From Lachnospiraceae bacterium MD329 (lineage in GTDB: Bacteria > Bacillota > Clostridia > UBA1381), in contig VIQV01000001.1 of the NCBI GenBank assembly GCA_010206265.1, forward strand, positions 186,001-250,000: 64,000 nt of DNA, given 5' to 3'. This document shows positions 1 through 64,000 of the stretch, piece after piece (within the stretch, counting starts at the first letter, position 1; every line of letters starts with the position of its first letter). The position numbers and the translations under genes are program-made. The notes beneath the pieces were generated by a model. The model was not told the DNA's origin and did no database searches. It saw nothing but the letters and a program-made list of their open reading frames with translations.

Positions 1-1014
1 TGCCTCGTTTTCAGTTACGCTTGTATGACGGATTGCGTCAAGCAACGACGTTTTACCGTGGTCAACGTGACCCATTACTACTACTACCGGCGGACGTGAA
101 ACCAAATCTTCTTCCTTATCCTCGTGTTCGGTTTCAATCATAAGTATATCTTCTTTTGTCAGCACGACTTCCTGTTTAACCGTTATACCGAAATCGTCAC
201 CTATAAGCTGAGCCGTTTCAAAATCAATCGCCTGATTTTGAGTTGCCATAACACCCAGCATCATAAGTTTTTTAACTACTTCTGCCGAAGTCTTACCCAT
301 TTTTGAGGCAAATTCTCCGACTGTAATTGTTTCGGGGATTTCAATCTCCGTAATAACCTTTGCCTTGATTTCCTTCTTCGGCTGCGGCTTTTCTTTTTCA
401 CGGCGATTTTTAAGATTGGGCGCGCCCTTTTTATTATTCTTTACCTTACCGCCCTTTTTATCCATCTTAATATGGTCCGGAACCATATCTTCAATACGCT
501 CGCGAGTTTCAATCGCGTCAAGATTAACAACCGTCTGGCGTGTATCAACGTGACGCTTTCTTTCCTCTGTCTTTACAATATATTCCTCCTCTGTGTTTGA
601 GTGGTCAATATTGCTTAAATCAATTTTTTGTCCCGACTGTTTTTTTGCAACCTTTTTATGTTTTTCGTGTTTAGGCTTTTCCTCTGTCTTTTGCGGTTCT
701 TCTTTTTCGGGTTTCTTTTCCTCAGGCTTTTCCTTTTTCTCTGATGTTGTTTCCTCTGTCTTAACAGGAGTTTCAGCAGTTTCTTCCTTTTTGCCTGCCT
801 TCTTTTCAGCCTCCGCTTTAAGCTCCTGCAGTTCCTCCTCCGTAACCGAATTTGCCTGTGTGTATATGTCAAGGATAAGTCCTGCAACATCTTCGTTTAT
901 TACGCTTGAAGAGCTTTTAAGCTCTACCCCGAATTCTGCAAGCCTTGCTATTATATCCTTATTGGTAATTTTAATACTCTTTGAAATTTCACCAAGTTTC
1001 AATGTTTCTGCCAT
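1..1014 (-). CDS. infB: Translation initiation factor IF-2, N-terminal part (cut by window edge)
   Basis: IF-2 is the GTPase that brings initiator tRNA to the 30S subunit and promotes subunit joining. The 338 visible codons start at an ATG at 1012-1014 and run off the left edge. The first ~50 residues form an IF2_N module (MAETLKLGEISKSIKI...). A long Lys/Glu-rich linker follows. A second IF2_N module sits at about residues 228-280 (ETITVGEFASKMGKTSAEVV). The last visible residues reach the G1 loop of the GTPase domain, GHVDHGKTS, at about 46-72 on the plus strand. It is the last visible gene of the rimP-nusA-rnpM-ylxQ-infB operon, the usual order in Firmicutes. The G domain beyond G1 and the C-terminal tRNA-binding domains lie outside the window. 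Confidence 0.97.
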   Translation of the reverse strand, partial: MAETLKLGEISKSIKITNKDIIARLAEFGVELKSSSSVINEDVAGLILDIYTQANSVTEEELQELKAEAEKKAGKKEETAETPVKTEETTSEKKEKPEEKKPEKEEPQKTEEKPKHEKHKKVAKKQSGQKIDLSNIDHSNTEEEYIVKTEERKRHVDTRQTVVNLDAIETRERIEDMVPDHIKMDKKGGKVKNNKKGAPNLKNRREKEKPQPKKEIKAKVITEIEIPETITVGEFASKMGKTSAEVVKKLMMLGVMATQNQAIDFETAQLIGDDFGITVKQEVVLTKEDILMIETEHEDKEEDLVSRPPVVVVMGHVDHGKTSLLDAIRHTSVTENEA

Positions 1015-1033
1015 ATGGTTTCACCCTTTCTTT

Positions 1034-1345
1034 TTACCCTTGGATTTTATCTACTCTATCTAAAATTGCTTTCGCAAAATTGTCGTCATTTACTGATACG
1101 GCTGAACGGCTTTCCGCTCCCGTATACTTCCCCAGTTCCGCTTTATCAAATGCGGTAATATATCTGACTTTATAATACTCACACGAATTCACAACTGATT
1201 TTTTCGTATTATCCGAAGCGTCCTCCGCAATAATAACCAGTTTTGATATTCCGCTTTTGACTGCTTTTTTACATAAATCCTCGCCTGTTGTTACCTTGCC
1301 TGCGCGTTTTGCCAATCCGAGAAGTCCGAGAAAATTATTTTTCAC
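1034..1345 (-). CDS. ylxQ: YlxQ, L7Ae-family K-turn RNA-binding protein
   Basis: This 103-residue protein is of the L7Ae/L30e/YbxF superfamily, which binds kink-turn RNA. The conserved N-terminus FLGLLGLAKRAGKVTTGED and the KLVIIAEDASDNTKK strand-helix are typical. It starts at a GTG whose bases overlap the rnpM stop (GTGA, 4 nt), with a GGAGG upstream, so the two genes are translationally coupled. It lies between rnpM and infB, the standard place of ylxQ. Its precise role is unsettled in the literature. The presence of OLE RNA in the same window is of interest, because one OLE partner (OapC) belongs to this superfamily. The operon position argues that this copy is ordinary YlxQ. Confidence 0.92.
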   Translation of the reverse strand: MKNNFLGLLGLAKRAGKVTTGEDLCKKAVKSGISKLVIIAEDASDNTKKSVVNSCEYYKVRYITAFDKAELGKYTGAESRSAVSVNDDNFAKAILDRVDKIQG

Positions 1346-1596
1346 ATCATATCCTCCGCCGTATTATATAATTCACCGTCAACCGCACATTGAAAAGCGC
1401 GTTCAAGTCCGCGTTTTTTCTTTGCCAGTTTTACACATTCGGTATTCCTGCAAATATAAGCGCTGCGCCCAAACAGCTTTTTATCCGCGTCAAGCTTTAT
1501 TTCTCCGCTTGAATTATCGCGCACTATCCTTATAAGTTCGTTCTGAGGGTGCATTTCCCTGCACGCCACACACATTCTCATAGGTATGTGTTTCAT
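1342..1596 (-). CDS. rnpM: RnpM (YlxR, DUF448), RNase P modulator / RNA-binding protein
   Basis: This is an 84-residue YlxR-family protein. The family signature is clear: MRMCVACREM near the N-terminus, then IRIVRD, GRSAYICRNTECV and a basic KKKRGLERAF helix. YlxR proteins bind RNA, and in Bacillus the protein binds and modulates RNase P, hence rnpM. It sits directly between nusA and ylxQ, as in most Firmicutes. Its 3' end overlaps ylxQ by 4 nt. Nothing unusual was seen. Confidence 0.95.
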   Translation of the reverse strand: MKHIPMRMCVACREMHPQNELIRIVRDNSSGEIKLDADKKLFGRSAYICRNTECVKLAKKKRGLERAFQCAVDGELYNTAEDMM

Positions 1597-1647
1597 AATG
1601 CAAATTCCTTTCGTGTAATGGTTTAATTCACGGTAATACAGCAGGTT

Positions 1648-2673
1648 TTAACCTGCAGTAACAATGTCAATCTTCCAACCTGTCAGTCTTGCCGCAAGTC
1701 TTACATTCTGTCCCGACTTACCTATTGCAAGTGACAGCTGAGATTCGGGGACAACCACTTTAGCAGTCTTTTCCTCCTCGTCAATATCCGTTGAAATCAC
1801 CTCTGCTGGACTAAGGCTTGCTGTAATAAACTCTGTCGGGTCCTCGCTCCATTTTACTATATCAAGCTTTTCATCTCTCAGTTCATCACTTATATTCTGA
1901 ACACGAGTACCCTTAGGTCCGATACAAGCTCCCTGAGCGTCGATATTCGGGTCGTTTGAATAAACGGCTATCTTTGTCCTTGAGCCTGCCTCTCTGGCAA
2001 TATTCTTAATCTCCACTATGCCTTCGCCTATTTCGGGAACCTCTGTTTCAAACAAACGCTTAACCAGTCCCGGGTGCGTTCTTGACACAATTATCTGCGT
2101 ACCGCGTGTACCGCTTCTTACCTCGCTGACATAACAGCGCAGCATTTGACCAAGCTCATATGATTCACCTCTCGGCTGTTCCTTTTCAGGCAGCATAGCC
2201 TCAATTTTACCGATATCAATAAACACATTTCCGCGTTCCATTCGTTCGATTTTACCCGAAATAATATCGTTGGTTTTTTCAGTATACTCACTAAAGATTA
2301 TTCCTCTTTCCGCCTCGCGTATTCTCTGAGTTACAACCTGCTTTGCAGTCATTGCGCTTATTCTTCCGAAATCACGCGGTGTAACTTCAATATTTACAAT
2401 ATCGCCCAATTCGTAATTTCCGTTAATTTTACGCGCGTCTTCCAGTTCAATTTCCTCATTCTCTTCAAACACGAGGTCTACAACAGTCTTCTGAGCAAAA
2501 ACTTTTATTCCGCCTGTTTCTCTGTCAATTACTACTTCAACGTTCTGCGAGGAATTAAAATTTTTCTTATATGCAGCAACCAGAGCCGCCTCCAATGCGT
2601 CGAAAAGCACGTCAGGACTTATCCCCTTTTCGTCACAAATCTCCATTAAAACCTCAATTAATCCCTTTTCCAT
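1648..2673 (-). CDS. nusA: Transcription termination/antitermination factor NusA
   Basis: NusA binds RNA polymerase and nascent RNA and modulates pausing, termination and antitermination. Domains in order: N-terminal RNAP-binding domain (about 1-125), S1 domain (about 130-200, GKIERMERGNVFIDIGKIEA), then KH1 and KH2 (CIGPKGTRVQNI near 240; LAIGKSGQNVRLAARLTG near the end). The length of 341 residues matches the short Firmicute form without acidic repeats. I chose the ATG at 2671-2673 because an AAAGGA lies 12 nt before it. An in-frame ATG at 2683-2685 directly abuts that AAAGGA and would leave no spacing. It is the second gene of the rimP operon. Confidence 0.97.
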   Translation of the reverse strand: MEKGLIEVLMEICDEKGISPDVLFDALEAALVAAYKKNFNSSQNVEVVIDRETGGIKVFAQKTVVDLVFEENEEIELEDARKINGNYELGDIVNIEVTPRDFGRISAMTAKQVVTQRIREAERGIIFSEYTEKTNDIISGKIERMERGNVFIDIGKIEAMLPEKEQPRGESYELGQMLRCYVSEVRSGTRGTQIIVSRTHPGLVKRLFETEVPEIGEGIVEIKNIAREAGSRTKIAVYSNDPNIDAQGACIGPKGTRVQNISDELRDEKLDIVKWSEDPTEFITASLSPAEVISTDIDEEEKTAKVVVPESQLSLAIGKSGQNVRLAARLTGWKIDIVTAG

Positions 2674-2691
2674 TTTTATAATCATTCCTTT

Positions 2692-3150
2692 CTAAAATTC
2701 AAATCTCAATCTTATATAAGCCGCCTGCTTGACGGGAATTTCCTTTGTTTCATTTTCCGTTTCAATAAATGCCGAACCGTCCCGAAAATCTTTGAGAGTG
2801 CCTGAAAATTCTTTAACTCCGTTTTCAGCCTTATACAGCTTGACATCAACCTCTCTGCCGACATAATAAAGAAACTCACGCTCTTTTTTTAGCTGTCTGT
2901 CCGCCCCCGGTGACGAAACTTCCAGTGTATAATTTGTTTCAATAAAATCCATCTCGTCCAAAACTGTTTCAATCGCTTTGGAAAACTTTTCACATTCATC
3001 TATTCCTATGCCGCCCTCTTTGTCAATATAATAACAAAGCGAGTATCCGTCAGCAGATTTGCTGTAGTCAACATCAACAATATATACGCCCTGCGCCGCC
3101 GCTATGCTTTCACCTGCCGCAAGCGCCTGTATTTCTGTTTTATTAGCCAT
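2692..3150 (-). CDS. rimP: Ribosome maturation factor RimP
   Basis: This 152-residue RimP/YhbC family protein is needed for late assembly of the 30S subunit. The family core is visible: a GGIGIDECEKFSKAIETVLDE helix region followed by YTLEVSSPGADRQLKKEREF, which carries the conserved SSPG(A/V)DR motif. The C-terminal part is a small SH3-like beta domain (VKLYKAENGVKEFSGTL). The start is an ATG with a strong AAGGAGGAAAG just upstream. It is the first gene of the operon that continues to nusA, rnpM, ylxQ and infB. Confidence 0.95.
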   Translation of the reverse strand: MANKTEIQALAAGESIAAAQGVYIVDVDYSKSADGYSLCYYIDKEGGIGIDECEKFSKAIETVLDEMDFIETNYTLEVSSPGADRQLKKEREFLYYVGREVDVKLYKAENGVKEFSGTLKDFRDGSAFIETENETKEIPVKQAAYIRLRFEF

Positions 3151-3200
3151 TCTTTCCTCCTTGATTATATGCTGTTCAAATAAATTCCTATTTTACAAAC

Positions 3201-3226
3201 GAAAGAGTGGGCAAACCCACTCTTTC
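3201..3226 (-). promoter_or_regulatory. Perfect 11-bp hairpin in the rimP-nusA leader
   Basis: The sequence gaaagagtggg (3201-3211), loop caaa, and cccactctttc (3216-3226) are a perfect inverted repeat. The best promoter for rimP (3256-3284) lies upstream of it. The hairpin is therefore inside the ~100-nt rimP leader rather than simply closing the upstream lcp gene. No good U-run follows on either strand (GTTTGT on the minus strand), so it is a weak terminator at best. It could be an attenuation or protein-binding site. Confidence 0.6.
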
Positions 3227-3255
3227 TGAATATAGTATATTCATCTTTCTTAGAT

Positions 3256-3284
3256 ATTATATCATATCAATCCAATAATTTCAA
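3256..3284 (-). promoter_or_regulatory. Sigma-A promoter for the rimP-nusA-infB operon
   Basis: On the minus strand there is TTGAAA (3279-3284), a 17-nt spacer and TATAAT (3256-3261). This would start transcription near 3249, about 100 nt before the rimP ATG. The -35 box begins only about 34 nt after the lcp stop codon. Confidence 0.7.
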
Positions 3285-3317
3285 GCTTTTTTTACGATTT
3301 TTTCATATTTTTTTGAA

Positions 3318-4691
3318 TTACTCGTCATCATCATTAGACGAATGTATATTATCAGCATAATCTTCATCGTCGTCATCATCGTCACTGCCTGACAAACTGC
3401 CGCCCGAACCTGACGAACCGCTTGTACCCGTACCCAAAGATGAACCCGATGAACCGCCCGAGCCGGACGAACTTCCGCCTGAATTTGATGAACCTCCCGA
3501 ACCGGACGAGCTTGAACCTGACGTACCGGTCTTATCAGACGACGACGAAGAACCCGACGTACTGCCCGAACCTGAGGACGAACCGCCTGAATTTGATGAA
3601 CTTCCCGAGCTTGAAGAGGTTTCTGACTTATCAGATTTTCCTGAGCCTGACGAACCGCTTGACACCTTTTTGCTGCTGCCGTTATCTGATTCGCTTGAAC
3701 CATTTGGATTGTCAATCGTTATAGTATCAGCCGGATATCCGAATACCGTCTGAACAAGCTGACGCGTCGCCTCAATATCAACCTCCCAGACATCAGCCCT
3801 CTGACCGTCTATAGTCACCTCGTCAAAACGTCCCGGTAACTCGTGAGTATGAATATTTTCACTCTGAAAACCCGAAAGGTACTTTGAGTATTTCACTACG
3901 TCGCTTACTGTAAAATTAGTTTTCATTTCTGAATTTACAGTTTTAAATATTGATGGTATTTTCAGTATCAGCGACGCATTCATTTTCTGGTCAATAACAG
4001 CTTTCAGGAATTTCTGCTGCATTTCAACTCTGTCTTTGTCGCCGTTTACATATCCCTTAAAATTACCGCTTGAATCTCTGTTTCCGTGACGGTAACGCAT
4101 AAGGTGCACCGCCTGCGAACCGTCAAGCTTGTATGTTCCCGGCGGAAGATTTATATGAAGGCTCTGTACAGGGTCATCATAAACCATTCCCACTCCGTCG
4201 CCGTAAAGGTCTGGAATTGTAAACTCAATAGGTCCAAGCTCATTTATAACGTGCGCTACGGCATCAAGCGTAAAATCTACATAATAGTTAATAGGTATAC
4301 CAGTTATACGCGTAACCGCCTCGCAAGCAGCAGTAGGACCGCCGATTACGCCATTCTTCATATACGCGTGAGCGGCGTTGATTTTCTGATAACGGTTTCC
4401 GATGTACATACGCGTATCACGCGGAATTGACATCATATTAACCACTTTTGTTTCTGTATCAAAACTTGCAAGCATCATTGCGTCAGTACGCAGACCGTCA
4501 ATATCTGTCGTCATTAAAAGCACATTAATTTTACCGTCTGCCGCAGCTACGGTAGACGTATTATCAACAAGTTCAGTATTGTTCCTTCCCGTAAAATCCA
4601 TTCCCATACACACTGCCGCCGCCGCAATTACTACTGCAAGTGACACGCCGAGCACCTGAAAATATCTTCTGACGTTAAATCTAACTTTCAC
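3318..4691 (-). CDS. LytR-CpsA-Psr (LCP) family cell-wall glycopolymer ligase with Ser/Gly-rich tail
   Basis: LCP enzymes transfer lipid-linked secondary polymers such as teichoic acids or capsules onto peptidoglycan outside the membrane. The protein has a short cytoplasmic basic start, one transmembrane segment (about 13-30), then an LCP domain (about 50-320). Hallmarks are TDIDGLRTDAMML, the active-site SIPRDTRM, KINAAHAY, and the polyprenyl-phosphate-binding RYRH...DKDRVEMQQKF. From about residue 328 to the end (457) the tail is almost only Ser, Gly and Thr, finishing in a run of Asp and Glu. The tail is not part of the family fold and may span or stick to the wall. The start is GTG at 4689-4691 with TTGGAGG 6 nt upstream. 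It appears monocistronic. Confidence 0.93.
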   Translation of the reverse strand: MKVRFNVRRYFQVLGVSLAVVIAAAAVCMGMDFTGRNNTELVDNTSTVAAADGKINVLLMTTDIDGLRTDAMMLASFDTETKVVNMMSIPRDTRMYIGNRYQKINAAHAYMKNGVIGGPTAACEAVTRITGIPINYYVDFTLDAVAHVINELGPIEFTIPDLYGDGVGMVYDDPVQSLHINLPPGTYKLDGSQAVHLMRYRHGNRDSSGNFKGYVNGDKDRVEMQQKFLKAVIDQKMNASLILKIPSIFKTVNSEMKTNFTVSDVVKYSKYLSGFQSENIHTHELPGRFDEVTIDGQRADVWEVDIEATRQLVQTVFGYPADTITIDNPNGSSESDNGSSKKVSSGSSGSGKSDKSETSSSSGSSSNSGGSSSGSGSTSGSSSSSDKTGTSGSSSSGSGGSSNSGGSSSGSGGSSGSSLGTGTSGSSGSGGSLSGSDDDDDDEDYADNIHSSNDDDE

Positions 4692-4744
4692 TGTTTACCT
4701 CCAAATATTAAGCATATCATTATTCAAATTTACATATATATTTA

Positions 4745-4773
4745 ATTTTAGCATATTTCTTCGCCGCCGTCAA
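4745..4773 (-). promoter_or_regulatory. Sigma-A promoter for the LCP gene
   Basis: On the minus strand there is TTGACG (4768-4773), exactly 17 nt, and TAAAAT (4745-4750). Transcription would begin around 4738, about 47 nt before the GTG start. Confidence 0.7.
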
Positions 4774-4820
4774 CAAAAACCAATATATATTATGTAAACA
4801 TAATATTAAGTTTTTGTAAC

Positions 4821-4848
4821 AATGCAAAAGGCAGTACGTTGTACTGCC
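4821..4848 (-). terminator. Intrinsic terminator after the GltD-like gene
   Basis: On the minus strand an 8-bp stem GGCAGTAC, loop AAC, GTACTGCC is followed by TTTTGCATTG. It lies about 30 nt after the stop of the GltD-like gene. Confidence 0.75.
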
Positions 4849-4880
4849 CTATTATTACCATTATTTTCTTCATTAATACC

Positions 4881-6116
4881 TTAAAGGTCCTGCCCTTTCA
4901 TAATTCCCCTCATATATTCGTCCATAGCGTCTGCAACCTGTTTTGAATAAGCTACTGCCTCAACCACCGTTTTCGCACCGCGGACAACGTCGCCCGACGC
5001 AAAAATACCGTCACGTGTTGTTTCGCCGAACGTATTTGTAACAAGCAGTCCCTTTTCATTAACCTCCAAACCTGTTGTTGTCGATACAATTCTGTCCTTC
5101 GGTCCCTGACTGATTGCAATAATAGTTGAATCGGCAGGATACAGATTTTCCGTACCTCGTACAGGCGATAAATTACCGTGACCGTCACATTCAAGGTCAA
5201 CAAACACAACGCCTTCATCTACAATTTCCACCGGTTCAACGTGTACCACAAATTCAACTCCGTCAATCTTTGCATAGTCAACCTCACGCTGACTTGCCGC
5301 AAGATGGTCGCTGCGTGAAAATACAGTAACCTTTTTTGCGCCGTGTCTTAAAGCTGTACGCGCAACGTCCATTGCGCTGTTTCCCGCTCCGATAATATTT
5401 ACGGTATCGCCCAGACGGTAAACATCAGGGTTTGTCAGATAATTTATGGCATAATGTACGTTTCCAAGTGTTTCGCCCTTTATATGCAGAGTGTTCGGAC
5501 GCCAAACTCCCGTACCGATAAATATAGCGCTGTAGCCGTCGCGGAACATATCGTCCACACTGATTGTAGTACCGATTGAAGTATTCGGACGTATTTTAAT
5601 TCCAAGCTCCCAGAGCTTTCTTTTATATCTGGCAAGAATAGTCTTTGGCAGACGAAATTCCGGAATTCCGTACTGCAATACTCCGCCTATTTTTTCCTTG
5701 GATTCAAAAATTGTTATATCATAACCTCGCTGAGCCAGAATTACGGCTATTGTTATGCCTGCAGGTCCTGAACCAATAATTCCTGCTTTCATTCCGTTTT
5801 TTGGAATACCCGAAAAACCGAGCTTATCAAAATAGTTTTCGGAAATGTAATTTTCAATACTGCTTATATGTACCGGCGAACCTTTGTGATTAAGAACGCA
5901 ATGACCTTCGCACTGTTTTTCGTGATTACAAATCAGCGAACATACAATTGAAAGAGGATTGTTCTCAAAAACCATTTCACCTGCTTTGTTTATATCTCCC
6001 TCAAGGAAAGTATGTATCATATCAGGTATAGGCGTATTTATAGGACAGCCCTCACGGCACATAGGTTTTTTACAATTAAGACACCGCTTTGCCTCATTGA
6101 TAACGTGAATAGCCAT
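4881..6116 (-). CDS. GltD-like NAD(P)H-dependent flavoprotein oxidoreductase (glutamate synthase small-subunit family)
   Basis: This 411-residue protein is of the glutamate synthase beta-subunit / NfnB family. These proteins carry two Fe-S clusters and FAD and pass electrons from NAD(P)H to a partner. The N-terminus has the two Cys clusters (CLNCKKPMCREGCP at about 14-27; CSLICNHEKQCEGHC at about 59-73). An FAD Rossmann motif follows (GIIGSGPAGITIA, about 112) and then an NADPH Rossmann motif (NIIGAGNSAMDVA, about 240). No large glutamate-synthase subunit (GltB) or NfnA is adjacent, so it stands alone. The physiological partner is unknown and the substrate cannot be inferred. It starts at ATG with GAGAGGAG upstream. 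The promoter and terminator suggest a single-gene unit. Confidence 0.85.
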   Translation of the reverse strand: MAIHVINEAKRCLNCKKPMCREGCPINTPIPDMIHTFLEGDINKAGEMVFENNPLSIVCSLICNHEKQCEGHCVLNHKGSPVHISSIENYISENYFDKLGFSGIPKNGMKAGIIGSGPAGITIAVILAQRGYDITIFESKEKIGGVLQYGIPEFRLPKTILARYKRKLWELGIKIRPNTSIGTTISVDDMFRDGYSAIFIGTGVWRPNTLHIKGETLGNVHYAINYLTNPDVYRLGDTVNIIGAGNSAMDVARTALRHGAKKVTVFSRSDHLAASQREVDYAKIDGVEFVVHVEPVEIVDEGVVFVDLECDGHGNLSPVRGTENLYPADSTIIAISQGPKDRIVSTTTGLEVNEKGLLVTNTFGETTRDGIFASGDVVRGAKTVVEAVAYSKQVADAMDEYMRGIMKGQDL

Positions 6117-6151
6117 TTTATTACTCCTCTCAACTCTGCTTATTCAGTATA

Positions 6152-6180
6152 ATTTTATCATAAACAAACTTAAATCTCAA
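6152..6180 (-). promoter_or_regulatory. Sigma-A promoter for the GltD-like gene
   Basis: On the minus strand there is TTGAGA (6175-6180), 17 nt, and TAAAAT (6152-6157), followed a few bases later by another TATACT-like box. Confidence 0.6.
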
Positions 6181-6195
6181 CTGTTTTTTTATACA

Positions 6196-6717
6196 TTATA
6201 CAAAATAATCCGGAATAAACGTTTCACGCATATCAATATACCCTTTAAAGTCGCGCTGTTTTTCACCTTCGATAGTAAAACGCACGTTAACAATACCCTG
6301 AAGACCTGTAAGCGAATTCACAATTGAATACACTGTCAAAACTTCAAGGTCACGTCCGTCGGGAACGCTCTCAAGCATTTCCTTCTTTATATTTACATAT
6401 GCAATCCTATCCTTTACCTTTACTGTCATACAACCCTTTTCATCAGGAATAAGACGGCGGATTTTAGGATTGTCGTCACGTCCTTCAATAAGCTCGCTGA
6501 TTACGCGTTTCGCCATTTTTTCGGCAGACATCTGCGGAATACTTGTCTTAACGGGAATAAGTCTGAGCATTTGAGCGTCTACAAAATACAGTTTTACCTC
6601 CTCTGTCTGTACGCTTGTCCCGTGTGACAGAGCTGCAATGCCAAAACCCACAGCAAGTATCAGCGCAAAAGCGGCGTATCTTATAATCGAACTTCTTCTT
6701 AAAGTAGTTTCATACAA
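6196..6717 (-). CDS. GerMN-domain membrane protein
   Basis: This is a protein of about 173 residues with one N-terminal transmembrane helix or signal anchor (RYAAFALILAVGFGIAAL) and a single GerMN domain. The domain features are VKLYFVDAQMLRLIPVKTSIP, LIEGRD, LIPDEKG, VNIKKEML and TVYSIVNSLTGLQGIVNVRFTIEG. The domain occurs in the spore germination protein GerM and in other exported lipoproteins, and its biochemical role is not well defined. I prefer a TTG start at 6715-6717 because GGAGGT lies 7 nt before it. The in-frame ATG 15 bases upstream overlaps that ribosome binding site. The gene follows the TSCPD gene by 60 nt. Confidence 0.8.
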   Translation of the reverse strand: MYETTLRRSSIIRYAAFALILAVGFGIAALSHGTSVQTEEVKLYFVDAQMLRLIPVKTSIPQMSAEKMAKRVISELIEGRDDNPKIRRLIPDEKGCMTVKVKDRIAYVNIKKEMLESVPDGRDLEVLTVYSIVNSLTGLQGIVNVRFTIEGEKQRDFKGYIDMRETFIPDYFV

Positions 6718-6729
6718 AAGAAAAACCTC

Positions 6730-6759
6730 CATATACTGAGTGTCTATATACAGTATATG
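6730..6759. promoter_or_regulatory. Inverted repeat just upstream of the GerMN gene
   Basis: CATATACTG (6730-6738) and CAGTATATG (6751-6759) are perfect 9-bp arms around a 12-nt spacer. On the minus strand the second arm is followed at once by the GGAGG of the GerMN gene. A hairpin in the RNA, or a DNA-binding protein, could therefore affect translation or transcription. Confidence 0.45.
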
Positions 6760-6777
6760 AAGGAAAATATGTTTTTA

Positions 6778-7029
6778 TTACTGTTCTTTGCTAAGTTCCA
6801 GAGCACGAGCAAGCTGGTCAGGACACGAGGTACCCCTTCCGTTACAGTTTGTGCCCTTTAAGCGTTTTATAACTTCGTCCACCTGCATACCCTCGACAAG
6901 CGCGCCTATACCCTGCGTGTTGCCGTTACAACCGCGTGTGAAACGTACGTTCTTTACAATACCTTCTTCAATTTCAAAATCAATCTGCACCGAGCACACT
7001 CCCTTCGGCTCGTATGTATATTTTGCCAT
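6778..7029 (-). CDS. TSCPD domain protein
   Basis: This 83-residue protein contains the four-cysteine TSCPD module also found at the C-terminus of class II ribonucleotide reductases. The visible signature is VCSVQIDFEIEEG, RGCNGNTQGIGALVEGM, then CNGRGTSCPDQLARAL. The four Cys probably bind a metal. Stand-alone copies are common in Clostridia and their function is unknown. The start is ATG with GGAGGAATAGC upstream. The next 298 bases hold no gene. Confidence 0.88.
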   Translation of the reverse strand: MAKYTYEPKGVCSVQIDFEIEEGIVKNVRFTRGCNGNTQGIGALVEGMQVDEVIKRLKGTNCNGRGTSCPDQLARALELSKEQ

Positions 7030-7327
7030 AGCTATTCCTCCTTTTTTTTATTGTATTGTAACACATCTTCAAAAATTGTTCAAGTAAATAAAACATTAAT
7101 TTTTACTGCGCTCCTGACACGAAAAATATCCGTTATGAACAGTATAGCGTGTAACAAGCATAAACTCGGAGCATAATACTATTGAATATAATTTTCTTCA
7201 TACCTCGTTACTGTATTTAAAGTTGATGTAACAAAAAATTCATAAAAAAAATATTGATTTTTTATGAATAAAGTGGTATATTGTATAAGTATACTTGAAT
7301 AACCAATGAAAGGGGATTTTAAAATTT
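7030..7327. other. Intergenic region with a promoter and A/T hairpin for the 7328 gene
   Basis: There is no coding sequence here. The left part is A/T-rich without visible structure. The right part holds a perfect 11-bp inverted repeat, ttcataaaaaa (7239-7249) and ttttttatgaa (7258-7268). It also holds a plus-strand promoter, TTGATT (7254-7259), 17 nt, TATATT (7277-7282), whose -35 box overlaps the repeat. Confidence 0.55.
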
Positions 7328-7921
7328 ATGAACGAACAGAAGAAAGCAACAAAGTCCGATAAGATTTTAAATCTTATAATGTGCGTTGTTATCGTAGCAA
7401 TACTTGCCGTAGCAGTATATGCGACATACGGAAAAATTGCAACAAACATTAAGGACAAGGCAATTCAGGAGGGCAGAGCGGAAGCTACAGTCGATTATCT
7501 TGCAAGACAGGCTGATTTAGATGTAGAGGATTATCTTGCTCAGTACGGTTTGACTCTTAATGAAACAATTACCGTAAATACCGGTGAAACTGAAATGCTG
7601 GATAATATGACGCTTGAAAACTACTTAAAGTACAACGGCGGCGAACAGACAGCTGAAGAAGTTCTGGAGGGTACAAAGCTTACAGACAAAGCAACAAAGG
7701 ACACTCTTTGGAAAGATTTCCTTCCTATGATGCCTGCAATTTCGGTTATCGGCGACGAGGAAAACTTCAATCAGCTAAAAGAGCAGTACGGCTTTGACAA
7801 TGATGATATAACTTGGGGTGAACTGGAAGAGCTTATTAAATCCAAGCAGGAAGAAGCCAATGCTGCCGACACTCCCGAAAGCAGTGACGCGCCTGAAACC
7901 AGCGCAGAGCCTGCGGAATAA
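7328..7921 (+). CDS. Membrane-anchored protein of unknown function with acidic tail (paralogue of next gene)
   Basis: I do not recognise a named function. It has a basic 14-residue N-terminus, one transmembrane helix (about 15-33, LNLIMCVVIVAILAVAVYA), then an outward or soluble helical region. This region has short repeated motifs of the type YLARQADLDVEDYLAQYGL, DTLWKDFLPMM and FNQLKEQYGFDNDDITWGELEELI. The last ~25 residues are Ala/Glu/Ser/Pro-rich. The pattern (helix-turn-helix-like units with DL..EE(F/Y)L...GL and a D-T-x-W-G-E sequence) recurs in the next protein, so the pair arose by duplication. Similar short helical repeats appear in some Clostridia redox membrane proteins, as far as I recall. 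The ATG follows AAAGGGGATTTTAAAATTT. Confidence 0.7.
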   Translation: MNEQKKATKSDKILNLIMCVVIVAILAVAVYATYGKIATNIKDKAIQEGRAEATVDYLARQADLDVEDYLAQYGLTLNETITVNTGETEMLDNMTLENYLKYNGGEQTAEEVLEGTKLTDKATKDTLWKDFLPMMPAISVIGDEENFNQLKEQYGFDNDDITWGELEELIKSKQEEANAADTPESSDAPETSAEPAE

Positions 7922-7942
7922 TTTTAAAAAGGAGAATTAAAA

Positions 7943-8965
7943 GTGAACGAAGAAAAGAATTTTAACGAAGAAAATGAAAACGAAGAAGTATCGGTTAGTG
8001 AAACTCCTGTAAACGACACTCCGAACGAGGAAACTCCCGTTTATACAAACAACGACGATACTGCTGCAGCAACTGACGACACCGATATGGAAACTCCTGA
8101 AGAGGCTGTCGTTAATGCAGAACCTGCCGACGAATCAGACGACGCAATAGACGCTGTAGAGGACGCCGCTGAGGAAGCTATCGCAGAGGCGGTAAGCATA
8201 GATTCAGAAGAAAGCGTACTTAATGAGCAGACAACAGAACAGACCGATGCCTTCGGAGTTGTTGAAACTCAGCTTGCAGACGAAAATATCGCTGTAGAAA
8301 AGAAATCAAACGTTGGAGCAATCGTGGCAATAGCAGCGGCAGTTGTAGTTGTTATCGCACTTGTAATCGCGGCTATTGTATATCTTCCGTCAATGCTTAA
8401 TAAGTATAACAGACAGGGATATGTAAATATAAGCGGACGTACAATAGGAGAAGTTGCTGAAATGTCAGGTATGGAGCTTGACGAATTCCTTGAAGAATTT
8501 GGTCTTCCTGAAAAAATGCCTGCAAATACAACCGAAAGTGCCGCTTACAATAACATTCCTTTCTCAAGAATGGCTCAGTCATACGGCAGAACAACAGAAG
8601 ATTTTAAGAAAATGCTTCAATTACCGGACGATGTTAATGATGACACTCCTTGGGGCGAGGCTGTAAACAAGGCAACCTGCGGCGCATATGTCGGCGAGGA
8701 GGGCTTTAATGAATTTAAAGAGTATTATGGTCTTGGCGAGGACGTAACAGTAGAAACTTTGTGGGGTGAAGTAAGACAGACTGTCGAGGAAAAGCAAAGA
8801 CAGGAAAGAATCGACAGTGAAAAAGAGGCTAAAAAAGCCGAGAAAGAGAGCTCAAAGCAAAGCGCTGATGACAACGCTGATATAGACGCGGCAAGTACTG
8901 ATATAGAAGCTGATACACCTGCAACAGATGACGCAGGAGCTGACAATACATCACAAACAGAATAA
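7943..8965 (+). CDS. Membrane protein with long acidic N-terminus and helical repeats, function unknown
   Basis: A 340-residue protein starts at GTG (AAAAGGAG upstream), 21 nt after its shorter paralogue. Residues 1-120 are strongly acidic and low in complexity (Glu/Asp/Thr/Ala). A single transmembrane helix follows (about 126-150, a Val/Ala/Ile run). The C-terminal half then has repeated helical units: GRTIGEVAEMSGMELDEFLE, FGLPEKMPANTTESAAYNN, FSRMAQSYGRTTEDFKKML, DDTPWGEAVN, FNEFKEYYGLGEDV and ETLWGEV. It closes with a charged Lys/Glu helix and another acidic tail. With an N-terminus this long before the helix, the acidic part is probably cytoplasmic. I cannot name a family. Confidence 0.7.
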   Translation: MNEEKNFNEENENEEVSVSETPVNDTPNEETPVYTNNDDTAAATDDTDMETPEEAVVNAEPADESDDAIDAVEDAAEEAIAEAVSIDSEESVLNEQTTEQTDAFGVVETQLADENIAVEKKSNVGAIVAIAAAVVVVIALVIAAIVYLPSMLNKYNRQGYVNISGRTIGEVAEMSGMELDEFLEEFGLPEKMPANTTESAAYNNIPFSRMAQSYGRTTEDFKKMLQLPDDVNDDTPWGEAVNKATCGAYVGEEGFNEFKEYYGLGEDVTVETLWGEVRQTVEEKQRQERIDSEKEAKKAEKESSKQSADDNADIDAASTDIEADTPATDDAGADNTSQTE

Positions 8966-8987
8966 TTTAAAATAACGGTATACAAAA

Positions 8988-9016
8988 AACCTCGTTCTGA
9001 AGAACGAGGTTTTTAT
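8988..9016 (+). terminator. Intrinsic terminator after the membrane-protein pair
   Basis: The stem AACCTCGTTC (8988-8997), loop TGAA and GAACGAGGTT (9002-9011) is followed by TTTATT. It lies 23 nt after the stop codon. Confidence 0.9.
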
Positions 9017-9039
9017 TAATAATTTTTCCACCCTGCCTA

Positions 9040-9068
9040 TTGACTATACAGGAAAAATTTTGTATAAT
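9040..9068 (+). promoter_or_regulatory. Sigma-A promoter for the transaldolase-like gene
   Basis: TTGACT (9040-9045), 17 nt and a consensus TATAAT (9063-9068) give a short leader of about 26 nt ending in an AGGAGG ribosome binding site. Confidence 0.8.
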
Positions 9069-9100
9069 AAATTTAACAAACTAATTAGGAGGAATTCAAA

Positions 9101-9748
9101 ATGAAATTATTCGTAGATACAGCCAATGTTGACGAAATACGACAAGCCAATGATATGGGCGTTATTTGCGGTGTTACAACAAACCCTTCGCTTATCGCAA
9201 GAGAAGGCAGAGATTTTGTTGAAGTCGTGAAGGAAATAACAACAATTGTTGACGGTCCGATAAGCGCAGAGGTTATTTCGCTTGAGGCAGACAAAATGGT
9301 TGAGGAGGCAAAACCACTTGCCGCTATTAACAAGAACATTGTTATTAAAATACCTATGTGTGCAGAGGGTTTAAAAGCAGTTAAACAGCTCACAAAGCTT
9401 GGCATCAAGACCAATGTAACTCTTATCTTCTCAGCAGCACAGGCACTTTTAGCAGCACGCGCAGGCGCTACATTTGTAAGCCCGTTCCTAGGCAGACTTG
9501 ACGATATTGGTTCTAACGGTATGATTTTAATTGAGGAAATTGCAGATATATTCAAGCTGCACGATATTAAAACAGAAATCATTGCTGCAAGTATCAGACA
9601 CCCGATTCACGTTATTGACGCAGCACGCGCAGGCTGTGATATTGCAACAGTTCCTTATAACGTAATTGCTCAGATGATTAATCACCCTCTTACAGATAAG
9701 GGTATCGAAAGATTTTTAAAGGACTGGGAAACTGTTCCGAAAAAATAA
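9101..9748 (+). CDS. fsa: Transaldolase / fructose-6-phosphate aldolase-like protein
   Basis: This 215-residue protein is of the small transaldolase (TalC/FSA) subfamily, class I aldolases with a TIM barrel. The N-terminus [16 protein letters not shown] and the [11 protein letters not shown] loop are diagnostic. The Schiff-base lysine lies in NIVIKIPM (about residue 84), and the [11 protein letters not shown] loop is conserved. Members act as transaldolase in the non-oxidative pentose phosphate pathway or cleave fructose 6-phosphate. Sequence alone does not separate these with certainty, though Clostridia copies are usually transaldolases. It has its own consensus promoter, an AGGAGG site, and a terminator 5 nt after the stop. 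Confidence 0.92.
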
Positions 9749-9753
9749 GTATT

Positions 9754-9782
9754 AAAAAACCGCCGGCAGGCGGTTTTTTCTT
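9754..9782. terminator. Bidirectional intrinsic terminator
   Basis: AAAAAACCGCC (9754-9764), loop GGCA and GGCGGTTTTTT (9769-9779) form a symmetric stem with T-runs on both strands. It lies between the plus-strand aldolase gene and the convergent minus-strand gene, and can end both. Confidence 0.9.
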
Positions 9783-10139
9783 TTATATGTCACCTCTTGG
9801 CGAAGTGTTCTGAGTTGGTGTTGAGGTAGGTGCAATACTTTCCTCAGGCACTTCCGCCGTAGGCACGGGAGTCGGTGCCAGTGCAAGCTGAGCGGCAAGC
9901 TCCTCATTCTCGTTTTCAAGAAACGCTATACGCTCACTCATTTCACTTACCTGCTCTTTCAATTTTACATTCTCAGCAACCGCAGACGAAACACGTTCCT
10001 TATCTGCACCGTCACTGCCGGCAATCAAACCGATTATATATATTACAGCCATAATTACTGCTGCCGCAACAATTGCAACGGTAATTATTTTTTTACGCTT
10101 ACTTTTTTTGTTCACATTAAAATTACCATATTGTGTCAT
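9783..10139 (-). CDS. Small membrane protein with leucine-zipper-like coiled coil, function unknown
   Basis: This 118-residue protein has a basic N-terminus (NKKSKRKK), one transmembrane helix (about 18-40) and a short coiled coil (about 52-88, with the heptad-like VKLKEQVSEMSERIAFLENEN). The tail of about 25 residues is rich in Pro and Thr (TPVPTAEVPEESIAPTSTPT), as in wall-spanning linkers. The layout resembles septum or cell-wall-associated bitopic proteins, but I do not recognise a family. It lies 12 nt after addA and may be transcribed with it. Confidence 0.65.
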   Translation of the reverse strand: MTQYGNFNVNKKSKRKKIITVAIVAAAVIMAVIYIIGLIAGSDGADKERVSSAVAENVKLKEQVSEMSERIAFLENENEELAAQLALAPTPVPTAEVPEESIAPTSTPTQNTSPRGDI

Positions 10140-10151
10140 TTATCTTCACCT

Positions 10152-13100
10152 CTAATCTAATTTTACCATACTTTGTGCGGAAAATAAATACAAATATTTA
10201 TTTTTTACAGGCTTTTGCAATATTTTCTCCATTGCTCGTCCGTAAAGCTCCAGTTGCTTTTTATAACGGTCAGCAACTTTTTGCTGTTCTTCGGGCGTTT
10301 TGCAGTAGTCGGTCTTGTAATCGACAAGCGTTATATTTCCGTCATTGTCCTCAAAATACAGGTCAATAATTCCCTGTACAATAATACTTTCCTCACCATA
10401 CTCCTCGCCCAGTGACGCATCATATTCCCTCGCCGTTATACTGATTTCAAACGGACGTTCACGATAAACATTCTTTGCACACAATACAGCTTTACCCATA
10501 TCACTCTTAAAGAAACCGCACACATTATTGCAGATTGTTTCAATTATTTTTTCGTCCTCAGCAATAGACTTTTCAATTTGACCCTCATCATATATACGAA
10601 TTATTTCACTCTTAACAGTTTCCTCAAAGCCGCAGTCACACTGCCGCAGCTTTTGTATATCAATAAACGCCATAACCTGATGGTGCGCGGTACCAATTTG
10701 TGCCCCAAGCTTTTCTGTACGCATAAATTGAGGTTTCTGCGTCATATATACAGGTTCATCCGAGCGATTCATTTCCGCGTCCTCAAGCTCCTTTATTGCC
10801 GTTACCGAAGTCTTTGCAGGAACGTTTCCGCTTTGAGGATACTCATACTTAAATTCAAGGATTTTTTTAACGTATTCACGGATTTTATCAGTATTTTCTA
10901 TTACAATTTCCTTTTCACCACTGTCGCTCTGCGCGTCAAACGCAACGCTCATAAGCTCTGTATCCGTGCATTTCCAGCCCTGTCCGTTACTCTCCACTGC
11001 AGGTATTATCCAATCGGCATAAGAACGGGCGCTCTCGCTTATCCTCGGCGTAAGTTTCTTATTAAAATAGCTTTCACGCCATTCGTCAATTTGATTTCTG
11101 CAAGCCTCACTGTCCTTATAAACATTTGCCGCTGTAACAATCAGCTTTTCTTTTGCGCGCGTAACCGCAACGTACAACAGTCTCATTTCCTCCGACAAAT
11201 ATTCACGCTTATTAGCCTCTTTAATATACTCGTTAAATACCAGCTTTTTGCAATACATATCATTATAGTTATAGTAATCAACACCTATTCCCAAGTCCTT
11301 ATGCAGCATTACTCTGTTTTCGTCCCTCGGATTGGTGAAAAGAAACTTTTTCGTTGTACGCGCAAGAAATACAACAGGAAATTCAAGTCCCTTAGACTTA
11401 TGAATTGTCATAATCTTCACTACATTATGACCCTCGCTCACAAGTCTTGCGCCCGCAATATCCTCATTTCTGCTTTCCATACGCTCAATATATCGTATAA
11501 AATTAAATATTCCTTTAAAGCCTGATTCCTCGTATTTCTTTGCTCTCTCATATAAAAGCTTTAAATTTGCCTGAGCCTCCTCACCGCCTTCAAGCGCACC
11601 CATAAGGTCGTAAAATCCTGTTTCCTCATACAGCGTCCATATAAGCGAGGCAATTGACTTCATTCTCACGTACCCACGCCAGCGGTCAAGGTCGGATATG
11701 AATTTTCTGCACTTGTTTCTAAGCCGTTTTTCTTCGTCTGAAAGCTCTTCTGCTCCTGACTTATATCCCTTTACCGCCTTATAAAACGACCTTGTGCGGC
11801 TGCCTATTTTAATACGCGCAAGCTCATTTTCGGTAAAATCACCGATAGGCGAACGCATAACCGCGACCAGAGGTATATCCTGCATATGATTATTTATAAT
11901 TGAAATAAGCGAAAGCATTAGCTTTATTTCACGTCGTGCAAAATACTCTTCCTTTTGCACAAATGACGATATACCACGGCTTTCAAGCATTTCACGCATA
12001 ATCTCTCCGCCGCCTTTTATCGAGCGCATTAAAATAACAATGTCGCGGTACTCTATATTCCTATACCCCGACTTGTCATAAACCTGATAATGACCGTCTA
12101 TTAGGGAACGTATTTTATCGGCTATAAACGCTGCCTCCGCCCTGTCTGCTGTAACGTCCTCTTCCGCCTCATCGCCAATTACGGCTATGCGGTAAAGCTC
12201 TGAATTATAGCCTATTTCACTGTTAAACAGATTGCCTGAGACCTCGGTATAACACTCTCTTTCCTTTTCGCGCTTTAATTCCTCGTCACTGTTGTATTCG
12301 ACGTCACCGACCTCGTCCGACATTACTCCGGCAAACAATGAGTTAATACCTGTTATAACCTCCTGTCTGCTGCGGAAATTCTGCGACAGTACAATTCGTC
12401 TGCCAGCGGAGTTTTCGCTCATAAAATTTCGGCTTTTATTCTTAAATACAGTCGGGTCGCCGCCTCGAAAGCGGTAAATACTCTGCTTTAAATCGCCAAC
12501 CATAAACATATTGTTCTCATTTCGTGAAATGAGCGTGAATATGGCGTCCTGCAGACTGTTTGTATCCTGAAATTCATCTATAAGTATTTCCCTGTATTTT
12601 TCCGCATATTCGCCGCGGATATTTTCATTTTTACTGAATAGACTGTAAGCAAGATGTTCAATATCCGAAAAAGACTTAACATTTTTACGGCTCTTTTTCT
12701 CACTGAAACTATCGCTGAATTTTTCGGTAAGCCAGACAATATCATCAACTGTCTGTTTTATTTCCTCACCGTGAACATAATCATTGTATTCTGATTTACT
12801 ATGCAGCGGCAATTTTTGACATTCTTCTCTGAAAAAATTGCGGAGCTCGTCATACCTGTCATAAAACATCTGCCATTCCTCGTCTGATACTTCTTTTTTT
12901 GCAGGAATTTTATTCATTGCGCTTCCAAGATACGATTTTTTCTCAATATACGTTTTGTAAAACTCGTAAAGCTTATCCCACGAATCCGCACTTTCCAACG
13001 CATTGCAAGCGTTATTGCAGGCACACACATTACTCCATAATTTGCCCCAAAAAATGTTTGCCTCGCTTGAATTTTTTTCGGCAATTGCAAGCATTTCACT

Positions 13101-13826
13101 ATATATATCGCTCCATTCGCCCTTACAGCGTTTGACAATATATTCACGCCTGCCGCCCATTATTACTTTTTGCAGCCATTCACTTTCGGTCATATCACTA
13201 TTGTACATATCTGCTTTTTCCCGTAACCACCTCATAGGTTCCGGAAAAGACTGTATAAAACCATACACTTTTCGTACAACCTTTTTTAACCCCTCGTCGT
13301 CGCGGTTTGAGGCATATATATCGGCAAGACGCAGAAAACGCGCTCTATCCTCTTCCTCCTCTGCCGCATACAGTGACAAAAACAGTTCACTCAAAGTATC
13401 GTCAATTAAAAGCTCACCCTCGTTTTTATCCATAATTCCAAAACCTGCGTCTATACCAAGGATATGGAAATTATTTTTAACCACACCAAGGCAGAACGCG
13501 TCAATCGTATTTATATCAGCCGCAGGAGTAAGCCGCATTTGTTCCTTTAAATGCTTTCCGCGCTCAACATCTCCTATTGCCGCCGCTTCACGGTATGCGT
13601 CATTTATCCGCGATATTATACGCTCTTTCATTTCAGCGGACGCCGCCTCGGTAAATGTCACAATAAGAAGTTCATCAATCGAAATACCGTCGTTTAATAT
13701 CATATTAACTATACGCTCTACCAGCACTGCCGTTTTACCTGAACCTGCCGCTGCCGATACGAGAATACTCCCCTCTCCCGACGGCTCATATATAGCCTGC
13801 TTTTGTGCGTCAGTCCATTTAGTCAC
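10152..13826 (-). CDS. addA: AddA helicase-nuclease subunit (RexA)
   Basis: AddA is the UvrD-like ATP-dependent 3'-5' helicase with a RecB-type nuclease domain. With AddB it resects double-strand breaks for recombination. Length (1224) and motifs fit. Walker A AAAGSGKTA lies at about 25-33, VTFTEAASAEMKER is motif Ia, and LIDEFQDTNSLQ (about 415) is motif II. MTIHKSKGLEFPVVFLA is motif V, and MRLLYVAVTRAKEKL is motif VI. The nuclease core GIIDLYFEDND...LVDYKTDYC lies near 1165-1190. The GTG start overlaps the addB stop by 8 nt, showing translational coupling. Confidence 0.97.
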   Translation of the reverse strand: MTKWTDAQKQAIYEPSGEGSILVSAAAGSGKTAVLVERIVNMILNDGISIDELLIVTFTEAASAEMKERIISRINDAYREAAAIGDVERGKHLKEQMRLTPAADINTIDAFCLGVVKNNFHILGIDAGFGIMDKNEGELLIDDTLSELFLSLYAAEEEEDRARFLRLADIYASNRDDEGLKKVVRKVYGFIQSFPEPMRWLREKADMYNSDMTESEWLQKVIMGGRREYIVKRCKGEWSDIYSEMLAIAEKNSSEANIFWGKLWSNVCACNNACNALESADSWDKLYEFYKTYIEKKSYLGSAMNKIPAKKEVSDEEWQMFYDRYDELRNFFREECQKLPLHSKSEYNDYVHGEEIKQTVDDIVWLTEKFSDSFSEKKSRKNVKSFSDIEHLAYSLFSKNENIRGEYAEKYREILIDEFQDTNSLQDAIFTLISRNENNMFMVGDLKQSIYRFRGGDPTVFKNKSRNFMSENSAGRRIVLSQNFRSRQEVITGINSLFAGVMSDEVGDVEYNSDEELKREKERECYTEVSGNLFNSEIGYNSELYRIAVIGDEAEEDVTADRAEAAFIADKIRSLIDGHYQVYDKSGYRNIEYRDIVILMRSIKGGGEIMREMLESRGISSFVQKEEYFARREIKLMLSLISIINNHMQDIPLVAVMRSPIGDFTENELARIKIGSRTRSFYKAVKGYKSGAEELSDEEKRLRNKCRKFISDLDRWRGYVRMKSIASLIWTLYEETGFYDLMGALEGGEEAQANLKLLYERAKKYEESGFKGIFNFIRYIERMESRNEDIAGARLVSEGHNVVKIMTIHKSKGLEFPVVFLARTTKKFLFTNPRDENRVMLHKDLGIGVDYYNYNDMYCKKLVFNEYIKEANKREYLSEEMRLLYVAVTRAKEKLIVTAANVYKDSEACRNQIDEWRESYFNKKLTPRISESARSYADWIIPAVESNGQGWKCTDTELMSVAFDAQSDSGEKEIVIENTDKIREYVKKILEFKYEYPQSGNVPAKTSVTAIKELEDAEMNRSDEPVYMTQKPQFMRTEKLGAQIGTAHHQVMAFIDIQKLRQCDCGFEETVKSEIIRIYDEGQIEKSIAEDEKIIETICNNVCGFFKSDMGKAVLCAKNVYRERPFEISITAREYDASLGEEYGEESIIVQGIIDLYFEDNDGNITLVDYKTDYCKTPEEQQKVADRYKKQLELYGRAMEKILQKPVKNKYLYLFSAQSMVKLD

Positions 13827-16800
13827 TCTGTTTCACCCCGCTTTTCAGTGCGCTGCCTTTGGTTTTCATTCTTTCCCATATTTCCTCAGAGGTTCCCTCA
13901 GGGACACGCTCATTTATTCTGTCCTCGTCAAATTTACATACACTGCTGTAACCGCAGTACGCGCATACACTGTTACCATTCGGTGCATACGGATTTAATT
14001 GGATTTCACCGTTCCGAGTACGTTCGTCAATATTAATTATTGTATTTTTAACGTGCTCCATAAGCCCGTTTATTTCATCAAACGTACCCACGCCGACAAC
14101 TTCATCTGCCTTGTCCAGCTTGACGCGCGTAAATGCACTTTCACGGTTTTCAAAAAAGCCGTTATCCATATTATAAAGAATACGTGCCTTTTCTTTTTCG
14201 TTTTCCGGCGCAAATGTCACACCGTCCAGAGTAAGCGAGGTAAGATTTTTTTCACGTACGTTATCCTCTGTAACTGTTGGCGTAAGCTGACGGTATGCGC
14301 TTTTCACCGCCGTATAATATATACCTGACACATCTGAATTCTTAAACATCTGCTTCGCCGCCAAAGCGTAAATTACCATCTGCATATCGTAACCGTTAAA
14401 TATATTGACTATATTAAATTCGGTCTTTCCCGTCTTGTAATCAATGACGCGCGTATATACTTTTCCGTCGTCAATACAACTGTCAAGCCTGTCAACAATA
14501 CCGCGTACAGCCACCTTATCTGTTAAATCTGTTTCAAACTCATACTCCATACCAACCTCGGCAAAATTACCTGATGAAAGACTTTTTTGCACCAGAATTG
14601 CCGCGTCCGAAACAGTCTTGCCCATACGGCGCAATATTCCTGCTGTACGCTCTCTGTCACGCATATTAGACGACATAATATTTTCACACGCGGTATCTAT
14701 AATACCTCCCAGAATTTCATTGCGTTTCACTTCATCAAGTGAACGCCAAGCATTTATCTTATCGTCATTGCTCTCGGCTCCGTCCTCAACCGCCAAACAA
14801 AAATCGTTTATTACTCGATGTGCGTAGCTGCCCATATTTGCAGGAGTAATGTCCCATTCGTCCCTTTCATAAGCGCCAAGACCATACTTTAGAAAATACT
14901 CAAACGGACATCTTGCAAAGGTATTTATTCTGCTTGCGCTGTAAGTCAGCTTACCTTCATACAGTATAGCGGCAATATCACTATCAAGCATTATTCCGCG
15001 TCTGTTATAGTAATCAGCTCTGTCCATAAGTGATAAAACCCTTTTCCATTCCTGATTTTCCTCATACCATTCGCGCACTATACCCCATAATGGATTTCTG
15101 ATTCCATCGTGCCGTTTTGAAAGATTTATCAGCATTTTGTGTATGGTTGCTTTAGGCGAGGAAAGATATATTCCGTCGTTTCTGCTGTCATTTAACAAGT
15201 TGTCCTCAACCGTCATTTTCGGGAATTTATTGTGTATATCCAACAGCATATGCGACGCACTCTGAGCACGTCCCGTTTCATCTTGTACAGAATAGCTCAT
15301 ATACAGCTTTTCACTTACCGCCGCAACAGCTCTGTACACTTTAAAATACTGCTCGTCCATTTTCTTTTTTGTATCGGGAGCAAGCTCAATCCCATATTCT
15401 TCATTCAGCGTATTTCTGTCCTTATTTGATAAAAAGCCCTCTGTTTTTATATTTGTCGGGAAGGTTCCGTTTTTTGCTCCTACAATAAACATAGCGCGTA
15501 CATTCGCGTGACTGCTTCGTTCCACACTTCCCACATAAACCTGATCAATAGCCGACGGAATTGTTCGTATTTCACACTTGGACAGTCCGACGCTCATATA
15601 TTCGCCAAATTCCTCTAAAGTCATTTTATCACTGCCAAGCGCAGTTACCGTCTGATTAAGCACATCAAGAATAAGATTCCATATTTTTGTAAACTGTTCG
15701 GCACGGTTCATTTCACCGTTCTTTCTGAACACCGCAATATCTGATTTCAAGCCTGCATACAAGTTAATATCTTCCAGATACTTAAACAAAGCGCAGGCAA
15801 ATTCCTCCGCTGTCTTTTTTCCCTTTACCGCCGCAGCAAATTCAGCTATCGGTTTGGTTATCTCACATCTCAGTTTTTCAATTTCTTCATTTACCTCTGT
15901 TTCACTTTCATCATTAAACGCAGTACCCATAATATCATTCTCGGATACCCATTCAGTTTCCGACAACCATTTGCCTCTGCCGCGTATACCATATTTCAAA
16001 ACAAAATTTTCAAGCTCGTCGATTTCCTCCTGATTTATCGTATTAAAAAAAGTGTATTTTCCGCGTTCTGTACGCCTGTAAATAAATCCTGCGCGAAGAT
16101 ATCTGAATACAGCGTCATAACTCCAGTCGTCGCCTATTATCCCGATAAGCGATAAAATCTGCATTGCTATGGGGTGATCGCTCAGAATAATTTTACGGTC
16201 GGTAAAATACGGTATGTCATACTCGCCAAACACAGCCTCTACAAGATGTCTGTACTCATTTTCATCACCGCATAAAATCGCAATATCACGATAACGATAA
16301 CCACCGTCGCGTACAAGATCAACAATCTGACAGGCGGTACGCTCTATTTCACCGTATGCGTCCCTGCTCTGAAATAAAGACATATTCGCCGGTATTTCTT
16401 TATATTCAAAGTCATCGGTCCAATAACGCAGTAATTTATATAAATCCGGCTTATCACCGAGATGTGACAACGCCTTGCCTGATGAAAACTCACCTTCAAA
16501 GCCGTATTCCTCTGCAAGCCTCATCACTGTATCAACGGTTTTTTCGGTCTGTATATACAGCTCACGTTCACTTTCGTTTTCTGCAATCGGACAGCATATG
16601 CTGACTGTCATATGAACACCCTTATCCAATAATGCACGTATTACACACAACTGCTGAGGCATAAACTTATCAAATCGATTTACCCATATATATGTATTTG
16701 AATCAAACTCATTTCCGTCTTTAATACTCTCCGCAAGCGTATACAAATCATCATCACTGTCAGTACACTCCGATTCGTCAATATACTCACAATACTTTGA

Positions 16801-17301
16801 ATACATTGTGCCAAGAACAATAAGCTTATTTTTCAAAGTACGGTTATTTCCAACCTCTTCAGACTTTTGAATCAGCATTTCAGGTGTTGTAAGATAACGT
16901 TTCATCTCACTTATAAGAGAGGCGGCAACGTCTAAAAAACCCTGCTTCTGCATTGCTGCAAGCAAAGACATATCCATTCCTTCCGTACTCTTTACCTCTT
17001 CACAGGCGGCATTTACAGCTTTATAAATAAGCATTTGCTTGCCTGATTCAGTCAGATGATTCAAATCACGTGCACTAAGACAGTTTATCGACATACGCCT
17101 TAACGTTAAAACATCAATATTATTAAGACCTGTACCTCCGAATTTTTCAACAAGACGCCGTTCTGTTTCGTAAGAGTAGTGGTCAGGCACCATCATTATA
17201 CAACGCGCGTTCAGATTTTCTTTATGAAGTTTTTCTATTTGGCTCAGACAAAGCTCGCTTTTACCCGACGATATTCCGCCGCGTATAATACTTACTCCCA
17301 T
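13819..17301 (-). CDS. addB: AddB helicase-nuclease subunit (RexB)
   Basis: This is the 1160-residue partner of AddA. AddB has a helicase-like fold with a Walker A (RGGISSGKSELC, about 7-18) and a second nuclease domain. The nuclease core GIVDRLDSC...VIDYKTGKTEF lies at about 940-965. The four cysteines of the AddB 4Fe-4S cluster are in place: one in NTFARCPFEYFL (about 795) and the trio CAYCGYSSVC near 1119-1128. The gene order addB-addA with an 8-nt overlap is standard. The small phosphatase gene lies 3 nt upstream, so the four genes tcdA, LMW-PTP, addB and addA may be one transcript. Confidence 0.96.
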   Translation of the reverse strand: MGVSIIRGGISSGKSELCLSQIEKLHKENLNARCIMMVPDHYSYETERRLVEKFGGTGLNNIDVLTLRRMSINCLSARDLNHLTESGKQMLIYKAVNAACEEVKSTEGMDMSLLAAMQKQGFLDVAASLISEMKRYLTTPEMLIQKSEEVGNNRTLKNKLIVLGTMYSKYCEYIDESECTDSDDDLYTLAESIKDGNEFDSNTYIWVNRFDKFMPQQLCVIRALLDKGVHMTVSICCPIAENESERELYIQTEKTVDTVMRLAEEYGFEGEFSSGKALSHLGDKPDLYKLLRYWTDDFEYKEIPANMSLFQSRDAYGEIERTACQIVDLVRDGGYRYRDIAILCGDENEYRHLVEAVFGEYDIPYFTDRKIILSDHPIAMQILSLIGIIGDDWSYDAVFRYLRAGFIYRRTERGKYTFFNTINQEEIDELENFVLKYGIRGRGKWLSETEWVSENDIMGTAFNDESETEVNEEIEKLRCEITKPIAEFAAAVKGKKTAEEFACALFKYLEDINLYAGLKSDIAVFRKNGEMNRAEQFTKIWNLILDVLNQTVTALGSDKMTLEEFGEYMSVGLSKCEIRTIPSAIDQVYVGSVERSSHANVRAMFIVGAKNGTFPTNIKTEGFLSNKDRNTLNEEYGIELAPDTKKKMDEQYFKVYRAVAAVSEKLYMSYSVQDETGRAQSASHMLLDIHNKFPKMTVEDNLLNDSRNDGIYLSSPKATIHKMLINLSKRHDGIRNPLWGIVREWYEENQEWKRVLSLMDRADYYNRRGIMLDSDIAAILYEGKLTYSASRINTFARCPFEYFLKYGLGAYERDEWDITPANMGSYAHRVINDFCLAVEDGAESNDDKINAWRSLDEVKRNEILGGIIDTACENIMSSNMRDRERTAGILRRMGKTVSDAAILVQKSLSSGNFAEVGMEYEFETDLTDKVAVRGIVDRLDSCIDDGKVYTRVIDYKTGKTEFNIVNIFNGYDMQMVIYALAAKQMFKNSDVSGIYYTAVKSAYRQLTPTVTEDNVREKNLTSLTLDGVTFAPENEKEKARILYNMDNGFFENRESAFTRVKLDKADEVVGVGTFDEINGLMEHVKNTIINIDERTRNGEIQLNPYAPNGNSVCAYCGYSSVCKFDEDRINERVPEGTSEEIWERMKTKGSALKSGVKQSD

Positions 17302-17304
17302 AAC

Positions 17305-17775
17305 TTACTCCCTTTTTAAAATCCTCTCTAAAAGAGCGGTACAGCCTTTTATAACATCGTCATATGTCGCGTCAAAATCTCCCGTAAACCAAGGGTCTGC
17401 AATATCACGCGGTGTATCTGTAAAGTCCAGCAAAAGAGAAATTTTTCCATCTCTATCATCAGGCAGCATACGGTGCATATTACGCAAATTCTGACCGTCC
17501 ATTCCAATAATATAATCATATTTATCATAATCACTTTTTGTAATTTGTACGGCACGATGATTACCTACAGGCACACCCACCTCCTGTAGTTTTTTTCGTG
17601 TTCCGTGGTGAACTCCGTTTCCGATTTCATCAGTACTTGTCGCTGCGGAATCAATATAAAACTTATCTTCAATCCCTTTCTTTTTCACCATATCTTTCAT
17701 AACATATTCAGCCATTGTACTTCGGCAAATATTGCCGTGACAAACAAAAAGTATGCTTATTACATTATTTTTCAT
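17305..17775 (-). CDS. Low-molecular-weight protein tyrosine phosphatase
   Basis: This 156-residue enzyme has the LMW-PTP P-loop CHGNICRS (Cys12 nucleophile, Arg18) right after the first beta-strand (ISILFV). The general-acid Asp is in ADPWFTGD (about 127). It dephosphorylates phosphotyrosine or phosphoarginine proteins; the B. subtilis homologues YwlE and YfkJ differ in this. I cannot decide between the two with confidence. The start overlaps the 3' end of tcdA by 11 nt. Confidence 0.92.
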   Translation of the reverse strand: MKNNVISILFVCHGNICRSTMAEYVMKDMVKKKGIEDKFYIDSAATSTDEIGNGVHHGTRKKLQEVGVPVGNHRAVQITKSDYDKYDYIIGMDGQNLRNMHRMLPDDRDGKISLLLDFTDTPRDIADPWFTGDFDATYDDVIKGCTALLERILKRE

Positions 17776-18508
17776 TTTTCTTATTTCCTCCTACTAAATC
17801 GGCTATTACTTCTCCTGCCGCTATTAATCCTGCCACTGATGGTACAAACGCCACACTCCCAGGCGCCAAACGCCCTAAACTACCTTTGCTTTCTGCATTT
17901 TCCGTATAATGCGGTGAAATAGTTTCCTCCTTTGAATACACAACTTTTAACGCTGAAACTTCTCTTTTTTTCAGCTCTCGCCGCATAACTCGCGCCAGAG
18001 GACAAACTGACGTTTCATAAATATCTGCCACCTCAAAACGTGACGCGTCAAGCTTATTACCTGCTCCCATACAGCTTATTACAGATATATCAGCTTTTTT
18101 GGCTCTAAGTATAATTTCCAGTTTTGCGGTCAGGGTATCGACTGCGTCTATGACGTATGAATAATCTTTAAAGTCAAATTCATCAGCAGTGTCAGGCATA
18201 TAAAAACATCGGTATGCATTAACTACAATATTCGGATTAATACTTTCTGCCCGTTCCTTCATCACATCTACTTTATACTTACCTATAGTATCATAAGTTG
18301 CAATAATCTGCCTGTTAAGATTTGTAACGGACACGGTATCATTATCAAAAATATCAATTATACCTACACCGCTCCTTACAAGTGCCTCAACTGCATAACC
18401 ACCGACACCACCGATACCAAACACCGCAACACGCGAATTTTTTAAACGCTCCAGTCCGTCACTGCCTATCAAAAGCTGAGTTCTTGCAAACTGATTATCC
18501 TCTGCCAT
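17765..18508 (-). CDS. tcdA: tRNA threonylcarbamoyladenosine dehydratase TcdA (CsdL-type E1-like)
   Basis: This is a 247-residue ThiF/E1-like ATP-dependent enzyme that cyclises t6A37 of tRNA. The N-terminus FARTQLLIGSDGLERL is specific for the TcdA/YgdL group. The nucleotide-binding GIGGVGGYAVEALVRSG, NLNRQI and the Mg-binding region YVIDAVDTLTAKLE follow. The Cys in SVCPLARVMRREL and the C-terminal PSVAGLIAAGEVI helix are also typical. It is the first gene of the probable run that continues to the phosphatase and addBA. Confidence 0.93.
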   Translation of the reverse strand: MAEDNQFARTQLLIGSDGLERLKNSRVAVFGIGGVGGYAVEALVRSGVGIIDIFDNDTVSVTNLNRQIIATYDTIGKYKVDVMKERAESINPNIVVNAYRCFYMPDTADEFDFKDYSYVIDAVDTLTAKLEIILRAKKADISVISCMGAGNKLDASRFEVADIYETSVCPLARVMRRELKKREVSALKVVYSKEETISPHYTENAESKGSLGRLAPGSVAFVPSVAGLIAAGEVIADLVGGNKKNEK

Positions 18509-18583
18509 AAATACAAAACCCCTTTTTTAATCTCTTCTTATATTTTACCACACTTTTTACTTTATGCCAACACTAAATTAACA

Positions 18584-18614
18584 TAAAAAGAAGGCTACCG
18601 CAAATGCGATAGCC
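18584..18614 (-). terminator. Intrinsic terminator after the sugar ABC ATPase gene
   Basis: On the minus strand GGCTATCGC, loop ATTT and GCGGTAGCC (one T-G wobble) are followed by TTCTTTTTATG. The stem begins 15 nt after the stop codon. Confidence 0.85.
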
Positions 18615-18628
18615 ATAAACTTTTTAAA

Positions 18629-19738
18629 TTAGTGTACGATTGCAAGCTCAGTATCCTTATCAAAGATGTGCAGCTTATTTGTTTCAAATGCAACTTTAAT
18701 CGTATCGCCAGTCTGAGCTGTTGAACGCTGATTAACTCTCGCTGTAAACTGCTCACCTGCAACCTGTAAGTACAAGTATGTTTCCGCACCCATCATTTCA
18801 GTAACTTCAACATACGCATTACATACTGCGTCAGGTTTACTTGAAAGGAATGCTTCATCATCGTGAATGTCCTCAGGTCTGATACCAAGAACAACCTCTT
18901 TACCTACATATGTTTCAAGCTCAGGAGTAATCTTACCGTCAGGAATTCTAATCTTATTATCACCGAATGACGCATACATACCGTCGCCCTCTTTTGAAAG
19001 CATAGCATTAACAAAGTTCATCTGCGGTGAACCAATAAATCCTCCAACGAAGATATTTACAGGCTTTGAATAAAGATTAGCCGGTGTATCAACCTGCTGT
19101 ACAATACCGTCCTTCATAACAACTATTCTTGTACCCATTGTCATAGCCTCTGTCTGGTCGTGAGTAACGTAGATAAAAGTTGTCTGAAGTTTGTTATGAA
19201 GTTTCTTAATTTCTGTTCTCATTGCAACTCTCAACTTAGCGTCAAGGTTTGAAAGCGGTTCGTCCATAAGGAATACCTTAGGATTACGCACGATAGCACG
19301 ACCCATAGCAACACGCTGTCTTTGACCGCCTGACAAAGCCTTCGGCTTTCTGTCAAGAAGATGTTCAATATCAAGAATTTTTGCAGCCTCCGTAACACGC
19401 TTCTTAATCTCGTCTTTAGGAGTCTTTCTAAGTTTCAGACCAAACGCCATATTCTCAAATACTGTCATATGAGGATAAAGAGCGTAGTTCTGGAAAACCA
19501 TTGCTATATCTCTGTCCTTAGGAGCAACATCATTTACAAGACGTCCGCCGATGTAAAGCTCACCTTCGGAAATTTCTTCAAGACCTGCAACCATTCTAAG
19601 CGTTGTTGACTTACCACATCCCGAAGGACCTACAAGGATAATAAATTCCTTGTCCTCGATATCCAGTGTAAAGTCACTAACTGCCGTAACACCGCCTGCA
19701 TATCTTTTGTAAATGTGTTTTAATTGTAAATCTGCCAT
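18629..19738 (-). CDS. Sugar ABC transporter ATPase of the MsmK/UgpC family
   Basis: This 369-residue ATPase is of the CUT1 family of carbohydrate ABC importers. Walker A GPSGCGKST lies at about 37-45 and the Q-loop in MVFQNYALYPH. The signature LSGGQRQRVAMGRA, Walker B VFLMDEPLSNLDAKLR and the switch His in YVTHDQTEAMT are intact. The C-terminal OB/TOBE domain includes LGIRPEDI. No permease or binding protein is adjacent. In Firmicutes such an orphan ATPase usually energises several sugar importers encoded elsewhere. It fits the pectin and oligosaccharide lifestyle suggested by the right end of the window. The leader holds a small hairpin, GCAAAAG (19772-19778) with CTTTTGC (19787-19793). 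Confidence 0.93.
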   Translation of the reverse strand: MADLQLKHIYKRYAGGVTAVSDFTLDIEDKEFIILVGPSGCGKSTTLRMVAGLEEISEGELYIGGRLVNDVAPKDRDIAMVFQNYALYPHMTVFENMAFGLKLRKTPKDEIKKRVTEAAKILDIEHLLDRKPKALSGGQRQRVAMGRAIVRNPKVFLMDEPLSNLDAKLRVAMRTEIKKLHNKLQTTFIYVTHDQTEAMTMGTRIVVMKDGIVQQVDTPANLYSKPVNIFVGGFIGSPQMNFVNAMLSKEGDGMYASFGDNKIRIPDGKITPELETYVGKEVVLGIRPEDIHDDEAFLSSKPDAVCNAYVEVTEMMGAETYLYLQVAGEQFTARVNQRSTAQTGDTIKVAFETNKLHIFDKDTELAIVH

Positions 19739-19947
19739 AATTGTAGTCCCCTCTCATCTAATTTAAATTCAGCAAAAGACCGAGAGCTTTTGCCGTTTGA
19801 GTGCATAATTTACTTTGTAACTTTTATGTTATATATATGATAACATATTTTCAAGGAAAATGTTAGTCGTATAATTCACAAAAAATGTTTTTATTCTTTA
19901 GTGAAAATAACTAAACATATTGCAATATTGTTACCTGACTCAGTTCT

Positions 19948-19976
19948 GCCCCGAACAGCCAAATGCTGCACGGGGC
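19948..19976. other. GC-rich hairpin between the EF-G-like gene and the ABC ATPase gene
   Basis: GCCCCG-aa-CAGC-caaat-GCTG-ca-CGGGGC is a bipartite stem with a symmetrical 2x2 internal loop. It begins about 22 nt downstream of the EF-G-like stop (minus strand). No T-run follows on either strand, so it is not a classic terminator. The rest of 19739-19998 holds no gene. Confidence 0.5.
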
Positions 19977-19998
19977 AAAACAAATTGAGAAGGACTGT

Positions 19999-22065
19999 TT
20001 ATTCAACGTTTGCGGCAGCAATTATTTTTGCCGAAATATTTTCCGGTGCCTGTTCATATCGTGTAAATTCAAAGCTGAACACACCTCGTCCGCGGCTCAT
20101 AGAGCGTAAATCAGTCGCGTACTTAAACATTTCGGACATAGGCACCTCCGCCTCGACCATATTAAGTCCGTCCTTATCACTCTCGCCCATACCCATAATC
20201 TGACCTCGCCGCTTATTTATATCTCCTATTACATCACCCATTATACTTTCGGGTATATACACCTTTAAATATCCTATAGGCTCCAAAATCACAGGCTTTG
20301 CCTGTTTCAAGCCCTCTTTGTAGGCTATTGACGCCGCTGTTTTAAACGCCATTTCCGACGAATCAACAGGGTGATATGAGCCGTCCAAAAGCGTAGCCTT
20401 CAGATTTACCACCGGATAACCTGCAAGCACACCTTTCTGACAGGAATCTCTCAGACCTTTTTCAACTGCAGGGAAGTAATTCTTCGGCACAGCGCCACCA
20501 AACACCTTTTCTTCAAAAATCATTTCCTCGGAAATACCGGGTTCAAACTCAATTTTAACGTGACCGTACTGACCGTGACCGCCGGACTGTTTCTTATGCT
20601 TGCCTTCAACGGTCGCCTTGCCCTTTATGGTTTCACGGTACGGCACAACAGGTTCTTCAAGCACCACGTTTATTCCGTATTTATTTTTAAGCTTGCTGAC
20701 TATAACGTCAATATGCTGTTCTCCCTGACCGTTTATAAGCGTCTGCTTTGTTTCGGTGTTATTTGAAACTGTAAATGTCGGGTCCTCCTCGGTAAGCTTG
20801 GTTAGTCCGCCGATAATTTTTTCCTCGTCGCCTTTCTGCTGCGGTTTAACTGCCATTGAAAGCACGGGCGCAGGGAACTCAATACCTGTCAGAATTATAT
20901 TTTTACCCTTTTCACAAAGAGTATCACCTGTCTTTGTAACTTCAAGCTTTGCCGTAGCGCCTATATCACCTGCTTTTATAGACTTAGCCTCAAGCTGTTT
21001 TTTACCGCACAAATTAAATACCTTGCCTATCTTTTCGTTAGCGTCCTTATTGGGGTTATAAAGAACGCTGTCGCCTTTAACCTCTCCTGAATACACACGG
21101 AACAGCGACATTTTTCCTACATACGGGTCGGCAATAGTTTTAAACACTACAGCTGCCGTCGTTTCTTCGGCTGTCTGCACAAGTTCCACAGGCTCTCCAT
21201 TGTCTGCCTTACGGGCAATTTCTTCAATCTCCGACGGCGCAGGAAGATACTTTCCAATACCGTCCATAAGCGAACGTACGCCAATATTATCCTGACCGCT
21301 GCCACAGTATACAGGGTATATACTTCCGTCTTTAATACCTGTGCGTATAGCCTGTTTTATTTCATCGAAGGTGAATTCCTCGCCATTGAAATACTTAACC
21401 ATAAGCGCCTCGTCGGTTTCCGCAACCGCCTCCATAATCATATCACGCAAAGGCTCTATCACGTCAGCCATTCCTTCGGGTACCGGAATTTCCACTCTGT
21501 AAATACCGTCATAACGGCGAGCCGTCATATCTACAATATCTACAAATCCCTTGAACTCACCGTCCTCTTGAATAGGGTAAACAAAAGGTGTCACCGATTT
21601 GCCGAAAACTGTTTTCATCTCCTCAAGAGTTTTTGTATAATCGGCTCTGTCGTCATCAATTTTATTCACGAAGAACATAGTAGGAACACCCTTTTGCTTA
21701 GCGTATTTGAACACCTGTTCCGTACCAACGCTTACACCGCTGCGTCCCGACAGCACCACCAATGCTGAATCAGCCGCACGCAGACCTTCCTTGACGCCGC
21801 CGACAAAATCAAAAAATCCCGGTGTATCAATAATATTGTATTTCATATCTTTCCACTCTACAGGCGCGATTGCCGTGGAAATACTGAATTGTCTTTTTGT
21901 TTCCTCGCCGTCATAGTCGGTTACGGTATTTCCGTCGGCAACCTTTCCCATTCGGTCAACCGACTTTGCATTAAACAACATAGCCTCCGTAAGCGTTGTT
22001 TTACCGCATTTTCCGTGTCCCATCACGGCGACATTTCGTATTGCGTCCATTGTGTATTCTTTCAT
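19999..22065 (-). CDS. Divergent elongation factor G paralogue (EF-G-II-like translational GTPase)
   Basis: This 688-residue protein has the full EF-G domain order: G domain, domain II, and domains III-V. Domain IV/V motifs include GGHGQYGHVKIEFEP and the C-terminal MSEMFKYATDLRSMSRGRG. The ATG at 22063-22065 follows AAGGAGGTTTTGACA, and further upstream in-frame starts lack a ribosome site. G1 is GHGKCGKT (16-23) and G4 is NKID. The G3 loop reads DTPGFFDF (80-87), so the catalytic His of the usual DTPGHVDF is Phe. This variant marks the second EF-G type rather than the housekeeping EF-G, which normally lies with rpsL/rpsG/tuf. Its role in translation is unclear. Confidence 0.9.
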   Translation of the reverse strand: MKEYTMDAIRNVAVMGHGKCGKTTLTEAMLFNAKSVDRMGKVADGNTVTDYDGEETKRQFSISTAIAPVEWKDMKYNIIDTPGFFDFVGGVKEGLRAADSALVVLSGRSGVSVGTEQVFKYAKQKGVPTMFFVNKIDDDRADYTKTLEEMKTVFGKSVTPFVYPIQEDGEFKGFVDIVDMTARRYDGIYRVEIPVPEGMADVIEPLRDMIMEAVAETDEALMVKYFNGEEFTFDEIKQAIRTGIKDGSIYPVYCGSGQDNIGVRSLMDGIGKYLPAPSEIEEIARKADNGEPVELVQTAEETTAAVVFKTIADPYVGKMSLFRVYSGEVKGDSVLYNPNKDANEKIGKVFNLCGKKQLEAKSIKAGDIGATAKLEVTKTGDTLCEKGKNIILTGIEFPAPVLSMAVKPQQKGDEEKIIGGLTKLTEEDPTFTVSNNTETKQTLINGQGEQHIDVIVSKLKNKYGINVVLEEPVVPYRETIKGKATVEGKHKKQSGGHGQYGHVKIEFEPGISEEMIFEEKVFGGAVPKNYFPAVEKGLRDSCQKGVLAGYPVVNLKATLLDGSYHPVDSSEMAFKTAASIAYKEGLKQAKPVILEPIGYLKVYIPESIMGDVIGDINKRRGQIMGMGESDKDGLNMVEAEVPMSEMFKYATDLRSMSRGRGVFSFEFTRYEQAPENISAKIIAAANVE

Positions 22066-22150
22066 TGTCAAAACCTCCTTAGTTTTTCTATCCGTTCTGA
22101 ATTTATATCCATATATTATATATACCCACATTTTATCGTTGGATAACAAA

Positions 22151-22190
22151 AAAAGCACCGTCATATTGCAGTAATATGACGGTCGCTTTT
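22151..22190 (-). terminator. Strong intrinsic terminator after the small XRE gene
   Basis: CCGTCATATT (22158-22167) pairs with AATATGACGG (22173-22182) around a 5-nt loop, and outer AAAAGC/GCTTTT arms extend it. On the minus strand it ends in GCTTTTTTTG. It lies 18 nt after the XRE stop and upstream of the EF-G-like gene, separating the two. Confidence 0.85.
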
Positions 22191-22207
22191 TGTGCAACTT
22201 TTCAAAA

Positions 22208-22408
22208 TTAATCCTCTGTAAATTTTATAATACCTGTAACATCACATTCAAGTATCTCACATAAGTCATTTATTGTAACAGTGCTTATAGGTTTATTATG
22301 GCGCAGTCGGTGAATCAGACTGCTGCTTATTCTATACTTATTTATAAGTGTATATGTTGTCATATTTCTTAATTTTAAGGTAGTCCAAAATGGTTCATAG
22401 GTTATCAA
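22208..22408 (-). CDS. Small XRE/Cro-type HTH regulator (HTH_26 type)
   Basis: A 66-residue protein is little more than one Cro/CI helix-turn-helix domain. Helices are TTYTLINKYRISSSLIHRLRHNK, then PISTVTINDLCEILECDVTGIIKF; the second is the usual 'clock' for this group (DLCEIL.C...I). It starts at TTG (22406-22408), chosen because AGGAGGG lies 7 nt upstream. It is divergent from the 22520 gene, with overlapping -35 boxes and a 30-bp palindrome between them. The simplest model is an autorepressor that also controls the divergent gene. That regulation is inferred. Confidence 0.85.
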   Translation of the reverse strand: MITYEPFWTTLKLRNMTTYTLINKYRISSSLIHRLRHNKPISTVTINDLCEILECDVTGIIKFTED

Positions 22409-22436
22409 TATTCTGCCCTCCTGTCTTTATTATTTT

Positions 22437-22465
22437 ATTATAAAATACAGTTTATATATTGACAA
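22437..22465 (-). promoter_or_regulatory. Sigma-A promoter for the small XRE gene
   Basis: On the minus strand there is TTGTCA (22460-22465), 17 nt and TATAAT (22437-22442). Its -35 box overlaps the -35 box of the divergent promoter almost exactly. Confidence 0.75.
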
Positions 22466-22487
22466 TGTTCTATAAAAAGAGTATACT
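22459..22487 (+). promoter_or_regulatory. Sigma-A promoter for the 100-residue unknown protein
   Basis: TTGACA (22459-22464), 17 nt and TATACT (22482-22487) form a near-perfect promoter. The -10 box is the centre of a 30-bp palindrome. Confidence 0.85.
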
Positions 22488-22498
22488 CTTTTTATAGA
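22469..22498. promoter_or_regulatory. Perfect 30-bp palindrome, probable operator
   Basis: The half site TCTATAAAAAGAGTA (22469-22483) is followed without a gap by its exact reverse complement (22484-22498). It covers the -10 box of the plus-strand promoter. Binding by the adjacent XRE dimer would block polymerase. The binding protein is inferred from position. Confidence 0.75.
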
Positions 22499-22519
22499 CT
22501 ATTAAAGGAGGTTTTCTAA

Positions 22520-22822
22520 ATGGAATTAAGCAGAAAAGACAACACAATAAATTTCTTAAAGTGGACTAAAAGGCACAATGACCTGTGGAGGATATTATAC
22601 ACTCCAGACTGCAAAGAAATGACACCCAAAAAAATGAAAATGATTATCGAGGAATTATTAAATGAAGAACTGTATGAACTAATTTTTGTAATGTTAACTA
22701 TTCATCGAAACACTCCCTTTGTGAGTGACGTCCTCGCAATGATGTTCAACGATTTGACATCAAACAGATGGAAAAACGAAAAAGTTTATATAATCAAACG
22801 CATATTACATTATCTACCATAA
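22520..22822 (+). CDS. 100-residue protein of unknown function
   Basis: I do not recognise a family. The protein is basic and mainly helical: a charged N-terminus (RKDNTINFLKWTKRHNDLWRIL), then EMTPKKMKMIIEELLNEELYELIFVML, HRNTPFVSDVLAMMFNDL and a C-terminal RWKNEKVYIIKRILHYL. There is no signal peptide or clear transmembrane helix. The gene has a consensus promoter, a strong AAAGGAGG site and its own terminator, so it is probably real. It is divergent from a small XRE regulator, a layout often seen in toxin-antitoxin-like, competence or phage-derived modules. Nothing in the sequence tells which. Confidence 0.7.
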   Translation: MELSRKDNTINFLKWTKRHNDLWRILYTPDCKEMTPKKMKMIIEELLNEELYELIFVMLTIHRNTPFVSDVLAMMFNDLTSNRWKNEKVYIIKRILHYLP

Positions 22823-22828
22823 CATTTT

Positions 22829-22859
22829 AAAAGGAGCTGTCAAAATAACAGCTCCTTTT
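22829..22859. terminator. Bidirectional intrinsic terminator
   Basis: AAAAGGAGCTGT (22829-22840), loop CAAAATA and ACAGCTCCTTTT (22848-22859) carry T-rich tails in both directions. It lies between the 22520 gene and the convergent hydG. Confidence 0.9.
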
Positions 22860-22865
22860 GATTAT

Positions 22866-24284
22866 TTAAAATCTAAAATCTCTTTCGCCTTTTTGAATTT
22901 TTTCTATATTTTCTTTTGCAATGCGTTTAACGTTGTCATTCGGAATTTTTTCAATTTCATTCTCTATAACTCGTCTGCCGTTTTCCTGAGTTTCATCAGA
23001 CGCATAATCGCACAAATATTCCTCCAAAGTCATAAGCGCATTAGGCTGACAGCAATTTTGTATTGCTCCTGTTTTGGCAAGTGACATAAACCTGTCCCCC
23101 GTTCTTCCCTCACGATAGCAGGCGGTACAGAACGACGGTATATACCCAAGCTCCAAAAGCCAGTTTACCACCTCGTCAAGCGTTCGCGTGTCGCTCCTGT
23201 CAAACTGGGCGGTATTCTCCTCCTCGCTTTCAGGCTTTACATAACCCCCGACGCTTGTGCTTGACGCGCCGCTTATCTGCGATATACCAATCTCAAGAGC
23301 ACGTTCACGATTTTTCGCCGTTTCCCTTGTCGAAACAATCATACCTGTATAAGGCACTGCAATTCTGATAATGGCAATAAGCTTATGCCATATTTCGTCA
23401 GGTACGGCATTGGAAAAGTCGTTCACATCAATATCGTCTGCAGGACAAATACGCGGTACGCTTATTGTATGCGGTCCGACTCCGAACACTGCCTCAAGAT
23501 GTTCCGCGTGCATTAAAAGACCTGCCAGTTCATATGCATAGGTGTCCAGACCAAACAATACGCCAAGACCCACATCGTCTATGCCTCCCTTCATAGCTCT
23601 GTCCATTGCCTCAGTATGATAACTGTAATCGTGCTTAGGTCCTGCAGGGTGCAGTTCCTCATAATGCTTTCTGTTATACGTTTCCTGAAACAGAATATAT
23701 GTGCCTATGCCTGCGTCTTTCAGACGCTTATAATTTTCAACCGTAGTAGCGGCAATATTTACATTTACACGTCTGATTGCGCCGTTTTTATGCTTTATGG
23801 AATAAATTGTATCTATACATTCAAGAATATATTCAAGAGGATTGTTTACGGGGTCCTCCCCTGCCTCAAGTGCAAGACGTTTATGCCCCATATCCTGCAG
23901 TGCAATTGTTTCCGCCCTTACCTCTTCCTGAGTAAGCTTTTTACGGCACATTGTCTTATTCTTAACGTGATACGGACAATACACACAGCTGTTTATACAG
24001 TAATTCGATAAATACAGCGGCGCAAACATAACAATTCTGTTGCCGTAAATTTTTTGTTTTATTTCACGCGCCAGTGCATACATTTTTTCATTAAGCTCGC
24101 TGTCCTCACACGCAAGCAGCACAGCCGCCTCACGATGACTAAGCCCCTTGCAGTCACTCGCACGGTCTATAAGAGATTTTATAAGCTCCCTGTTATTTTT
24201 ATTTTCCTCAGCATATTTAAGAGTGCTTTTAATTTCTCCGTCATTAATAAATTCATCTGCATTCATTGATTTTACGTTATACAT
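22866..24284 (-). CDS. hydG: [FeFe]-hydrogenase maturase HydG (radical SAM tyrosine lyase)
   Basis: HydG cleaves tyrosine to make the CO and CN- ligands of the hydrogenase H-cluster. The 472-residue length matches the family. The radical-SAM cluster site is C-x3-C-x2-C (Cys96, Cys100, Cys103, in NYCINSCVYCPYH). The C-terminal auxiliary cluster motif C-x2-C-x22-C is present (FCTACYREGRTGD...NCC). These two together separate HydG from ThiH. The ATG at 24282-24284 follows GAAAGAAGG by 7 nt. HydE, HydF and the hydrogenase are not in the window. It is divergent from a microcompartment shell gene. Confidence 0.95.
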   Translation of the reverse strand: MYNVKSMNADEFINDGEIKSTLKYAEENKNNRELIKSLIDRASDCKGLSHREAAVLLACEDSELNEKMYALAREIKQKIYGNRIVMFAPLYLSNYCINSCVYCPYHVKNKTMCRKKLTQEEVRAETIALQDMGHKRLALEAGEDPVNNPLEYILECIDTIYSIKHKNGAIRRVNVNIAATTVENYKRLKDAGIGTYILFQETYNRKHYEELHPAGPKHDYSYHTEAMDRAMKGGIDDVGLGVLFGLDTYAYELAGLLMHAEHLEAVFGVGPHTISVPRICPADDIDVNDFSNAVPDEIWHKLIAIIRIAVPYTGMIVSTRETAKNRERALEIGISQISGASSTSVGGYVKPESEEENTAQFDRSDTRTLDEVVNWLLELGYIPSFCTACYREGRTGDRFMSLAKTGAIQNCCQPNALMTLEEYLCDYASDETQENGRRVIENEIEKIPNDNVKRIAKENIEKIQKGERDFRF

Positions 24285-24307
24285 TATTATACCTTCTTTC
24301 ATTATGT

Positions 24308-24336
24308 ATTGTACCACAAAAATCATTTCGGGTAAA
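24308..24336 (-). promoter_or_regulatory. Probable promoter for hydG
   Basis: On the minus strand there is TTTACC (24331-24336), 17 nt and TACAAT (24308-24313), giving a very short leader before the hydG ribosome site. The -35 box is weak. Confidence 0.5.
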
Positions 24337-24354
24337 TATATATCGCAAAAAAAG

Positions 24355-24383
24355 TTGCAAAGCTCATAAAAAAATGGTATACT
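24355..24383 (+). promoter_or_regulatory. Sigma-A promoter for the shell-protein gene
   Basis: TTGCAA (24355-24360), 17 nt and TATACT (24378-24383), followed by GGAGGGG before the GTG start. Confidence 0.75.
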
Positions 24384-24411
24384 GTATAAAAAAGGAACGG
24401 AGGGGATAAAC

Positions 24412-25125
24412 GTGAAAAATGATATGTTCGGAAAATGCAGTATGACGCAGTTTGTAGGCACGGGCGTGTGCGATACAATTGGGCTTGTAATTGCGAATGT
24501 TGATGACGAACTCAGAAAACAAATGGATATCCCCGACAAATTTCATTCAATAGGTCTTATCGGTTCCCGTACCGGCGCAGGCGCACAGATTCAGGCTGTT
24601 GACGACGCTGTCAAAGCCACTTCGGCAGATATAATTTCCATAGAAATACCGCGTGATACAAAAGGCTGGGGCGGTCACGGGAACTTCATTATAATCGGCA
24701 GTGAAACCCCTGCGGACGCAAGACGTGCAATTGAAACCTCATTACATAATATTAACATAAACGCAGGTGAAATTTATATAAGCGAGGCAGGACATATGGA
24801 ATTTCAGTACAGCGCACGGAGCGGAAATGCTATAAATATGGCATTCGGAGTTCCGACAGGACAGCCCTTTGGATTTGTATGCGCATCTCCTGCACCGATA
24901 GGTATGGTTATTGCCGATATTGCTATAAAATCAGCAGGAATTGAACTGATAAAAACACTTCGTCCAGATAACGGTACAAGTCATTCAAACGAGGTTATAA
25001 TTATTTTTACGGGAGAGGCTTCTGCCGTCAAGACAGCTGTGATTGACGCGCGCCGTGCAGGTATGGAATTGCTGCGCTCACTCGGCTCGGAACCCCTGCC
25101 CGTAACAACACCGTATATAAAATAA
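24412..25125 (+). CDS. PduB-like tandem-BMC microcompartment shell protein (orphan)
   Basis: A 237-residue protein has two BMC-type domains and closely matches PduB/EtuB-type trimeric shell proteins. Diagnostic stretches are MTQFVGTGVCDTIGLVIANVD, IGLIGSRTGAGAQIQAVDDAV, SIEIPRDTKGWGGHGNFIII, GHMEFQYSARSGNA and EVIIIFTGEASAVK. Such proteins form pores in the shells of bacterial microcompartments. It starts at GTG, 6 nt after GGAGGGG, and is flanked by its own promoter and a long terminator. No other shell or enzyme gene of a microcompartment locus is nearby, which is unusual. The long N-terminal extension of Salmonella PduB is absent. Confidence 0.9.
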   Translation: MKNDMFGKCSMTQFVGTGVCDTIGLVIANVDDELRKQMDIPDKFHSIGLIGSRTGAGAQIQAVDDAVKATSADIISIEIPRDTKGWGGHGNFIIIGSETPADARRAIETSLHNININAGEIYISEAGHMEFQYSARSGNAINMAFGVPTGQPFGFVCASPAPIGMVIADIAIKSAGIELIKTLRPDNGTSHSNEVIIIFTGEASAVKTAVIDARRAGMELLRSLGSEPLPVTTPYIK

Positions 25126-25165
25126 AAGAACCTGATACTTACTTTTATAAGTATCAGGTTCTTTT
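25124..25165. terminator. Long bidirectional terminator
   Basis: An 18-bp perfect stem, AAAAGAACCTGATACTTA (25124-25141), with loop CTTTTA and its complement (25148-25165), overlaps the stops of both convergent genes. Confidence 0.9.
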
Positions 25166-25479
25166 CAACTTTTTTTCTTCTTTGGTTTCGGCTCAGGCAG
25201 TTCGTCATACATACCTTCAACTAAACCACTAACAAACTCCATATCCTCCGATTCAACCATAAGCATTGGTTTCGCGCCTTCGTACGGAATTTCCTCCCTA
25301 TCAAGTACAGACGACGAATGAGGTGTTATTTTAACCAAAAAACGATTATTGTAAATACCGCCAAACAGCTTACCCTTATAATAAAGCAGATATTCACCCA
25401 TCATTTTTCTAAGCATTATATCCTCAAGCTGAGAAAGCAGGGACATTACATAATCGGCATATTCATTTGTTGTAGCCAT
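25165..25479 (-). CDS. TfoX/Sxy N-terminal domain protein
   Basis: This 104-residue protein matches the TfoX N-terminal domain: YVMSLLSQLEDIMLRKMMGEY, LLYYKGKLFGGIYNNRFLVKIT and AKPMLMVESE. It has a Lys-rich end. In gamma-proteobacteria the full TfoX/Sxy protein regulates competence. Stand-alone N-terminal domains in Clostridia have no known role. The start codon overlaps the last base of metK, so it is probably co-transcribed with metK. Confidence 0.88.
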   Translation of the reverse strand: MATTNEYADYVMSLLSQLEDIMLRKMMGEYLLYYKGKLFGGIYNNRFLVKITPHSSSVLDREEIPYEGAKPMLMVESEDMEFVSGLVEGMYDELPEPKPKKKKS

Positions 25480-26663
25480 TATTTCACGGCCTCCTTCAAT
25501 GCTTCAACCATATCGGTCTTTTCCCATAACACGCCCAAATCCTCACGTCCCATATGACCGTAAGCCGCAAGTTCACGATAAATCGGCTTTCTTAAATCAA
25601 GACGTTTTATAATCGCATAAGGACGCAAATCAAATACCTTTTTAACCGCCTCAGCAATTTTCTCCTCGCTTACGGTACCTGTACCGAAAGTATCAATCAT
25701 CACCGAAACAGGGTGAGCCACACCTATTGCATATGCGAGCTGAACCTCACAGCGTTTTGCAAGACCTGACGCAACAATATTCTTAGCTACCCATCTTGAC
25801 GCATAAGCCGCACTTCTGTCAACCTTTGTCGGGTCTTTACCCGAAAACGCTCCGCCGCCGTGACGCGCATAGCCGCCGTATGTATCAACAATAATCTTTC
25901 TGCCTGTCAGACCGCTGTCACCGTTAGGACCGCCTATTACAAATCTTCCTGTAGGATTAATGAAAAACTTAGTATTATCATCAATCAAATCTGACGGTAT
26001 TGTCTTTAAAATAACTTCTCGTTTAATATCCTCACGCAGTATATTTATATCAATATCCGCAGAATGCTGACTTGACACAACAACCGTATCTACGCGTATC
26101 GGCTTGTCATCTTCATATTCAACAGTAACCTGCGTTTTTCCGTCAGGACGAAGATAATCAAGTGTTCCGTTCTTACGCACTTCCGTCAGACGCTTTGCCA
26201 TTTTATGCGCCAGTGATACAGGCAGTGGCATAAGCTCCGGTGTTTCGTCGCACGCATAGCCAAACATCATACCTTGGTCACCCGCGCCTGTTGAATTTTC
26301 ATCATCTGTTCCGCCCTGCTCACGGTTTTCATAACCTGCATTTACTCCCTGCGCAATATCAGCCGACTGCTCGTCTATCGCAGTAACAACAGCACAAGTT
26401 GTACCGTCAAAACCATACTTTGCTCGGTCATATCCTATATCCAGCACAACCTCACGCGCAAGTTTCGGAAAATCTACATAACAATCCGTTGTAATCTCGC
26501 CCATAATGGAAATTATACCCGTTGTACAGGTGGTTTCGCACGCAACACGCGCCATAGGGTCTTTCTTTAATATTTCGTCCAGTATAGCATCTGAAATTTT
26601 GTCACACATTTTATCGGGGTGTCCCTCTGTGACAGATTCCGAAGTGAATAGTCTTCTGCTCAT
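25479..26663 (-). CDS. metK: S-adenosylmethionine synthetase
   Basis: The enzyme makes SAM from methionine and ATP. The 394 residues match the family length. Signatures: [19 protein letters not shown] at the N-terminus, the hexapeptide [12 protein letters not shown], and [19 protein letters not shown]. The leader from the consensus promoter to the ATG is only about 30 nt. There is therefore no room for a SAM riboswitch, unlike many Firmicute metK genes. Confidence 0.98.
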
Positions 26664-26699
26664 TTCAAATCATTTCCTTCCGTATAATGTTTAAATTTT

Positions 26700-26728
26700 A
26701 TTATAACACAAATGTCGATAATTGTCAA
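26700..26728 (-). promoter_or_regulatory. Consensus sigma-A promoter for metK
   Basis: On the minus strand there is TTGACA (26723-26728), 17 nt and TATAAT (26700-26705), a perfect match to consensus. It directly abuts the end of the yuiD-like gene. Confidence 0.85.
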
Positions 26729-27172
26729 TTACACGTGACGTATTATCGCAATGATAATTCCCAGTACCGCTCCTGCAAAAACCTCTATAGGCGTATGTCC
26801 CAAAAGTTCTTTCAGTTTTCTGTTGGTATGCGAATAATCCGCCTTAATTAAGTCTTTAACAATCCTGTTAAGTATAGTCGCCTGCTGACCTGCCGCACGC
26901 CGCACACCAGCCGCATCATACATAACCACAAACGAAAAAACTGCCGCCACTGCAAAAACCGCGCTGTCAAAGCCCTCCGTAAATCCTACCGCAAAACTCA
27001 GCGCCATTACAAATGCCGCGTGCGAACTCGGCATACCGCCCGAACCCACTATTCTTTTAAAATCAAATCTGCTGTCCCACGAAAAAACAATTTTAAGCAC
27101 CTGCGCCGCGCACCAGCCAATCAATGCGGTAATAAAGACTGAATTTAATATGAATTGCTGTAAATATATCAT
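26729..27172 (-). CDS. YuiD-type divergent PAP2 family membrane protein
   Basis: This 147-residue multi-spanning membrane protein is of the DUF212/YuiD family, related to PAP2 phosphatases. Motifs: GWCAAQVLKIVF, GSGGMPSSHAAFVMALS (the PSSH phosphatase-like motif), MYDAAGVRRAAGQQA, and LGHTPIEVFAGAVLG. It is often found beside ispA and dxs genes, and a role in dephosphorylating isoprenoid phosphates is plausible but unproven. It is the last gene of the nusB-to-yuiD operon, 9 nt after ispA. Confidence 0.9.
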   Translation of the reverse strand: MIYLQQFILNSVFITALIGWCAAQVLKIVFSWDSRFDFKRIVGSGGMPSSHAAFVMALSFAVGFTEGFDSAVFAVAAVFSFVVMYDAAGVRRAAGQQATILNRIVKDLIKADYSHTNRKLKELLGHTPIEVFAGAVLGIIIAIIRHV

Positions 27173-27181
27173 CTGATATTT

Positions 27182-28057
27182 TTAACTCCTTCTGTCTGTC
27201 AAATAATCTGTAAACTGTTTTAAAAAATCTGCTTTACTGCCGAATATGTCAAGCGACTTTTTAGCTGAATCCGAATATTCCTCCGCAAGCTCCTTTGATT
27301 TTTCAAGACCTGTCAAACTTACATATGTGTTTTTATTCTCCTCTGCGTCCGAGCCTATCGGTTTCCCAAGTTCTTCCTCAGTACCGGTAACATCAAGAAT
27401 ATCGTCCTGTATCTGAAAGGCTATGCCGAGATTTTGCGCGAACTTGTCAACTGCCTTTATTTCTTCTTCCGACGCACCTGACATAACCGCGCCTATAACA
27501 CACGCACTGCGTATTATCGCGCCTGTTTTATTAAGATGAAGATATCTTAATTCATCAAGCGTTATAGTTTTTCCTTCACTCAGAATATCTACAATCTGAC
27601 CTCCAATCATACCTTCCGTACCTGACGATACTGAAAGGATATTAATTGCTTTCATTGCGCGGTCAGTCTGCTTTCCTGTATAGCTCGAAACAACTTCAAA
27701 CGCTTTATTCAAAAGCGCGTCACCTGCCAGAATTGCCGTCGCCTCACCGAATTTTTTATGACTTGTCGGTATTCCTCTGCGTAAATCATCATTATCCATA
27801 GCAGGCAAATCATCGTGTATAAGAGAATAAGTGTGTATCATTTCCAACGCGCACGCAAACGGTATTACTTCATCTATATCTCCGCCGCACATTTTACACA
27901 CGTTAAGCATTAAAATCGGACGTAAACGCTTGCCGCCTGCAAACACGCTGTAACGCATTGCGTCATATATTATACTTTGCGGATTGTCCTTTTTTTCAAG
28001 GTATTTGCCGAGATGTTCGTCAATAAGGTCAATCTGTTCTTTTAACATTTCTTTCAT
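27182..28057 (-). CDS. ispA: Polyprenyl (farnesyl/geranylgeranyl) diphosphate synthase
   Basis: This is a 291-residue trans-prenyltransferase that condenses IPP with allylic diphosphates. The first Asp-rich motif is DDLPAMDNDDLRRG (about 84-97) and the second is QDDILD (about 219-224). GGKRLRP and GQIVDI are also typical. The length fits the short FPP synthases that lie after xseAB in Firmicutes. The ATG follows GAGGAATAAAACA. Products would feed undecaprenyl phosphate synthesis, linked to dxs and ispE on the other side of the OLE locus. Confidence 0.95.
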   Translation of the reverse strand: MKEMLKEQIDLIDEHLGKYLEKKDNPQSIIYDAMRYSVFAGGKRLRPILMLNVCKMCGGDIDEVIPFACALEMIHTYSLIHDDLPAMDNDDLRRGIPTSHKKFGEATAILAGDALLNKAFEVVSSYTGKQTDRAMKAINILSVSSGTEGMIGGQIVDILSEGKTITLDELRYLHLNKTGAIIRSACVIGAVMSGASEEEIKAVDKFAQNLGIAFQIQDDILDVTGTEEELGKPIGSDAEENKNTYVSLTGLEKSKELAEEYSDSAKKSLDIFGSKADFLKQFTDYLTDRRS

Positions 28058-28061
28058 TGTT

Positions 28062-28283
28062 TTATTCCTCTGCCGTAAAATCTTCTTTTACCATTTCTCC
28101 GTCATCATTAGCCATCAGCACCGATACTCTTTTTTCAGCGCTGTCAAGCATTTTCTGACAGCTTTTCGACAGCTTGATTCCCTGCTCAAACAATTCCAGC
28201 GATTCATCAAGAGTAACGTCGCCGTCTTCAAGCTTTGCCACTATTGTCTCAAGCTCCGTAATCGATTGTTCAAATGTTTTCAT
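28062..28283 (-). CDS. xseB: Exodeoxyribonuclease VII small subunit
   Basis: This 73-residue XseB protein has the family core FEQSITELETIVAKLEDGDVTLDESLELFEQGIKL. It forms a complex with XseA. The ATG at 28281-28283 follows AAGGAGATTACATT. An in-frame start 33 bases upstream has no ribosome site. It lies between xseA and ispA. Confidence 0.95.
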   Translation of the reverse strand: MKTFEQSITELETIVAKLEDGDVTLDESLELFEQGIKLSKSCQKMLDSAEKRVSVLMANDDGEMVKEDFTAEE

Positions 28284-28297
28284 AATGTAATCTCCTT

Positions 28298-29479
28298 TCA
28301 GCCCTTGACTATACAATCCGCACTGCCGTCTTTCATTCTCAGAGTAAATTCCGTACCGCTCTTCATTTCATTTGCGCTCCGTATGACAGCGCCGTCCTCG
28401 GTTGTCGGTATTGAATAACCTCTTGCAAGCGTTTGCAGAGGACTTAAAGCGTCCAGCTTTGCAGCAGCCGACGAAAGCTCACGTTTTAAATGCATTGTTT
28501 TCATTTTAAGACTTGAATCCATTGATTTCATCAGCCCGTCAAGCCGCAGATTAGCGTCATCAATCCTATCCTTCGGCGTTCTCATTTTAAAACGCTCCAA
28601 AAGCAGTCTGTTTCCTTCTATGCGTCCCGCTATATTACGGGAAATACGATTTTTGTCAGTGTCTATTCTGTTACGGAGTTCAATCACCGACGGCACTGCA
28701 ATTTCCGCCGCCGCCGAAGGTGTAGGCGCTCTTAAGTCAGCGACAAAATCAGCAATTGTGAAATCAGTTTCGTGCCCCACTGCCGAAATCACGGGTATCT
28801 TCGACGCATAAATCGCGCGCGCCGTAATTTCCTCGTTAAAAGCCCATAAATCCTCTATACTTCCGCCGCCGCGCCCGACAATAAGCGTATCTGCCCCGTC
28901 TGTCGCGTTAAAATACTCTATCGCCTTAACCACACTTTCTGCCGCGCCCGTACCCTGAACCTGCGCCGGATAAAGTACAATCTCCGCCATAGGATAACGG
29001 CGCGTTATTACATTTATAATATCACGTACCGCCGCGCCCGTAGACGCTGTTACCACCCCTACTCTATCGGGGAACGGCGGAATCGGTTTTTTATGTTCAG
29101 GTGAAAAAAGCCCTTCAGATTCAAGCTGTTTTTTTAACTGTTCATAGGCAATATACAGCTCTCCAACGCCGTCGGGAATCATTTCTTCAATATACAGCTG
29201 ATATGACCCGCCTGCCTCATACACGCTTATTCTGCCTCTTGCAAGCACTTTCATACCGTCATTAGGTTCAAATGCAAGTGACTGAGCGCTGCCGCGGAAC
29301 ATAACAGCTTTTAAAACCGCTCCTTCATCTTTTAAGGTAATATACAGATGTCCCGAATAATGGTGCTTGAAATTAGATATTTCTCCCTTTATCCAAACAT
29401 TATTCAGTATTATATTATGGTCAAGAATTTTTTTTACATAGTTGTTTATCTGTGAAACTGTAGCTACCTTTGCCTCCAA
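28298..29479 (-). CDS. xseA: Exodeoxyribonuclease VII large subunit
   Basis: This 393-residue protein has an N-terminal OB fold (VSQINNYVKKILDHN, WIKGEISNFKHHYSGHLYITLKD) and the catalytic exonuclease VII domain. Family motifs are VGVVTASTGAAVRDI, VGRGGGSIEDLWAFNEE, VISAVGHETDFTIADFVADLRAPTPSAAAE and a C-terminal ALSPLQTLARGYS. The enzyme degrades single-stranded DNA. It starts at TTG with AAGGAGG 7 nt upstream. It lies 2 nt after the tsaD-like gene. Confidence 0.96.
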   Translation of the reverse strand: MEAKVATVSQINNYVKKILDHNIILNNVWIKGEISNFKHHYSGHLYITLKDEGAVLKAVMFRGSAQSLAFEPNDGMKVLARGRISVYEAGGSYQLYIEEMIPDGVGELYIAYEQLKKQLESEGLFSPEHKKPIPPFPDRVGVVTASTGAAVRDIINVITRRYPMAEIVLYPAQVQGTGAAESVVKAIEYFNATDGADTLIVGRGGGSIEDLWAFNEEITARAIYASKIPVISAVGHETDFTIADFVADLRAPTPSAAAEIAVPSVIELRNRIDTDKNRISRNIAGRIEGNRLLLERFKMRTPKDRIDDANLRLDGLMKSMDSSLKMKTMHLKRELSSAAAKLDALSPLQTLARGYSIPTTEDGAVIRSANEMKSGTEFTLRMKDGSADCIVKG

Positions 29480-29481
29480 AT

Positions 29482-30414
29482 TTAAGCCTCCTTATGCGCT
29501 AACCGCGCCAAATATGCTATTCCAACGGCATTATCAGACGCGTATTCTTTCTTTGCAAAGTACACATCTCCGTCAAGCTCCGCAGTAAGCCCTGCGCGTA
29601 TAATACTGTTTGACGCAACTCCGCCTGCAATAAGTATACGTCGAATCCCTGTTTCTTTTACTGCACTGTTTATAGTTTTAACAAGCGTATCACGTACATT
29701 TTCCAGAACTCCAAGCGCCAGAGCCTTGCTGTCCGCTTCTTCTGCCATACGCATTGCCTTTGTTTCCGCGCCCGAAAAATTCATATATGAGCCGTCTGTC
29801 GATACAGTCAGTTTTTCTGCCTTGTCTGCCTCAGAGGCAAGCTTTTCAAGCGACACTCCTGCAGGAAACTGCAAGCCAATTTTTACGCCCACTCTGTCAA
29901 TAAGCTGTCCTGCGCTTATATCGCGCGTACCGCCTATAATCTCATTTATAAAATTACAATCTCCGTAACGGCTTTTTAAAATCTCAGTAGTACCGCCCGA
30001 CAAATGTACTGAAATAAAATCGCCGTCCAGCAGTTCATATCCTCCGCAGGAGGCAATACCTGCCATAATATGACCGTCCTGATGTGAAAATTTATAAAGC
30101 GGTATGCCAAGCGTTCTGCTTACAACCTCCGCATAGCCTTCACCTGCCAGAAACACGGGCATATACGAACCTTCTATATTACGCGGACGAGTGCTTACTC
30201 CAACCGCTTTTACACCGCCTATATCAATTTCGTCCAAAAGAAGTTTATAAATTTGCGGTACAAGTTTCATATGCTGAAAAACTCCGTCGCTCTGACGTAT
30301 TCCTCGCTCTCCCTGTTTTACAAACAGAAGTCGGCGTACATTTTTATCACTTACTCCGTCAGTCCAAGCTACAGACGCAGTATAATTACTTGTATCAAAT
30401 CCTATAGCGCTCAT
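29482..30414 (-). CDS. TsaD/Kae1-like protein (second TsaD-type paralogue of Clostridia)
   Basis: This 310-residue ASKHA-fold protein resembles TsaD, the t6A synthesis enzyme. It has the metal-binding H-x3-H (SHQDGH, about 115-120), LSGGTTEI and RILIAGGVASNSIIRAGL. It is shorter and more divergent than housekeeping TsaD. Copies at this place between nusB and xseA are known in Clostridia under the old name O-sialoglycoprotein endopeptidase, and their role is not established. The start overlaps the nusB stop by 4 nt (ATGA). Confidence 0.85.
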   Translation of the reverse strand: MSAIGFDTSNYTASVAWTDGVSDKNVRRLLFVKQGERGIRQSDGVFQHMKLVPQIYKLLLDEIDIGGVKAVGVSTRPRNIEGSYMPVFLAGEGYAEVVSRTLGIPLYKFSHQDGHIMAGIASCGGYELLDGDFISVHLSGGTTEILKSRYGDCNFINEIIGGTRDISAGQLIDRVGVKIGLQFPAGVSLEKLASEADKAEKLTVSTDGSYMNFSGAETKAMRMAEEADSKALALGVLENVRDTLVKTINSAVKETGIRRILIAGGVASNSIIRAGLTAELDGDVYFAKKEYASDNAVGIAYLARLAHKEA

Positions 30415-30824
30415 ACCGTTTCTTTATAAACACTTGCCAAAAGACCGTTTACAAAATGCGGGTCATCATCGCATCCGTATCGTTTAGCCAGCTCTACCGC
30501 TTCATTTATCGCAACTTTGTGCGGAACGTCATCACGGTATTTCATCTCGAATATAGCCAGCTTTAAAATTGTAAGCGACGCTTTTGATATTCTTGAAAGT
30601 TTCCATCCTGATTTCAGATTTCTCTCTATGATTTTCTCTATTTCTTCGCCGTACTGCGCCACACCGTCCACAATACTGCTTATATAACCAAGATTTGTTT
30701 CACATTCGGGACGTGCCTTTAAAAGCTCGTCCATAATCATATCCATATCGTCGGTATGCAGGTCCATTTGAAACACCACTGTAAATGCAGCGTCGCGTGC
30801 CTCACTTCTTGTTTGCTTTCTCAT
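30411..30824 (-). CDS. nusB: Transcription antitermination protein NusB
   Basis: This 137-residue NusB binds boxA RNA with S10 in rRNA antitermination. It is all-helical with the family motifs RSEARDAAFTVVFQMD, LSRISKASLTILKLAIFEM, VPHKVAINEAVELAKRYG and FVNGLLASVYKE. It is the first gene of the leftward operon that continues with the tsaD-like gene, xseA, xseB, ispA and yuiD. It faces the OLE RNA region, 173 nt away. Confidence 0.96.
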   Translation of the reverse strand: MRKQTRSEARDAAFTVVFQMDLHTDDMDMIMDELLKARPECETNLGYISSIVDGVAQYGEEIEKIIERNLKSGWKLSRISKASLTILKLAIFEMKYRDDVPHKVAINEAVELAKRYGCDDDPHFVNGLLASVYKETV

Positions 30825-30961
30825 AGTTTAGCATTAACTTCCTTTCATAATTCACAGCATAATTTTCCATATTAAAATTGTATCATAGTTAAATGAAAAA
30901 ATCAAGGTTTGATATTGTAATATGAATTGTTGTTTATGCCATAAAACTATAATTTCTCTGT

Positions 30962-30990
30962 TTGACTTTTTATTGAAAATATGATATATT
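30962..30990 (+). promoter_or_regulatory. Probable sigma-A promoter for OLE RNA
   Basis: TTGACT (30962-30967), 17 nt and TATATT (30985-30990) would start RNA at about 30997-31000, right where the structured sequence begins. Other TATAAT-like boxes overlap downstream (30990-30995; 30998-31003). Confidence 0.65.
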
Positions 30991-30997
30991 ATAATAA

Positions 30998-31622
30998 TAT
31001 AATAGTGGTGCAGTATCCTAGTCAGTACGGCTTTTCGGAAAGCGGGCCTAAAAATCCGCCAAATGGCACATCGATGAAGTTTCTGGTGTTTTGCTTTGAA
31101 CGCCCAGTTCGGGGCTGATGCTGGGAGTTAAGGTTTAGGGGCGGTTTCTAACGGCATAGAAACGCTAACCCCTTTTCCGTGGAGGCCTGTGACTGTGGCG
31201 GTCCATACCCCCTAAGGGAGCAAATCGTTACGGCACAGGGGAAAACCTGTTTCGCGGTTAGTAATCCGCTCTCTCACAAGGATAGCGGTATGAATGCTGT
31301 GGGCAGCGTAGCCAGCCTTGAGTGGATATGGCGGATACGCGATAAAAAAGCTGTTTCGCCGTTTCGGCCAAAACGGCTTACGGCAAATGCGTGTTGAAAC
31401 CATATTTGCAAAAGAGGATACGATAAGCTCTGGCTGTTTGGGAAAACCTCTAGGCTGTCTTATCTAAGGATGGACAGGGGATTGCAGTGCGGACTAAGTG
31501 GCAATTCGGCAACGATCAAACGTGTGAGTCTTTAATGGGAAACCGCTTTTTCGGCGACGATTAAGCAGACTTTCGGGAAATCCTGCTGAACCTAAGCCGC
31601 AAACTTTACCCTGTTCATTACC
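30998..31622 (+). ncRNA. ole: OLE RNA (ornate, large, extremophilic RNA)
   Basis: About 620 bases contain no plausible gene but are dense in hairpins. Visible stems include CCCAG 31103-31107/CTGGG 31121-31125, GTTTCTA 31144-31150/TAGAAAC 31157-31163, ACAGG 31235-31239/CCTGT 31246-31250, CCGCT 31266-31270/AGCGG 31284-31288, and GCCGTTT 31358-31364/AAACGGC 31371-31377. G+C is clearly higher than in the flanking intergenic DNA. Three things identify OLE RNA: length near 600 nt, an OapA-type membrane protein gene directly downstream, and the nusB/xseA/xseB/ispA/dxs/tlyA neighbourhood known for OLE loci. OLE RNA forms a membrane-bound complex with OapA and other proteins. In Bacillus halodurans it is tied to alcohol, cold and magnesium stress. 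Ends are estimated from the promoter and the oapA ribosome site. Confidence 0.87.
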
Positions 31623-31655
31623 CTATTATACATATATTTAAAGGAGAGAATGTAC

Positions 31656-32258
31656 TTGGACAAATCCGACATACCGCGAAAAAAGAAATTTAACATACCA
31701 AGACCCGATTCAAATGTATCCACTTCGCACAAGTGGACAGTTATCGTTACGCTGCTTTCATTCATTCTGTCAGTATTTTTCAGCTTTCTGACCTCGGTTG
31801 CAATGAAATCGCTTACGGTATTTTTCGCTTTTATTCTGCTCTTGGTTATAATCGCAGTAAATATTATATTTGATATGGTCGGCACCGCCGTACAGTCGGC
31901 GGAAGAAAAACCGTTCCATTCACTCGCCGCAAGAAGAGTGGCGGGTGCAAGAGAAAGCATTTCCGTAATTCGTCACGCACCTCAGCTCGCTAATATGTGC
32001 TGTGACGTTATAGGCGATATTGCAGGTATCATTTCAGGTGCGACAACGGCGCTTATCGTTGCCGAACTCGTTCAAATGTTCCAGCTTAAAGGTATGCTCC
32101 CCAGTCTTATTCTGACAGGGCTTGTCGGCGCGCTCACAATCGGCGGCAAAGCAATGTCAAAGGGGATTTCAATGCAGAACGGTAACTACATTGTATTTAT
32201 TGTCGGCAGACTGATGTACTTTTTTAAACATATCAGCTTACGCCGTAAAAAAAAGTGA
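31656..32258 (+). CDS. oapA: OLE-associated membrane protein OapA
   Basis: OapA binds OLE RNA and holds it at the membrane. The protein of about 200 residues has a basic N-terminus (about 15 residues with RKKK), two close transmembrane helices (about 30-50 and 55-75), a basic loop with AARRVAGARES, and two further hydrophobic segments (about 118-142 and 150-168). A basic RRKKK end follows. A D-x3-D pair lies in CCDVIGDIAG. From memory, an Asp pair of that spacing matters in the Bacillus protein. I prefer the TTG at 31656 (9 nt after GGAG) to the ATG at 31650, which is only 3 nt after it. The gene begins about 30 nt after the OLE RNA and is followed at 10 nt by dxs. Confidence 0.85.
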   Translation: MDKSDIPRKKKFNIPRPDSNVSTSHKWTVIVTLLSFILSVFFSFLTSVAMKSLTVFFAFILLLVIIAVNIIFDMVGTAVQSAEEKPFHSLAARRVAGARESISVIRHAPQLANMCCDVIGDIAGIISGATTALIVAELVQMFQLKGMLPSLILTGLVGALTIGGKAMSKGISMQNGNYIVFIVGRLMYFFKHISLRRKKK

Positions 32259-32268
32259 GGATACGGTG

Positions 32269-34107
32269 ATGAAAAAACTTTTAGACACGATAAACTCACC
32301 AGATGATTTGAAAAAACTTAATATAGACGAATTATCCGTGCTATGCGCGGAAATACGCGAATTTCTGATTGACAGTGTATCAAAAACAGGCGGACACCTC
32401 GCCTCCAATCTCGGAGTTGTTGAGCTGACCGTTGCTTTGCACACTGTTTTTGACGTTCCGAGAGATAAAATTGTCTTTGACGTAGGGCACCAGTCGTATG
32501 TACATAAAATACTGACAGGCAGACGCGATAACTTCAATACACTCCGTCAGTTCGGCGGAATGTCGGGCTTTCCGAAATCAAGCGAAAGTGACGCTGACGC
32601 ATTTAATACAGGACACAGCTCAACCTCGATTTCAGCCGCGCTCGGACTTGCCCGCGCGCGTGACCTTGACGGCGGCAGTTACAGCGTTATATCTGTTTTC
32701 GGCGACGGCGCACTTACGGGCGGTATGATGTATGAGGCGATGAACGACGCCGGACATACAAAAACACCGCTTATCCTTATACTTAACGATAACGAAATGT
32801 CAATTTCCAAGAATGTCGGAGCAGTGTCAAAACATTTGCGTACACTGCGGACATCATCTGTATATTTCCGTTCAAAGTACATAATAGAACGATTTTTAAA
32901 GAAGATACCGCTTTGCGGCAATGCTATTGTAAATATTATAAAGCATATTAAGCGTGGGTTCAGACGTCTGGTTATACCAACCACACTGTTTGACGATATG
33001 GGCTTTCGATATATGGGACCTGTTGACGGTCACGATTTAAAATCGCTTATCGGCTGTTTTGAATATGTGCGCGGCGAAAGCCGTCCCGTACTTATTCACG
33101 TGCAGACAAAAAAGGGAAAGGGTTACGCCCCTGCTGAGAGCAATCCGCAGAAATTCCACGGCATTTCGTCCTTCGACAAGGCTACGGGCGAAACAAAAAA
33201 AAGCGCTGAGAGCTACAGCGCGCGTTTTGGTTCTGTAATGCTGCGTCTTGCGGAAAGCAACAAAAAACTGGTTGCAATAACAGGCGCAATGCCGAACGGA
33301 ACAGGTCTTGACGAGTTTATGAAACAGTTTAAAAAACGTTTCTTTGACGTAGGAATTGCCGAACAGCACGGGGTTACCTTCGCCGCAGGACTTGCCAAGG
33401 CTGGATATGTTCCTGTAATACCGCTGTACTCATCATTTTTACAGCGCGCATACGACCAGACCCTGCACGACGTCTGTCTGCAAAATCTGCATGTCGTATT
33501 CCCCATTGACCGCGCAGGAATAGTTGGCGCGGACGGTGAAACACATCAGGGCATTTACGATATTTCCTACCTGTCGCATATGCCGAATATGACAATTCTT
33601 TCACCCGCAACGCTCGACCAGCTTGAAACAATGCTTGATTTTGCGGTTAATAAATTCAATGCGCCGATTGCTATCCGCTATCCGCGCGGCAGTGTGCAGA
33701 CAGAAGGAATACCTCCTGAATTTACTCTGGGTAAAGCTCAGCTTTTACAGAGCGGCAATGATATAACCATAATTGCCACGGGCAGAATGGTTCGACGCGC
33801 ACAGGAAATCGCATCTCTTCTCGGACGCTCGGCAGAAATAATTTCACTGCCTACGATTAAACCGCTCGACGAGGCGGCAGTTATTTCCTCGGCAATGAAA
33901 ACAGGGAACGTAATAACAATAGAAGATAACGTCAAATCAGGCGGTATGGGAAGTATGATTGGTACATTGTTAAAAGAGAAGCAAATAGACTGTGCCTTCA
34001 AAATTTTTGCTTTCCCTGACACACCAATCACACACGGAACTGTCGATGAGCTTGACAAGCTTTACGGACTTGACGCAGTCACTATCGTTTCAAAGATAAG
34101 GAGTTAA
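32269..34107 (+). CDS. dxs: 1-deoxy-D-xylulose-5-phosphate synthase
   Basis: Dxs condenses pyruvate and glyceraldehyde 3-phosphate with thiamine diphosphate, the first step of the MEP isoprenoid pathway. The 612 residues show GGHLASNLGVVELTVALH, DVGHQSYVHKILTGRR, the ThDP motif GDGALTGGMMYEAMN..LILNDN, GPVDGHD, VGIAEQHGVTFAAGLA and the C-terminal transketolase domain (ITIEDNVKSGGMGS). The ATG at 32269 is preceded by GAGG at good spacing; a GTG lies directly before it. It is co-directional with oapA, tlyA and ispE. Confidence 0.97.
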   Translation: MKKLLDTINSPDDLKKLNIDELSVLCAEIREFLIDSVSKTGGHLASNLGVVELTVALHTVFDVPRDKIVFDVGHQSYVHKILTGRRDNFNTLRQFGGMSGFPKSSESDADAFNTGHSSTSISAALGLARARDLDGGSYSVISVFGDGALTGGMMYEAMNDAGHTKTPLILILNDNEMSISKNVGAVSKHLRTLRTSSVYFRSKYIIERFLKKIPLCGNAIVNIIKHIKRGFRRLVIPTTLFDDMGFRYMGPVDGHDLKSLIGCFEYVRGESRPVLIHVQTKKGKGYAPAESNPQKFHGISSFDKATGETKKSAESYSARFGSVMLRLAESNKKLVAITGAMPNGTGLDEFMKQFKKRFFDVGIAEQHGVTFAAGLAKAGYVPVIPLYSSFLQRAYDQTLHDVCLQNLHVVFPIDRAGIVGADGETHQGIYDISYLSHMPNMTILSPATLDQLETMLDFAVNKFNAPIAIRYPRGSVQTEGIPPEFTLGKAQLLQSGNDITIIATGRMVRRAQEIASLLGRSAEIISLPTIKPLDEAAVISSAMKTGNVITIEDNVKSGGMGSMIGTLLKEKQIDCAFKIFAFPDTPITHGTVDELDKLYGLDAVTIVSKIRS

Positions 34108-34108
34108 T

Positions 34109-34912
34109 ATGGCTAAAATAAGACTTGACGCTCTGCTTGTGAAGAACGGTCTTGCTCAGAGCAGAGAAAGAGCTAAGGCAATTATAATGGCAGGGCAGGT
34201 TTATATTGATAACCAGAAATGCGACAAAGCAGGACTTATGGTTGACGAGGATACAGCAACACCTGAAGTCCGCGGTGAAACTTTAAAATATGTCAGCCGC
34301 GGCGGTTTAAAGCTCGAAAAAGCTATGCAGGAGTTTCCCATTACTCTTTCGGATAAAACAACAATGGATATAGGGGCATCTACAGGCGGTTTTACCGACT
34401 GCATGCTGCAAAACGGCGCAAAAAAAGTGTTTGCCGTTGACGTTGGTTACGGTCAGTTCGCTTGGAAACTTCGTCAGGACGAAAGAGTGGTAAATATGGA
34501 GCGGACTAATATACGCTATGTTACCCCTGACGACATTGGCGAACCGATTGACTTTGCCTCTATTGACGTATCATTTATTTCTTTAAGGCTTGTACTTCCC
34601 GTTGCAAAAGAGCTTTTAGCTGATAACGGGGAGATAGTTGCGCTTATAAAGCCTCAGTTCGAGGCAGGGCGCGAGCAAGTCGGAAAAAAAGGCGTGGTAA
34701 AGGATATAAAGGTACATTTTGAGGTTATAAAAACAGTTCTTGACTTTGCCCGTGAAACAGGCTTTTTTGTTGCAGGACTGTCATTTTCACCGATAAAAGG
34801 TCCCGAAGGCAATATTGAATATCTGGCATATTTAAAGAAAACAGAGTGCAAGGACATAATCACCGACGAGGTTATTAAATCAGTCGTTGACAGTTCGCAT
34901 AATACGCTTTAA
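34109..34912 (+). CDS. tlyA: TlyA/YqxC family rRNA 2'-O-methyltransferase
   Basis: A 267-residue protein combines an N-terminal S4 RNA-binding domain (RLDALLVKNGLAQSRERAKAIIMAGQVYID) with an FtsJ-like SAM methyltransferase domain. The latter shows MDIGASTGGFTDCML, VFAVDVGYGQFAWKLR and IALIKPQFEAGREQVGKKG. TlyA methylates riboses in 16S and 23S rRNA in actinobacteria. The Firmicute homologue YqxC is always near dxs and is presumed similar. It starts 1 nt after dxs. Confidence 0.94.
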   Translation: MAKIRLDALLVKNGLAQSRERAKAIIMAGQVYIDNQKCDKAGLMVDEDTATPEVRGETLKYVSRGGLKLEKAMQEFPITLSDKTTMDIGASTGGFTDCMLQNGAKKVFAVDVGYGQFAWKLRQDERVVNMERTNIRYVTPDDIGEPIDFASIDVSFISLRLVLPVAKELLADNGEIVALIKPQFEAGREQVGKKGVVKDIKVHFEVIKTVLDFARETGFFVAGLSFSPIKGPEGNIEYLAYLKKTECKDIITDEVIKSVVDSSHNTL

Positions 34913-34925
34913 GGAGAACAAATCT

Positions 34926-35810
34926 ATGCTTGCCAAAGATACTGTTATAACAGGCAGACGCGCTATATCGCGTTCCTACGCAAAAATAAATCTTACTCTT
35001 GACGTGCTTTCAAAGCGCGCCGACGGCTACCACGACATAAAAATGATAATGCAGACCGTATCGCTGTTTGACCTTATACTTGTTGATAGAATACGCGACC
35101 GACGAATCTCAATTGCAACCAATCTGCGTTATCTTCCTAACAATGATAAAAACATCGCATATAAAGCCGCTGACGCATTTCTGAATAAAACAGGTCTTGA
35201 CGGCGGAGTTAAAATAATGATACATAAAAACATACCGGTAGCGGCAGGTCTTGCAGGCGGCAGCGGCAACTGCGCCGCCGTACTGACGGCAATTAATATG
35301 CTGTACGGTAACGCGCTTTCAGACCAAGAACTAAAAACACTCGGTGCGTCGCTTGGTGCCGATGTCCCCTACTGTTTTAACGGCGGTACACAAATAGCGG
35401 AAGGAATAGGCGAAAAACTCACGCGTTTAACCGCAATACCTGACGCATACATACTTCTTGTAAAACCTCCGATAAATGTTTCAACCGCGTCAATTTATGA
35501 ACAGATTGACAGCGCCCCTATTAGTGTAAGACCTGACACAAAGGCAATGGAACAGGCTCTTTGCGAAAACAATATACATGGAGTTGCAGATAATCTCTGC
35601 AATGTTATGGAATCGGTAACTGAAAAAATGTACCCCATAATAGGCGGTATTAAACATAAGATGATGTTAAACGGCGCACTCGGCGCAATTATGAGCGGTT
35701 CGGGTCCGACAGTGTTCGGAATTTTCGACGACTACAAAACCGCAAAAGCAAGTGCAGACAGCTTTTCTCTGCAGTTTAAGGACGTATTTTTAACACAAAC
35801 AAAGAATTGA
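34926..35810 (+). CDS. ispE: 4-diphosphocytidyl-2-C-methyl-D-erythritol kinase
   Basis: This is the GHMP-family kinase of the MEP pathway (294 residues). Motifs are SYAKINLTLDVLSKRADGYHDI, the ATP loop PVAAGLAGGSGNCAAVL, LGADVPYCFNGGT and MSGSGPTVFGIF. The ATG at 34926 follows AAGGAGAACAAATCT. The ribosome site sits at the tlyA stop. It places a second MEP gene in the OLE/oapA/dxs operon. Confidence 0.96.
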   Translation: MLAKDTVITGRRAISRSYAKINLTLDVLSKRADGYHDIKMIMQTVSLFDLILVDRIRDRRISIATNLRYLPNNDKNIAYKAADAFLNKTGLDGGVKIMIHKNIPVAAGLAGGSGNCAAVLTAINMLYGNALSDQELKTLGASLGADVPYCFNGGTQIAEGIGEKLTRLTAIPDAYILLVKPPINVSTASIYEQIDSAPISVRPDTKAMEQALCENNIHGVADNLCNVMESVTEKMYPIIGGIKHKMMLNGALGAIMSGSGPTVFGIFDDYKTAKASADSFSLQFKDVFLTQTKN

Positions 35811-35820
35811 GGTGCTTTCC

Positions 35821-36462
35821 TTGGAAAAGGATAAAGACGTTATAAACGTCATAACCAACGGTTACAGCAAAAAAGAACGCATATACATAGCATTATCTGC
35901 CGCAGCAGTTATAACCATTGCTGCGCTAGCTTTCTTTGCAGGTTTTTTTCTTCCCAAACCGATTGGAGCGGTAAATATCAGCCTTAATGCCTATGAAAAA
36001 AAAGACGGTGCATATCTTGACGCACTTGACGCATACACTGCCTCAGAAAAAGAGATTGAAAAACTCAACACAAATCTCGGCAGTACAGCTCAGGAACTTG
36101 AAGAATTTAATCAATCGCGTGACAGCATTGATAAGATAACCCAGAAAAACAACGAACTTGAAACTCAAAAGGAGCAACTGCAAAACGAGATAAATTCAAA
36201 ACGCGCCGTACTTGACACGCTTGACGGCAAAACGTCAGCCTCTTCAAGTTCCGCGCTTACTTTGACATCCGGACGATACACAGTAGGAGAAAATCTGACG
36301 GCAGGCAGTTATACAATAACAGGGACAGGCAGTATTGTCATTTCAAATTCAGGCACAGCGCGAGTTAATAAATCGCTCAAATCCGACGGTGAAAAATTCA
36401 CACTCAGTGAAGGTGATATTTTAAGAATTGACGGCAGCGCCAAGCTTATAAAGGAGGAGTAA
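35821..36462 (+). CDS. Membrane-anchored coiled-coil protein with C-terminal beta domain, function unknown
   Basis: There is a short cytoplasmic N-terminus, one transmembrane helix (about 25-45, a run rich in Ala, Ile and Phe), a coiled coil (about 75-135), an Ala/Ser linker and a C-terminal beta-rich module. The module has the pattern SGRYTVGENLTAGSYTITG, then GTARVNKSL, then FTLSEGDILRIDGSAKL. Modules reading 'Y.VG.DL.AG.Y.I' recur in extracellular proteins of Firmicutes, but I know no biochemical function. I choose TTG at 35821, 7 nt after TGAGGT; a GTG at 35812 is an alternative. The next gene is its paralogue. Confidence 0.7.
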   Translation: MEKDKDVINVITNGYSKKERIYIALSAAAVITIAALAFFAGFFLPKPIGAVNISLNAYEKKDGAYLDALDAYTASEKEIEKLNTNLGSTAQELEEFNQSRDSIDKITQKNNELETQKEQLQNEINSKRAVLDTLDGKTSASSSSALTLTSGRYTVGENLTAGSYTITGTGSIVISNSGTARVNKSLKSDGEKFTLSEGDILRIDGSAKLIKEE

Positions 36463-36463
36463 C

Positions 36464-37075
36464 GTGAACCGCAAAAAAATATATATAACAATACTTGCCT
36501 CAGTTACGGCGGCAGCGTCAATAATATCTTTTACTACGGGTTTTTGCGTAGATACCTCCATTCGAGCCAAAGACAGACTGCGTACTGAAATTTCCTCACT
36601 TGAAAAAAGACGCGCTAACCTTGACGAAAAAAAAGAGGAATTAAGTACAAAGCTTTTGGAGCTTGAAACAGAGTTAAGCTCAAAGGACACTGTAAACAAC
36701 TATTATATGGAATATCAGAAAACCCACGACCAGCTCACTGCTGACATCACAGAACTTCAAAAGCAGAGCAGTGCTCTTGATGAAGAAATCACAAAAAAAG
36801 AGGCGGAGGCAGAAAAAGCAGGACGAATTAAAGGAACAATAAGAGGCAAAACATATTCAATAACAAAGGACGAAATGTACATCTGCCCCGACAAAATCCC
36901 GTCAGGACGATATATTGTTACCGGACGCGGAACAGTCGTGATTTACGGCACAAACGGTAAAACACGCGCGGCTGAAAACCTTGATGTTTCCTATAATAAT
37001 TCCTACACCTTTGATTTAAAAGATAAAGAAAAATTCAAAGTCAGCGAAAATGCCTCGCTTACAGAACTGAAATAA
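36464..37075 (+). CDS. Paralogous membrane coiled-coil protein, function unknown
   Basis: A 203-residue protein has the same plan as the preceding one. It has a transmembrane helix at about 8-28, a long coiled coil (about 35-125) and a C-terminal beta module (MYICPDKIPSGRYIVTG, GTVVIYGTNGK, FDLKDKEKFKVSENASLTEL). It starts at GTG, 1 nt after the previous stop, with GGAGGAG overlapping that stop. It ends the oapA-dxs-tlyA-ispE operon, closed by a terminator. The pair may scaffold something at the envelope, but nothing in the sequence names the partner. Confidence 0.7.
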   Translation: MNRKKIYITILASVTAAASIISFTTGFCVDTSIRAKDRLRTEISSLEKRRANLDEKKEELSTKLLELETELSSKDTVNNYYMEYQKTHDQLTADITELQKQSSALDEEITKKEAEAEKAGRIKGTIRGKTYSITKDEMYICPDKIPSGRYIVTGRGTVVIYGTNGKTRAAENLDVSYNNSYTFDLKDKEKFKVSENASLTELK

Positions 37076-37080
37076 ATATG

Positions 37081-37113
37081 AAAAGCAGTCAACTTTAGTT
37101 GACTGCTTTTTTG
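37081..37113 (+). terminator. Intrinsic terminator closing the oapA-ispE operon
   Basis: AAAAGCAGTCAAC (37081-37093), loop TTTA and GTTGACTGCTTTT (37098-37110), then TT. It is symmetric and could also act on the other strand. Confidence 0.9.
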
Positions 37114-37154
37114 TGGGTTTTATGTATTATTATATGGGGGTACTTATGGGAAGA

Positions 37155-38624
37155 TTATTTTAAGTTTATATCAATAGCGTTATCATAATCAAGCTCAAAA
37201 TCATAATAGCCTATTCCCAGATGTGTAAATGTCTTTTCAAGATTTTCCTTGCTGATAGTGCTCATATCAAACGGTACTTTATTTCCGTTTTGGTCATATT
37301 CTCCGTCATACGCATATTTAGCAGTATATGAGTTCGTATCGTGATGTACTGTTGTAGTTAATAGACACCCAAGCTTTCCACCCGGCTCTACAATGTTGCC
37401 GTCCTTATCCATTGTATGGAAATTCGGGTCCCACAATGAAAAACCATCTTTATAGTAGTCAATCTCAAATGCACCGTCCGAAAAACGTATATTCGTTACA
37501 ACAACACTGCCGTAAGCGCTGGTCTTAAAGGTCATTGGATATGTTCCTATCTGCTGAGTTGCTGTTTTCTCCTCGTTATAGGTCATCGAGCCCATAACGG
37601 GAACAATTTTAAGCGCCTTGGTGTTTGCGTCTGCTTTTAAGATTTCTATTTTATTTATACTCTCAACATCTACTCTGCCGCCTGACATATCAGTGTTAAG
37701 AACATCAAGGCTCTGTCCGTTTTCATCAAATATAGCGCTGCCGCTTATTTTCATTCCTGCATTACCCTGACACCTATCCTTAACAACAAGCTGACTTCCG
37801 AAAGGTGAGAATACAACTTTTGAGATTTCTCCCTCTCCCTGTCTTTCTACAGGCGACGCATTACCGTCCTCGTCATAAACTTCATCATAATAAGTAAACG
37901 GGAACTTCTTATTTACATTCTTGACAACACTCTTTGTTTCAACGCTTGTCTTTTTAGCTATAGTTGAAATATATAAGAGCTTTTCTTTGTCAGCGTCCGT
38001 CAAAACGGTGTCGTCATTATAGAGATAATCTCCCTCAAAGTTGCTTTCTTCTTTCAGGATAGCAGGTTCGCTGTACATTTCCAAAGTGAATGTATCGGGA
38101 ACTTCCATATCGGCAACATTCAGCTTTATAACACCCTTATAACTGCCGTCCTCCGTGGAATATGCGTTCTCTGTATTGTTATTGCCGAAATTTGCCAGCT
38201 TGCCGTTTATACGGCAAAGAAACCACAAATTATAGTAATCGTTTTCAGTCATAGACGAATCATCCTTTTTCAGCGTATAGAAAACGTGCATAAAGTTATC
38301 GTCTGTCGCTATATTGTCAAGTGTCAGCGTATAACCAAAATTCGATACTGTCACACCAACCTCTTCATTATATTCCGCCAGAGCTTCCATACTTGTAATA
38401 TCAATCGCCTTATCCGACTGGAAGTACGAAATAACACTGCCTGCCGCAAAGGCGGTGCTTATGCCGATTACCGCTACACACGCAGCAACTGACATAATAC
38501 CTTTCAGACTTCGTTTGGTAGACTTTTTCATTGAATTGTCCTCCATTCTATCTATTATCCTATTTTTAAGAGCATCGTCAGGTTCAATTCTTGAGAACAT
38601 TTTCTCTAAATCCTCTCTATGCAT
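37155..38624 (-). CDS. DUF4179-type anti-sigma factor-like membrane protein
   Basis: This 489-residue protein has a short cytoplasmic N-terminus (MHREDLEKMFSRIEPDDALKNRI) that resembles anti-sigma domains. One transmembrane helix follows (about 42-60), then a DUF4179 region (about 65-160) and a long beta-rich extracellular part. It overlaps the upstream ECF sigma gene by 8 nt. This arrangement strongly suggests that it holds the sigma factor at the membrane. The extracellular ligand or stress is unknown. I see no HRxxN zinc motif. Confidence 0.85.
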   Translation of the reverse strand: MHREDLEKMFSRIEPDDALKNRIIDRMEDNSMKKSTKRSLKGIMSVAACVAVIGISTAFAAGSVISYFQSDKAIDITSMEALAEYNEEVGVTVSNFGYTLTLDNIATDDNFMHVFYTLKKDDSSMTENDYYNLWFLCRINGKLANFGNNNTENAYSTEDGSYKGVIKLNVADMEVPDTFTLEMYSEPAILKEESNFEGDYLYNDDTVLTDADKEKLLYISTIAKKTSVETKSVVKNVNKKFPFTYYDEVYDEDGNASPVERQGEGEISKVVFSPFGSQLVVKDRCQGNAGMKISGSAIFDENGQSLDVLNTDMSGGRVDVESINKIEILKADANTKALKIVPVMGSMTYNEEKTATQQIGTYPMTFKTSAYGSVVVTNIRFSDGAFEIDYYKDGFSLWDPNFHTMDKDGNIVEPGGKLGCLLTTTVHHDTNSYTAKYAYDGEYDQNGNKVPFDMSTISKENLEKTFTHLGIGYYDFELDYDNAIDINLK

Positions 38625-39105
38625 AGAAATAACCTCCTTCTGTTAAAATGTCCTTCAGCTTTTTGCGTCCGCGAGCCAGTCTTGACAGCACTGCAGAAAG
38701 AGAAACCTTCATCATATCTGCAATTTCCTGTGCCTTGTAGCCTTCATAATAGTGCATATACAGCACAACCCTGTATTTCGGCGGAAGTTGTAATAATTCC
38801 TCCATAACGCTCTCCTCCTCAGGTGTAGCCATATACATCAGCACGTCCTCGTCTTTAACCACATTTCTGTGCCAACTTGACTTCAGCAGGTTTTTGCTTA
38901 TATTAACCGCTGTCTGTATAAGATACGCCCTTGTATGGGCGTCATTCTCAAATGCCGGATTTGCCTGCATTATCCGTATAAACGTTTCTGTCACCGCCTC
39001 TTCGGCATCGTCCTTGTTCTTCAGATACATAAGGCATATTCCGTATACTGACTTCGCGTGTTTTTCATACATATCAGAAAAATATTGCTTTTCAGTGTCG
39101 GTCAT
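38617..39105 (-). CDS. ECF-type RNA polymerase sigma factor
   Basis: This 162-residue sigma-70 family protein has region 2 (YEKHAKSVYGICLMYLKNKDDAEEAVTETFIRIMQ) and region 4 (LLQLPPKYRVVLYMHYYEGYKAQEIADMMKVSLSAVLSRLARGRKKLKDIL). Regions 1 and 3 are missing, as expected for ECF factors. The stop overlaps the DUF4179 gene by 8 nt, so the two are made together. ECF factors of this type usually transcribe their own operon in response to an envelope or surface signal. Confidence 0.93.
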   Translation of the reverse strand: MTDTEKQYFSDMYEKHAKSVYGICLMYLKNKDDAEEAVTETFIRIMQANPAFENDAHTRAYLIQTAVNISKNLLKSSWHRNVVKDEDVLMYMATPEEESVMEELLQLPPKYRVVLYMHYYEGYKAQEIADMMKVSLSAVLSRLARGRKKLKDILTEGGYFYA

Positions 39106-39126
39106 TTTATATTCGCTCCTCTCCTC

Positions 39127-39151
39127 TGTATTTGCAAATACATATATTATA
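39127..39151 (-). promoter_or_regulatory. Promoter -10 box and 16-bp palindrome before the sigma gene
   Basis: TGTATTTGCAAATACA (39127-39142) is a perfect palindrome spanning the likely transcription start. The -10 box TATAAT lies at 39146-39151 on the minus strand. I see no good -35 box at 17 nt, so an activator or another sigma factor may be used. Confidence 0.5.
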
Positions 39152-39204
39152 CAACCACAATTAGCATATTATTGCAAAACAGTTTAAATTTAATTAAGCA
39201 AAAA

Positions 39205-39227
39205 ACTGCCTGCAAAATGCAGACAGT
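39205..39227 (-). terminator. Intrinsic terminator after noc
   Basis: On the minus strand ACTGTCTGCA, loop TTT and TGCAGGCAGT (one T-G wobble) are followed by TTTTTGC. It begins 10 nt after the noc stop. Confidence 0.8.
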
Positions 39228-39236
39228 AATATAATC

Positions 39237-40043
39237 TTATTTTTTAATCTTAATTATGTATTCTGTACCCCAGTCAAAGGCATTTTCCGAAAGCTCCGCG
39301 TCAATACCGCTTTTTGCCATCATATTAATAGCCCGTTTAACCGTATTATGAAATACTTTTACATCCTTCGCCTTTGTAACACGCACCTCGTCAATCGGCT
39401 GTTTCGGCTTGTTAGCCTTCATACTGCGTACAAGCTCCTCTGTCTGCGTAACTCCTAAATTATCACGGCAGACTATTTTAACCGCTTCAAGCTGCTTGTC
39501 CTCGTCAGGCAAAAGCAGCAGCGCACGCGCGTGTCTTTCGGTTAAGTCATAATCACGTATAAGCTTTTTAACAAGCGGCGGCAATCTTAACAGGCGTATT
39601 TTATTTGCCACAGACGCCTGACTTTTGCCCACCTTCAGCGCAAGTTCTGTCTGTGTCATACCCTGCTCACGGATAAGACTTTTATAGCTTTCCGCAATTT
39701 CAAAAAATGATAAATCTTCACGCTGCAAATTCTCCAATAATGCCAGAATTGCAGACTTATCATTATCAGCCTCAATAACAACCGCAGGAATAGTTTCAAG
39801 ACCTGCCATCTGCGCCGCGCGGAATCTGCGTTCACCTGCTATAAGCTCATATTCGCCGTTCCTGCGTCGTACCGTAATCGGCTGAATAAGTCCATATTCC
39901 AGTATTGAACTTTTAAGCTCCTCCATTGCCGCGGGGTCAAAATAACTGCGCGGCTGATTCGGATTAGGCGCTATCATATATAACGGCAGTGATATTATCT
40001 GCGGTTTTTCATTCTGTATTTTTTTCTTTATAATATGTATCAT
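39237..40043 (-). CDS. noc: Nucleoid occlusion protein Noc (ParB family)
   Basis: This 268-residue ParB-family CTP-binding DNA clamp has the N-terminal CTPase domain (NPNQPRSYFDPAAMEELKSSI, GLIQPITVRRRNGEYELIAGERRFRAA, LENLQREDLSFFEIAESY). An HTH follows (MTQTELALKVGKSQASVANKIRLLRLP), then LTERHARALLLLPDED and a C-terminal dimerisation part. Its place right after rsmG and the lack of a parA gene fit Noc better than ParB, though the two cannot be separated by sequence alone. The ATG at 40041-40043 follows AGGAG by 7 nt. The ~180-nt leader is unusually structured. Confidence 0.85.
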   Translation of the reverse strand: MIHIIKKKIQNEKPQIISLPLYMIAPNPNQPRSYFDPAAMEELKSSILEYGLIQPITVRRRNGEYELIAGERRFRAAQMAGLETIPAVVIEADNDKSAILALLENLQREDLSFFEIAESYKSLIREQGMTQTELALKVGKSQASVANKIRLLRLPPLVKKLIRDYDLTERHARALLLLPDEDKQLEAVKIVCRDNLGVTQTEELVRSMKANKPKQPIDEVRVTKAKDVKVFHNTVKRAINMMAKSGIDAELSENAFDWGTEYIIKIKK

Positions 40044-40226
40044 TGCGTTTCTCCTGTAAAAAAGAGTAAGCAGCGATAATGTAAGTACCTGATGAAAACA
40101 CAATGATGAATTTACATTATCGCCATTTACCCTCGGTGGTGGAAGGTGTAAGACAATTTGGGGGTAGACAGGGCCTTGGGGAAACCCTGTTTGAAATGTA
40201 CCTTTCTGATACTGTTCTGTCTTACA
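40044..40226 (-). ncRNA. Structured leader RNA before noc, candidate attenuator
   Basis: On the minus strand the RNA should begin near 40226. TGTAAGACA (40226-40218) pairs perfectly with TGTCTTACA (40155-40147) and encloses ACAGGG/CCCTGT (40190-40185 with 40173-40168). Further on, GCGATAATGTAA (40123-40112) and TTACATTATCGC (40084-40073) are a perfect 12-bp stem followed by ACTCTTTTTT, then the noc AGGAG. The 5' AATGTAAG can also pair with CTTACATT of the last stem, so two folds exclude each other. I do not recognise this as a known riboswitch or 6S RNA. No coding sequence is seen here. Confidence 0.6.
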
Positions 40227-40232
40227 TTTACT

Positions 40233-40260
40233 ATTATAGCATATTTTTTCCATTTTTCAA
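40233..40260 (-). promoter_or_regulatory. Sigma-A promoter for noc and its leader
   Basis: On the minus strand there is TTGAAA (40255-40260), 16 nt and TATAAT (40233-40238). The predicted start is at the foot of the first leader stem. Confidence 0.7.
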
Positions 40261-40304
40261 GAGGTTTTGTATTTCATTTTTCGACATACAATGATATTAT
40301 TTTT

Positions 40305-41033
40305 TTATTTTGATAAATTATAGCACGTTCCGATAGGTGTTTTTGTCGCAATACCGGCTTTTCTCGGATATTTCAACGGAGTTTGTCCTACTTTTTTTAT
40401 AATAATTATCTTGTGTTTTAAATCTGTAAACGGAATATCCGCCTCAAATACGTCTTCAAGTCTGCCTCCGAGAATTTTAATTGCACGGCGCGCGTCGTTC
40501 AGTTCCTCGTCTGCAAGAGGACCTTTAAGCGCCAGAAAATATCCGCCCTGCTTTAAAAACGGCATACACCATTCACTCAGCACACTCAATCTTGCCACAG
40601 CACGCGATACGACAGTATCAAACTGACCTCTGTAAAGCCTGTTACGTCCTCCGTCCTCCGCACGCGTGTGAACTGTTTCAACATCTTTTATTTCCAGTCT
40701 TGCACAAACGTCATTTAGAAAGTTGATACGTTTTTGTAAGCTGTCAATGAGAGTAAGCTCTATTTCAGTTTTTGCAATTTTCAGTACCAGCCCCGGAAAT
40801 CCCGCACCTGTACCAACGTCAATAACCTTACCTTTTACGCAGCCTGTCCCAAACACAGTAAGACTGTCAAGAAAATGTTTTACCGCAATACCCTTGTTAT
40901 CGGTTATTGCGGTAAGATTTATTTTCTCATTCCATTCACGCAGAATGTCAGCATAATTTATAAGTGAATCTATTTGTTCTCCGTCAAGCGGAATACCCAG
41001 TTTTTCACTTCCGTTTATAAGTAATTCTTTCAT
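40305..41033 (-). CDS. rsmG: 16S rRNA (guanine527-N7)-methyltransferase RsmG
   Basis: RsmG (GidB) uses SAM to methylate G527 of 16S rRNA. The 242-residue protein has YADILREWNEKINLTAITD, the SAM loop VIDVGTGAGFPGLVLKI, LIDSLQKRINFLNDVC and DTVVSRAVARL. The gene order rsmG-noc matches the dnaA/oriC-proximal block of Firmicutes, although no origin is seen here. The start is ATG at 41031-41033. Confidence 0.96.
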   Translation of the reverse strand: MKELLINGSEKLGIPLDGEQIDSLINYADILREWNEKINLTAITDNKGIAVKHFLDSLTVFGTGCVKGKVIDVGTGAGFPGLVLKIAKTEIELTLIDSLQKRINFLNDVCARLEIKDVETVHTRAEDGGRNRLYRGQFDTVVSRAVARLSVLSEWCMPFLKQGGYFLALKGPLADEELNDARRAIKILGGRLEDVFEADIPFTDLKHKIIIIKKVGQTPLKYPRKAGIATKTPIGTCYNLSK

Positions 41034-41049
41034 ATTTTATTATCTTTCT

Positions 41050-42399
41050 TCAGCCTAAAGTTTTTTCAATCAGAGTTGCAAGTTCTTCTGCCTTTTTAGT
41101 TATGTACTCTACGTCTTTACCCTCAATCATAACACGAACCAGCGGTTCTGTTCCGGAAGGACGGATAAGAACTCTGCCCTCACCTGCAAACTCTTGCTCA
41201 AGCGCACTGCAGGCTGCGGCAATTTCTGCGTTCTCCATATAATTATCCTTATTTTCAAGCCTTACTACCGCATTTCTCAAAACCTGAGGCATAATTGTTA
41301 CAATACTTGCCGCCTCAGAGGCTTTTAAACCTGTCTTTTTCAGTACAGCTAAAAACTGTAGCGCGCTCACAAGTCCGTCACCTGTTGTATTATGGTCAAG
41401 GAATATAATATGTCCCGACTGTTCGCCGCCTATGTTATAGCCGTTTTTAAGCATTTCTTCCAATACATAACGGTCACCGACCTTTGTACGCGGAATATTT
41501 ATTCCAAGCTTTTCACCTGCCATAAACAAACCGAGATTACTCATTACCGTAGCCACAAGCGTATTCTGCTTTAACGTGCCGTTATCACGCATAAACTTTG
41601 CGCATACCGCCATAATCCTGTCACCGTCAATCAGCTCGCCTTTTTCGTCTACAGCTAACATTCTGTCTGCGTCGCCGTCGAACGCAAGACCTATATCAGC
41701 TCCGATTGAAGTTACATATGCCTTCAGGCTATCCATATGAGTTGAACCGCACATATAATTTATATTTACTCCGTCAGGTGTATTATGTATAGCCTCAACA
41801 TTTGCGCCAAGCTTATTGAGCGCCTTAAACGCCGTTTCATAGCTTGCGCCGTTCGCGCAGTCCACCGCAATTTTCATACCGTCCAGACGGCAGTCTATTG
41901 TAGAAACCGCAAACGCAACATAATCCTCAACCGCATTATGGTTTGCGCTTACATAACCTACTCTGCCGTGAGTAGGCAGCGCGTCAATTGTCTGCTCTCC
42001 TAAAATATAGCTTTCAATTTCATTTTCAATAGCGTCGCTCAATTTATATCCGTCACCGTTAAAGAATTTAATTCCGTTATATTCACACGGATTATGCGAC
42101 GCGCTTATAACTACTCCTGCGTCAGCTTTATAAAGACGCGTCAGATATGCTACGGCAGGGGTCGGCACAACTCCAAGCGGAATAACCTTCGCACCCATCG
42201 AACACAAGCCTGCCGTCAGCGCCGCCTCAAGCATATCGCCTGATTTTCTTGTATCCTTGCCTATTAATATTCTCGGCCGCTTAGAAGAATGTTTCGTTAA
42301 AACATACGCGCCGCTTTGTCCTGTCTTAAAAGCCAGCTCCGCCGTAAGGTCTTTGTTCGCAATACCTCTTATACCGTCTGTTCCGAATAGTTTTCCCAT
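41050..42399 (-). CDS. glmM: Phosphoglucosamine mutase
   Basis: GlmM turns glucosamine 6-phosphate into glucosamine 1-phosphate for UDP-GlcNAc and the cell wall. The 449 residues are typical. They show GTDGIRGIANKDLT at the start, the phosphoserine loop GVVISASHNPCEYNGIKFF (Ser near 100), the metal loop AFDGDADRMLAVDEKG and the sugar-binding GGEQSGHIIF. The C-terminal phosphate-binding RPSGTEPLVRVMIEG is also present. It lies between pyk and rsmG with short gaps. Confidence 0.97.
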   Translation of the reverse strand: MGKLFGTDGIRGIANKDLTAELAFKTGQSGAYVLTKHSSKRPRILIGKDTRKSGDMLEAALTAGLCSMGAKVIPLGVVPTPAVAYLTRLYKADAGVVISASHNPCEYNGIKFFNGDGYKLSDAIENEIESYILGEQTIDALPTHGRVGYVSANHNAVEDYVAFAVSTIDCRLDGMKIAVDCANGASYETAFKALNKLGANVEAIHNTPDGVNINYMCGSTHMDSLKAYVTSIGADIGLAFDGDADRMLAVDEKGELIDGDRIMAVCAKFMRDNGTLKQNTLVATVMSNLGLFMAGEKLGINIPRTKVGDRYVLEEMLKNGYNIGGEQSGHIIFLDHNTTGDGLVSALQFLAVLKKTGLKASEAASIVTIMPQVLRNAVVRLENKDNYMENAEIAAACSALEQEFAGEGRVLIRPSGTEPLVRVMIEGKDVEYITKKAEELATLIEKTLG

Positions 42400-42421
42400 T
42401 TACAGTCAATCCTTTCCACGC

Positions 42422-44176
42422 TTACGCTATATTTTCAGTTCCCGAATATACAAGTCCGCATTTTGCGTCCATAGTGATAGTAGTTCCGCTCTTTAAAATT
42501 TTTGTAGATCCTGCCGCGGCAACTATTACAGGAATATCAAGCGCTGCCGCAAGTACCGTGGCATTAACTGCCTCGCCTGTTTCTTCACTTATAATGCCTG
42601 CCGCTTTTTTCAGAATAGGAATCATATCCTTTGTAATGTTATTCGTAACAACAATATCGCCGTCACAAAAATTCTTTTCAAGCTGTTCATAATTTGTTGC
42701 CACACATACATTTGCTGTTGTATTCAACGAATCAAGACCCTTTCCGCTTGCAAGAATATGACCTACAAGATGTACCTTCATAATATTGGTGGTACCTGCT
42801 ACACCCATAGGTGCTCCGCCCGTAATTACGACAAGCTCACCGTCCTTAATAAGACCCGTCTTCTGAGCACATTCAACAGCGTGGTCAAACAATTCGTCAG
42901 TATTGCTTCTTGCCTCACTCATAATCGGAATTACGCCCCACGACAAATTAAGCTGACGTCTTGCTTTAATACTGAGCGTAGGTGCGATAATCGGACACGA
43001 AGGTCTGAAACGCGAAAGCTGCATAGCAGTTCCGCCTGAATATGTCAGAGCGATAATCGCTGCCGCGTGAAGGTCGTGCGCAGTGGTGCAGGTAGCGTGG
43101 CTGATTGCGTTGGTAACGTCCATACGCGAATCAAAATTCATTCTGTCAAGACGCTTTACATAGTCAATATCATTCTCTGTGCGCTCCGCTATTGACGCCA
43201 TTGTTTTTACCGTTTCCACGGGATATTTACCGATTGCCGTTTCACCCGACAGCATTATGGCGCTTGTTCCGTCATATATGGCATTTGCAACATCTGTTGT
43301 TTCCGCACGCGTCGGACGCGGATTTCTAATCATTGAATCAAGCATTTGCGTTGCTGTAATAACTACCTTACCTGCACGATATGTTTTCTTTATGAGTCTT
43401 TTCTGGATAACAGGCAAATCCTGCATATCTATTTCAACGCCCATATCGCCTCTTGCAATCATTATACCGTGAGTTTCACGTACAATATCATCTATATTCT
43501 GAACACCCTCGGCATTTTCTATTTTTGCAATTATACGTATATTTCTTCCGCCGTTATTTTGAAGAAGATTTTTAATCTCCTTTATATCGTCAGCAGTTCT
43601 TACAAACGATGCAGCTATAAAATCAACATCTTCACGAATTCCGAATAAAATATCATCCATATCCTTTTGGCTCATATATGGCATTGACAACGACACATTA
43701 GGTATATTAACACCCTTTTTATCTGATACCACACCGCCGTTTTTCACCTGACACAGAATACGCGTCCCCTTAACGCTTAATACCTCCATCTCAATCAATC
43801 CGTCATCAATAAGGATTCTGTTCCCTACTTTTACATCATTGGGAAGATTTGAATATGTAATTGAAACCTGAGTTTCATCACCTTCAACATCATCTGTACA
43901 AAGTGTAAATTTCTGTCCTTCTTTTAGCTGTACTTTACCTTTTTTAAAATTCTTAACTCTGACTTCGGGACCCTTTGTATCAAGAAGTATTGCAACAGGA
44001 ATATCCAATTCCTCCCTGACTTTCTTGATAAGATTTATTCTTTCCAGCGCCTCCTCGTGAGTGCCGTGTGAAAAGTTAAGACGCGCCACGTCCATTCCTG
44101 CAAGCATTAAATCCTTTAACACTTCCTCGTTGTCTGTCGCAGGTCCCATTGTGCAGATGATTTTTGTTCTTCTCAT
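42422..44176 (-). CDS. pyk: Pyruvate kinase with C-terminal PEP-utiliser-like domain
   Basis: A 584-residue pyruvate kinase makes ATP from phosphoenolpyruvate. The N-terminus RRTKIICTMGPATDNEEVLK, IDDGLIEMEVL, the active-site IIAKIENAEGVQNIDDI, MIARGDMGVEI and TATQMLDSMIRNPRPTRAETTDVANAI are all intact. After the allosteric C domain there is an extra ~90-residue swivel domain (from about 490), common in Bacilli and Clostridia. Here the usual catalytic-like His motif (TSHAA) reads EAVNATV, so the domain cannot carry phosphate. The ATG at 44174-44176 follows AAGGAGATAAAT. pfkA lies just upstream. Confidence 0.97.
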   Translation of the reverse strand: MRRTKIICTMGPATDNEEVLKDLMLAGMDVARLNFSHGTHEEALERINLIKKVREELDIPVAILLDTKGPEVRVKNFKKGKVQLKEGQKFTLCTDDVEGDETQVSITYSNLPNDVKVGNRILIDDGLIEMEVLSVKGTRILCQVKNGGVVSDKKGVNIPNVSLSMPYMSQKDMDDILFGIREDVDFIAASFVRTADDIKEIKNLLQNNGGRNIRIIAKIENAEGVQNIDDIVRETHGIMIARGDMGVEIDMQDLPVIQKRLIKKTYRAGKVVITATQMLDSMIRNPRPTRAETTDVANAIYDGTSAIMLSGETAIGKYPVETVKTMASIAERTENDIDYVKRLDRMNFDSRMDVTNAISHATCTTAHDLHAAAIIALTYSGGTAMQLSRFRPSCPIIAPTLSIKARRQLNLSWGVIPIMSEARSNTDELFDHAVECAQKTGLIKDGELVVITGGAPMGVAGTTNIMKVHLVGHILASGKGLDSLNTTANVCVATNYEQLEKNFCDGDIVVTNNITKDMIPILKKAAGIISEETGEAVNATVLAAALDIPVIVAAAGSTKILKSGTTITMDAKCGLVYSGTENIA

Positions 44177-44195
44177 ATTTATCTCCTTTATACAC

Positions 44196-44231
44196 AAAAA
44201 GGGGTTGTTCCATACAAAGTGCAACAGCCCC
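44196..44231 (-). terminator. Weak terminator or processing hairpin between pfkA and pyk
   Basis: On the minus strand GGGGCTGTT and AACAACCCC pair with one C-A mismatch around a 13-nt loop and are followed by TTTTTGTG. It may reduce but probably not stop read-through from pfkA to pyk. Confidence 0.45.
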
Positions 44232-44245
44232 AAATATATCCGATA

Positions 44246-45223
44246 TTATACCGATAATTTCTTAGCTAAATCAACAAGCTGCTGAGGTAATTCCTTCTTC
44301 ATTGCAAGACCTTCCGCAATATCTACGTCAATAATCTTATGGTCACGCATACAAACTATTCTGTTTTGCTTACCTGCAAGCAAAAGCTCTACGGCCGCGC
44401 CGCCCATTTCACTTGCAACAACTCTGTCGCGTACTGTCGGGCTTCCGCCTCTCTGAACGTGACCGAGAATAGTAGCTCTTGATTCAATGCCTGTTTTATC
44501 TTCTATTTCCTTTGCCATTTCTATTACGCCGCCGATACCCTCTGCAACAACGATAATAGAATGTTTCTTACCTCTTGATTTACTTTCAAGAATAGGACGT
44601 AAAACGTCTTCATCAAAATCCCATTCTCTTTCGGGTACAAGAACAACCTCAGCACCGCACGCAATACCTGCCTGAATGGCAATATAGCCTGCCGCACGTC
44701 CCATAACCTCAATAATTGAGCAGCGCTCGTGGCTCTGGGCTGTATCTCTTATTTTATCCACAGCGTCCTTAACAGTATTAAGACAGGTGTCATAACCAAC
44801 TGTATATTCACTACAGCTTATATCATTATCAATAGTACCAGGAACCGCAATTGTCGGCAGTCCTGCCTCACACAAGTCTTTTGCGCCTCTGAATGAGCCG
44901 TCGCCTCCGATAACAACCAAACCGTCAAGACCGAATACCTTAGCTATTTCAACGCCCTTTTTAACACCAGCAGGTTCTTTAAACTCCAGACATCTTGCAG
45001 TCTGAAGAATTGTTCCTCCTCTCTGAAGTGTTTCGGATACGCTTCTTGCATTCATCTCTACAAGTTCACCGTTAATAAGACCATTATAACCTCGTCTTAC
45101 TCCGAATACTTTAAGCCCATAATACGCACCGACTCTGACAACCGCACGGATTGCCGCATTCATTCCGGGAGCGTCGCCGCCGCTCGTTAAAACGCCTATC
45201 GTTCTTATGTTCTTATTTTCCAT
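44246..45223 (-). CDS. pfkA: ATP-dependent 6-phosphofructokinase
   Basis: PfkA phosphorylates fructose 6-phosphate, the committed step of glycolysis. The 325-residue protein has IGVLTSGGDAPGMNAAIRAV, GGDGSFRGA, GTIDNDI, MGRAAGYIA and LGHVQRGGSPTVRDRV. The Gly after GGD in GGDGS points to ATP rather than pyrophosphate as phosphoryl donor. The ATG at 45221-45223 follows GGGAGGACGAAAAGTT. The pfkA-pyk order is classical. Confidence 0.97.
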   Translation of the reverse strand: MENKNIRTIGVLTSGGDAPGMNAAIRAVVRVGAYYGLKVFGVRRGYNGLINGELVEMNARSVSETLQRGGTILQTARCLEFKEPAGVKKGVEIAKVFGLDGLVVIGGDGSFRGAKDLCEAGLPTIAVPGTIDNDISCSEYTVGYDTCLNTVKDAVDKIRDTAQSHERCSIIEVMGRAAGYIAIQAGIACGAEVVLVPEREWDFDEDVLRPILESKSRGKKHSIIVVAEGIGGVIEMAKEIEDKTGIESRATILGHVQRGGSPTVRDRVVASEMGGAAVELLLAGKQNRIVCMRDHKIIDVDIAEGLAMKKELPQQLVDLAKKLSV

Positions 45224-45246
45224 AACTTTTCGTCCTCCCACAATTT

Positions 45247-45447
45247 TTAAAATAGTTCATTTTCTATAATCAAGTCCTGCGCGAGCTGCAATTCCGTATT
45301 CGGAACCAGTACCTCATAACAGCCGCAATGATTCTCTCCCTCACTGCGCGCACGTCTTAATTTCGAAATCACATTGTTATTTAAAAGTACATTTCTTAAA
45401 GTTTCTGACGTATTCATAGACTGCGATATATAAACTACTGTCCACAT
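45247..45447 (-). CDS. Small DUF2007-like protein
   Basis: A 66-residue protein begins MWTVVYISQSMNTSETLRNVLLNNNVISKLRR and ends YEVLVPNTELQLAQDLI. This beta-alpha-beta plan resembles the DUF2007 fold (putative signal-transducing, PII-like). The match is by pattern only. The ATG follows AGGAGGATAAAT. It lies 23 nt upstream of pfkA, probably in the same transcript. Its function is unknown. Confidence 0.65.
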   Translation of the reverse strand: MWTVVYISQSMNTSETLRNVLLNNNVISKLRRARSEGENHCGCYEVLVPNTELQLAQDLIIENELF

Positions 45448-45468
45448 ATATTTATCCTCCTGCCGCGG

Positions 45469-45681
45469 CTATCTGCTTTCCGTCGTAATTTTGCCGTGCT
45501 TTGTATATATCTCTGCCGCGCCGTTTATTTTTATCGCCGTCGTCACGTCCGTAAACTGTGCAAGAAAGACCTCGCCTTTATCCAGTTTTTCAGTATGATG
45601 AAATTTTGTATCACGTCCGCTTGTAAGACCTATAATATTAACTCCGTCCTCAAGCGCCTTTACTGCTATATAATCTTCCAT
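45469..45681 (-). CDS. mtrB: Trp RNA-binding attenuation protein TRAP
   Basis: A 70-residue protein is very close to Bacillus TRAP: AVKALEDGVNIIGLTSGRDT, KFHHTEKLDKGEVFLAQFTD, VTTAIKINGAAEIYTKHGKI. TRAP forms an 11-subunit ring that, with tryptophan bound, wraps RNA with 11 (G/U)AG repeats and represses trp genes. The ATG at 45679-45681 follows GGAGA by 5 nt. An in-frame start upstream would add 25 residues and has no ribosome site. It is not next to mtrA (folE) or to any trp gene here. TRAP outside Bacillus and a few Clostridia is rare. Confidence 0.93.
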   Translation of the reverse strand: MEDYIAVKALEDGVNIIGLTSGRDTKFHHTEKLDKGEVFLAQFTDVTTAIKINGAAEIYTKHGKITTESR

Positions 45682-45697
45682 TACAATCTCCGTTTCC

Positions 45698-45713
45698 GCT
45701 GCTTTAAAGCAGC
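45698..45713. promoter_or_regulatory. 16-bp palindrome just upstream of the mtrB ribosome site
   Basis: GCTGCTTTAAAGCAGC is a perfect palindrome in the mtrB leader, a few bases before the ribosome site. It may form a short hairpin or be an operator. Confidence 0.4.
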
Positions 45714-45856
45714 ATAAATACGATATAAAACCATCCCTCTTACCCATACAATGCAAAATAACGCATATATAATATAATATAGCATTTTTGTCAATATTTC
45801 AAGAGCAAATACATTAAAATATTTTTACGCGCCAATGGTTGTTTTGGTTATTTTCA

Positions 45857-48800
45857 CTATTTTATCTTAACATTGTCACTGCCGAATATATTCTTTAAGT
45901 CAGAAAGCGCATTTTCAGTACCGTTAAAGAACAGTCTGCGCGGAGCAGCAGCCACTTTTTTTGTATCCTTAAAGAACAGTCTTACCTCCATATCTCCGCG
46001 ATATGGCGATAACGCCTCCTCAACGGTTTTCAGCGTTTCATCATTTCGTGTTTCAAGCTGAATATATAGGCGTTTTTTCTCCTTCTGTGATTTCAGCGCA
46101 TCGTCTAAAGGCAGTACCGTCTGCATTAAGAGCTTTGGTTCCTCGTCCTCGCGTACCGACAGTCTGCACGACACCGCGACAAGGCTGTCCTCTTTTAGTA
46201 TCGGCGAATATTCCGACAGTACCTTCGGGAACACAATACATTCAACCGCTCCGTATATATCCTCCAGCGTTAAAAATGCCATCTGAGCATTCTGACGTGT
46301 TGTTTTATTTTTTCTTGACGCTATCGCCGCACATATTACAAGCATATCGCCGTCCTTGATTCCGCCCTCAACAGAATGATAGTTACCGTCCTCGTCACGA
46401 TGAACACTTGTCAGCACGTCATTTATATTATACTTTGTAAGTTTCTTTATTTTATCCTCGTATTCCTCCATTGGATGTCCGGAAAAATAAAGACCTGTTG
46501 AACGCTTTTCCATTTTTAATATGGTCTTTTTATCAAGTTCTGGAATATCGGGAAATTCCATTTCCATCTCTTCATCTCCCGTATCAAACAACGACATCTG
46601 ACCTGCCACATTATCTCTCGCAGCTTTTGCGGTACCTTCAAGCGCTCTTTCATATACAGCCAGCAGCTGTGAACGCTTTACTCCCATTGAATCAAACGCT
46701 CCGCACGAAATAAGTCCCTCAACCGCGCGTTTATTTATATCTCTGCCTGTCATACGGTCAACAAAATCCGCAAAATTCTTAAATTCACCGTTTTTATTGC
46801 GTTCCGACACAAGATTTACTATCATTGCGCGTCCCACATTTTTAACTGCGCTAAGACCGAAACGTATCGCACCGCCTTCTACCGTAAACGTGTCCTCGCT
46901 TTTGTTTACATCCGGCGGCAAACGGTCAATACCCATATCCTTACAGTTTGCAATGTAGTGATTTATCTTATCAAGGTCATCAATACTGGAAATCAGCGAC
47001 GCCATATATTCTACAGGGTAGAAAGTTTTCAAATACGCTGTCTGGTATGTCACAAACGCATATGCAGCAGCGTGAGATTTGTTAAAGGCATAATTCGCAA
47101 AGTCGTTTATCTCGTCAAAAATAGAAATTGCTGTTGCCTCGTCTATGCCGTTTTTAATACAGCCCGGTATCTCTCCGTCGTCACTGCCGTAAATAAAATT
47201 CTTACGCTCTATTACCATCTGGTCAGCTTTTTTCTTACTGATAGTACGGCGCATTTGGTCTGCCTTACCAAGTGAATAACCTGCAAGAGAACGTACAATC
47301 TCCAAAACCTGCTCTTGATATACCATACAGCCGTATGTAACGTCCAGAATATCCTTCAGCAGAGGATGTTTGTACTTAACTTCGTCAGGATTTTTCTTAC
47401 TCCTTATATACCTCGGTATCTGCTCCATAGGTCCCGGACGGTAAAGCGCAATTCCTGCTATAACATCTTCAAGAGAATCGGGCTTTAATTCCTGCACAAA
47501 TGACTGCATACCTGCGCTTTCAAGCTGAAATACGCCGTCAGTATTTCCCGACGCTATCAGCTCATAAACTTCAGGACAATTATAGTCAATATTATCCATA
47601 TCAAGTTCAATACCGCGCGTTTTCTTTATGATTTTAACAGCATTGTCAATTACCGTAAGGTTACGAAGTCCAAGAAAATCCATTTTCAGAAGTCCCAGAC
47701 TTTCAACTGTATCTTTTGTAAACTGCGTTGTTATAAAATTATCCGCATTCAGCTGCAATGGCACATAATTTACAATAGGCTCGCTTGTTATAACAACACC
47801 TGCCGCGTGAGTTGACGCGTGACGCGGAAGTCCTTCCAGCGCCATTGAAGTATCAAGAAGTTCTTTTATTTTCGGGTCATTTTCATATAGCGTGTGAAGT
47901 TCCGTGCTTATATCAATTGCCTTCTGTATCGTCATTTTAAGGTCAAACGGCACGAGTTTCGCCACTCTGTCCACATCAGCATACGGAATATTCAGAGCGC
48001 GCCCGACGTCGCGTATTGCAAGCTTTGCTTTCATAGTACCGAACGTTATTATCTGCGCGACCTGTCCTTCTCCGTACTTTTTTACAACGTAATCAATTAC
48101 CTTCTGACGTCCTTCAGGCTCAAAATCAATATCAATATCAGGCATACTGACACGTTCAGGATTTAAAAAACGTTCAAAAATCAATCCGTATTTTATAGGG
48201 TCAACAGTTGTTATTCCAAGCGTATATGAAACAATACTTCCTGCCGCACTGCCGCGTCCGGGTCCAACTATAACACCGTTATTTTTAGCAAAGTGAATAA
48301 AATCCCATACAATTAGAAAATAGTCTACAAACCCCATATTTTTTATGACGTTCAATTCATAGTCAAGTCTTTCTCTGAGTTCGTCAGACACAGGCGAATA
48401 ACGCTTTTCAAGTCCGCTGTAACAAAGCTGTGACAAATATTCAAACGCACTCAAGCCGTCGGGCACATCATATGCAGGAAGATGTCTTGTTCCAAAATCA
48501 AAATCTACATTGCAGCGGCGCGCAATTTTCTCAGTGTTTTCAACAGCCTCAGGAATATACTCGAACAAATCAGCCATTTCCTCAGGTGATTTTATATAAA
48601 ACTCCTCTGTTTCAAATCTCATTCTTTCAGGGTCGTCAACAGTCTTTTCCATCTGAATACACATCAAAACGTCCTGATATTTTGCGTCCTCTTTTTTCAG
48701 ATAATGTATATCATTTGTTGCAACAATATCCACGCCCGTTTCCTGCGACAGCTTAATTATTTCGGGAATTATGCGTTTCTGCTCAGCAATTCCGTGGTCC

Positions 48801-49324
48801 TGAATTTCAAGGAAATAATTGCCCTTACCAAGCACCTCCACATACTTATTAACAATTTCCTTTGCCTCTTCATAATTTCCGTTAAGAATCGCCTTAGGCA
48901 CCTCTCCTGCCAGACAGGCGGACAACGCGATTATACCCTCGCTATTCTCCTTCAACAGCTCAAAATCTATTCTCGGTTTATAATAAAATCCGTCAATATA
49001 TCCGCTTGAAACCATTTTTATAAGATTTTTATAGCCCGTCTGATTTTCTGCAAGAAGTATTAAATGGCTCGTCTTATTGTCAATATCGTGTACCTTTTTA
49101 AAACGGCTTCTCGGCGCCATATACACCTCACAGCCGATTACGGGGTGTATTCCCTGAGCCTTCGCCTCACGGTAAAAATCTACCACACCGTACATTGAGC
49201 CGTGGTCTGTAATGGCGCACGAGGTCATTCCAAGTTCCTTGACACGCGATATGAGTTTTTTAATGCTCGCCTCGCCGTCAAGCAAACTGTATTCCGTGTG
49301 CGTATGCAGATGGCAAAATTCCAT
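45857..49324 (-). CDS. dnaE: DNA polymerase III subunit alpha, DnaE type
   Basis: A 1155-residue C-family polymerase has an N-terminal PHP domain (HLHTHTEYSLLDGEASIKKL, AITDHGSMYGVVDFY) and the palm with the catalytic MPDIDIDFEPEGR, preceded by VGPGRGSAAGSIV. It continues with the fingers (GDMKAK-type loop AQIITFGTMKAKLAIRDVGR), tandem HhH (GLISCGAFDSMG) and a C-terminal OB fold (MLVICAAIASRKNKTTRQNAQMAFLTLED). It lacks the DEDD exonuclease of PolC. In Firmicutes DnaE extends primers or does much of lagging-strand synthesis. The ATG follows AAGGAGGAAATACA. Confidence 0.97.
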   Translation of the reverse strand: MEFCHLHTHTEYSLLDGEASIKKLISRVKELGMTSCAITDHGSMYGVVDFYREAKAQGIHPVIGCEVYMAPRSRFKKVHDIDNKTSHLILLAENQTGYKNLIKMVSSGYIDGFYYKPRIDFELLKENSEGIIALSACLAGEVPKAILNGNYEEAKEIVNKYVEVLGKGNYFLEIQDHGIAEQKRIIPEIIKLSQETGVDIVATNDIHYLKKEDAKYQDVLMCIQMEKTVDDPERMRFETEEFYIKSPEEMADLFEYIPEAVENTEKIARRCNVDFDFGTRHLPAYDVPDGLSAFEYLSQLCYSGLEKRYSPVSDELRERLDYELNVIKNMGFVDYFLIVWDFIHFAKNNGVIVGPGRGSAAGSIVSYTLGITTVDPIKYGLIFERFLNPERVSMPDIDIDFEPEGRQKVIDYVVKKYGEGQVAQIITFGTMKAKLAIRDVGRALNIPYADVDRVAKLVPFDLKMTIQKAIDISTELHTLYENDPKIKELLDTSMALEGLPRHASTHAAGVVITSEPIVNYVPLQLNADNFITTQFTKDTVESLGLLKMDFLGLRNLTVIDNAVKIIKKTRGIELDMDNIDYNCPEVYELIASGNTDGVFQLESAGMQSFVQELKPDSLEDVIAGIALYRPGPMEQIPRYIRSKKNPDEVKYKHPLLKDILDVTYGCMVYQEQVLEIVRSLAGYSLGKADQMRRTISKKKADQMVIERKNFIYGSDDGEIPGCIKNGIDEATAISIFDEINDFANYAFNKSHAAAYAFVTYQTAYLKTFYPVEYMASLISSIDDLDKINHYIANCKDMGIDRLPPDVNKSEDTFTVEGGAIRFGLSAVKNVGRAMIVNLVSERNKNGEFKNFADFVDRMTGRDINKRAVEGLISCGAFDSMGVKRSQLLAVYERALEGTAKAARDNVAGQMSLFDTGDEEMEMEFPDIPELDKKTILKMEKRSTGLYFSGHPMEEYEDKIKKLTKYNINDVLTSVHRDEDGNYHSVEGGIKDGDMLVICAAIASRKNKTTRQNAQMAFLTLEDIYGAVECIVFPKVLSEYSPILKEDSLVAVSCRLSVREDEEPKLLMQTVLPLDDALKSQKEKKRLYIQLETRNDETLKTVEEALSPYRGDMEVRLFFKDTKKVAAAPRRLFFNGTENALSDLKNIFGSDNVKIK

Positions 49325-49386
49325 TGTATTTCCTCCTTACTTTGTAAATTATTTAATTAACTTGATGTACGAAAAAATTTAATAAA

Positions 49387-50244
49387 TTATATACTGTCCG
49401 CTATTTCCAAAATCCTGTTAAGTCTGTGATTTACTCCTGACTTACCTATCGGCGGCGCTGTCTTTTCTCCCAGTTCTTTCAGGCTGTCCTCAGGATATTC
49501 CTCTCTCAGTTCACCAATTTCCTTTAAAACGTCAGGCAGCTTGTCCCATTCGCCCGACGACCGTATTTTTTTTATAGCAAACAGATGTCTGGACGACGCG
49601 CGCGCAGCCTTGTTTGTGTTTGCATTTTCGCAATTTACACGTCTGTTAATGTCGTTACGCATTTCACGTTCAACCTGTATTGTAAACATCTCCAATGCGC
49701 CCTGAGGAGCTCCCATATAACCCAGAATATCCGCGATTTCGCCGCTGCCTTTAATATATACAACATATCCGCCTTTGCGGCGTGTAATTTTCGCTGAAAA
49801 TCCATCACGGCTAAGAATACTGCAAAGTTCTTTTGCGCTGCTTTCTTCACGCGTATTAAACTCCATATGATACCCCTTCTGAGGGTCGGTAACACTTCCT
49901 CCGCCCAGAAATGCACCGCGCACAAACGCCGCGCGGCAACACGAAAACGGTATATCGCCGCAAAGCGATATACCGCCGATAATATTTTCGACTTCAAACA
50001 CATCTTCTATACTCAGGCGTTCAAGTCTTGGCATATGCACAATATCCGCACTGATTCCAAACGCCTCACTGACGGATTTTTTCACTCTCTCCGCCACCGC
50101 CCTGTTCTCTGTCGCAAATCTTATACCATCGCCGCCGACTGTACCTCCGAAGGTTAGCGCACCTGCCGTTTCATTGGCGGCACAGCTCTGACAAACATAT
50201 TCCGCCCTGCACAGTTTTTCTTTAATATCCGAAGAAAACGACAC
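49387..50244 (-). CDS. whiA: DNA-binding protein WhiA
   Basis: WhiA combines a degenerate LAGLIDADG homing-endonuclease fold (about 1-200; CCRAAFVRGAFLGGGSVTDP) with a C-terminal HTH (LPDVLKEIGELREEYPEDSLKELGE, GVNHRLNRI). In Bacillus it affects cell division and chromosome segregation. It follows rapZ-yvcK, the standard cluster. I choose the GTG at 50242-50244, giving the usual start MSFSSDIKEKL, 9 nt after AAAGGA. Upstream in-frame GTG (50247) and TTG (50250) are possible. Confidence 0.95.
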   Translation of the reverse strand: MSFSSDIKEKLCRAEYVCQSCAANETAGALTFGGTVGGDGIRFATENRAVAERVKKSVSEAFGISADIVHMPRLERLSIEDVFEVENIIGGISLCGDIPFSCCRAAFVRGAFLGGGSVTDPQKGYHMEFNTREESSAKELCSILSRDGFSAKITRRKGGYVVYIKGSGEIADILGYMGAPQGALEMFTIQVEREMRNDINRRVNCENANTNKAARASSRHLFAIKKIRSSGEWDKLPDVLKEIGELREEYPEDSLKELGEKTAPPIGKSGVNHRLNRILEIADSI

Positions 50245-50268
50245 CACCAAACATCCTTTCTATATGTA

Positions 50269-51234
50269 TCATTCAGCTGACGTACCCAACAGCATAATGG
50301 TGCGTGCCAGACGGCTGAAGTTATGACGTATTCTGTCATTGCGTACAATTAACAGATTACCTTGAACAAGCTTGGAACGCGTCAGTATTCTCGCTGAATC
50401 CATTTCAACCTCACACGCGTGTTCAAGCGCATATTTTTCTTTAAGTCCCTCAGGAACAGGCGAATTGTTCGCAATAACAATATCCGCTATCCCTTCATAC
50501 GAATGACGTTCTATTGCAGACAGGTGATCATACGCAGTATAACCCTCTGTTTCTCCTGCCTGACTCATAATATTGCAGACATAAATTTTAACCGCGCCGC
50601 TTTTCTGTATAGCCTCCACAACTCCGTCTACAAGAAGATTAGGTATAATACTGGTATACAGACTTCCCGGACCGAGCACGATTATGTCCGCTCGTTCTAT
50701 AGCGCGTATCACTCCGTCTACGGGCTTTGGTTTTTCGGGATTTAATTCCACCCGTGTTATACCGCTGCTCGGTTCTTCCCGATGTACTCCTATATGCGAT
50801 TCACCTTTTATCACCGCTCCGTTTTCCAGTACGGCATTAAGCGTAACCGCCTCATTTGTAACAGGGAAAACTGCTCCTACAATTCCTGCCAGATGACTGA
50901 ATTTTTTAACCGCCTCGTCAAAGCTTGACGACGTTTCATTAAGCGCCGCCAGAAACAGATTGCCAAGGCTGTGACCTTTCAGCCCACCGTCCTTAAACCT
51001 GAAATTTAACAATTCACCCATCACCGGGTCTACCTCTGCCAGTGCCGATACGCAGTTACGCACATCACCCGGAGCCAGCATACCAAAATCATTTCTTAAC
51101 ATTCCCGACGAACCGCCGTCATCAGCAACAGTTACAACCGCCGTTATATTATGAGTATGTAATTTCAAGCCCTTAAGCATAGTCGAAAGCCCTGTTCCGC
51201 CGCCTATGGCTACAACTCTTGTATCTGTATTCAT
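50269..51234 (-). CDS. yvcK: YvcK family (GlmR) regulator of carbon flux to cell wall
   Basis: This 321-residue CofD-like protein binds UDP-GlcNAc. In Bacillus it stimulates GlmS and supports growth on gluconeogenic carbon. Motifs: VVAIGGGTGLSTMLKGLK, VTVADDGGSSGMLRNDF, PGDVRNC, GHSLGNLFLAAL, VLGPGSLYTSIIPNLL and VCNIMSQAGETEGYTAYDH. The start is ATG with AAAGGAGCAGTC upstream. It sits between rapZ and whiA and is functionally linked to glmM in this window. Confidence 0.96.
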   Translation of the reverse strand: MNTDTRVVAIGGGTGLSTMLKGLKLHTHNITAVVTVADDGGSSGMLRNDFGMLAPGDVRNCVSALAEVDPVMGELLNFRFKDGGLKGHSLGNLFLAALNETSSSFDEAVKKFSHLAGIVGAVFPVTNEAVTLNAVLENGAVIKGESHIGVHREEPSSGITRVELNPEKPKPVDGVIRAIERADIIVLGPGSLYTSIIPNLLVDGVVEAIQKSGAVKIYVCNIMSQAGETEGYTAYDHLSAIERHSYEGIADIVIANNSPVPEGLKEKYALEHACEVEMDSARILTRSKLVQGNLLIVRNDRIRHNFSRLARTIMLLGTSAE

Positions 51235-51287
51235 TATTCCGACTGCTCCTTTCGCAAAGCCGCTGCCGCGCCCTTTTAAGGACGGCT

Positions 51288-52145
51288 CTATTCCCTTCCG
51301 ATGTCTCTGTACGTTACATTTACGCTGTAGTCAAGCGTCTTTAAATAGTCGGCAAGTCTGTTTGTCATTGTAACACTTCTATGCTTTCCGCCCGTACAGC
51401 CTATGGCAATACTTAAAGAAACCTTGCCTTCCTCAATATAAAGAGGTATCATAAATGCCATCATATCCTGAAGCTTTTCCATAAACTCCTCGGCTGTCTT
51501 AAAGCTCATAACGTAATCCTGAACATCTTTGTCATTACCTGTTTTATGCTTTAATTCATCAATATAGAACGGATTCGGAAAACAGCGTACGTCAAAAACA
51601 AGGTCTGCGTCAAGAGGCATACCGTATTTAAAGCCAAAAGCCATAACATTTATTTCAAGCCCTTGTTTAGCGTCTTTCGACGCATACAGCTCCTTTAATT
51701 CCTTTAGTAAATCCTGCGCGCTCAGACGCGATGTGTCAATAACTGAATCCGCCGCATTGTAAAGAGCAGTAAGCATTTCACGCTCCTGCTGTATGGACGC
51801 CAAAAGTCCGTTTGCGTTGTCAAGAGGGTGCGGACGCCTCTGCTCCTTATACCGTTTTACAAGTGTTTCATCATCAGCATTAAGATATAATAATCTGCAG
51901 TCATAGCCCTTATCCTTTAAATCCTTTATCTGAGCCAGAAGTTCATTTATCATATCTCCTACGCGTATATCTATAACAAGCGCTATATTGTTGAAATTTC
52001 CGTTCACGCTTGACAGCATTTCTGAAAATTTAGGTATAAGAACAGGAGGCATATTATCTATACAGAAATATCCCATATCCTCCAGATACCGTATTACTCT
52101 TGTTTTTCCGCTGCCTGACATACCCGTAACAATTGTATATTGCAT
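51288..52145 (-). CDS. rapZ: RapZ/YvcJ nucleotide-binding RNase adapter
   Basis: This 285-residue P-loop protein has GMSGSGKTRVIRYLEDMGY (Walker A at about 8-15), CIDNMPPVLIPKF and LYLNADDETLVKRYKEQRRPHPL. The C-terminal domain has GLEINVMAFGFKYGMP, DLVFDVRCFPNP and IGCTGGKHRSVTM. E. coli RapZ guides RNase E to glmZ RNA. In Firmicutes YvcJ hydrolyses GTP and its target is unclear. It is followed by yvcK and whiA. Confidence 0.96.
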   Translation of the reverse strand: MQYTIVTGMSGSGKTRVIRYLEDMGYFCIDNMPPVLIPKFSEMLSSVNGNFNNIALVIDIRVGDMINELLAQIKDLKDKGYDCRLLYLNADDETLVKRYKEQRRPHPLDNANGLLASIQQEREMLTALYNAADSVIDTSRLSAQDLLKELKELYASKDAKQGLEINVMAFGFKYGMPLDADLVFDVRCFPNPFYIDELKHKTGNDKDVQDYVMSFKTAEEFMEKLQDMMAFMIPLYIEEGKVSLSIAIGCTGGKHRSVTMTNRLADYLKTLDYSVNVTYRDIGRE

Positions 52146-52148
52146 TAT

Positions 52149-53051
52149 TTATTCTCCTTCGCCTGCAAGCCTCACTTCCGGCTCCAGCCATACCCCAAAT
52201 TTTTCATTTACAGTGTTTTGTATGTGCTTTATAAGATTGGTAACATCCGCCGCGCTCGCGCCTCCCGTATTAACGACAAAGCCTGCGTGCTTTTCACTTA
52301 CCTGCGCCCCTCCGATACTGTATCCCATAAGTCCTGCGTCCTGTATGAGCTTACCTGCAAAATACCCTTCGGGGCGTTTAAATGTACTTCCTGCCGAAGG
52401 CAGGTTAAGAGGCTGTTTTTCTGTTCTTCGCGAATTGAAATCAGCCATCATTGCTTTTATGTCCTCATAATTCCCTTCTCTAAGCCTTAACTTACAGGAA
52501 AGAATTACATAACCGCCTTCGGTAAACATACTTCGTCTATAGGCAAAACCGAGATTCTCTGCCGTTTCGGTTTTAATAATACCGTCAGGACAAATAAATG
52601 TTACACTTTCGATTATGTCCTTTAGTTCGCCGCCGTATGCACCGGCGTTCATAAAAATACCGCCGCCGAGCGTACCGGGTATTCCCGACGCAAATTCAAA
52701 GCCTGTCAGATTAGCCTCCAGAAGTTTTTTTGAAAGCGCTGACATCAGAATTCCCGCGTCAGCATATACATCGCAGCCTTCAATACGGCACTTTGACATT
52801 CCGTTTCCTATATGAATAACAACTCCGCGTATTCCTTTATCGCTTACAAGTATATTTGAACCATTACCCATTATCATATAAGGTGTTTCTGTATCGGCGC
52901 AAAAGCAGATTATCTTTTCTATTTCAAGCGCGCTTGTAACAGATACAAACGCATCCGCCGTTCCGCCGATACGAAAGCTGGTGTGCTTTTTCATATCTTC
53001 ATCAAAAACCACATTATCAGTAATCGCCAAAAGTTTTTCCCTGTCTAACAT
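52149..53051 (-). CDS. murB: UDP-N-acetylenolpyruvoylglucosamine reductase
   Basis: MurB reduces UDP-GlcNAc-enolpyruvate to UDP-MurNAc using FAD and NADPH. The 300-residue protein shows TSFRIGGTADAFV, MGNGSNILVSDKGIRG, SGIPGTLGGGIFMNAGAYGGEL and AYRRSMF. The catalytic-Ser loop LPSAGSTFKRP and the C-terminal WLEPEVRLAGE (catalytic Glu) are present. It looks like the type IIa enzyme. I choose the ATG at 53049-53051, 5 nt after GGAGG; an in-frame GTG lies 6 nt upstream. Its partner murA is on the other strand at 55392. Confidence 0.96.
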   Translation of the reverse strand: MLDREKLLAITDNVVFDEDMKKHTSFRIGGTADAFVSVTSALEIEKIICFCADTETPYMIMGNGSNILVSDKGIRGVVIHIGNGMSKCRIEGCDVYADAGILMSALSKKLLEANLTGFEFASGIPGTLGGGIFMNAGAYGGELKDIIESVTFICPDGIIKTETAENLGFAYRRSMFTEGGYVILSCKLRLREGNYEDIKAMMADFNSRRTEKQPLNLPSAGSTFKRPEGYFAGKLIQDAGLMGYSIGGAQVSEKHAGFVVNTGGASAADVTNLIKHIQNTVNEKFGVWLEPEVRLAGEGE

Positions 53052-53064
53052 ATACACCTCCGGT

Positions 53065-53796
53065 TTAATATCCCCATTGGAATAATTTCTTGCCTTTATT
53101 ATTCATAAATTCTTCAAAAGCATTTAAACTTCTGTTCATTATAAGCTTTTCGGGAAAAGAAATTTCCTTAAGCATATCAAGCGCGTCACTGTATTCGCCC
53201 AATTCAAACGCAATATGCGCGTCCGACGATACAACTATTCCTACGCCTTTTTCTTTACATATTTCAGCAATTTTCTTACAATTAGGTATACTGGCTTTTC
53301 TAACATAAAACGAGTGATTGTTAATTTCAATCAGCTTATTGTTTTTCTTTGCCATCTCAATAACACGCTCATAATCATACGAAAACCTTGGTGAACCGCT
53401 ATGACATATAACATCAACAAGCGGGTGGCTCACAACTTTAAGATATGCGCTTGTATGGTCTTCCGCCTCAAAATCCTTGTAGCACGGCTTATGAATACTC
53501 GCATTTACAACGTCCAGATTTTTCAAAACGGCATCTTCAAGGTCAACATTTCCTTCAAGGTCAAGTATATTTAACTCCGCGCCGTAAAGAATTTTTACTC
53601 CGTCAATTTCACGCGGCACAGCCTTTAAGTTCTGAAAATGCCACGGGTGCGCTCCGTCGGGAATAGCAGGTCCGTGGTCTGTTATTGCAATTGCCTCCAA
53701 GCCTGATTTTTTTGCCTGCGCCGCCATCTCCATTACTGTCGAATAAGCGTGCGTACTTGCTATTGTGTGCGTATGTGTGTCTAAAAGTATATTCAA
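53065..53796 (-). CDS. PHP-domain phosphoesterase (YcdX-like)
   Basis: This 243-residue PHP-fold protein has the metal ligands in LLDTHTHTIASTHAYST, AIAITDHGPA, LYGAELNI, NASIHKP, DVICHSGSP, IEINNHSF and VVSSDAHIAFELG. The set matches YcdX-type stand-alone phosphatases. The natural substrate is unknown. It starts at TTG with AGAGGTG upstream and lies between hprK and murB. Confidence 0.9.
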   Translation of the reverse strand: MNILLDTHTHTIASTHAYSTVMEMAAQAKKSGLEAIAITDHGPAIPDGAHPWHFQNLKAVPREIDGVKILYGAELNILDLEGNVDLEDAVLKNLDVVNASIHKPCYKDFEAEDHTSAYLKVVSHPLVDVICHSGSPRFSYDYERVIEMAKKNNKLIEINNHSFYVRKASIPNCKKIAEICKEKGVGIVVSSDAHIAFELGEYSDALDMLKEISFPEKLIMNRSLNAFEEFMNNKGKKLFQWGY

Positions 53797-53812
53797 TTAA
53801 TTTTACACCTCT

Positions 53813-54757
53813 TTATAAATTTAGCTGACTTTCCATCTGATTCATCAGGCGGTTATTAAGTTCTACAGCCGCGTTATATCCCATACGTTTCTGTCTGTTG
53901 TTCATTGACGCAACTTCAACAATAACCGCAAGATTTCTTCCAAGCTTAACAGGAATAGTAAGCGACGGTACATTTATACCCATAATATTGGTAAATTCAT
54001 CAACCATACCAAGTCTGTCATACTGCTTGCCTTCCTCCCACGGTTCAAGATGAATAATCATATTTATATTTTCTGTATCTTTTACCGCTCCTATACCGAA
54101 TATTTCTTTAACATCTATTATTCCTATTCCGCGAAGCTCTACAAAATGACGTATAATGTCAGGAGCCGAACCTACAAGCGTATTATCCGATACGCGCTTT
54201 ATTTCCACAGCGTCATCCGCAACAAGACGGTGACCTCTCTTTACAAGCTCAATCGCCGTTTCGCTCTTGCCGACACCGCTTTCTCCCATTATAAGAATAC
54301 CTTCACCGTAAACCTCAACAAGAACTCCGTGACGCGTACGTCTTGGTGCCAGCTCAACATTAAGATATGCTATAAGAGCGCTCATAAATGCTGATGTTCC
54401 GCTCTCGCTTCTCAGAAGCGGTATATTATATTTTTCCGCCATTTCCAGCATTTCAGGAAAAATCTGCAGTCCGCGAGTTATAATAAGCGCGGGAATGCCC
54501 TGAGAAAATAATTTTTCAATTTTTACGGCTCTGTCATCTGCTCCGAATTGCTCCAGATAAGTAAATTCAACTTTACCCATTATCTGAATACGGCTGTTAT
54601 CAAAATAATCAAAAAAACCCACCATCTGAAGTCCCGGTCTGTTTACGTCTGTCCGCGCAATCATAACGGAATCCATACCGCTCGTTTCGTAAATTTTTTC
54701 CAAATCAAATTCCTCTATTATTTTTGTCAAAGGAAGTTTATATTCATCTGTGGTCAT
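53813..54757 (-). CDS. hprK: HPr kinase/phosphorylase
   Basis: HprK phosphorylates HPr at Ser46 when sugars are plentiful and reverses this when they are not. It is the sensor of carbon catabolite repression in Firmicutes. The protein has an N-terminal domain (PGLQMVGFFDYFDNSRIQIMG) and the kinase domain with Walker A MGESGVGKSETAIELVKRGH. The signature VELRGIGIIDVKEIFGIGAVKD and a C-terminal AVIVEVASMNNRQKRMGYNAA are also visible. The ATG at 54755-54757 follows AAAGGCGG; an upstream in-frame start is less likely. It is the first gene of the run to murB. Confidence 0.96.
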   Translation of the reverse strand: MTTDEYKLPLTKIIEEFDLEKIYETSGMDSVMIARTDVNRPGLQMVGFFDYFDNSRIQIMGKVEFTYLEQFGADDRAVKIEKLFSQGIPALIITRGLQIFPEMLEMAEKYNIPLLRSESGTSAFMSALIAYLNVELAPRRTRHGVLVEVYGEGILIMGESGVGKSETAIELVKRGHRLVADDAVEIKRVSDNTLVGSAPDIIRHFVELRGIGIIDVKEIFGIGAVKDTENINMIIHLEPWEEGKQYDRLGMVDEFTNIMGINVPSLTIPVKLGRNLAVIVEVASMNNRQKRMGYNAAVELNNRLMNQMESQLNL

Positions 54758-54924
54758 TATAAAAAGTCCGCCTTTCCGATATTCATACAATACCTTATTC
54801 TACATTATACCCTATACAAATGCATTTTTCAAGAAAAAATAGATAACTTTTACTTTACATTTATATGTTGATATGTGCAAAAGCATAATTTTCAAAAAAA
54901 ATTCACAAAAAAGTCATAAAACTC

Positions 54925-54953
54925 TTGCAATATTAAAAACTTTGTGTTAAAAT
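54925..54953 (+). promoter_or_regulatory. Sigma-A promoter for rpmB
   Basis: TTGCAA (54925-54930), 17 nt and TAAAAT (54948-54953), about 40 nt before the rpmB ATG. Confidence 0.7.
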
Positions 54954-54995
54954 AATCCTTGATGTTTTTAAAAAAGTGTCAGGAGGTGTTTTAAA

Positions 54996-55184
54996 ATGGC
55001 AAAATGTGATGTTTGCGGTAAGGGTGTAGCGTTCGGTATTAAAGTCAGCCACTCTCACAGACGTTCCAACAGAACGTGGAAACCCAACGTAAGAAAAGTA
55101 AGAGCAGTTATAAACGGCTCAGTTAAATCAATTCACGTTTGCACTCGTTGCCTTCGCAGCGGAAAGGTTGAACGCGCAGTTTGA
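54996..55184 (+). CDS. rpmB: 50S ribosomal protein L28
   Basis: This 62-residue L28 has an N-terminal zinc-type pair (CDVCGKG) and a later pair CTRCLRSGK, so it is the Zn-binding C+ form. The core SHSHRRSNRTWKPNVRKVRAV is typical. The ATG follows AGGAGGTGTTTTAAA. It is a single gene with its own promoter and terminator. Confidence 0.97.
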   Translation: MAKCDVCGKGVAFGIKVSHSHRRSNRTWKPNVRKVRAVINGSVKSIHVCTRCLRSGKVERAV

Positions 55185-55201
55185 TTGAATTTGAAATAGG
55201 G

Positions 55202-55230
55202 CAGCTTGCCAAAGGCAGGCTGTTTTTTTT
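55202..55230 (+). terminator. Intrinsic terminator after rpmB
   Basis: CAGCTTGCC (55202-55210), loop AAA and GGCAGGCTG (55214-55222, one T-G wobble), followed by eight T. Confidence 0.92.
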
Positions 55231-55288
55231 CGGCATAGGGTCTTTTATCCGTACGCTTTAATTTTTTTGTAATTTTTTAATAAATAAA

Positions 55289-55317
55289 TTGCTTTTTATT
55301 GGTTTTTCTGTTATACT
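55289..55317 (+). promoter_or_regulatory. Sigma-A promoter for murA
   Basis: TTGCTT (55289-55294), 17 nt and TATACT (55312-55317), giving a leader of about 70 nt before the murA start. Confidence 0.65.
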
Positions 55318-55391
55318 ATAGATTAGTATGTGAAATATGACAATTTTCATAATTGTATGATGTATAAATAGATTTTGAAGGGGTGTATTGA

Positions 55392-56672
55392 TTGGAGAAG
55401 CTCTTGGTTAAGGGTGGAAACAGATTGCAGGGCGAAGTAACCATAAGCGGCGCAAAAAATGCCGCGGTTGCAATATTACCTGCGTGTCTTTTGGTCAAGG
55501 ACGTTTGCAGAATTGAAAATCTACCCGATATAAAGGACGTAAAGCTGTTTGTCAGAATACTTAAACAGTTGAACGCCGACGTAAAATATATTGATAAAAA
55601 TACAGTTGAAATAGACTGTACCGACGTTAACTCCTATGCGCCGTCACGCGACCTTACTCGCAGAATGAGAGGTTCAAGCTATCTTATGGGCGCGCTTTTA
55701 GGACGTTTTTCGCGTTTCAGCGTTGACCCGCCCGGAGGCTGTGATTTTGGTACCCGTCCAATCGACCAGCACATAAAGAGCTTTGAGGCGCTCGGAGCAG
55801 ATATTGACACGTCACGCGGAGTTATAAACGGCACTGCTGATAAACTTAGCGGCGGAAGTATCTTCTTTGACGTTGTTACAGTCGGAGCCACAATCAACGC
55901 AATGCTCGCCGCAACGTGCGCGGACGGGCTTACCGTTATAGAAAACGCTGCTAAAGAGCCTCATATTGTTGACCTTGCAAATTTCCTTAACAATATGGGA
56001 GCAAACATACGCGGCGCCGGTACCGATACAATTAAAATCAAAGGCACTAAAAATCTCCACGGCGGAACATACGCAATAATTCCCGACCAGATAGAGGCAG
56101 GCACATTTATGGTTGCCGCGGCAGCCACGCGCGGAGATGTTGTACTTAAAAATGTAATACCGCGTCACCTCGAAATTATAAGCGCAAAGCTTGTTGAGGC
56201 AGGCGTTAACGTAAGCGATGGCGAGGACAGCGTCAGAGTATGGGTAGACGAAAACAAGGCTCTTCGTCATATCAATTTCAGCGCGTTGCCATACCCCGGT
56301 TTCCCTACAGACATGCAGCCACAGCTTGTTTCATTTCTGACGACTATTCCCGGCACAAGCACAGCACGCGAAGGCGTATGGGAAAATCGTTTCAGATATG
56401 TAAATGAATTAAAGCGTATGGGAGCTAATATACGCGTAGAAGGCAAACTTGCGATTATTGACGGTGTGGACAGGCTGATAGGCGCAAATGTTAAAGCAAC
56501 AGACCTCAGAGCAGGTGCGGCTATGATTATAGCAGGTCTTATCGCCGAGGGCACTACAGAAATTACTGACATATATCACATAGACCGCGGTTATGAAAAT
56601 TTTGAAGAAAAGTTCGTAAATCTCGGCGGTGATATACAGCGTATACAGGTCGTTGACGATTTGCTTGACTAA
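55392..56672 (+). CDS. murA: UDP-N-acetylglucosamine 1-carboxyvinyltransferase
   Basis: MurA starts peptidoglycan precursor synthesis by adding enolpyruvate to UDP-GlcNAc. The 426 residues show LVKGGNRLQGEVTISGAKNAAVAILPA and MRGSSYLMGALLGRF. The catalytic Cys is in the loop PPGGCDFGTRPIDQHI (Cys near 117), so the enzyme should be sensitive to fosfomycin. FPTDMQPQLVSFLTT and DLRAGAAMIIAGL are also present. It starts at TTG with AAGGGGTGTATTGA upstream. It heads a rightward group with walJ and rlmH. Confidence 0.97.
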   Translation: MEKLLVKGGNRLQGEVTISGAKNAAVAILPACLLVKDVCRIENLPDIKDVKLFVRILKQLNADVKYIDKNTVEIDCTDVNSYAPSRDLTRRMRGSSYLMGALLGRFSRFSVDPPGGCDFGTRPIDQHIKSFEALGADIDTSRGVINGTADKLSGGSIFFDVVTVGATINAMLAATCADGLTVIENAAKEPHIVDLANFLNNMGANIRGAGTDTIKIKGTKNLHGGTYAIIPDQIEAGTFMVAAAATRGDVVLKNVIPRHLEIISAKLVEAGVNVSDGEDSVRVWVDENKALRHINFSALPYPGFPTDMQPQLVSFLTTIPGTSTAREGVWENRFRYVNELKRMGANIRVEGKLAIIDGVDRLIGANVKATDLRAGAAMIIAGLIAEGTTEITDIYHIDRGYENFEEKFVNLGGDIQRIQVVDDLLD

Positions 56673-56703
56673 AGGTTCTTCGGGAGGTTTATAACCATAT
56701 ATT

Positions 56704-57489
56704 ATGCATAAATTTATTTCACTTATAAGCGGTTCTTCGGGCAACGCAACCTTTATTTCCGACGGCAGAACAAACCTGCTTATCGACTGCGGAATGTCGG
56801 GAGCAAAACTAAAGGAATCCCTGCACGCTATAGACGTTATGCCCGAAAACATAGACGCGCTTTTAATTACTCACGAACATATAGACCATACAAAGGGCGC
56901 AGGTGTAATTTCACGCAGGTATAATATTCCCATTTACGCCACCTTGGGCACATATTCACATATGAATGCGGGCAATATTGCTGACGATAATATCAAAATT
57001 ATCAAAAGCAATACATATTTTGAACTTGGTTCTATCGGTATAACACCGTTTTCCATACCGCACGACGCGTCGGAGCCTGTAGGCTTTACCTTCAGCATAG
57101 ACAAAGATACATATGCGCTGGCAACGGATATAGGTAAAATGGATGAAAGCATTTTAAATTCAATTTCAGGCTGTAAATGTGTTCTTCTTGAATCAAATCA
57201 CGACGTTGAAATGCTGAGATACGGTTCATATCCTTTCCCCTTAAAACAACGTATATTAGGTGATTTCGGTCACTTGTCAAATGACGTTGCCGCAAGGACA
57301 GCTCTCGCGCTTGTCGAACGCGGAACAGAACACATTATGCTCGGTCACCTCAGTCAGGAAAATAACCGCCCTGAAATCGCAATGCTTGAAAGCTATAATC
57401 TGCTTTCACGTTCAGGCGTTAATATTGGAAACGACGTAACACTGCAGGTTGCAGACCGATATAAACCAACAATTTTCAAGTCTGAATAA
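56704..57489 (+). CDS. walJ: WalJ/YycJ metallo-beta-lactamase-fold hydrolase
   Basis: This 261-residue MBL-fold protein has LISGSSGNATFISDGRTNLLIDCGMSG, the metal motif LITHEHIDHTKG, IPHDASEPVGFTF, LATDIG, LESNHDVEML and LGHLSQENN. This matches YycJ/WalJ, which in Bacilli lies with walKR and rlmH and is thought to be a 5' exonuclease or to coordinate division and replication. Here walKR are absent but rlmH follows, as in many Clostridia. The ATG lies 14 nt after GGGAGG. Confidence 0.92.
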   Translation: MHKFISLISGSSGNATFISDGRTNLLIDCGMSGAKLKESLHAIDVMPENIDALLITHEHIDHTKGAGVISRRYNIPIYATLGTYSHMNAGNIADDNIKIIKSNTYFELGSIGITPFSIPHDASEPVGFTFSIDKDTYALATDIGKMDESILNSISGCKCVLLESNHDVEMLRYGSYPFPLKQRILGDFGHLSNDVAARTALALVERGTEHIMLGHLSQENNRPEIAMLESYNLLSRSGVNIGNDVTLQVADRYKPTIFKSE

Positions 57490-57507
57490 TATTCAGACTT
57501 TATTTTT
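57478..57507 (+). terminator. Intrinsic terminator overlapping the walJ stop
   Basis: AAGTCTGAAT (57478-57487), loop AAT and ATTCAGACTT (57491-57500), then TATTTTTT. It leaves only 20 nt before rlmH, so it may act as a partial terminator within the operon. Confidence 0.75.
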
Positions 57508-57526
57508 TAGAAAGAGTTGATTTAAT

Positions 57527-58003
57527 ATGAACATAAATGTAATTTGCGTAGGCAAAATCAAAGAAAAGTATTTTACGGACGCTATCACAGAATACTCAAA
57601 ACGACTTTCACGTTTTGTAAAACTTAATATAATCGAAGTCGCAGATGAAAAAATTCCTGACAACGCCTCTGCAAAAGAAATGGAAATTGTAAAGAAAAAA
57701 GAAGGAGAACGCATTTTATCCAAACTCCCTGCCAACTCCTTTGCCGTGACATTATGTGTCGAAGGCAAAGAACTTTCTTCTACAGAATTTGCAACAAAGC
57801 TTTCAGATATTTCTATGACTTCCAGCAATATTACTTTTATAATAGGCGGTTCGCTCGGTCTTAGCGACGACGTGAAATCTGCGTCACAGCTGCGTCTTAG
57901 TTTCGGCAGAATCACTCTTCCCCACCAGCTTATTCGTGTTGTACTGCTTGAACAACTCTATCGTGCTTTTAAAATCAATAATAATGAAACTTATCATAAA
58001 TAA
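57527..58003 (+). CDS. rlmH: 23S rRNA (pseudouridine1915-N3)-methyltransferase RlmH
   Basis: This 158-residue SPOUT methyltransferase acts on the 70S ribosome at position 1915. Motifs: NVICVGKIKEKYFTDAITEY, ITFIIGGSLGLSDDVK, RLSFGRITLPHQLIRVVLLEQLYRAFKI and the invariant C-terminal YHK. The ATG is preceded by AGAAAGAG. It follows walJ as usual. Confidence 0.97.
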   Translation: MNINVICVGKIKEKYFTDAITEYSKRLSRFVKLNIIEVADEKIPDNASAKEMEIVKKKEGERILSKLPANSFAVTLCVEGKELSSTEFATKLSDISMTSSNITFIIGGSLGLSDDVKSASQLRLSFGRITLPHQLIRVVLLEQLYRAFKINNNETYHK

Positions 58004-58033
58004 TATTTTGTGACGTTTTGTGTCATTTTTTTG

Positions 58034-58062
58034 TTTACTTTTTTCTCTATGTATGGTAAAAT
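58034..58062 (+). promoter_or_regulatory. Promoter for the XRE regulator at 58094
   Basis: TTTACT (58034-58039), 17 nt and TAAAAT (58057-58062), then AAGGAG before the ATG. A loose CTATG...CATAG repeat surrounds the -10 box. Confidence 0.55.
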
Positions 58063-58093
58063 TATCATAGAAAATATAAGGAGTAGACAAATT

Positions 58094-58396
58094 ATGAAAA
58101 AAACATACCATTCTGACAAAGCTGTCGGCACACGACTTCAGCAATTACGCCGTGAGAGCGGATATTCACAGGTTGACATTGCGAATAAAATCGGCGTATC
58201 CCGTTCCTGTATTGCAAACTGGGAACACGGCTACCGCATACCCGATTGTTTTACCGTAAAACAACTTTGCCGAATATATAAAGTCCCCGTTGATTTTGTA
58301 TACGGCACCTCAAATCATAAATATAACGTAAAAATACCCGATTATTTTGAAATAGATTTTACCCGTCTTAATGATAATGGTATGATAATGGTATGA
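58094..58396 (+). CDS. XRE-family HTH transcriptional regulator
   Basis: A 100-residue protein has one Cro/CI HTH: VGTRLQQLRRESGYSQVDIANKIGVSRSCIANWEHGYRIPD, then FTVKQLCRIYKVPVDFVYG. About 25 residues follow with no known domain. The ATG at 58094 follows AAGGAG by 11 nt and there is a good promoter before it. The 3' end of the gene runs into an 11-bp tandem repeat. Targets are unknown. Confidence 0.88.
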   Translation: MKKTYHSDKAVGTRLQQLRRESGYSQVDIANKIGVSRSCIANWEHGYRIPDCFTVKQLCRIYKVPVDFVYGTSNHKYNVKIPDYFEIDFTRLNDNGMIMV

Positions 58397-58402
58397 TAAT
58401 GT
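58370..58402. repeat. Three 11-bp tandem repeats across the end of the XRE gene
   Basis: The units are aatgataatgg, tatgataatgg and tatgataatgt. Because 11 is not a multiple of three, each unit is read in another frame, and the TGA stop lies inside the last unit. A change in copy number would alter the C-terminus. Confidence 0.7.
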
Positions 58403-58453
58403 TATACGACTATTATAAATACCTTGCAGGAAACGAAAAATATTCAGCAGATT

Positions 58454-58490
58454 AAAAATAACGCCCTCCTTTTTGGAGAGCGTTATTTTT
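58454..58490. terminator. Bidirectional intrinsic terminator
   Basis: AAAAATAACGC (58454-58464) and GCGTTATTTTT (58480-58490) enclose CTCC/GGAG with loop TTTTT. T-runs occur on both strands. It closes the XRE gene and the convergent lyase gene. Confidence 0.88.
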
Positions 58491-61400
58491 TAATTATTAT
58501 TTACCTTTTCTCTTATTGCAGGGGCATCAATCAATGGCGTCATATCATCAAGAGAGTTCCAAATAAAGATTTTCAACGTATAATCGTCAATATTATTTGT
58601 AAAATCAAGTGTTTGTTCAAGCTCTGTTTCTGCCTCAAGCGCATTTACAGGAGATGCCTTAACCTCCTTGACAAGTTCACCGTCATAAAGAACTCCCACA
58701 ATCTGTACGCTTTCACTTGCGTCAGGCGCAATCAGACTTATCGGGACACTGTTTCCGCTTATTTCACCGATAGTCACCTTAGGGACAACAGCCCACTTGG
58801 CATAATAAGTTTTATCGCCTGTTTCCGTAGCTGCAATTTTTACAATTTTACTGCCTGTAAAATCTGGTTTTGCATACCACCCTATAAAGTTATAATCCTC
58901 TTTTTCAGGAGTTGGCAAGACAACTTCATTGCCATATGTATACTCCGTAATATTGTTTTCAATTGTACCGCCGTTCAATTCAAGCGATACATTATATGTT
59001 CTCGGTTCTGCATTATACTGCGCGCGGTAAATTACATTGTCTATTGCCGCTGTAATATTTGGTGACCAACCCTTAAAAGTATATGTATACTTTGCGTCCT
59101 GTGCTTTCGACGGATTTTCACCTTTGAATGACGGCATTTCTCCTACATTTAGATTCTCTGTCTGTAATATCTTGTCACCGTCTGCAAACTGAACGGTAAA
59201 CTGCGGCTGTATATTCTCTCCAAACTGTGAAACTGTTATATTCTCAATACCGCAAGGATGTTCCCAGCTGTCAGTCGCGCCTCCGCGTTGAAAACCAAAA
59301 CTTACAGAATCAATGGCAGCAGACTCCGCCAATTTGTAATTGGCATACGCAGAAATCTCCTTACCGTCAAAAATCAGCGATTTAATCGTTTTGGTTTCAG
59401 TATCAATTGTCAATTTAACATTCTTTGTGTAGCTCTCGCCGTTCTTTCCTGTGAAAATACTGCTACTTGTATCTGTTATAGTTTTGCCGTCTTCTGCAAT
59501 GTTATTTCCATATGACCAACTTTGCCCCGCATCAGTGCTGACATATACATTATATCCATATGTCCACCCAAGCCTAAAATCAGAACCAAATTGAATATAT
59601 TCAACATTTGAAGCACGGCTTGTTGAATTTCCGAAATGCCAGTCAACATCATATGTAAGAATACCACTGTCTAATATACCGTCAAATGTTTTTGATGCGC
59701 TATATCCCGCGCTTGGTTTCATCGTATTATACCACAAACGGTCATTTTCAAGCTTTAATGTATCTCCGCCATTCCATTCTGCAACATCTGACTGCGACCA
59801 ATTTTCTCCTGTTTTTGCGCCGCGCTTATAAATAGTATTTGACGCACCCAATACAGGAATATCCAGACCATATGACACTTCCTCTATTTTCGGTTGCGCG
59901 TAGACAGTACCGCCCTGTGTAATAGCCGTTTCACATTTCAAAGTTTTGAATTTAGCACCGTTTAATGAGAAGGTTGTTCTATACTCACCACAATTATATG
60001 TCACTCCGTCTTTTACGCCTGTTCCCTGCCAGTTGCCGTCACTTCCTAAAAGATTGACAGTGCAGGTATCATTGTCATAGTCAAATTCAGCTGTTACAAT
60101 CCAACGTTTAAAACTTCCTTCAACGTCACTTCTTCCCTCCACTACAGTCATCCAGTCTGATGCTCCTTCACCTGAAGGCACAAGAGAAGCAGGTTCTTCA
60201 TTGAAAAGTTTACTTGTCAGCTCTCCCGCTTTAGCCTGCCACTGCTGCTCGGCTGTTAATATATTATTGCCGCTTTCATCAAGAAAACTTAGTGCTGTGT
60301 TATACTCGTGTCCTGTCCAGTTCCAGTTTTCACCGTCTATTTTCAAACCTCCTGTTGTAAAACGGAACTTCAATATACGTTTTCCGCTTTCCGGCACCTC
60401 AAAATCCTTATGAAATTCAGCCCCGTTATTTGCGTCTGCCTGCACAAGCGCACCGCCTGTTGCAGAACCTGTAAACTGAGTTTTTTCGTCTGTTACAGAG
60501 GAAGTGACAAATTCATTATCACCCGTCATTTCGTCCCAGCCGCGCGGAACCACATTTACCGCATAACCATCTCTGTAACCGCCGTCAACAGTAGTTGCAT
60601 ATATTGTCGCTACTCCGGTTGAAACACCATAAACTGTACCATCTTCCGAAACCTTAGCCACTCCTTCATTTGAGGAACTCCATACAACCGACTTTTCTGA
60701 TGCATTAGCCGGTTGAATTTCAGTATTTACCGGCGCCGCCGTATCTCCGACAATCAAATTAACAAGCTTATCCTCAATTATTATGCCTTCAACAGGATTA
60801 GACCATACTTCCACCTCACAGGAATCAGTAAACCCTCCGTCCTGAGTAGTTGCTGTAATTGTAGCCGTTCCCGGTGCAATACCTGTTACATTTCCTTTTA
60901 TAACTTTTGCCACACTTTCGTCCGAAGATGTCCAAATAATATTCTTTCTCGTTGCATCAGCAGGCATTATTTCAGCCTCAATCACCTCAGTTTTACTTCT
61001 TTCAAGACTAAGTTTATGCTGTTTTAATGTCACACCGCTGACATTCACCCAATCGTCTGACGGATATTTAACCTTTGTGTACTTTACAGCAGGCGCAAGA
61101 TAGTTCAGCTCATTACCGTTTTCATCTGTCGCTAATGCTGCTGAACCTATATAATAACTGGTATGCGGAGGCTGATTATATCCTACATTCTGCCAGGCTA
61201 TAGCTAAACGGTACTGGCTGTCGTGCATAAGCGTTGTAAGACGATAATCTGTCGGAATTGTTGATGTAAAAATCCTTAATGCAGGAGTTTCATCTTGTCC
61301 TTTGCCTGTTGCCATTATGATTTCTTCGCGCCAGTCACCCCACAAATCCACCGAGAGGCAAACATTTCTCTTAGTATAATTGTTTGTTGTTCCTCCTGTA

Positions 61401-63241
61401 AGCGTATAGTTACTGTTTTTACCGTCATCACCGTAAAATCTGTTAGTATATCCGTTTGCCGCGTCATACTTCTGAATTATATTAGAGTCAAGCAACTCAC
61501 GTCCCAAATCACCGTCCCAATATACAAGAGAGTTGTCAAATGAACCGTTTCCCGCTGCTGCCGGCTTAGCTTTTAAATCATTACCTGCAAAATCGTGCGC
61601 ATTACTAAAACCGCTAGACCATCCAATCGCCATAACATTCTTATTACCCTTGTCATATTCCGACTTAGCATACGCATCATCAATATTATCCATTACACCA
61701 CGTCCGTTATCGCTGGAGGTTACAATCTTTCCATCATTCCAGAAAGATTTACCTGTACTTGCAACACGCAAATTCTCCGCTTGCTTTTTAAAACCCTCGC
61801 CATCCTCTTTAACCGAAAATACCTCCTGCAAACCGTCGTTATTAAAATCGTTCATATGCATAGCGTCACCGTGACCGTAGGGTGTATATCCAAGAACTGT
61901 TTTACCGTCGTCATCAAGTGATGCGGAGCCATAGACAATCTCGTCCTTTCCGTCATTATCTATATCTCCTACCGACAGGTTGTGATTACCGCTTCCATAC
62001 AAGGTTGAGCCTCTTTTATCGCCTGTATGCTCCCACTGCATATTAAGACTAACTCCGTCCCACGTATAGGAACGCAGCATTGCTCTGTTATAGTAGCCTC
62101 GGCACATAACCGCACTCGGATGAACGCCGTCTACATATGCGACAGCCGCAAGATAACGCGACGATCTATTCATTTTTGCATCACCGTACCAGTGACCGTC
62201 GTAATAATCTTCGGTAATTATACCTTGTTCATTCTGTGGACCTATGGGAATTGCGTCTGTCGTACACAGCGCCGCTCCTGTTTCACCGTCAAATATTGTA
62301 TAATATTCAGGTCCTATATTCTTTCCTTTTCTTAAGAATATCTGTGAATTATCAGCATTTCTTATTTCCTCCGTATCCCCCACTTTTGTAACAAATTCTC
62401 CGTTTCCGTCAGTTGCTCCAAGTCCTGTTATTGACACAATTTCAGCTTTTCCGTCACCGTCGAAATCGTATACCAAAAACGGGTTTTCGTGCGCTCCCGA
62501 GCGAACGTGAGGGCCCAAATCAATTCTCCATTTGTATAAATGACCATTCTCATTTTTTGAAGCATCATTATTTTTTGGGTCTATCTCGTAACCGTCTATA
62601 TACGTTCTGCCCGTAGTTCCGCCGCCTGCAGCATCCTTTGAGTTTGTCGGGTCCCACTTCAAAACAATTTCGTAATCACCGTCACCGTCTAAATCCCCGA
62701 CAGACGCATCGTTTGCACCGCCTTCTTTTGTGCTTGTACTGTAATAATTACCTCCGCCATTCGGAGCGGGTCTTTCAATAGGAATATCAACATAAGCATA
62801 CGAGTTATAGAGCGTACCCCCGTTGTTTAAATGGTTAGTCATTGTATCTACTATTTGCATAGGCGCCGCGTCAACCTCAGCCTTTGGAGTACCTGCCTTA
62901 ACAACCTTATATTTATCAGTTGACCTTCCATTCTTATCAATATATGATGTCGGGTCAGTAGGATTTGTCGTTTTAATTTTAGAAAATGTTGTTTTGCCTC
63001 TGTAAATATCAAATGCCTGATTTTCAAGACTTTCTGTACCTAAAAGACGCCAGCTCAGATATACACCCTTGCCGCTTCCCAGATAAGACGCAATCAGACC
63101 GCGGTTCAATTGCTCCATAGGACGCGCAGTTTCCTGATATTGCGGCACTTTTGCTGCTGCGCTTGCGGTAATTGTAAAGCTCGTACACATTGTAGCCGTA
63201 AACGCTGCGCTTAAAAGCACGCTAATAAATCTTTTATTCAT
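58490..63241 (-). CDS. Secreted multidomain rhamnogalacturonan lyase (polysaccharide lyase family 11)
   Basis: This is a 1583-residue exported protein. A signal peptide (about 1-29, ending ASAAA) is followed by a PL11 domain (about 35-725) like YesW/YesX, which cut the rhamnogalacturonan-I backbone of pectin. The propeller carries Ca-binding loops such as VGDLDGDGDYEIVLKWDP, VYDFDGDGKAEIVSI, VGDIDNDGKDEIVYG and MNDFNNDGLQEVF. Next come two BIG2 Ig-like domains (about 730-905; IIWTSSDESVAKV, VVWSSSNEGVAKV) and two beta-rich, possibly carbohydrate-binding modules (about 905-1330). Two InlB/Flg_new repeats follow (about 1340-1490), then a last module also seen in the 63645 gene. It has no LPXTG, SLH or dockerin. 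The ATG follows a GAGGGAG. Confidence 0.93.
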   Translation of the reverse strand: MNKRFISVLLSAAFTATMCTSFTITASAAAKVPQYQETARPMEQLNRGLIASYLGSGKGVYLSWRLLGTESLENQAFDIYRGKTTFSKIKTTNPTDPTSYIDKNGRSTDKYKVVKAGTPKAEVDAAPMQIVDTMTNHLNNGGTLYNSYAYVDIPIERPAPNGGGNYYSTSTKEGGANDASVGDLDGDGDYEIVLKWDPTNSKDAAGGGTTGRTYIDGYEIDPKNNDASKNENGHLYKWRIDLGPHVRSGAHENPFLVYDFDGDGKAEIVSITGLGATDGNGEFVTKVGDTEEIRNADNSQIFLRKGKNIGPEYYTIFDGETGAALCTTDAIPIGPQNEQGIITEDYYDGHWYGDAKMNRSSRYLAAVAYVDGVHPSAVMCRGYYNRAMLRSYTWDGVSLNMQWEHTGDKRGSTLYGSGNHNLSVGDIDNDGKDEIVYGSASLDDDGKTVLGYTPYGHGDAMHMNDFNNDGLQEVFSVKEDGEGFKKQAENLRVASTGKSFWNDGKIVTSSDNGRGVMDNIDDAYAKSEYDKGNKNVMAIGWSSGFSNAHDFAGNDLKAKPAAAGNGSFDNSLVYWDGDLGRELLDSNIIQKYDAANGYTNRFYGDDGKNSNYTLTGGTTNNYTKRNVCLSVDLWGDWREEIIMATGKGQDETPALRIFTSTIPTDYRLTTLMHDSQYRLAIAWQNVGYNQPPHTSYYIGSAALATDENGNELNYLAPAVKYTKVKYPSDDWVNVSGVTLKQHKLSLERSKTEVIEAEIMPADATRKNIIWTSSDESVAKVIKGNVTGIAPGTATITATTQDGGFTDSCEVEVWSNPVEGIIIEDKLVNLIVGDTAAPVNTEIQPANASEKSVVWSSSNEGVAKVSEDGTVYGVSTGVATIYATTVDGGYRDGYAVNVVPRGWDEMTGDNEFVTSSVTDEKTQFTGSATGGALVQADANNGAEFHKDFEVPESGKRILKFRFTTGGLKIDGENWNWTGHEYNTALSFLDESGNNILTAEQQWQAKAGELTSKLFNEEPASLVPSGEGASDWMTVVEGRSDVEGSFKRWIVTAEFDYDNDTCTVNLLGSDGNWQGTGVKDGVTYNCGEYRTTFSLNGAKFKTLKCETAITQGGTVYAQPKIEEVSYGLDIPVLGASNTIYKRGAKTGENWSQSDVAEWNGGDTLKLENDRLWYNTMKPSAGYSASKTFDGILDSGILTYDVDWHFGNSTSRASNVEYIQFGSDFRLGWTYGYNVYVSTDAGQSWSYGNNIAEDGKTITDTSSSIFTGKNGESYTKNVKLTIDTETKTIKSLIFDGKEISAYANYKLAESAAIDSVSFGFQRGGATDSWEHPCGIENITVSQFGENIQPQFTVQFADGDKILQTENLNVGEMPSFKGENPSKAQDAKYTYTFKGWSPNITAAIDNVIYRAQYNAEPRTYNVSLELNGGTIENNITEYTYGNEVVLPTPEKEDYNFIGWYAKPDFTGSKIVKIAATETGDKTYYAKWAVVPKVTIGEISGNSVPISLIAPDASESVQIVGVLYDGELVKEVKASPVNALEAETELEQTLDFTNNIDDYTLKIFIWNSLDDMTPLIDAPAIREKVNNN

Positions 63242-63402
63242 TTTTCTCCCTCTCTCTCTTTACTATTGAGCCCTCCGAAACACCGTTCAGACAGCAGTTT
63301 ATCTATATTTATTTTATAATATATTTAGGTTTTTCTCAATATAAAAATCAGTCTATTAAAAGGCAAAAGTATACAAACTTTAACTTTAAAAATTGTGCAA
63401 TA

Positions 63403-63573
63403 TTACTGTTCTGTTGCTTCCCCGTCTGCATTATAAACACTGACTGCCGCACCTTCAATTTTATCCTGAACAGTATCACCACCTGCACCCATCAAATATA
63501 CAATTGCAAGCGGCAAAAGCAGCGTTGCGAATACTACTATCATTATAACTGCTATTACTTTTTTCAACGTCAT
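63403..63573 (-). CDS. Small membrane peptide, function unknown
   Basis: A 56-residue open frame starts MTLKKVIAVIMIVVFATLLLP and has one transmembrane helix (about 5-32) plus a short acidic tail (GGDTVQDKIEGAAVSVYNADG). The ribosome site is poor (GGGG only 2 nt before the ATG; a GTG lies directly upstream). It follows a terminator and precedes the lyase gene by 160 nt. It could be a real small membrane protein, but the evidence is thin. Confidence 0.45.
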   Translation of the reverse strand: MTLKKVIAVIMIVVFATLLLPLAIVYLMGAGGDTVQDKIEGAAVSVYNADGEATEQ

Positions 63574-63602
63574 CACCCCATTTATTTTATTTACCCCGAA
63601 GC

Positions 63603-63632
63603 AAAAAAAGAACCTCCCCGAAGGAAGGTTCT
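63603..63632 (-). terminator. Intrinsic terminator after the surface-protein gene at the right edge
   Basis: On the minus strand AGAACCTTCC, tetraloop TTCG and GGGAGGTTCT are followed by TTTTTTGC. It lies 12 nt after the stop codon. Confidence 0.92.
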
Positions 63633-63644
63633 CTATGAATTTAA

Positions 63645-64000
63645 TTAATCTGTTACAGGAAAAACTGCTGTATCTGTAACATATGGTTTCAAGTTGCTGT
63701 CCCATACAAATACTTTAACTGCTGCCGCCTGTTCATCCTTTGTATAAGGAACATCGGCTGTAAGAACATCGTTTGTAAATGTTACATCTGTCTTTTCAAT
63801 CTTAACCAATACATTGTTTGCGTCATACTGAGCTACATATGCGCCAAACGCCTGCGAACCAGTAGATGCGCCTTCTTTAATTGTTGCTGTAAGTGTAATT
63901 TTACCCTCTGCCGGAGTCTGCGTTACACTTTCTATCGCAAACGGATTATTCTTAATATTTGCAAGCTCACTCATAACATATGCTGCATACAAATCGCCCA
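63645..64000 (-). CDS. C-terminal end of a large surface or secreted protein (cut by window edge)
   Basis: The frame is open through the right edge, with 118 codons visible. It ends with a beta-rich module: SVTQTPAEGKITLTATIKEG, FGAYVAQYDANNVLVKIEKTD, VKVFVWDSNLKPYVTDTAVF. The same plan (Y..g.LVK..., then lK(V/I)F(V/I)W(D/N)S, then p..d) closes the 1583-residue pectin lyase next door, so this is probably another extracellular polysaccharide-active or binding protein. The catalytic part lies outside the window. Confidence 0.8.
   Translation of the reverse strand, partial: GDLYAAYVMSELANIKNNPFAIESVTQTPAEGKITLTATIKEGASTGSQAFGAYVAQYDANNVLVKIEKTDVTFTNDVLTADVPYTKDEQAAAVKVFVWDSNLKPYVTDTAVFPVTD

Follow-up and report, generated by a model that had tools for sequence, protein, structure and literature searches.

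The 64-kb window analyzed here, that is, the whole stretch of 64,000 nucleotides, comes from an uncultured lineage of Clostridia and almost certainly harbors a full-length, intact OLE RNA-OapA locus, whose putative partners, dimer and stress role are set out below. We observed membership in the OLE family, a conserved promoter, a conserved gene order, partner-protein genes elsewhere in the genome, and, at the tip of P9, self-complementarity that persists through changes in sequence. A cmscan search matched 652 nt of the plus strand to the Rfam OLE family (RF01071) with 454.6 bits (E 1.7e-131), against a gathering score of 50 bits, covering the model end to end (1-616). An earlier sequence-only reading of this DNA had proposed a structured RNA of the OLE family here and had recommended this covariance-model search, the outcome of which bears out the proposal; its overall reading of an OLE RNA-OapA locus is supported by the same match together with the published marks of OapA in the adjacent protein. 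OLE is the sole Rfam match above gathering in the window, a weak match to TCL6_1 (E 0.95) having been set aside as chance, and it is single-copy in the host genome (G000; 2.74 Mb in 86 contigs). Both the model match and the invariance of the RNA across the host and 39 relatives (Table 1) far exceed chance. The locus is an ordinary, well-supported member of an already known and well-surveyed family of large, elaborately folded bacterial RNAs that act with a membrane protein during stress, for which a published survey gives 2,822 OLE genomes (PMC11332333). What it adds to that family, and what we consider worth passing on, is a series of P9 palindromes and of apparently rebuilt P13 hairpins in close relatives.

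Table 1. Features of the OLE locus and its surroundings (window positions, except for the loci named in the last row).
Feature	Position	Strand	Basis or remark
Divergent cluster nusB, TsaD-like, xseA, xseB, ispA, DUF212	26729..30824	-	NCBIfam, Pfam
OLE promoter	30962..30990	+	-35 TTGACT 30962-30967; TG 30982-30983; -10 TATATT 30985-30990
OLE RNA (ole gene)	30989..31640	+	RF01071 match; 225/652 positions invariant in 40 aligned RNAs
P4 hairpin, A-rich loop, published dimer contact	31042..31059	+	cmscan alignment; CTAAAAA invariant 40/40
P9 region between conserved anchors	31317..31411	+	GGCC tip 31366-31369, published kissing-loop contact L9.3 (PMC12286853)
Hairpin A, taken as P13 (OapB site): shortened, no GNRA loop	31511..31523	+	
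Hairpin B, taken as P14/P15: GGCGAC tip	31553..31558	+	
oapA, OapA-type membrane protein, 200 aa, TTG start	31656..32258	+	RBS AAAGGAG 31640-31646
dxs	32266-34107	+	NCBIfam
tlyA	34109-34912	+	NCBIfam
ispE	34887-35810	+	NCBIfam; downstream block spans 32266..35810
Loci with tipless P9	L172, L188, L217, L220, L238, L243, L246		in G146, G095, G363, G353, G120, G299, G369, respectively

OLE was found in 44 of 61 genomes comprising the host and 60 relatives, and a set of 391 genomes sampled from the class yielded 158 positives. Forty of the 44 RNAs in the first set were aligned, the other four (G016, G019, G052 and G060) being present as fragments only; 13 of the 158 class positives were already in the relatives set and 130 of the remaining 145 were aligned, giving 170 OLE RNAs altogether. 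The 15 class matches left out were mostly low-scoring or cut, and eight of them came without an OapB match. OLE occurs in pieces at G052:C27:4563-5117, at G016:C50 and C36, at G019:C213 and at G060:C94, and the three pieces that stand in a row on one contig of G052 may represent a broken or diverged OLE gene. The named relatives are MAGs whose labels read Oscillospiraceae, Clostridia or Bacillota; the host lineage itself is uncultured, and the record titles of some relatives suggest that it lives in animal guts.

The window RNA shares with the OLE RNAs of Halalkalibacterium halodurans and Clostridium its match to the full model, an oapA gene directly downstream, the P4 loop and the GGCC of P9, and the host likewise encodes OapB, OapC and bS21. 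It differs from them in that hairpin A, which we take as P13, has no GNRA loop, and in that nusB-xseA-xseB-ispA run divergently from OLE. Relative to the RF01071 model, one arm, taken as P8, holds 37 nt instead of 6. The alignment places both dimer-contact sequences in the window, the palindromic P9 tip and the A-rich P4 loop, the latter bearing the name and the dimer-contact role that a review of OLE assigns to it (PMC12265935).

Upstream of the RNA lies a promoter of the form TTGACT-17-TATATT with a TG ahead of the -10 (extended -10), from which transcription would start at about 30997. The sequence-only reading had given the stretch a promoter of its own and had begun it at 30962, which is the first base of the -35 hexamer. 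The TG-extended site is the best upstream site in all 23 family members with upstream DNA, under a scoring scheme that gave TG a bonus, and 16 of these 23 promoters match at least 10 of the 12 consensus bases. A search for terminator-like sites across 30700-32400, including the interval between OLE and oapA, found none, which makes co-transcription of the RNA and oapA probable.

The OLE match stops at 31640, leaving 15 nt to the TTG at which we place the start of oapA rather than the 30 nt at first supposed. The longest open reading frame begins at an ATG (31650), but the TTG at 31656 is preferred because the corresponding TTG (L-D-K-S) is the first in-frame start in 14 of 15 named relatives, a conservation that upholds the start and the 200-residue length given to the protein by the earlier reading. 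The traits that it had listed for the protein, basic ends (seven K/R at each), an AARRVAGARES segment and a D-x3-D pair (DVIGD), are all present. Among the 167 longest ORFs downstream of OLE, some of which are not OapA (e.g. in G037), 162 contain some DxxxD and 134 a strict DxxGDxxG-type pattern. Hydropathy analysis delineates one hydrophobic stretch of 61 residues, with room for two helices, and two further hydrophobic stretches.

In the literature, OapA is marked by a weak homology to CNNM proteins and by DxxxD, a motif absent from CNNM (PMC11332333). The Pfam CNNM model (DUF21, PF01595) matches the window protein at E 0.0021, below its cut-off, and scores 28.6-29.8 bits at the OLE locus of five genomes of the same genus (G005, G008, G009, G011 and G012), against a cut-off of 28.4 bits. 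Adjacency to OLE, the DxxxD motif and this weak CNNM similarity support the designation of the window protein as a putative OapA-type protein. It had no match in an NCBIfam search, and a profile search of the PDB with an alignment of the window protein and 12 close named relatives returned nothing up to E 1; an AlphaFold model of the same set was poor (pLDDT 56, pTM 0.36). The weak CNNM similarity links it to the MpfA/CorB CNNM transporters, from which it differs in its 200 residues, in its DxxxD motif and in having no room for CBS and CorC_HlyC domains.

The order OLE-oapA-dxs holds in all 37 family loci containing OLE (25 genomes besides the host, several of the 37 loci being the same contig counted twice), and tlyA and ispE come next wherever the locus is long enough. 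All of the neighbors named in the sequence-only reading, nusB, xseA, xseB, ispA, dxs and tlyA, were confirmed by NCBIfam, but the nusB-ispA side is divergent and its adjacency to OLE is not conserved. Because it is divergent, this side does not form one operon with OLE, and a single operon leading from nusB through OLE to tlyA was rejected on the disagreement of strands. In 14 other family genomes, each with at least 3.6 kb upstream of OLE, none of nusB, the TsaD-like gene, xseA, xseB, ispA, DUF212 and metK (the last judged by eye) was found upstream of OLE, and nine further family genomes with less or no upstream DNA likewise yielded no match to the upstream genes. Adjacency of nusB, being unconserved in close relatives, was therefore rejected as support for OLE. 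In one family genome (G014) a single contig carries both nusB and OLE, 43 kb apart, and in another family of the order ispA-DUF212 stand ahead of OLE in the same direction (L002, L004, L005, L007, L009 and L018); the window arrangement would be consistent with an inversion of the ancestral upstream half. The junction on the nusB side is known from the host assembly alone, and the juxtaposition of nusB and OLE represents either a rearrangement or an assembly error in the host. The cluster also contains, between nusB and xseA, a TsaD/Kae1-like paralogue (29482-30414, minus strand) that scores 112.6 bits with TIGR00329, for which the cut-off is 207.8.

Standing first in a run of genes that share its direction, and with no terminator-like site found before oapA, the RNA could also act mainly in cis, as a leader regulating oapA-dxs-tlyA-ispE. 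We hold this to be extremely improbable, given that no dxs was found within 1.5 kb downstream of OLE in several order-level relatives (e.g. L002-L005 and L009) and that OLE is described in print as a stable, abundant, protein-binding RNA (PMC9723947). We retain the reading of an OLE RNA-OapA locus, and turn to the parts of the RNA that mediate its contacts.

Cryo-EM has revealed a kissing loop through which two OLE RNAs join at their P9 tips, and switches of the palindrome from GGCC to GAUC or AGCU have been reported (PMC12286853). Among the 170 aligned RNAs, 163 have a full-length P9 tip, and 138 of these tips carry GGCC. Twenty-three of the other 25 carry a different perfect 6-nt palindrome, a count that averaged 4.1 and never exceeded 11 over 2000 shuffles, in which each tip kept its own letters while kinship was not preserved. 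The two exceptions are G432, which has UGCGCA in a longer stretch, and G329, which has no palindrome. The 25 non-GGCC tips span 11 families, within which relatives are not independent: nine families have a 6-nt palindrome in the tip, a tenth (that of G432) is palindromic only in the longer stretch, and that of G329 has none. GCGC cores occur in families f1, f36, f66 and f76, GUAC cores in f1, f49 and f64, AGCU cores in f44 and f74, and GAUC cores in f40 and f47. Within the host genus itself, seven of 15 OLE RNAs carry GGCC and eight a GCGC core, the latter in three contexts (AGCGCU, UGCGCA and GGCGCC). GCGC and GUAC are absent from the switches named in the PMC12286853 passage used for this comparison. 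As judged from these aligned tips, the P9 dimer contact is conserved as a palindrome and not as a sequence. In seven of the 170 RNAs (Table 1) P9 spans only 43-54 nt between its anchors and has no tip, which shows that the kissing contact does not extend to all OLE RNAs.

The site on OLE that is bound by OapB was reportedly defined by Widner 2020 and Yang 2021. On the Rfam structure, a stacked stem, which we take as P12, P12.1 and P12.2, is followed after its third segment by hairpins A and B. Published numbering assigns P1, P2 and P10-P15 to domain 2 of OLE (PMC12265935), and hairpin A should be P13 because it is the first hairpin after the P12 stack in that numbering. Under a loose motif test 136 of the 170 RNAs have a GGNRAC-like tip in hairpin A, and under a stem-supported test 96; the latter proved too strict, as many hairpins are mismatched below the loop, and the loose test was used instead. 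Within the host family, 21 of 24 aligned RNAs, that of the host included, have no GNRA tip in hairpin A, and their stems are short or rebuilt; a further 13 RNAs outside the family also have no tip. In one locus (L237, in G432) the hairpin A region measures 134 nt, versus about 48, pointing to an insertion in the putative OapB site.

Tip and OapB are found together in 128 of the 170 cases, the tip only in eight, OapB only in 32 and neither in two. With OapB kept in 32 of 34 tipless genomes, including all 21 of the host family, this sample shows no coupling between losing the tip and losing OapB; the counts under-represent OapB-less genomes, eight of which were left out, and are not general for OLE. 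OapB calls for the class genomes were read by eye from a table, and in five loci where an infA-linked pattern missed OapB, a profile found it. This absence of coupling agrees with the literature, in which OapB is credited with other tasks. Should hairpin A be P13, then in the host family the docking of OapB on its loop appears to be relaxed or lost.

An alternative, which concerns P13 alone, is that OapB docks on hairpin B, that hairpin A is another stem, and that nothing has been lost. Hairpin B does indeed keep a GGNRAC-type or AGUAAU motif in all 170 RNAs by the loose test, and in 132 of them when a 3-pair stem is demanded. We nevertheless consider this unlikely: with P12, P12.1 and P12.2 taken as one stack, hairpin A becomes P13 when P10-P15 are numbered 5'-3', and the published survey reports one variant class in which the nucleotides that bind OapB, at the P13 end, are frequently absent (PMC11332333), a description that suits the variable hairpin A more than hairpin B. 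Taking hairpin A as P13, the window RNA resembles OLE variant 1, which that survey describes as common in TANB77, in having no putative OapB-binding loop. It differs from variant 1, in which P7-P9 are shortened, in that it matches the whole model, with one arm longer and P9 not truncated. Moreover, TANB77 genomes are said in the same source to lack OapB largely (PMC11332333), whereas the host has it.

Homologs of the known OLE partners are encoded elsewhere in the host genome. The OapB gene (G000:C2, L081 3638-3895) lies just upstream of infA, and its product has a sole PDB match, 7k9b, 'OLE-associated protein B' (E 2.8e-14). The OapC gene (L102 2821-3075) lies upstream of ORFs read by eye as rpsL (S12-like) and rpsG (S7-like); the best PDB match of its product is 3v7e, 'Ribosome-associated protein L7Ae-like' (E 7.5e-10), followed by 4lck, 'Ribosomal protein YbxF', and YbxF is OapC (PMC9723947). 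There is one match to bS21, the site of which, along with the stress phenotypes of OLE, is treated in PMC10898510 and PMC12054373. A second L7Ae-family protein (1034-1345, minus strand) is encoded beside ORFs that by eye resemble YlxR and NusA. This protein is presumably the OapC paralogue YlxQ and possibly a further k-turn binder.

The host also encodes a full-length MpfA-type transporter (416 aa; CNNM E 1.1e-53) with 7m1t, 'Hemolysin, contains CBS domains', as its best PDB match (E 4.5e-58). MpfA has been described as the counterpart of OLE that tends to take its place and is anticorrelated with it (PMC11332333). Among the 61 genomes of the host and its relatives, 38 have OLE only, 16 a strong CNNM match only (>60 bits), one neither, and six, including the host, have both. 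This mutual exclusion (Fisher p 5e-9, kinship not corrected) repeats the published anticorrelation at the scale of a family. Given its full-length MpfA, the OLE locus might matter less in the host. Taken further, the locus might hold an OLE gene in decay that has persisted by chance as MpfA took over, which the intact transporter, the tendency of OLE and strong CNNM matches to exclude each other and the disappearance of the putative P13 loop would allow. We judge such decay highly improbable in view of the 454.6 bits scored across the whole OLE model, of the conservation of both the promoter and the oapA reading frame, and of the fact that the P13 change is common to 21 of the 24 aligned family members, 17 of these 21 having no strong CNNM match.

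By analogy with published work on other species, then, the RNA of this intact OLE RNA-OapA locus would fold like studied OLE RNAs and pair with a second copy through its P4, P5/P6 and P9 loops. CNNM-like OapA would hold it at the membrane, where OLE, with OapC, bS21 and perhaps OapB, may help the host to meet cold, alcohol or metal-ion stress. We further advance, tentatively and as a possibility that we hold open rather than favor, a joint account of the P9 and P13 variation as a lineage-specific self-recognition code. P9 would drift among GGCC, GCGC, GUAC, AGCU and GAUC under selection for self-pairing, homodimers would be needed in cells, and RNAs from different sister species might not pair with one another; docking on P13 would have been given up, with OapB kept for another task. 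Sister species with varied P9 palindromes, with or without MpfA and with apparently rebuilt P13 hairpins, constitute a natural mutation series in which dimerization, OapB docking and the need for OLE beside MpfA can be tested by swapping tips or loops between close relatives.

Beyond the conserved block, two tandem, similar-looking small proteins (35812-36462 and 36464-37075, plus strand) are encoded directly after ispE, each with one hydrophobic segment and a coiled coil and with no Pfam family above cut-off among the 25 matches listed for each. They are followed on the minus strand by a pair of genes (37155-38624 and 38617-39105) whose products by eye resemble an ECF sigma factor and a membrane anti-sigma factor, and by a gene (39237-40253) for what appears, again by eye, to be a ParB-like protein.
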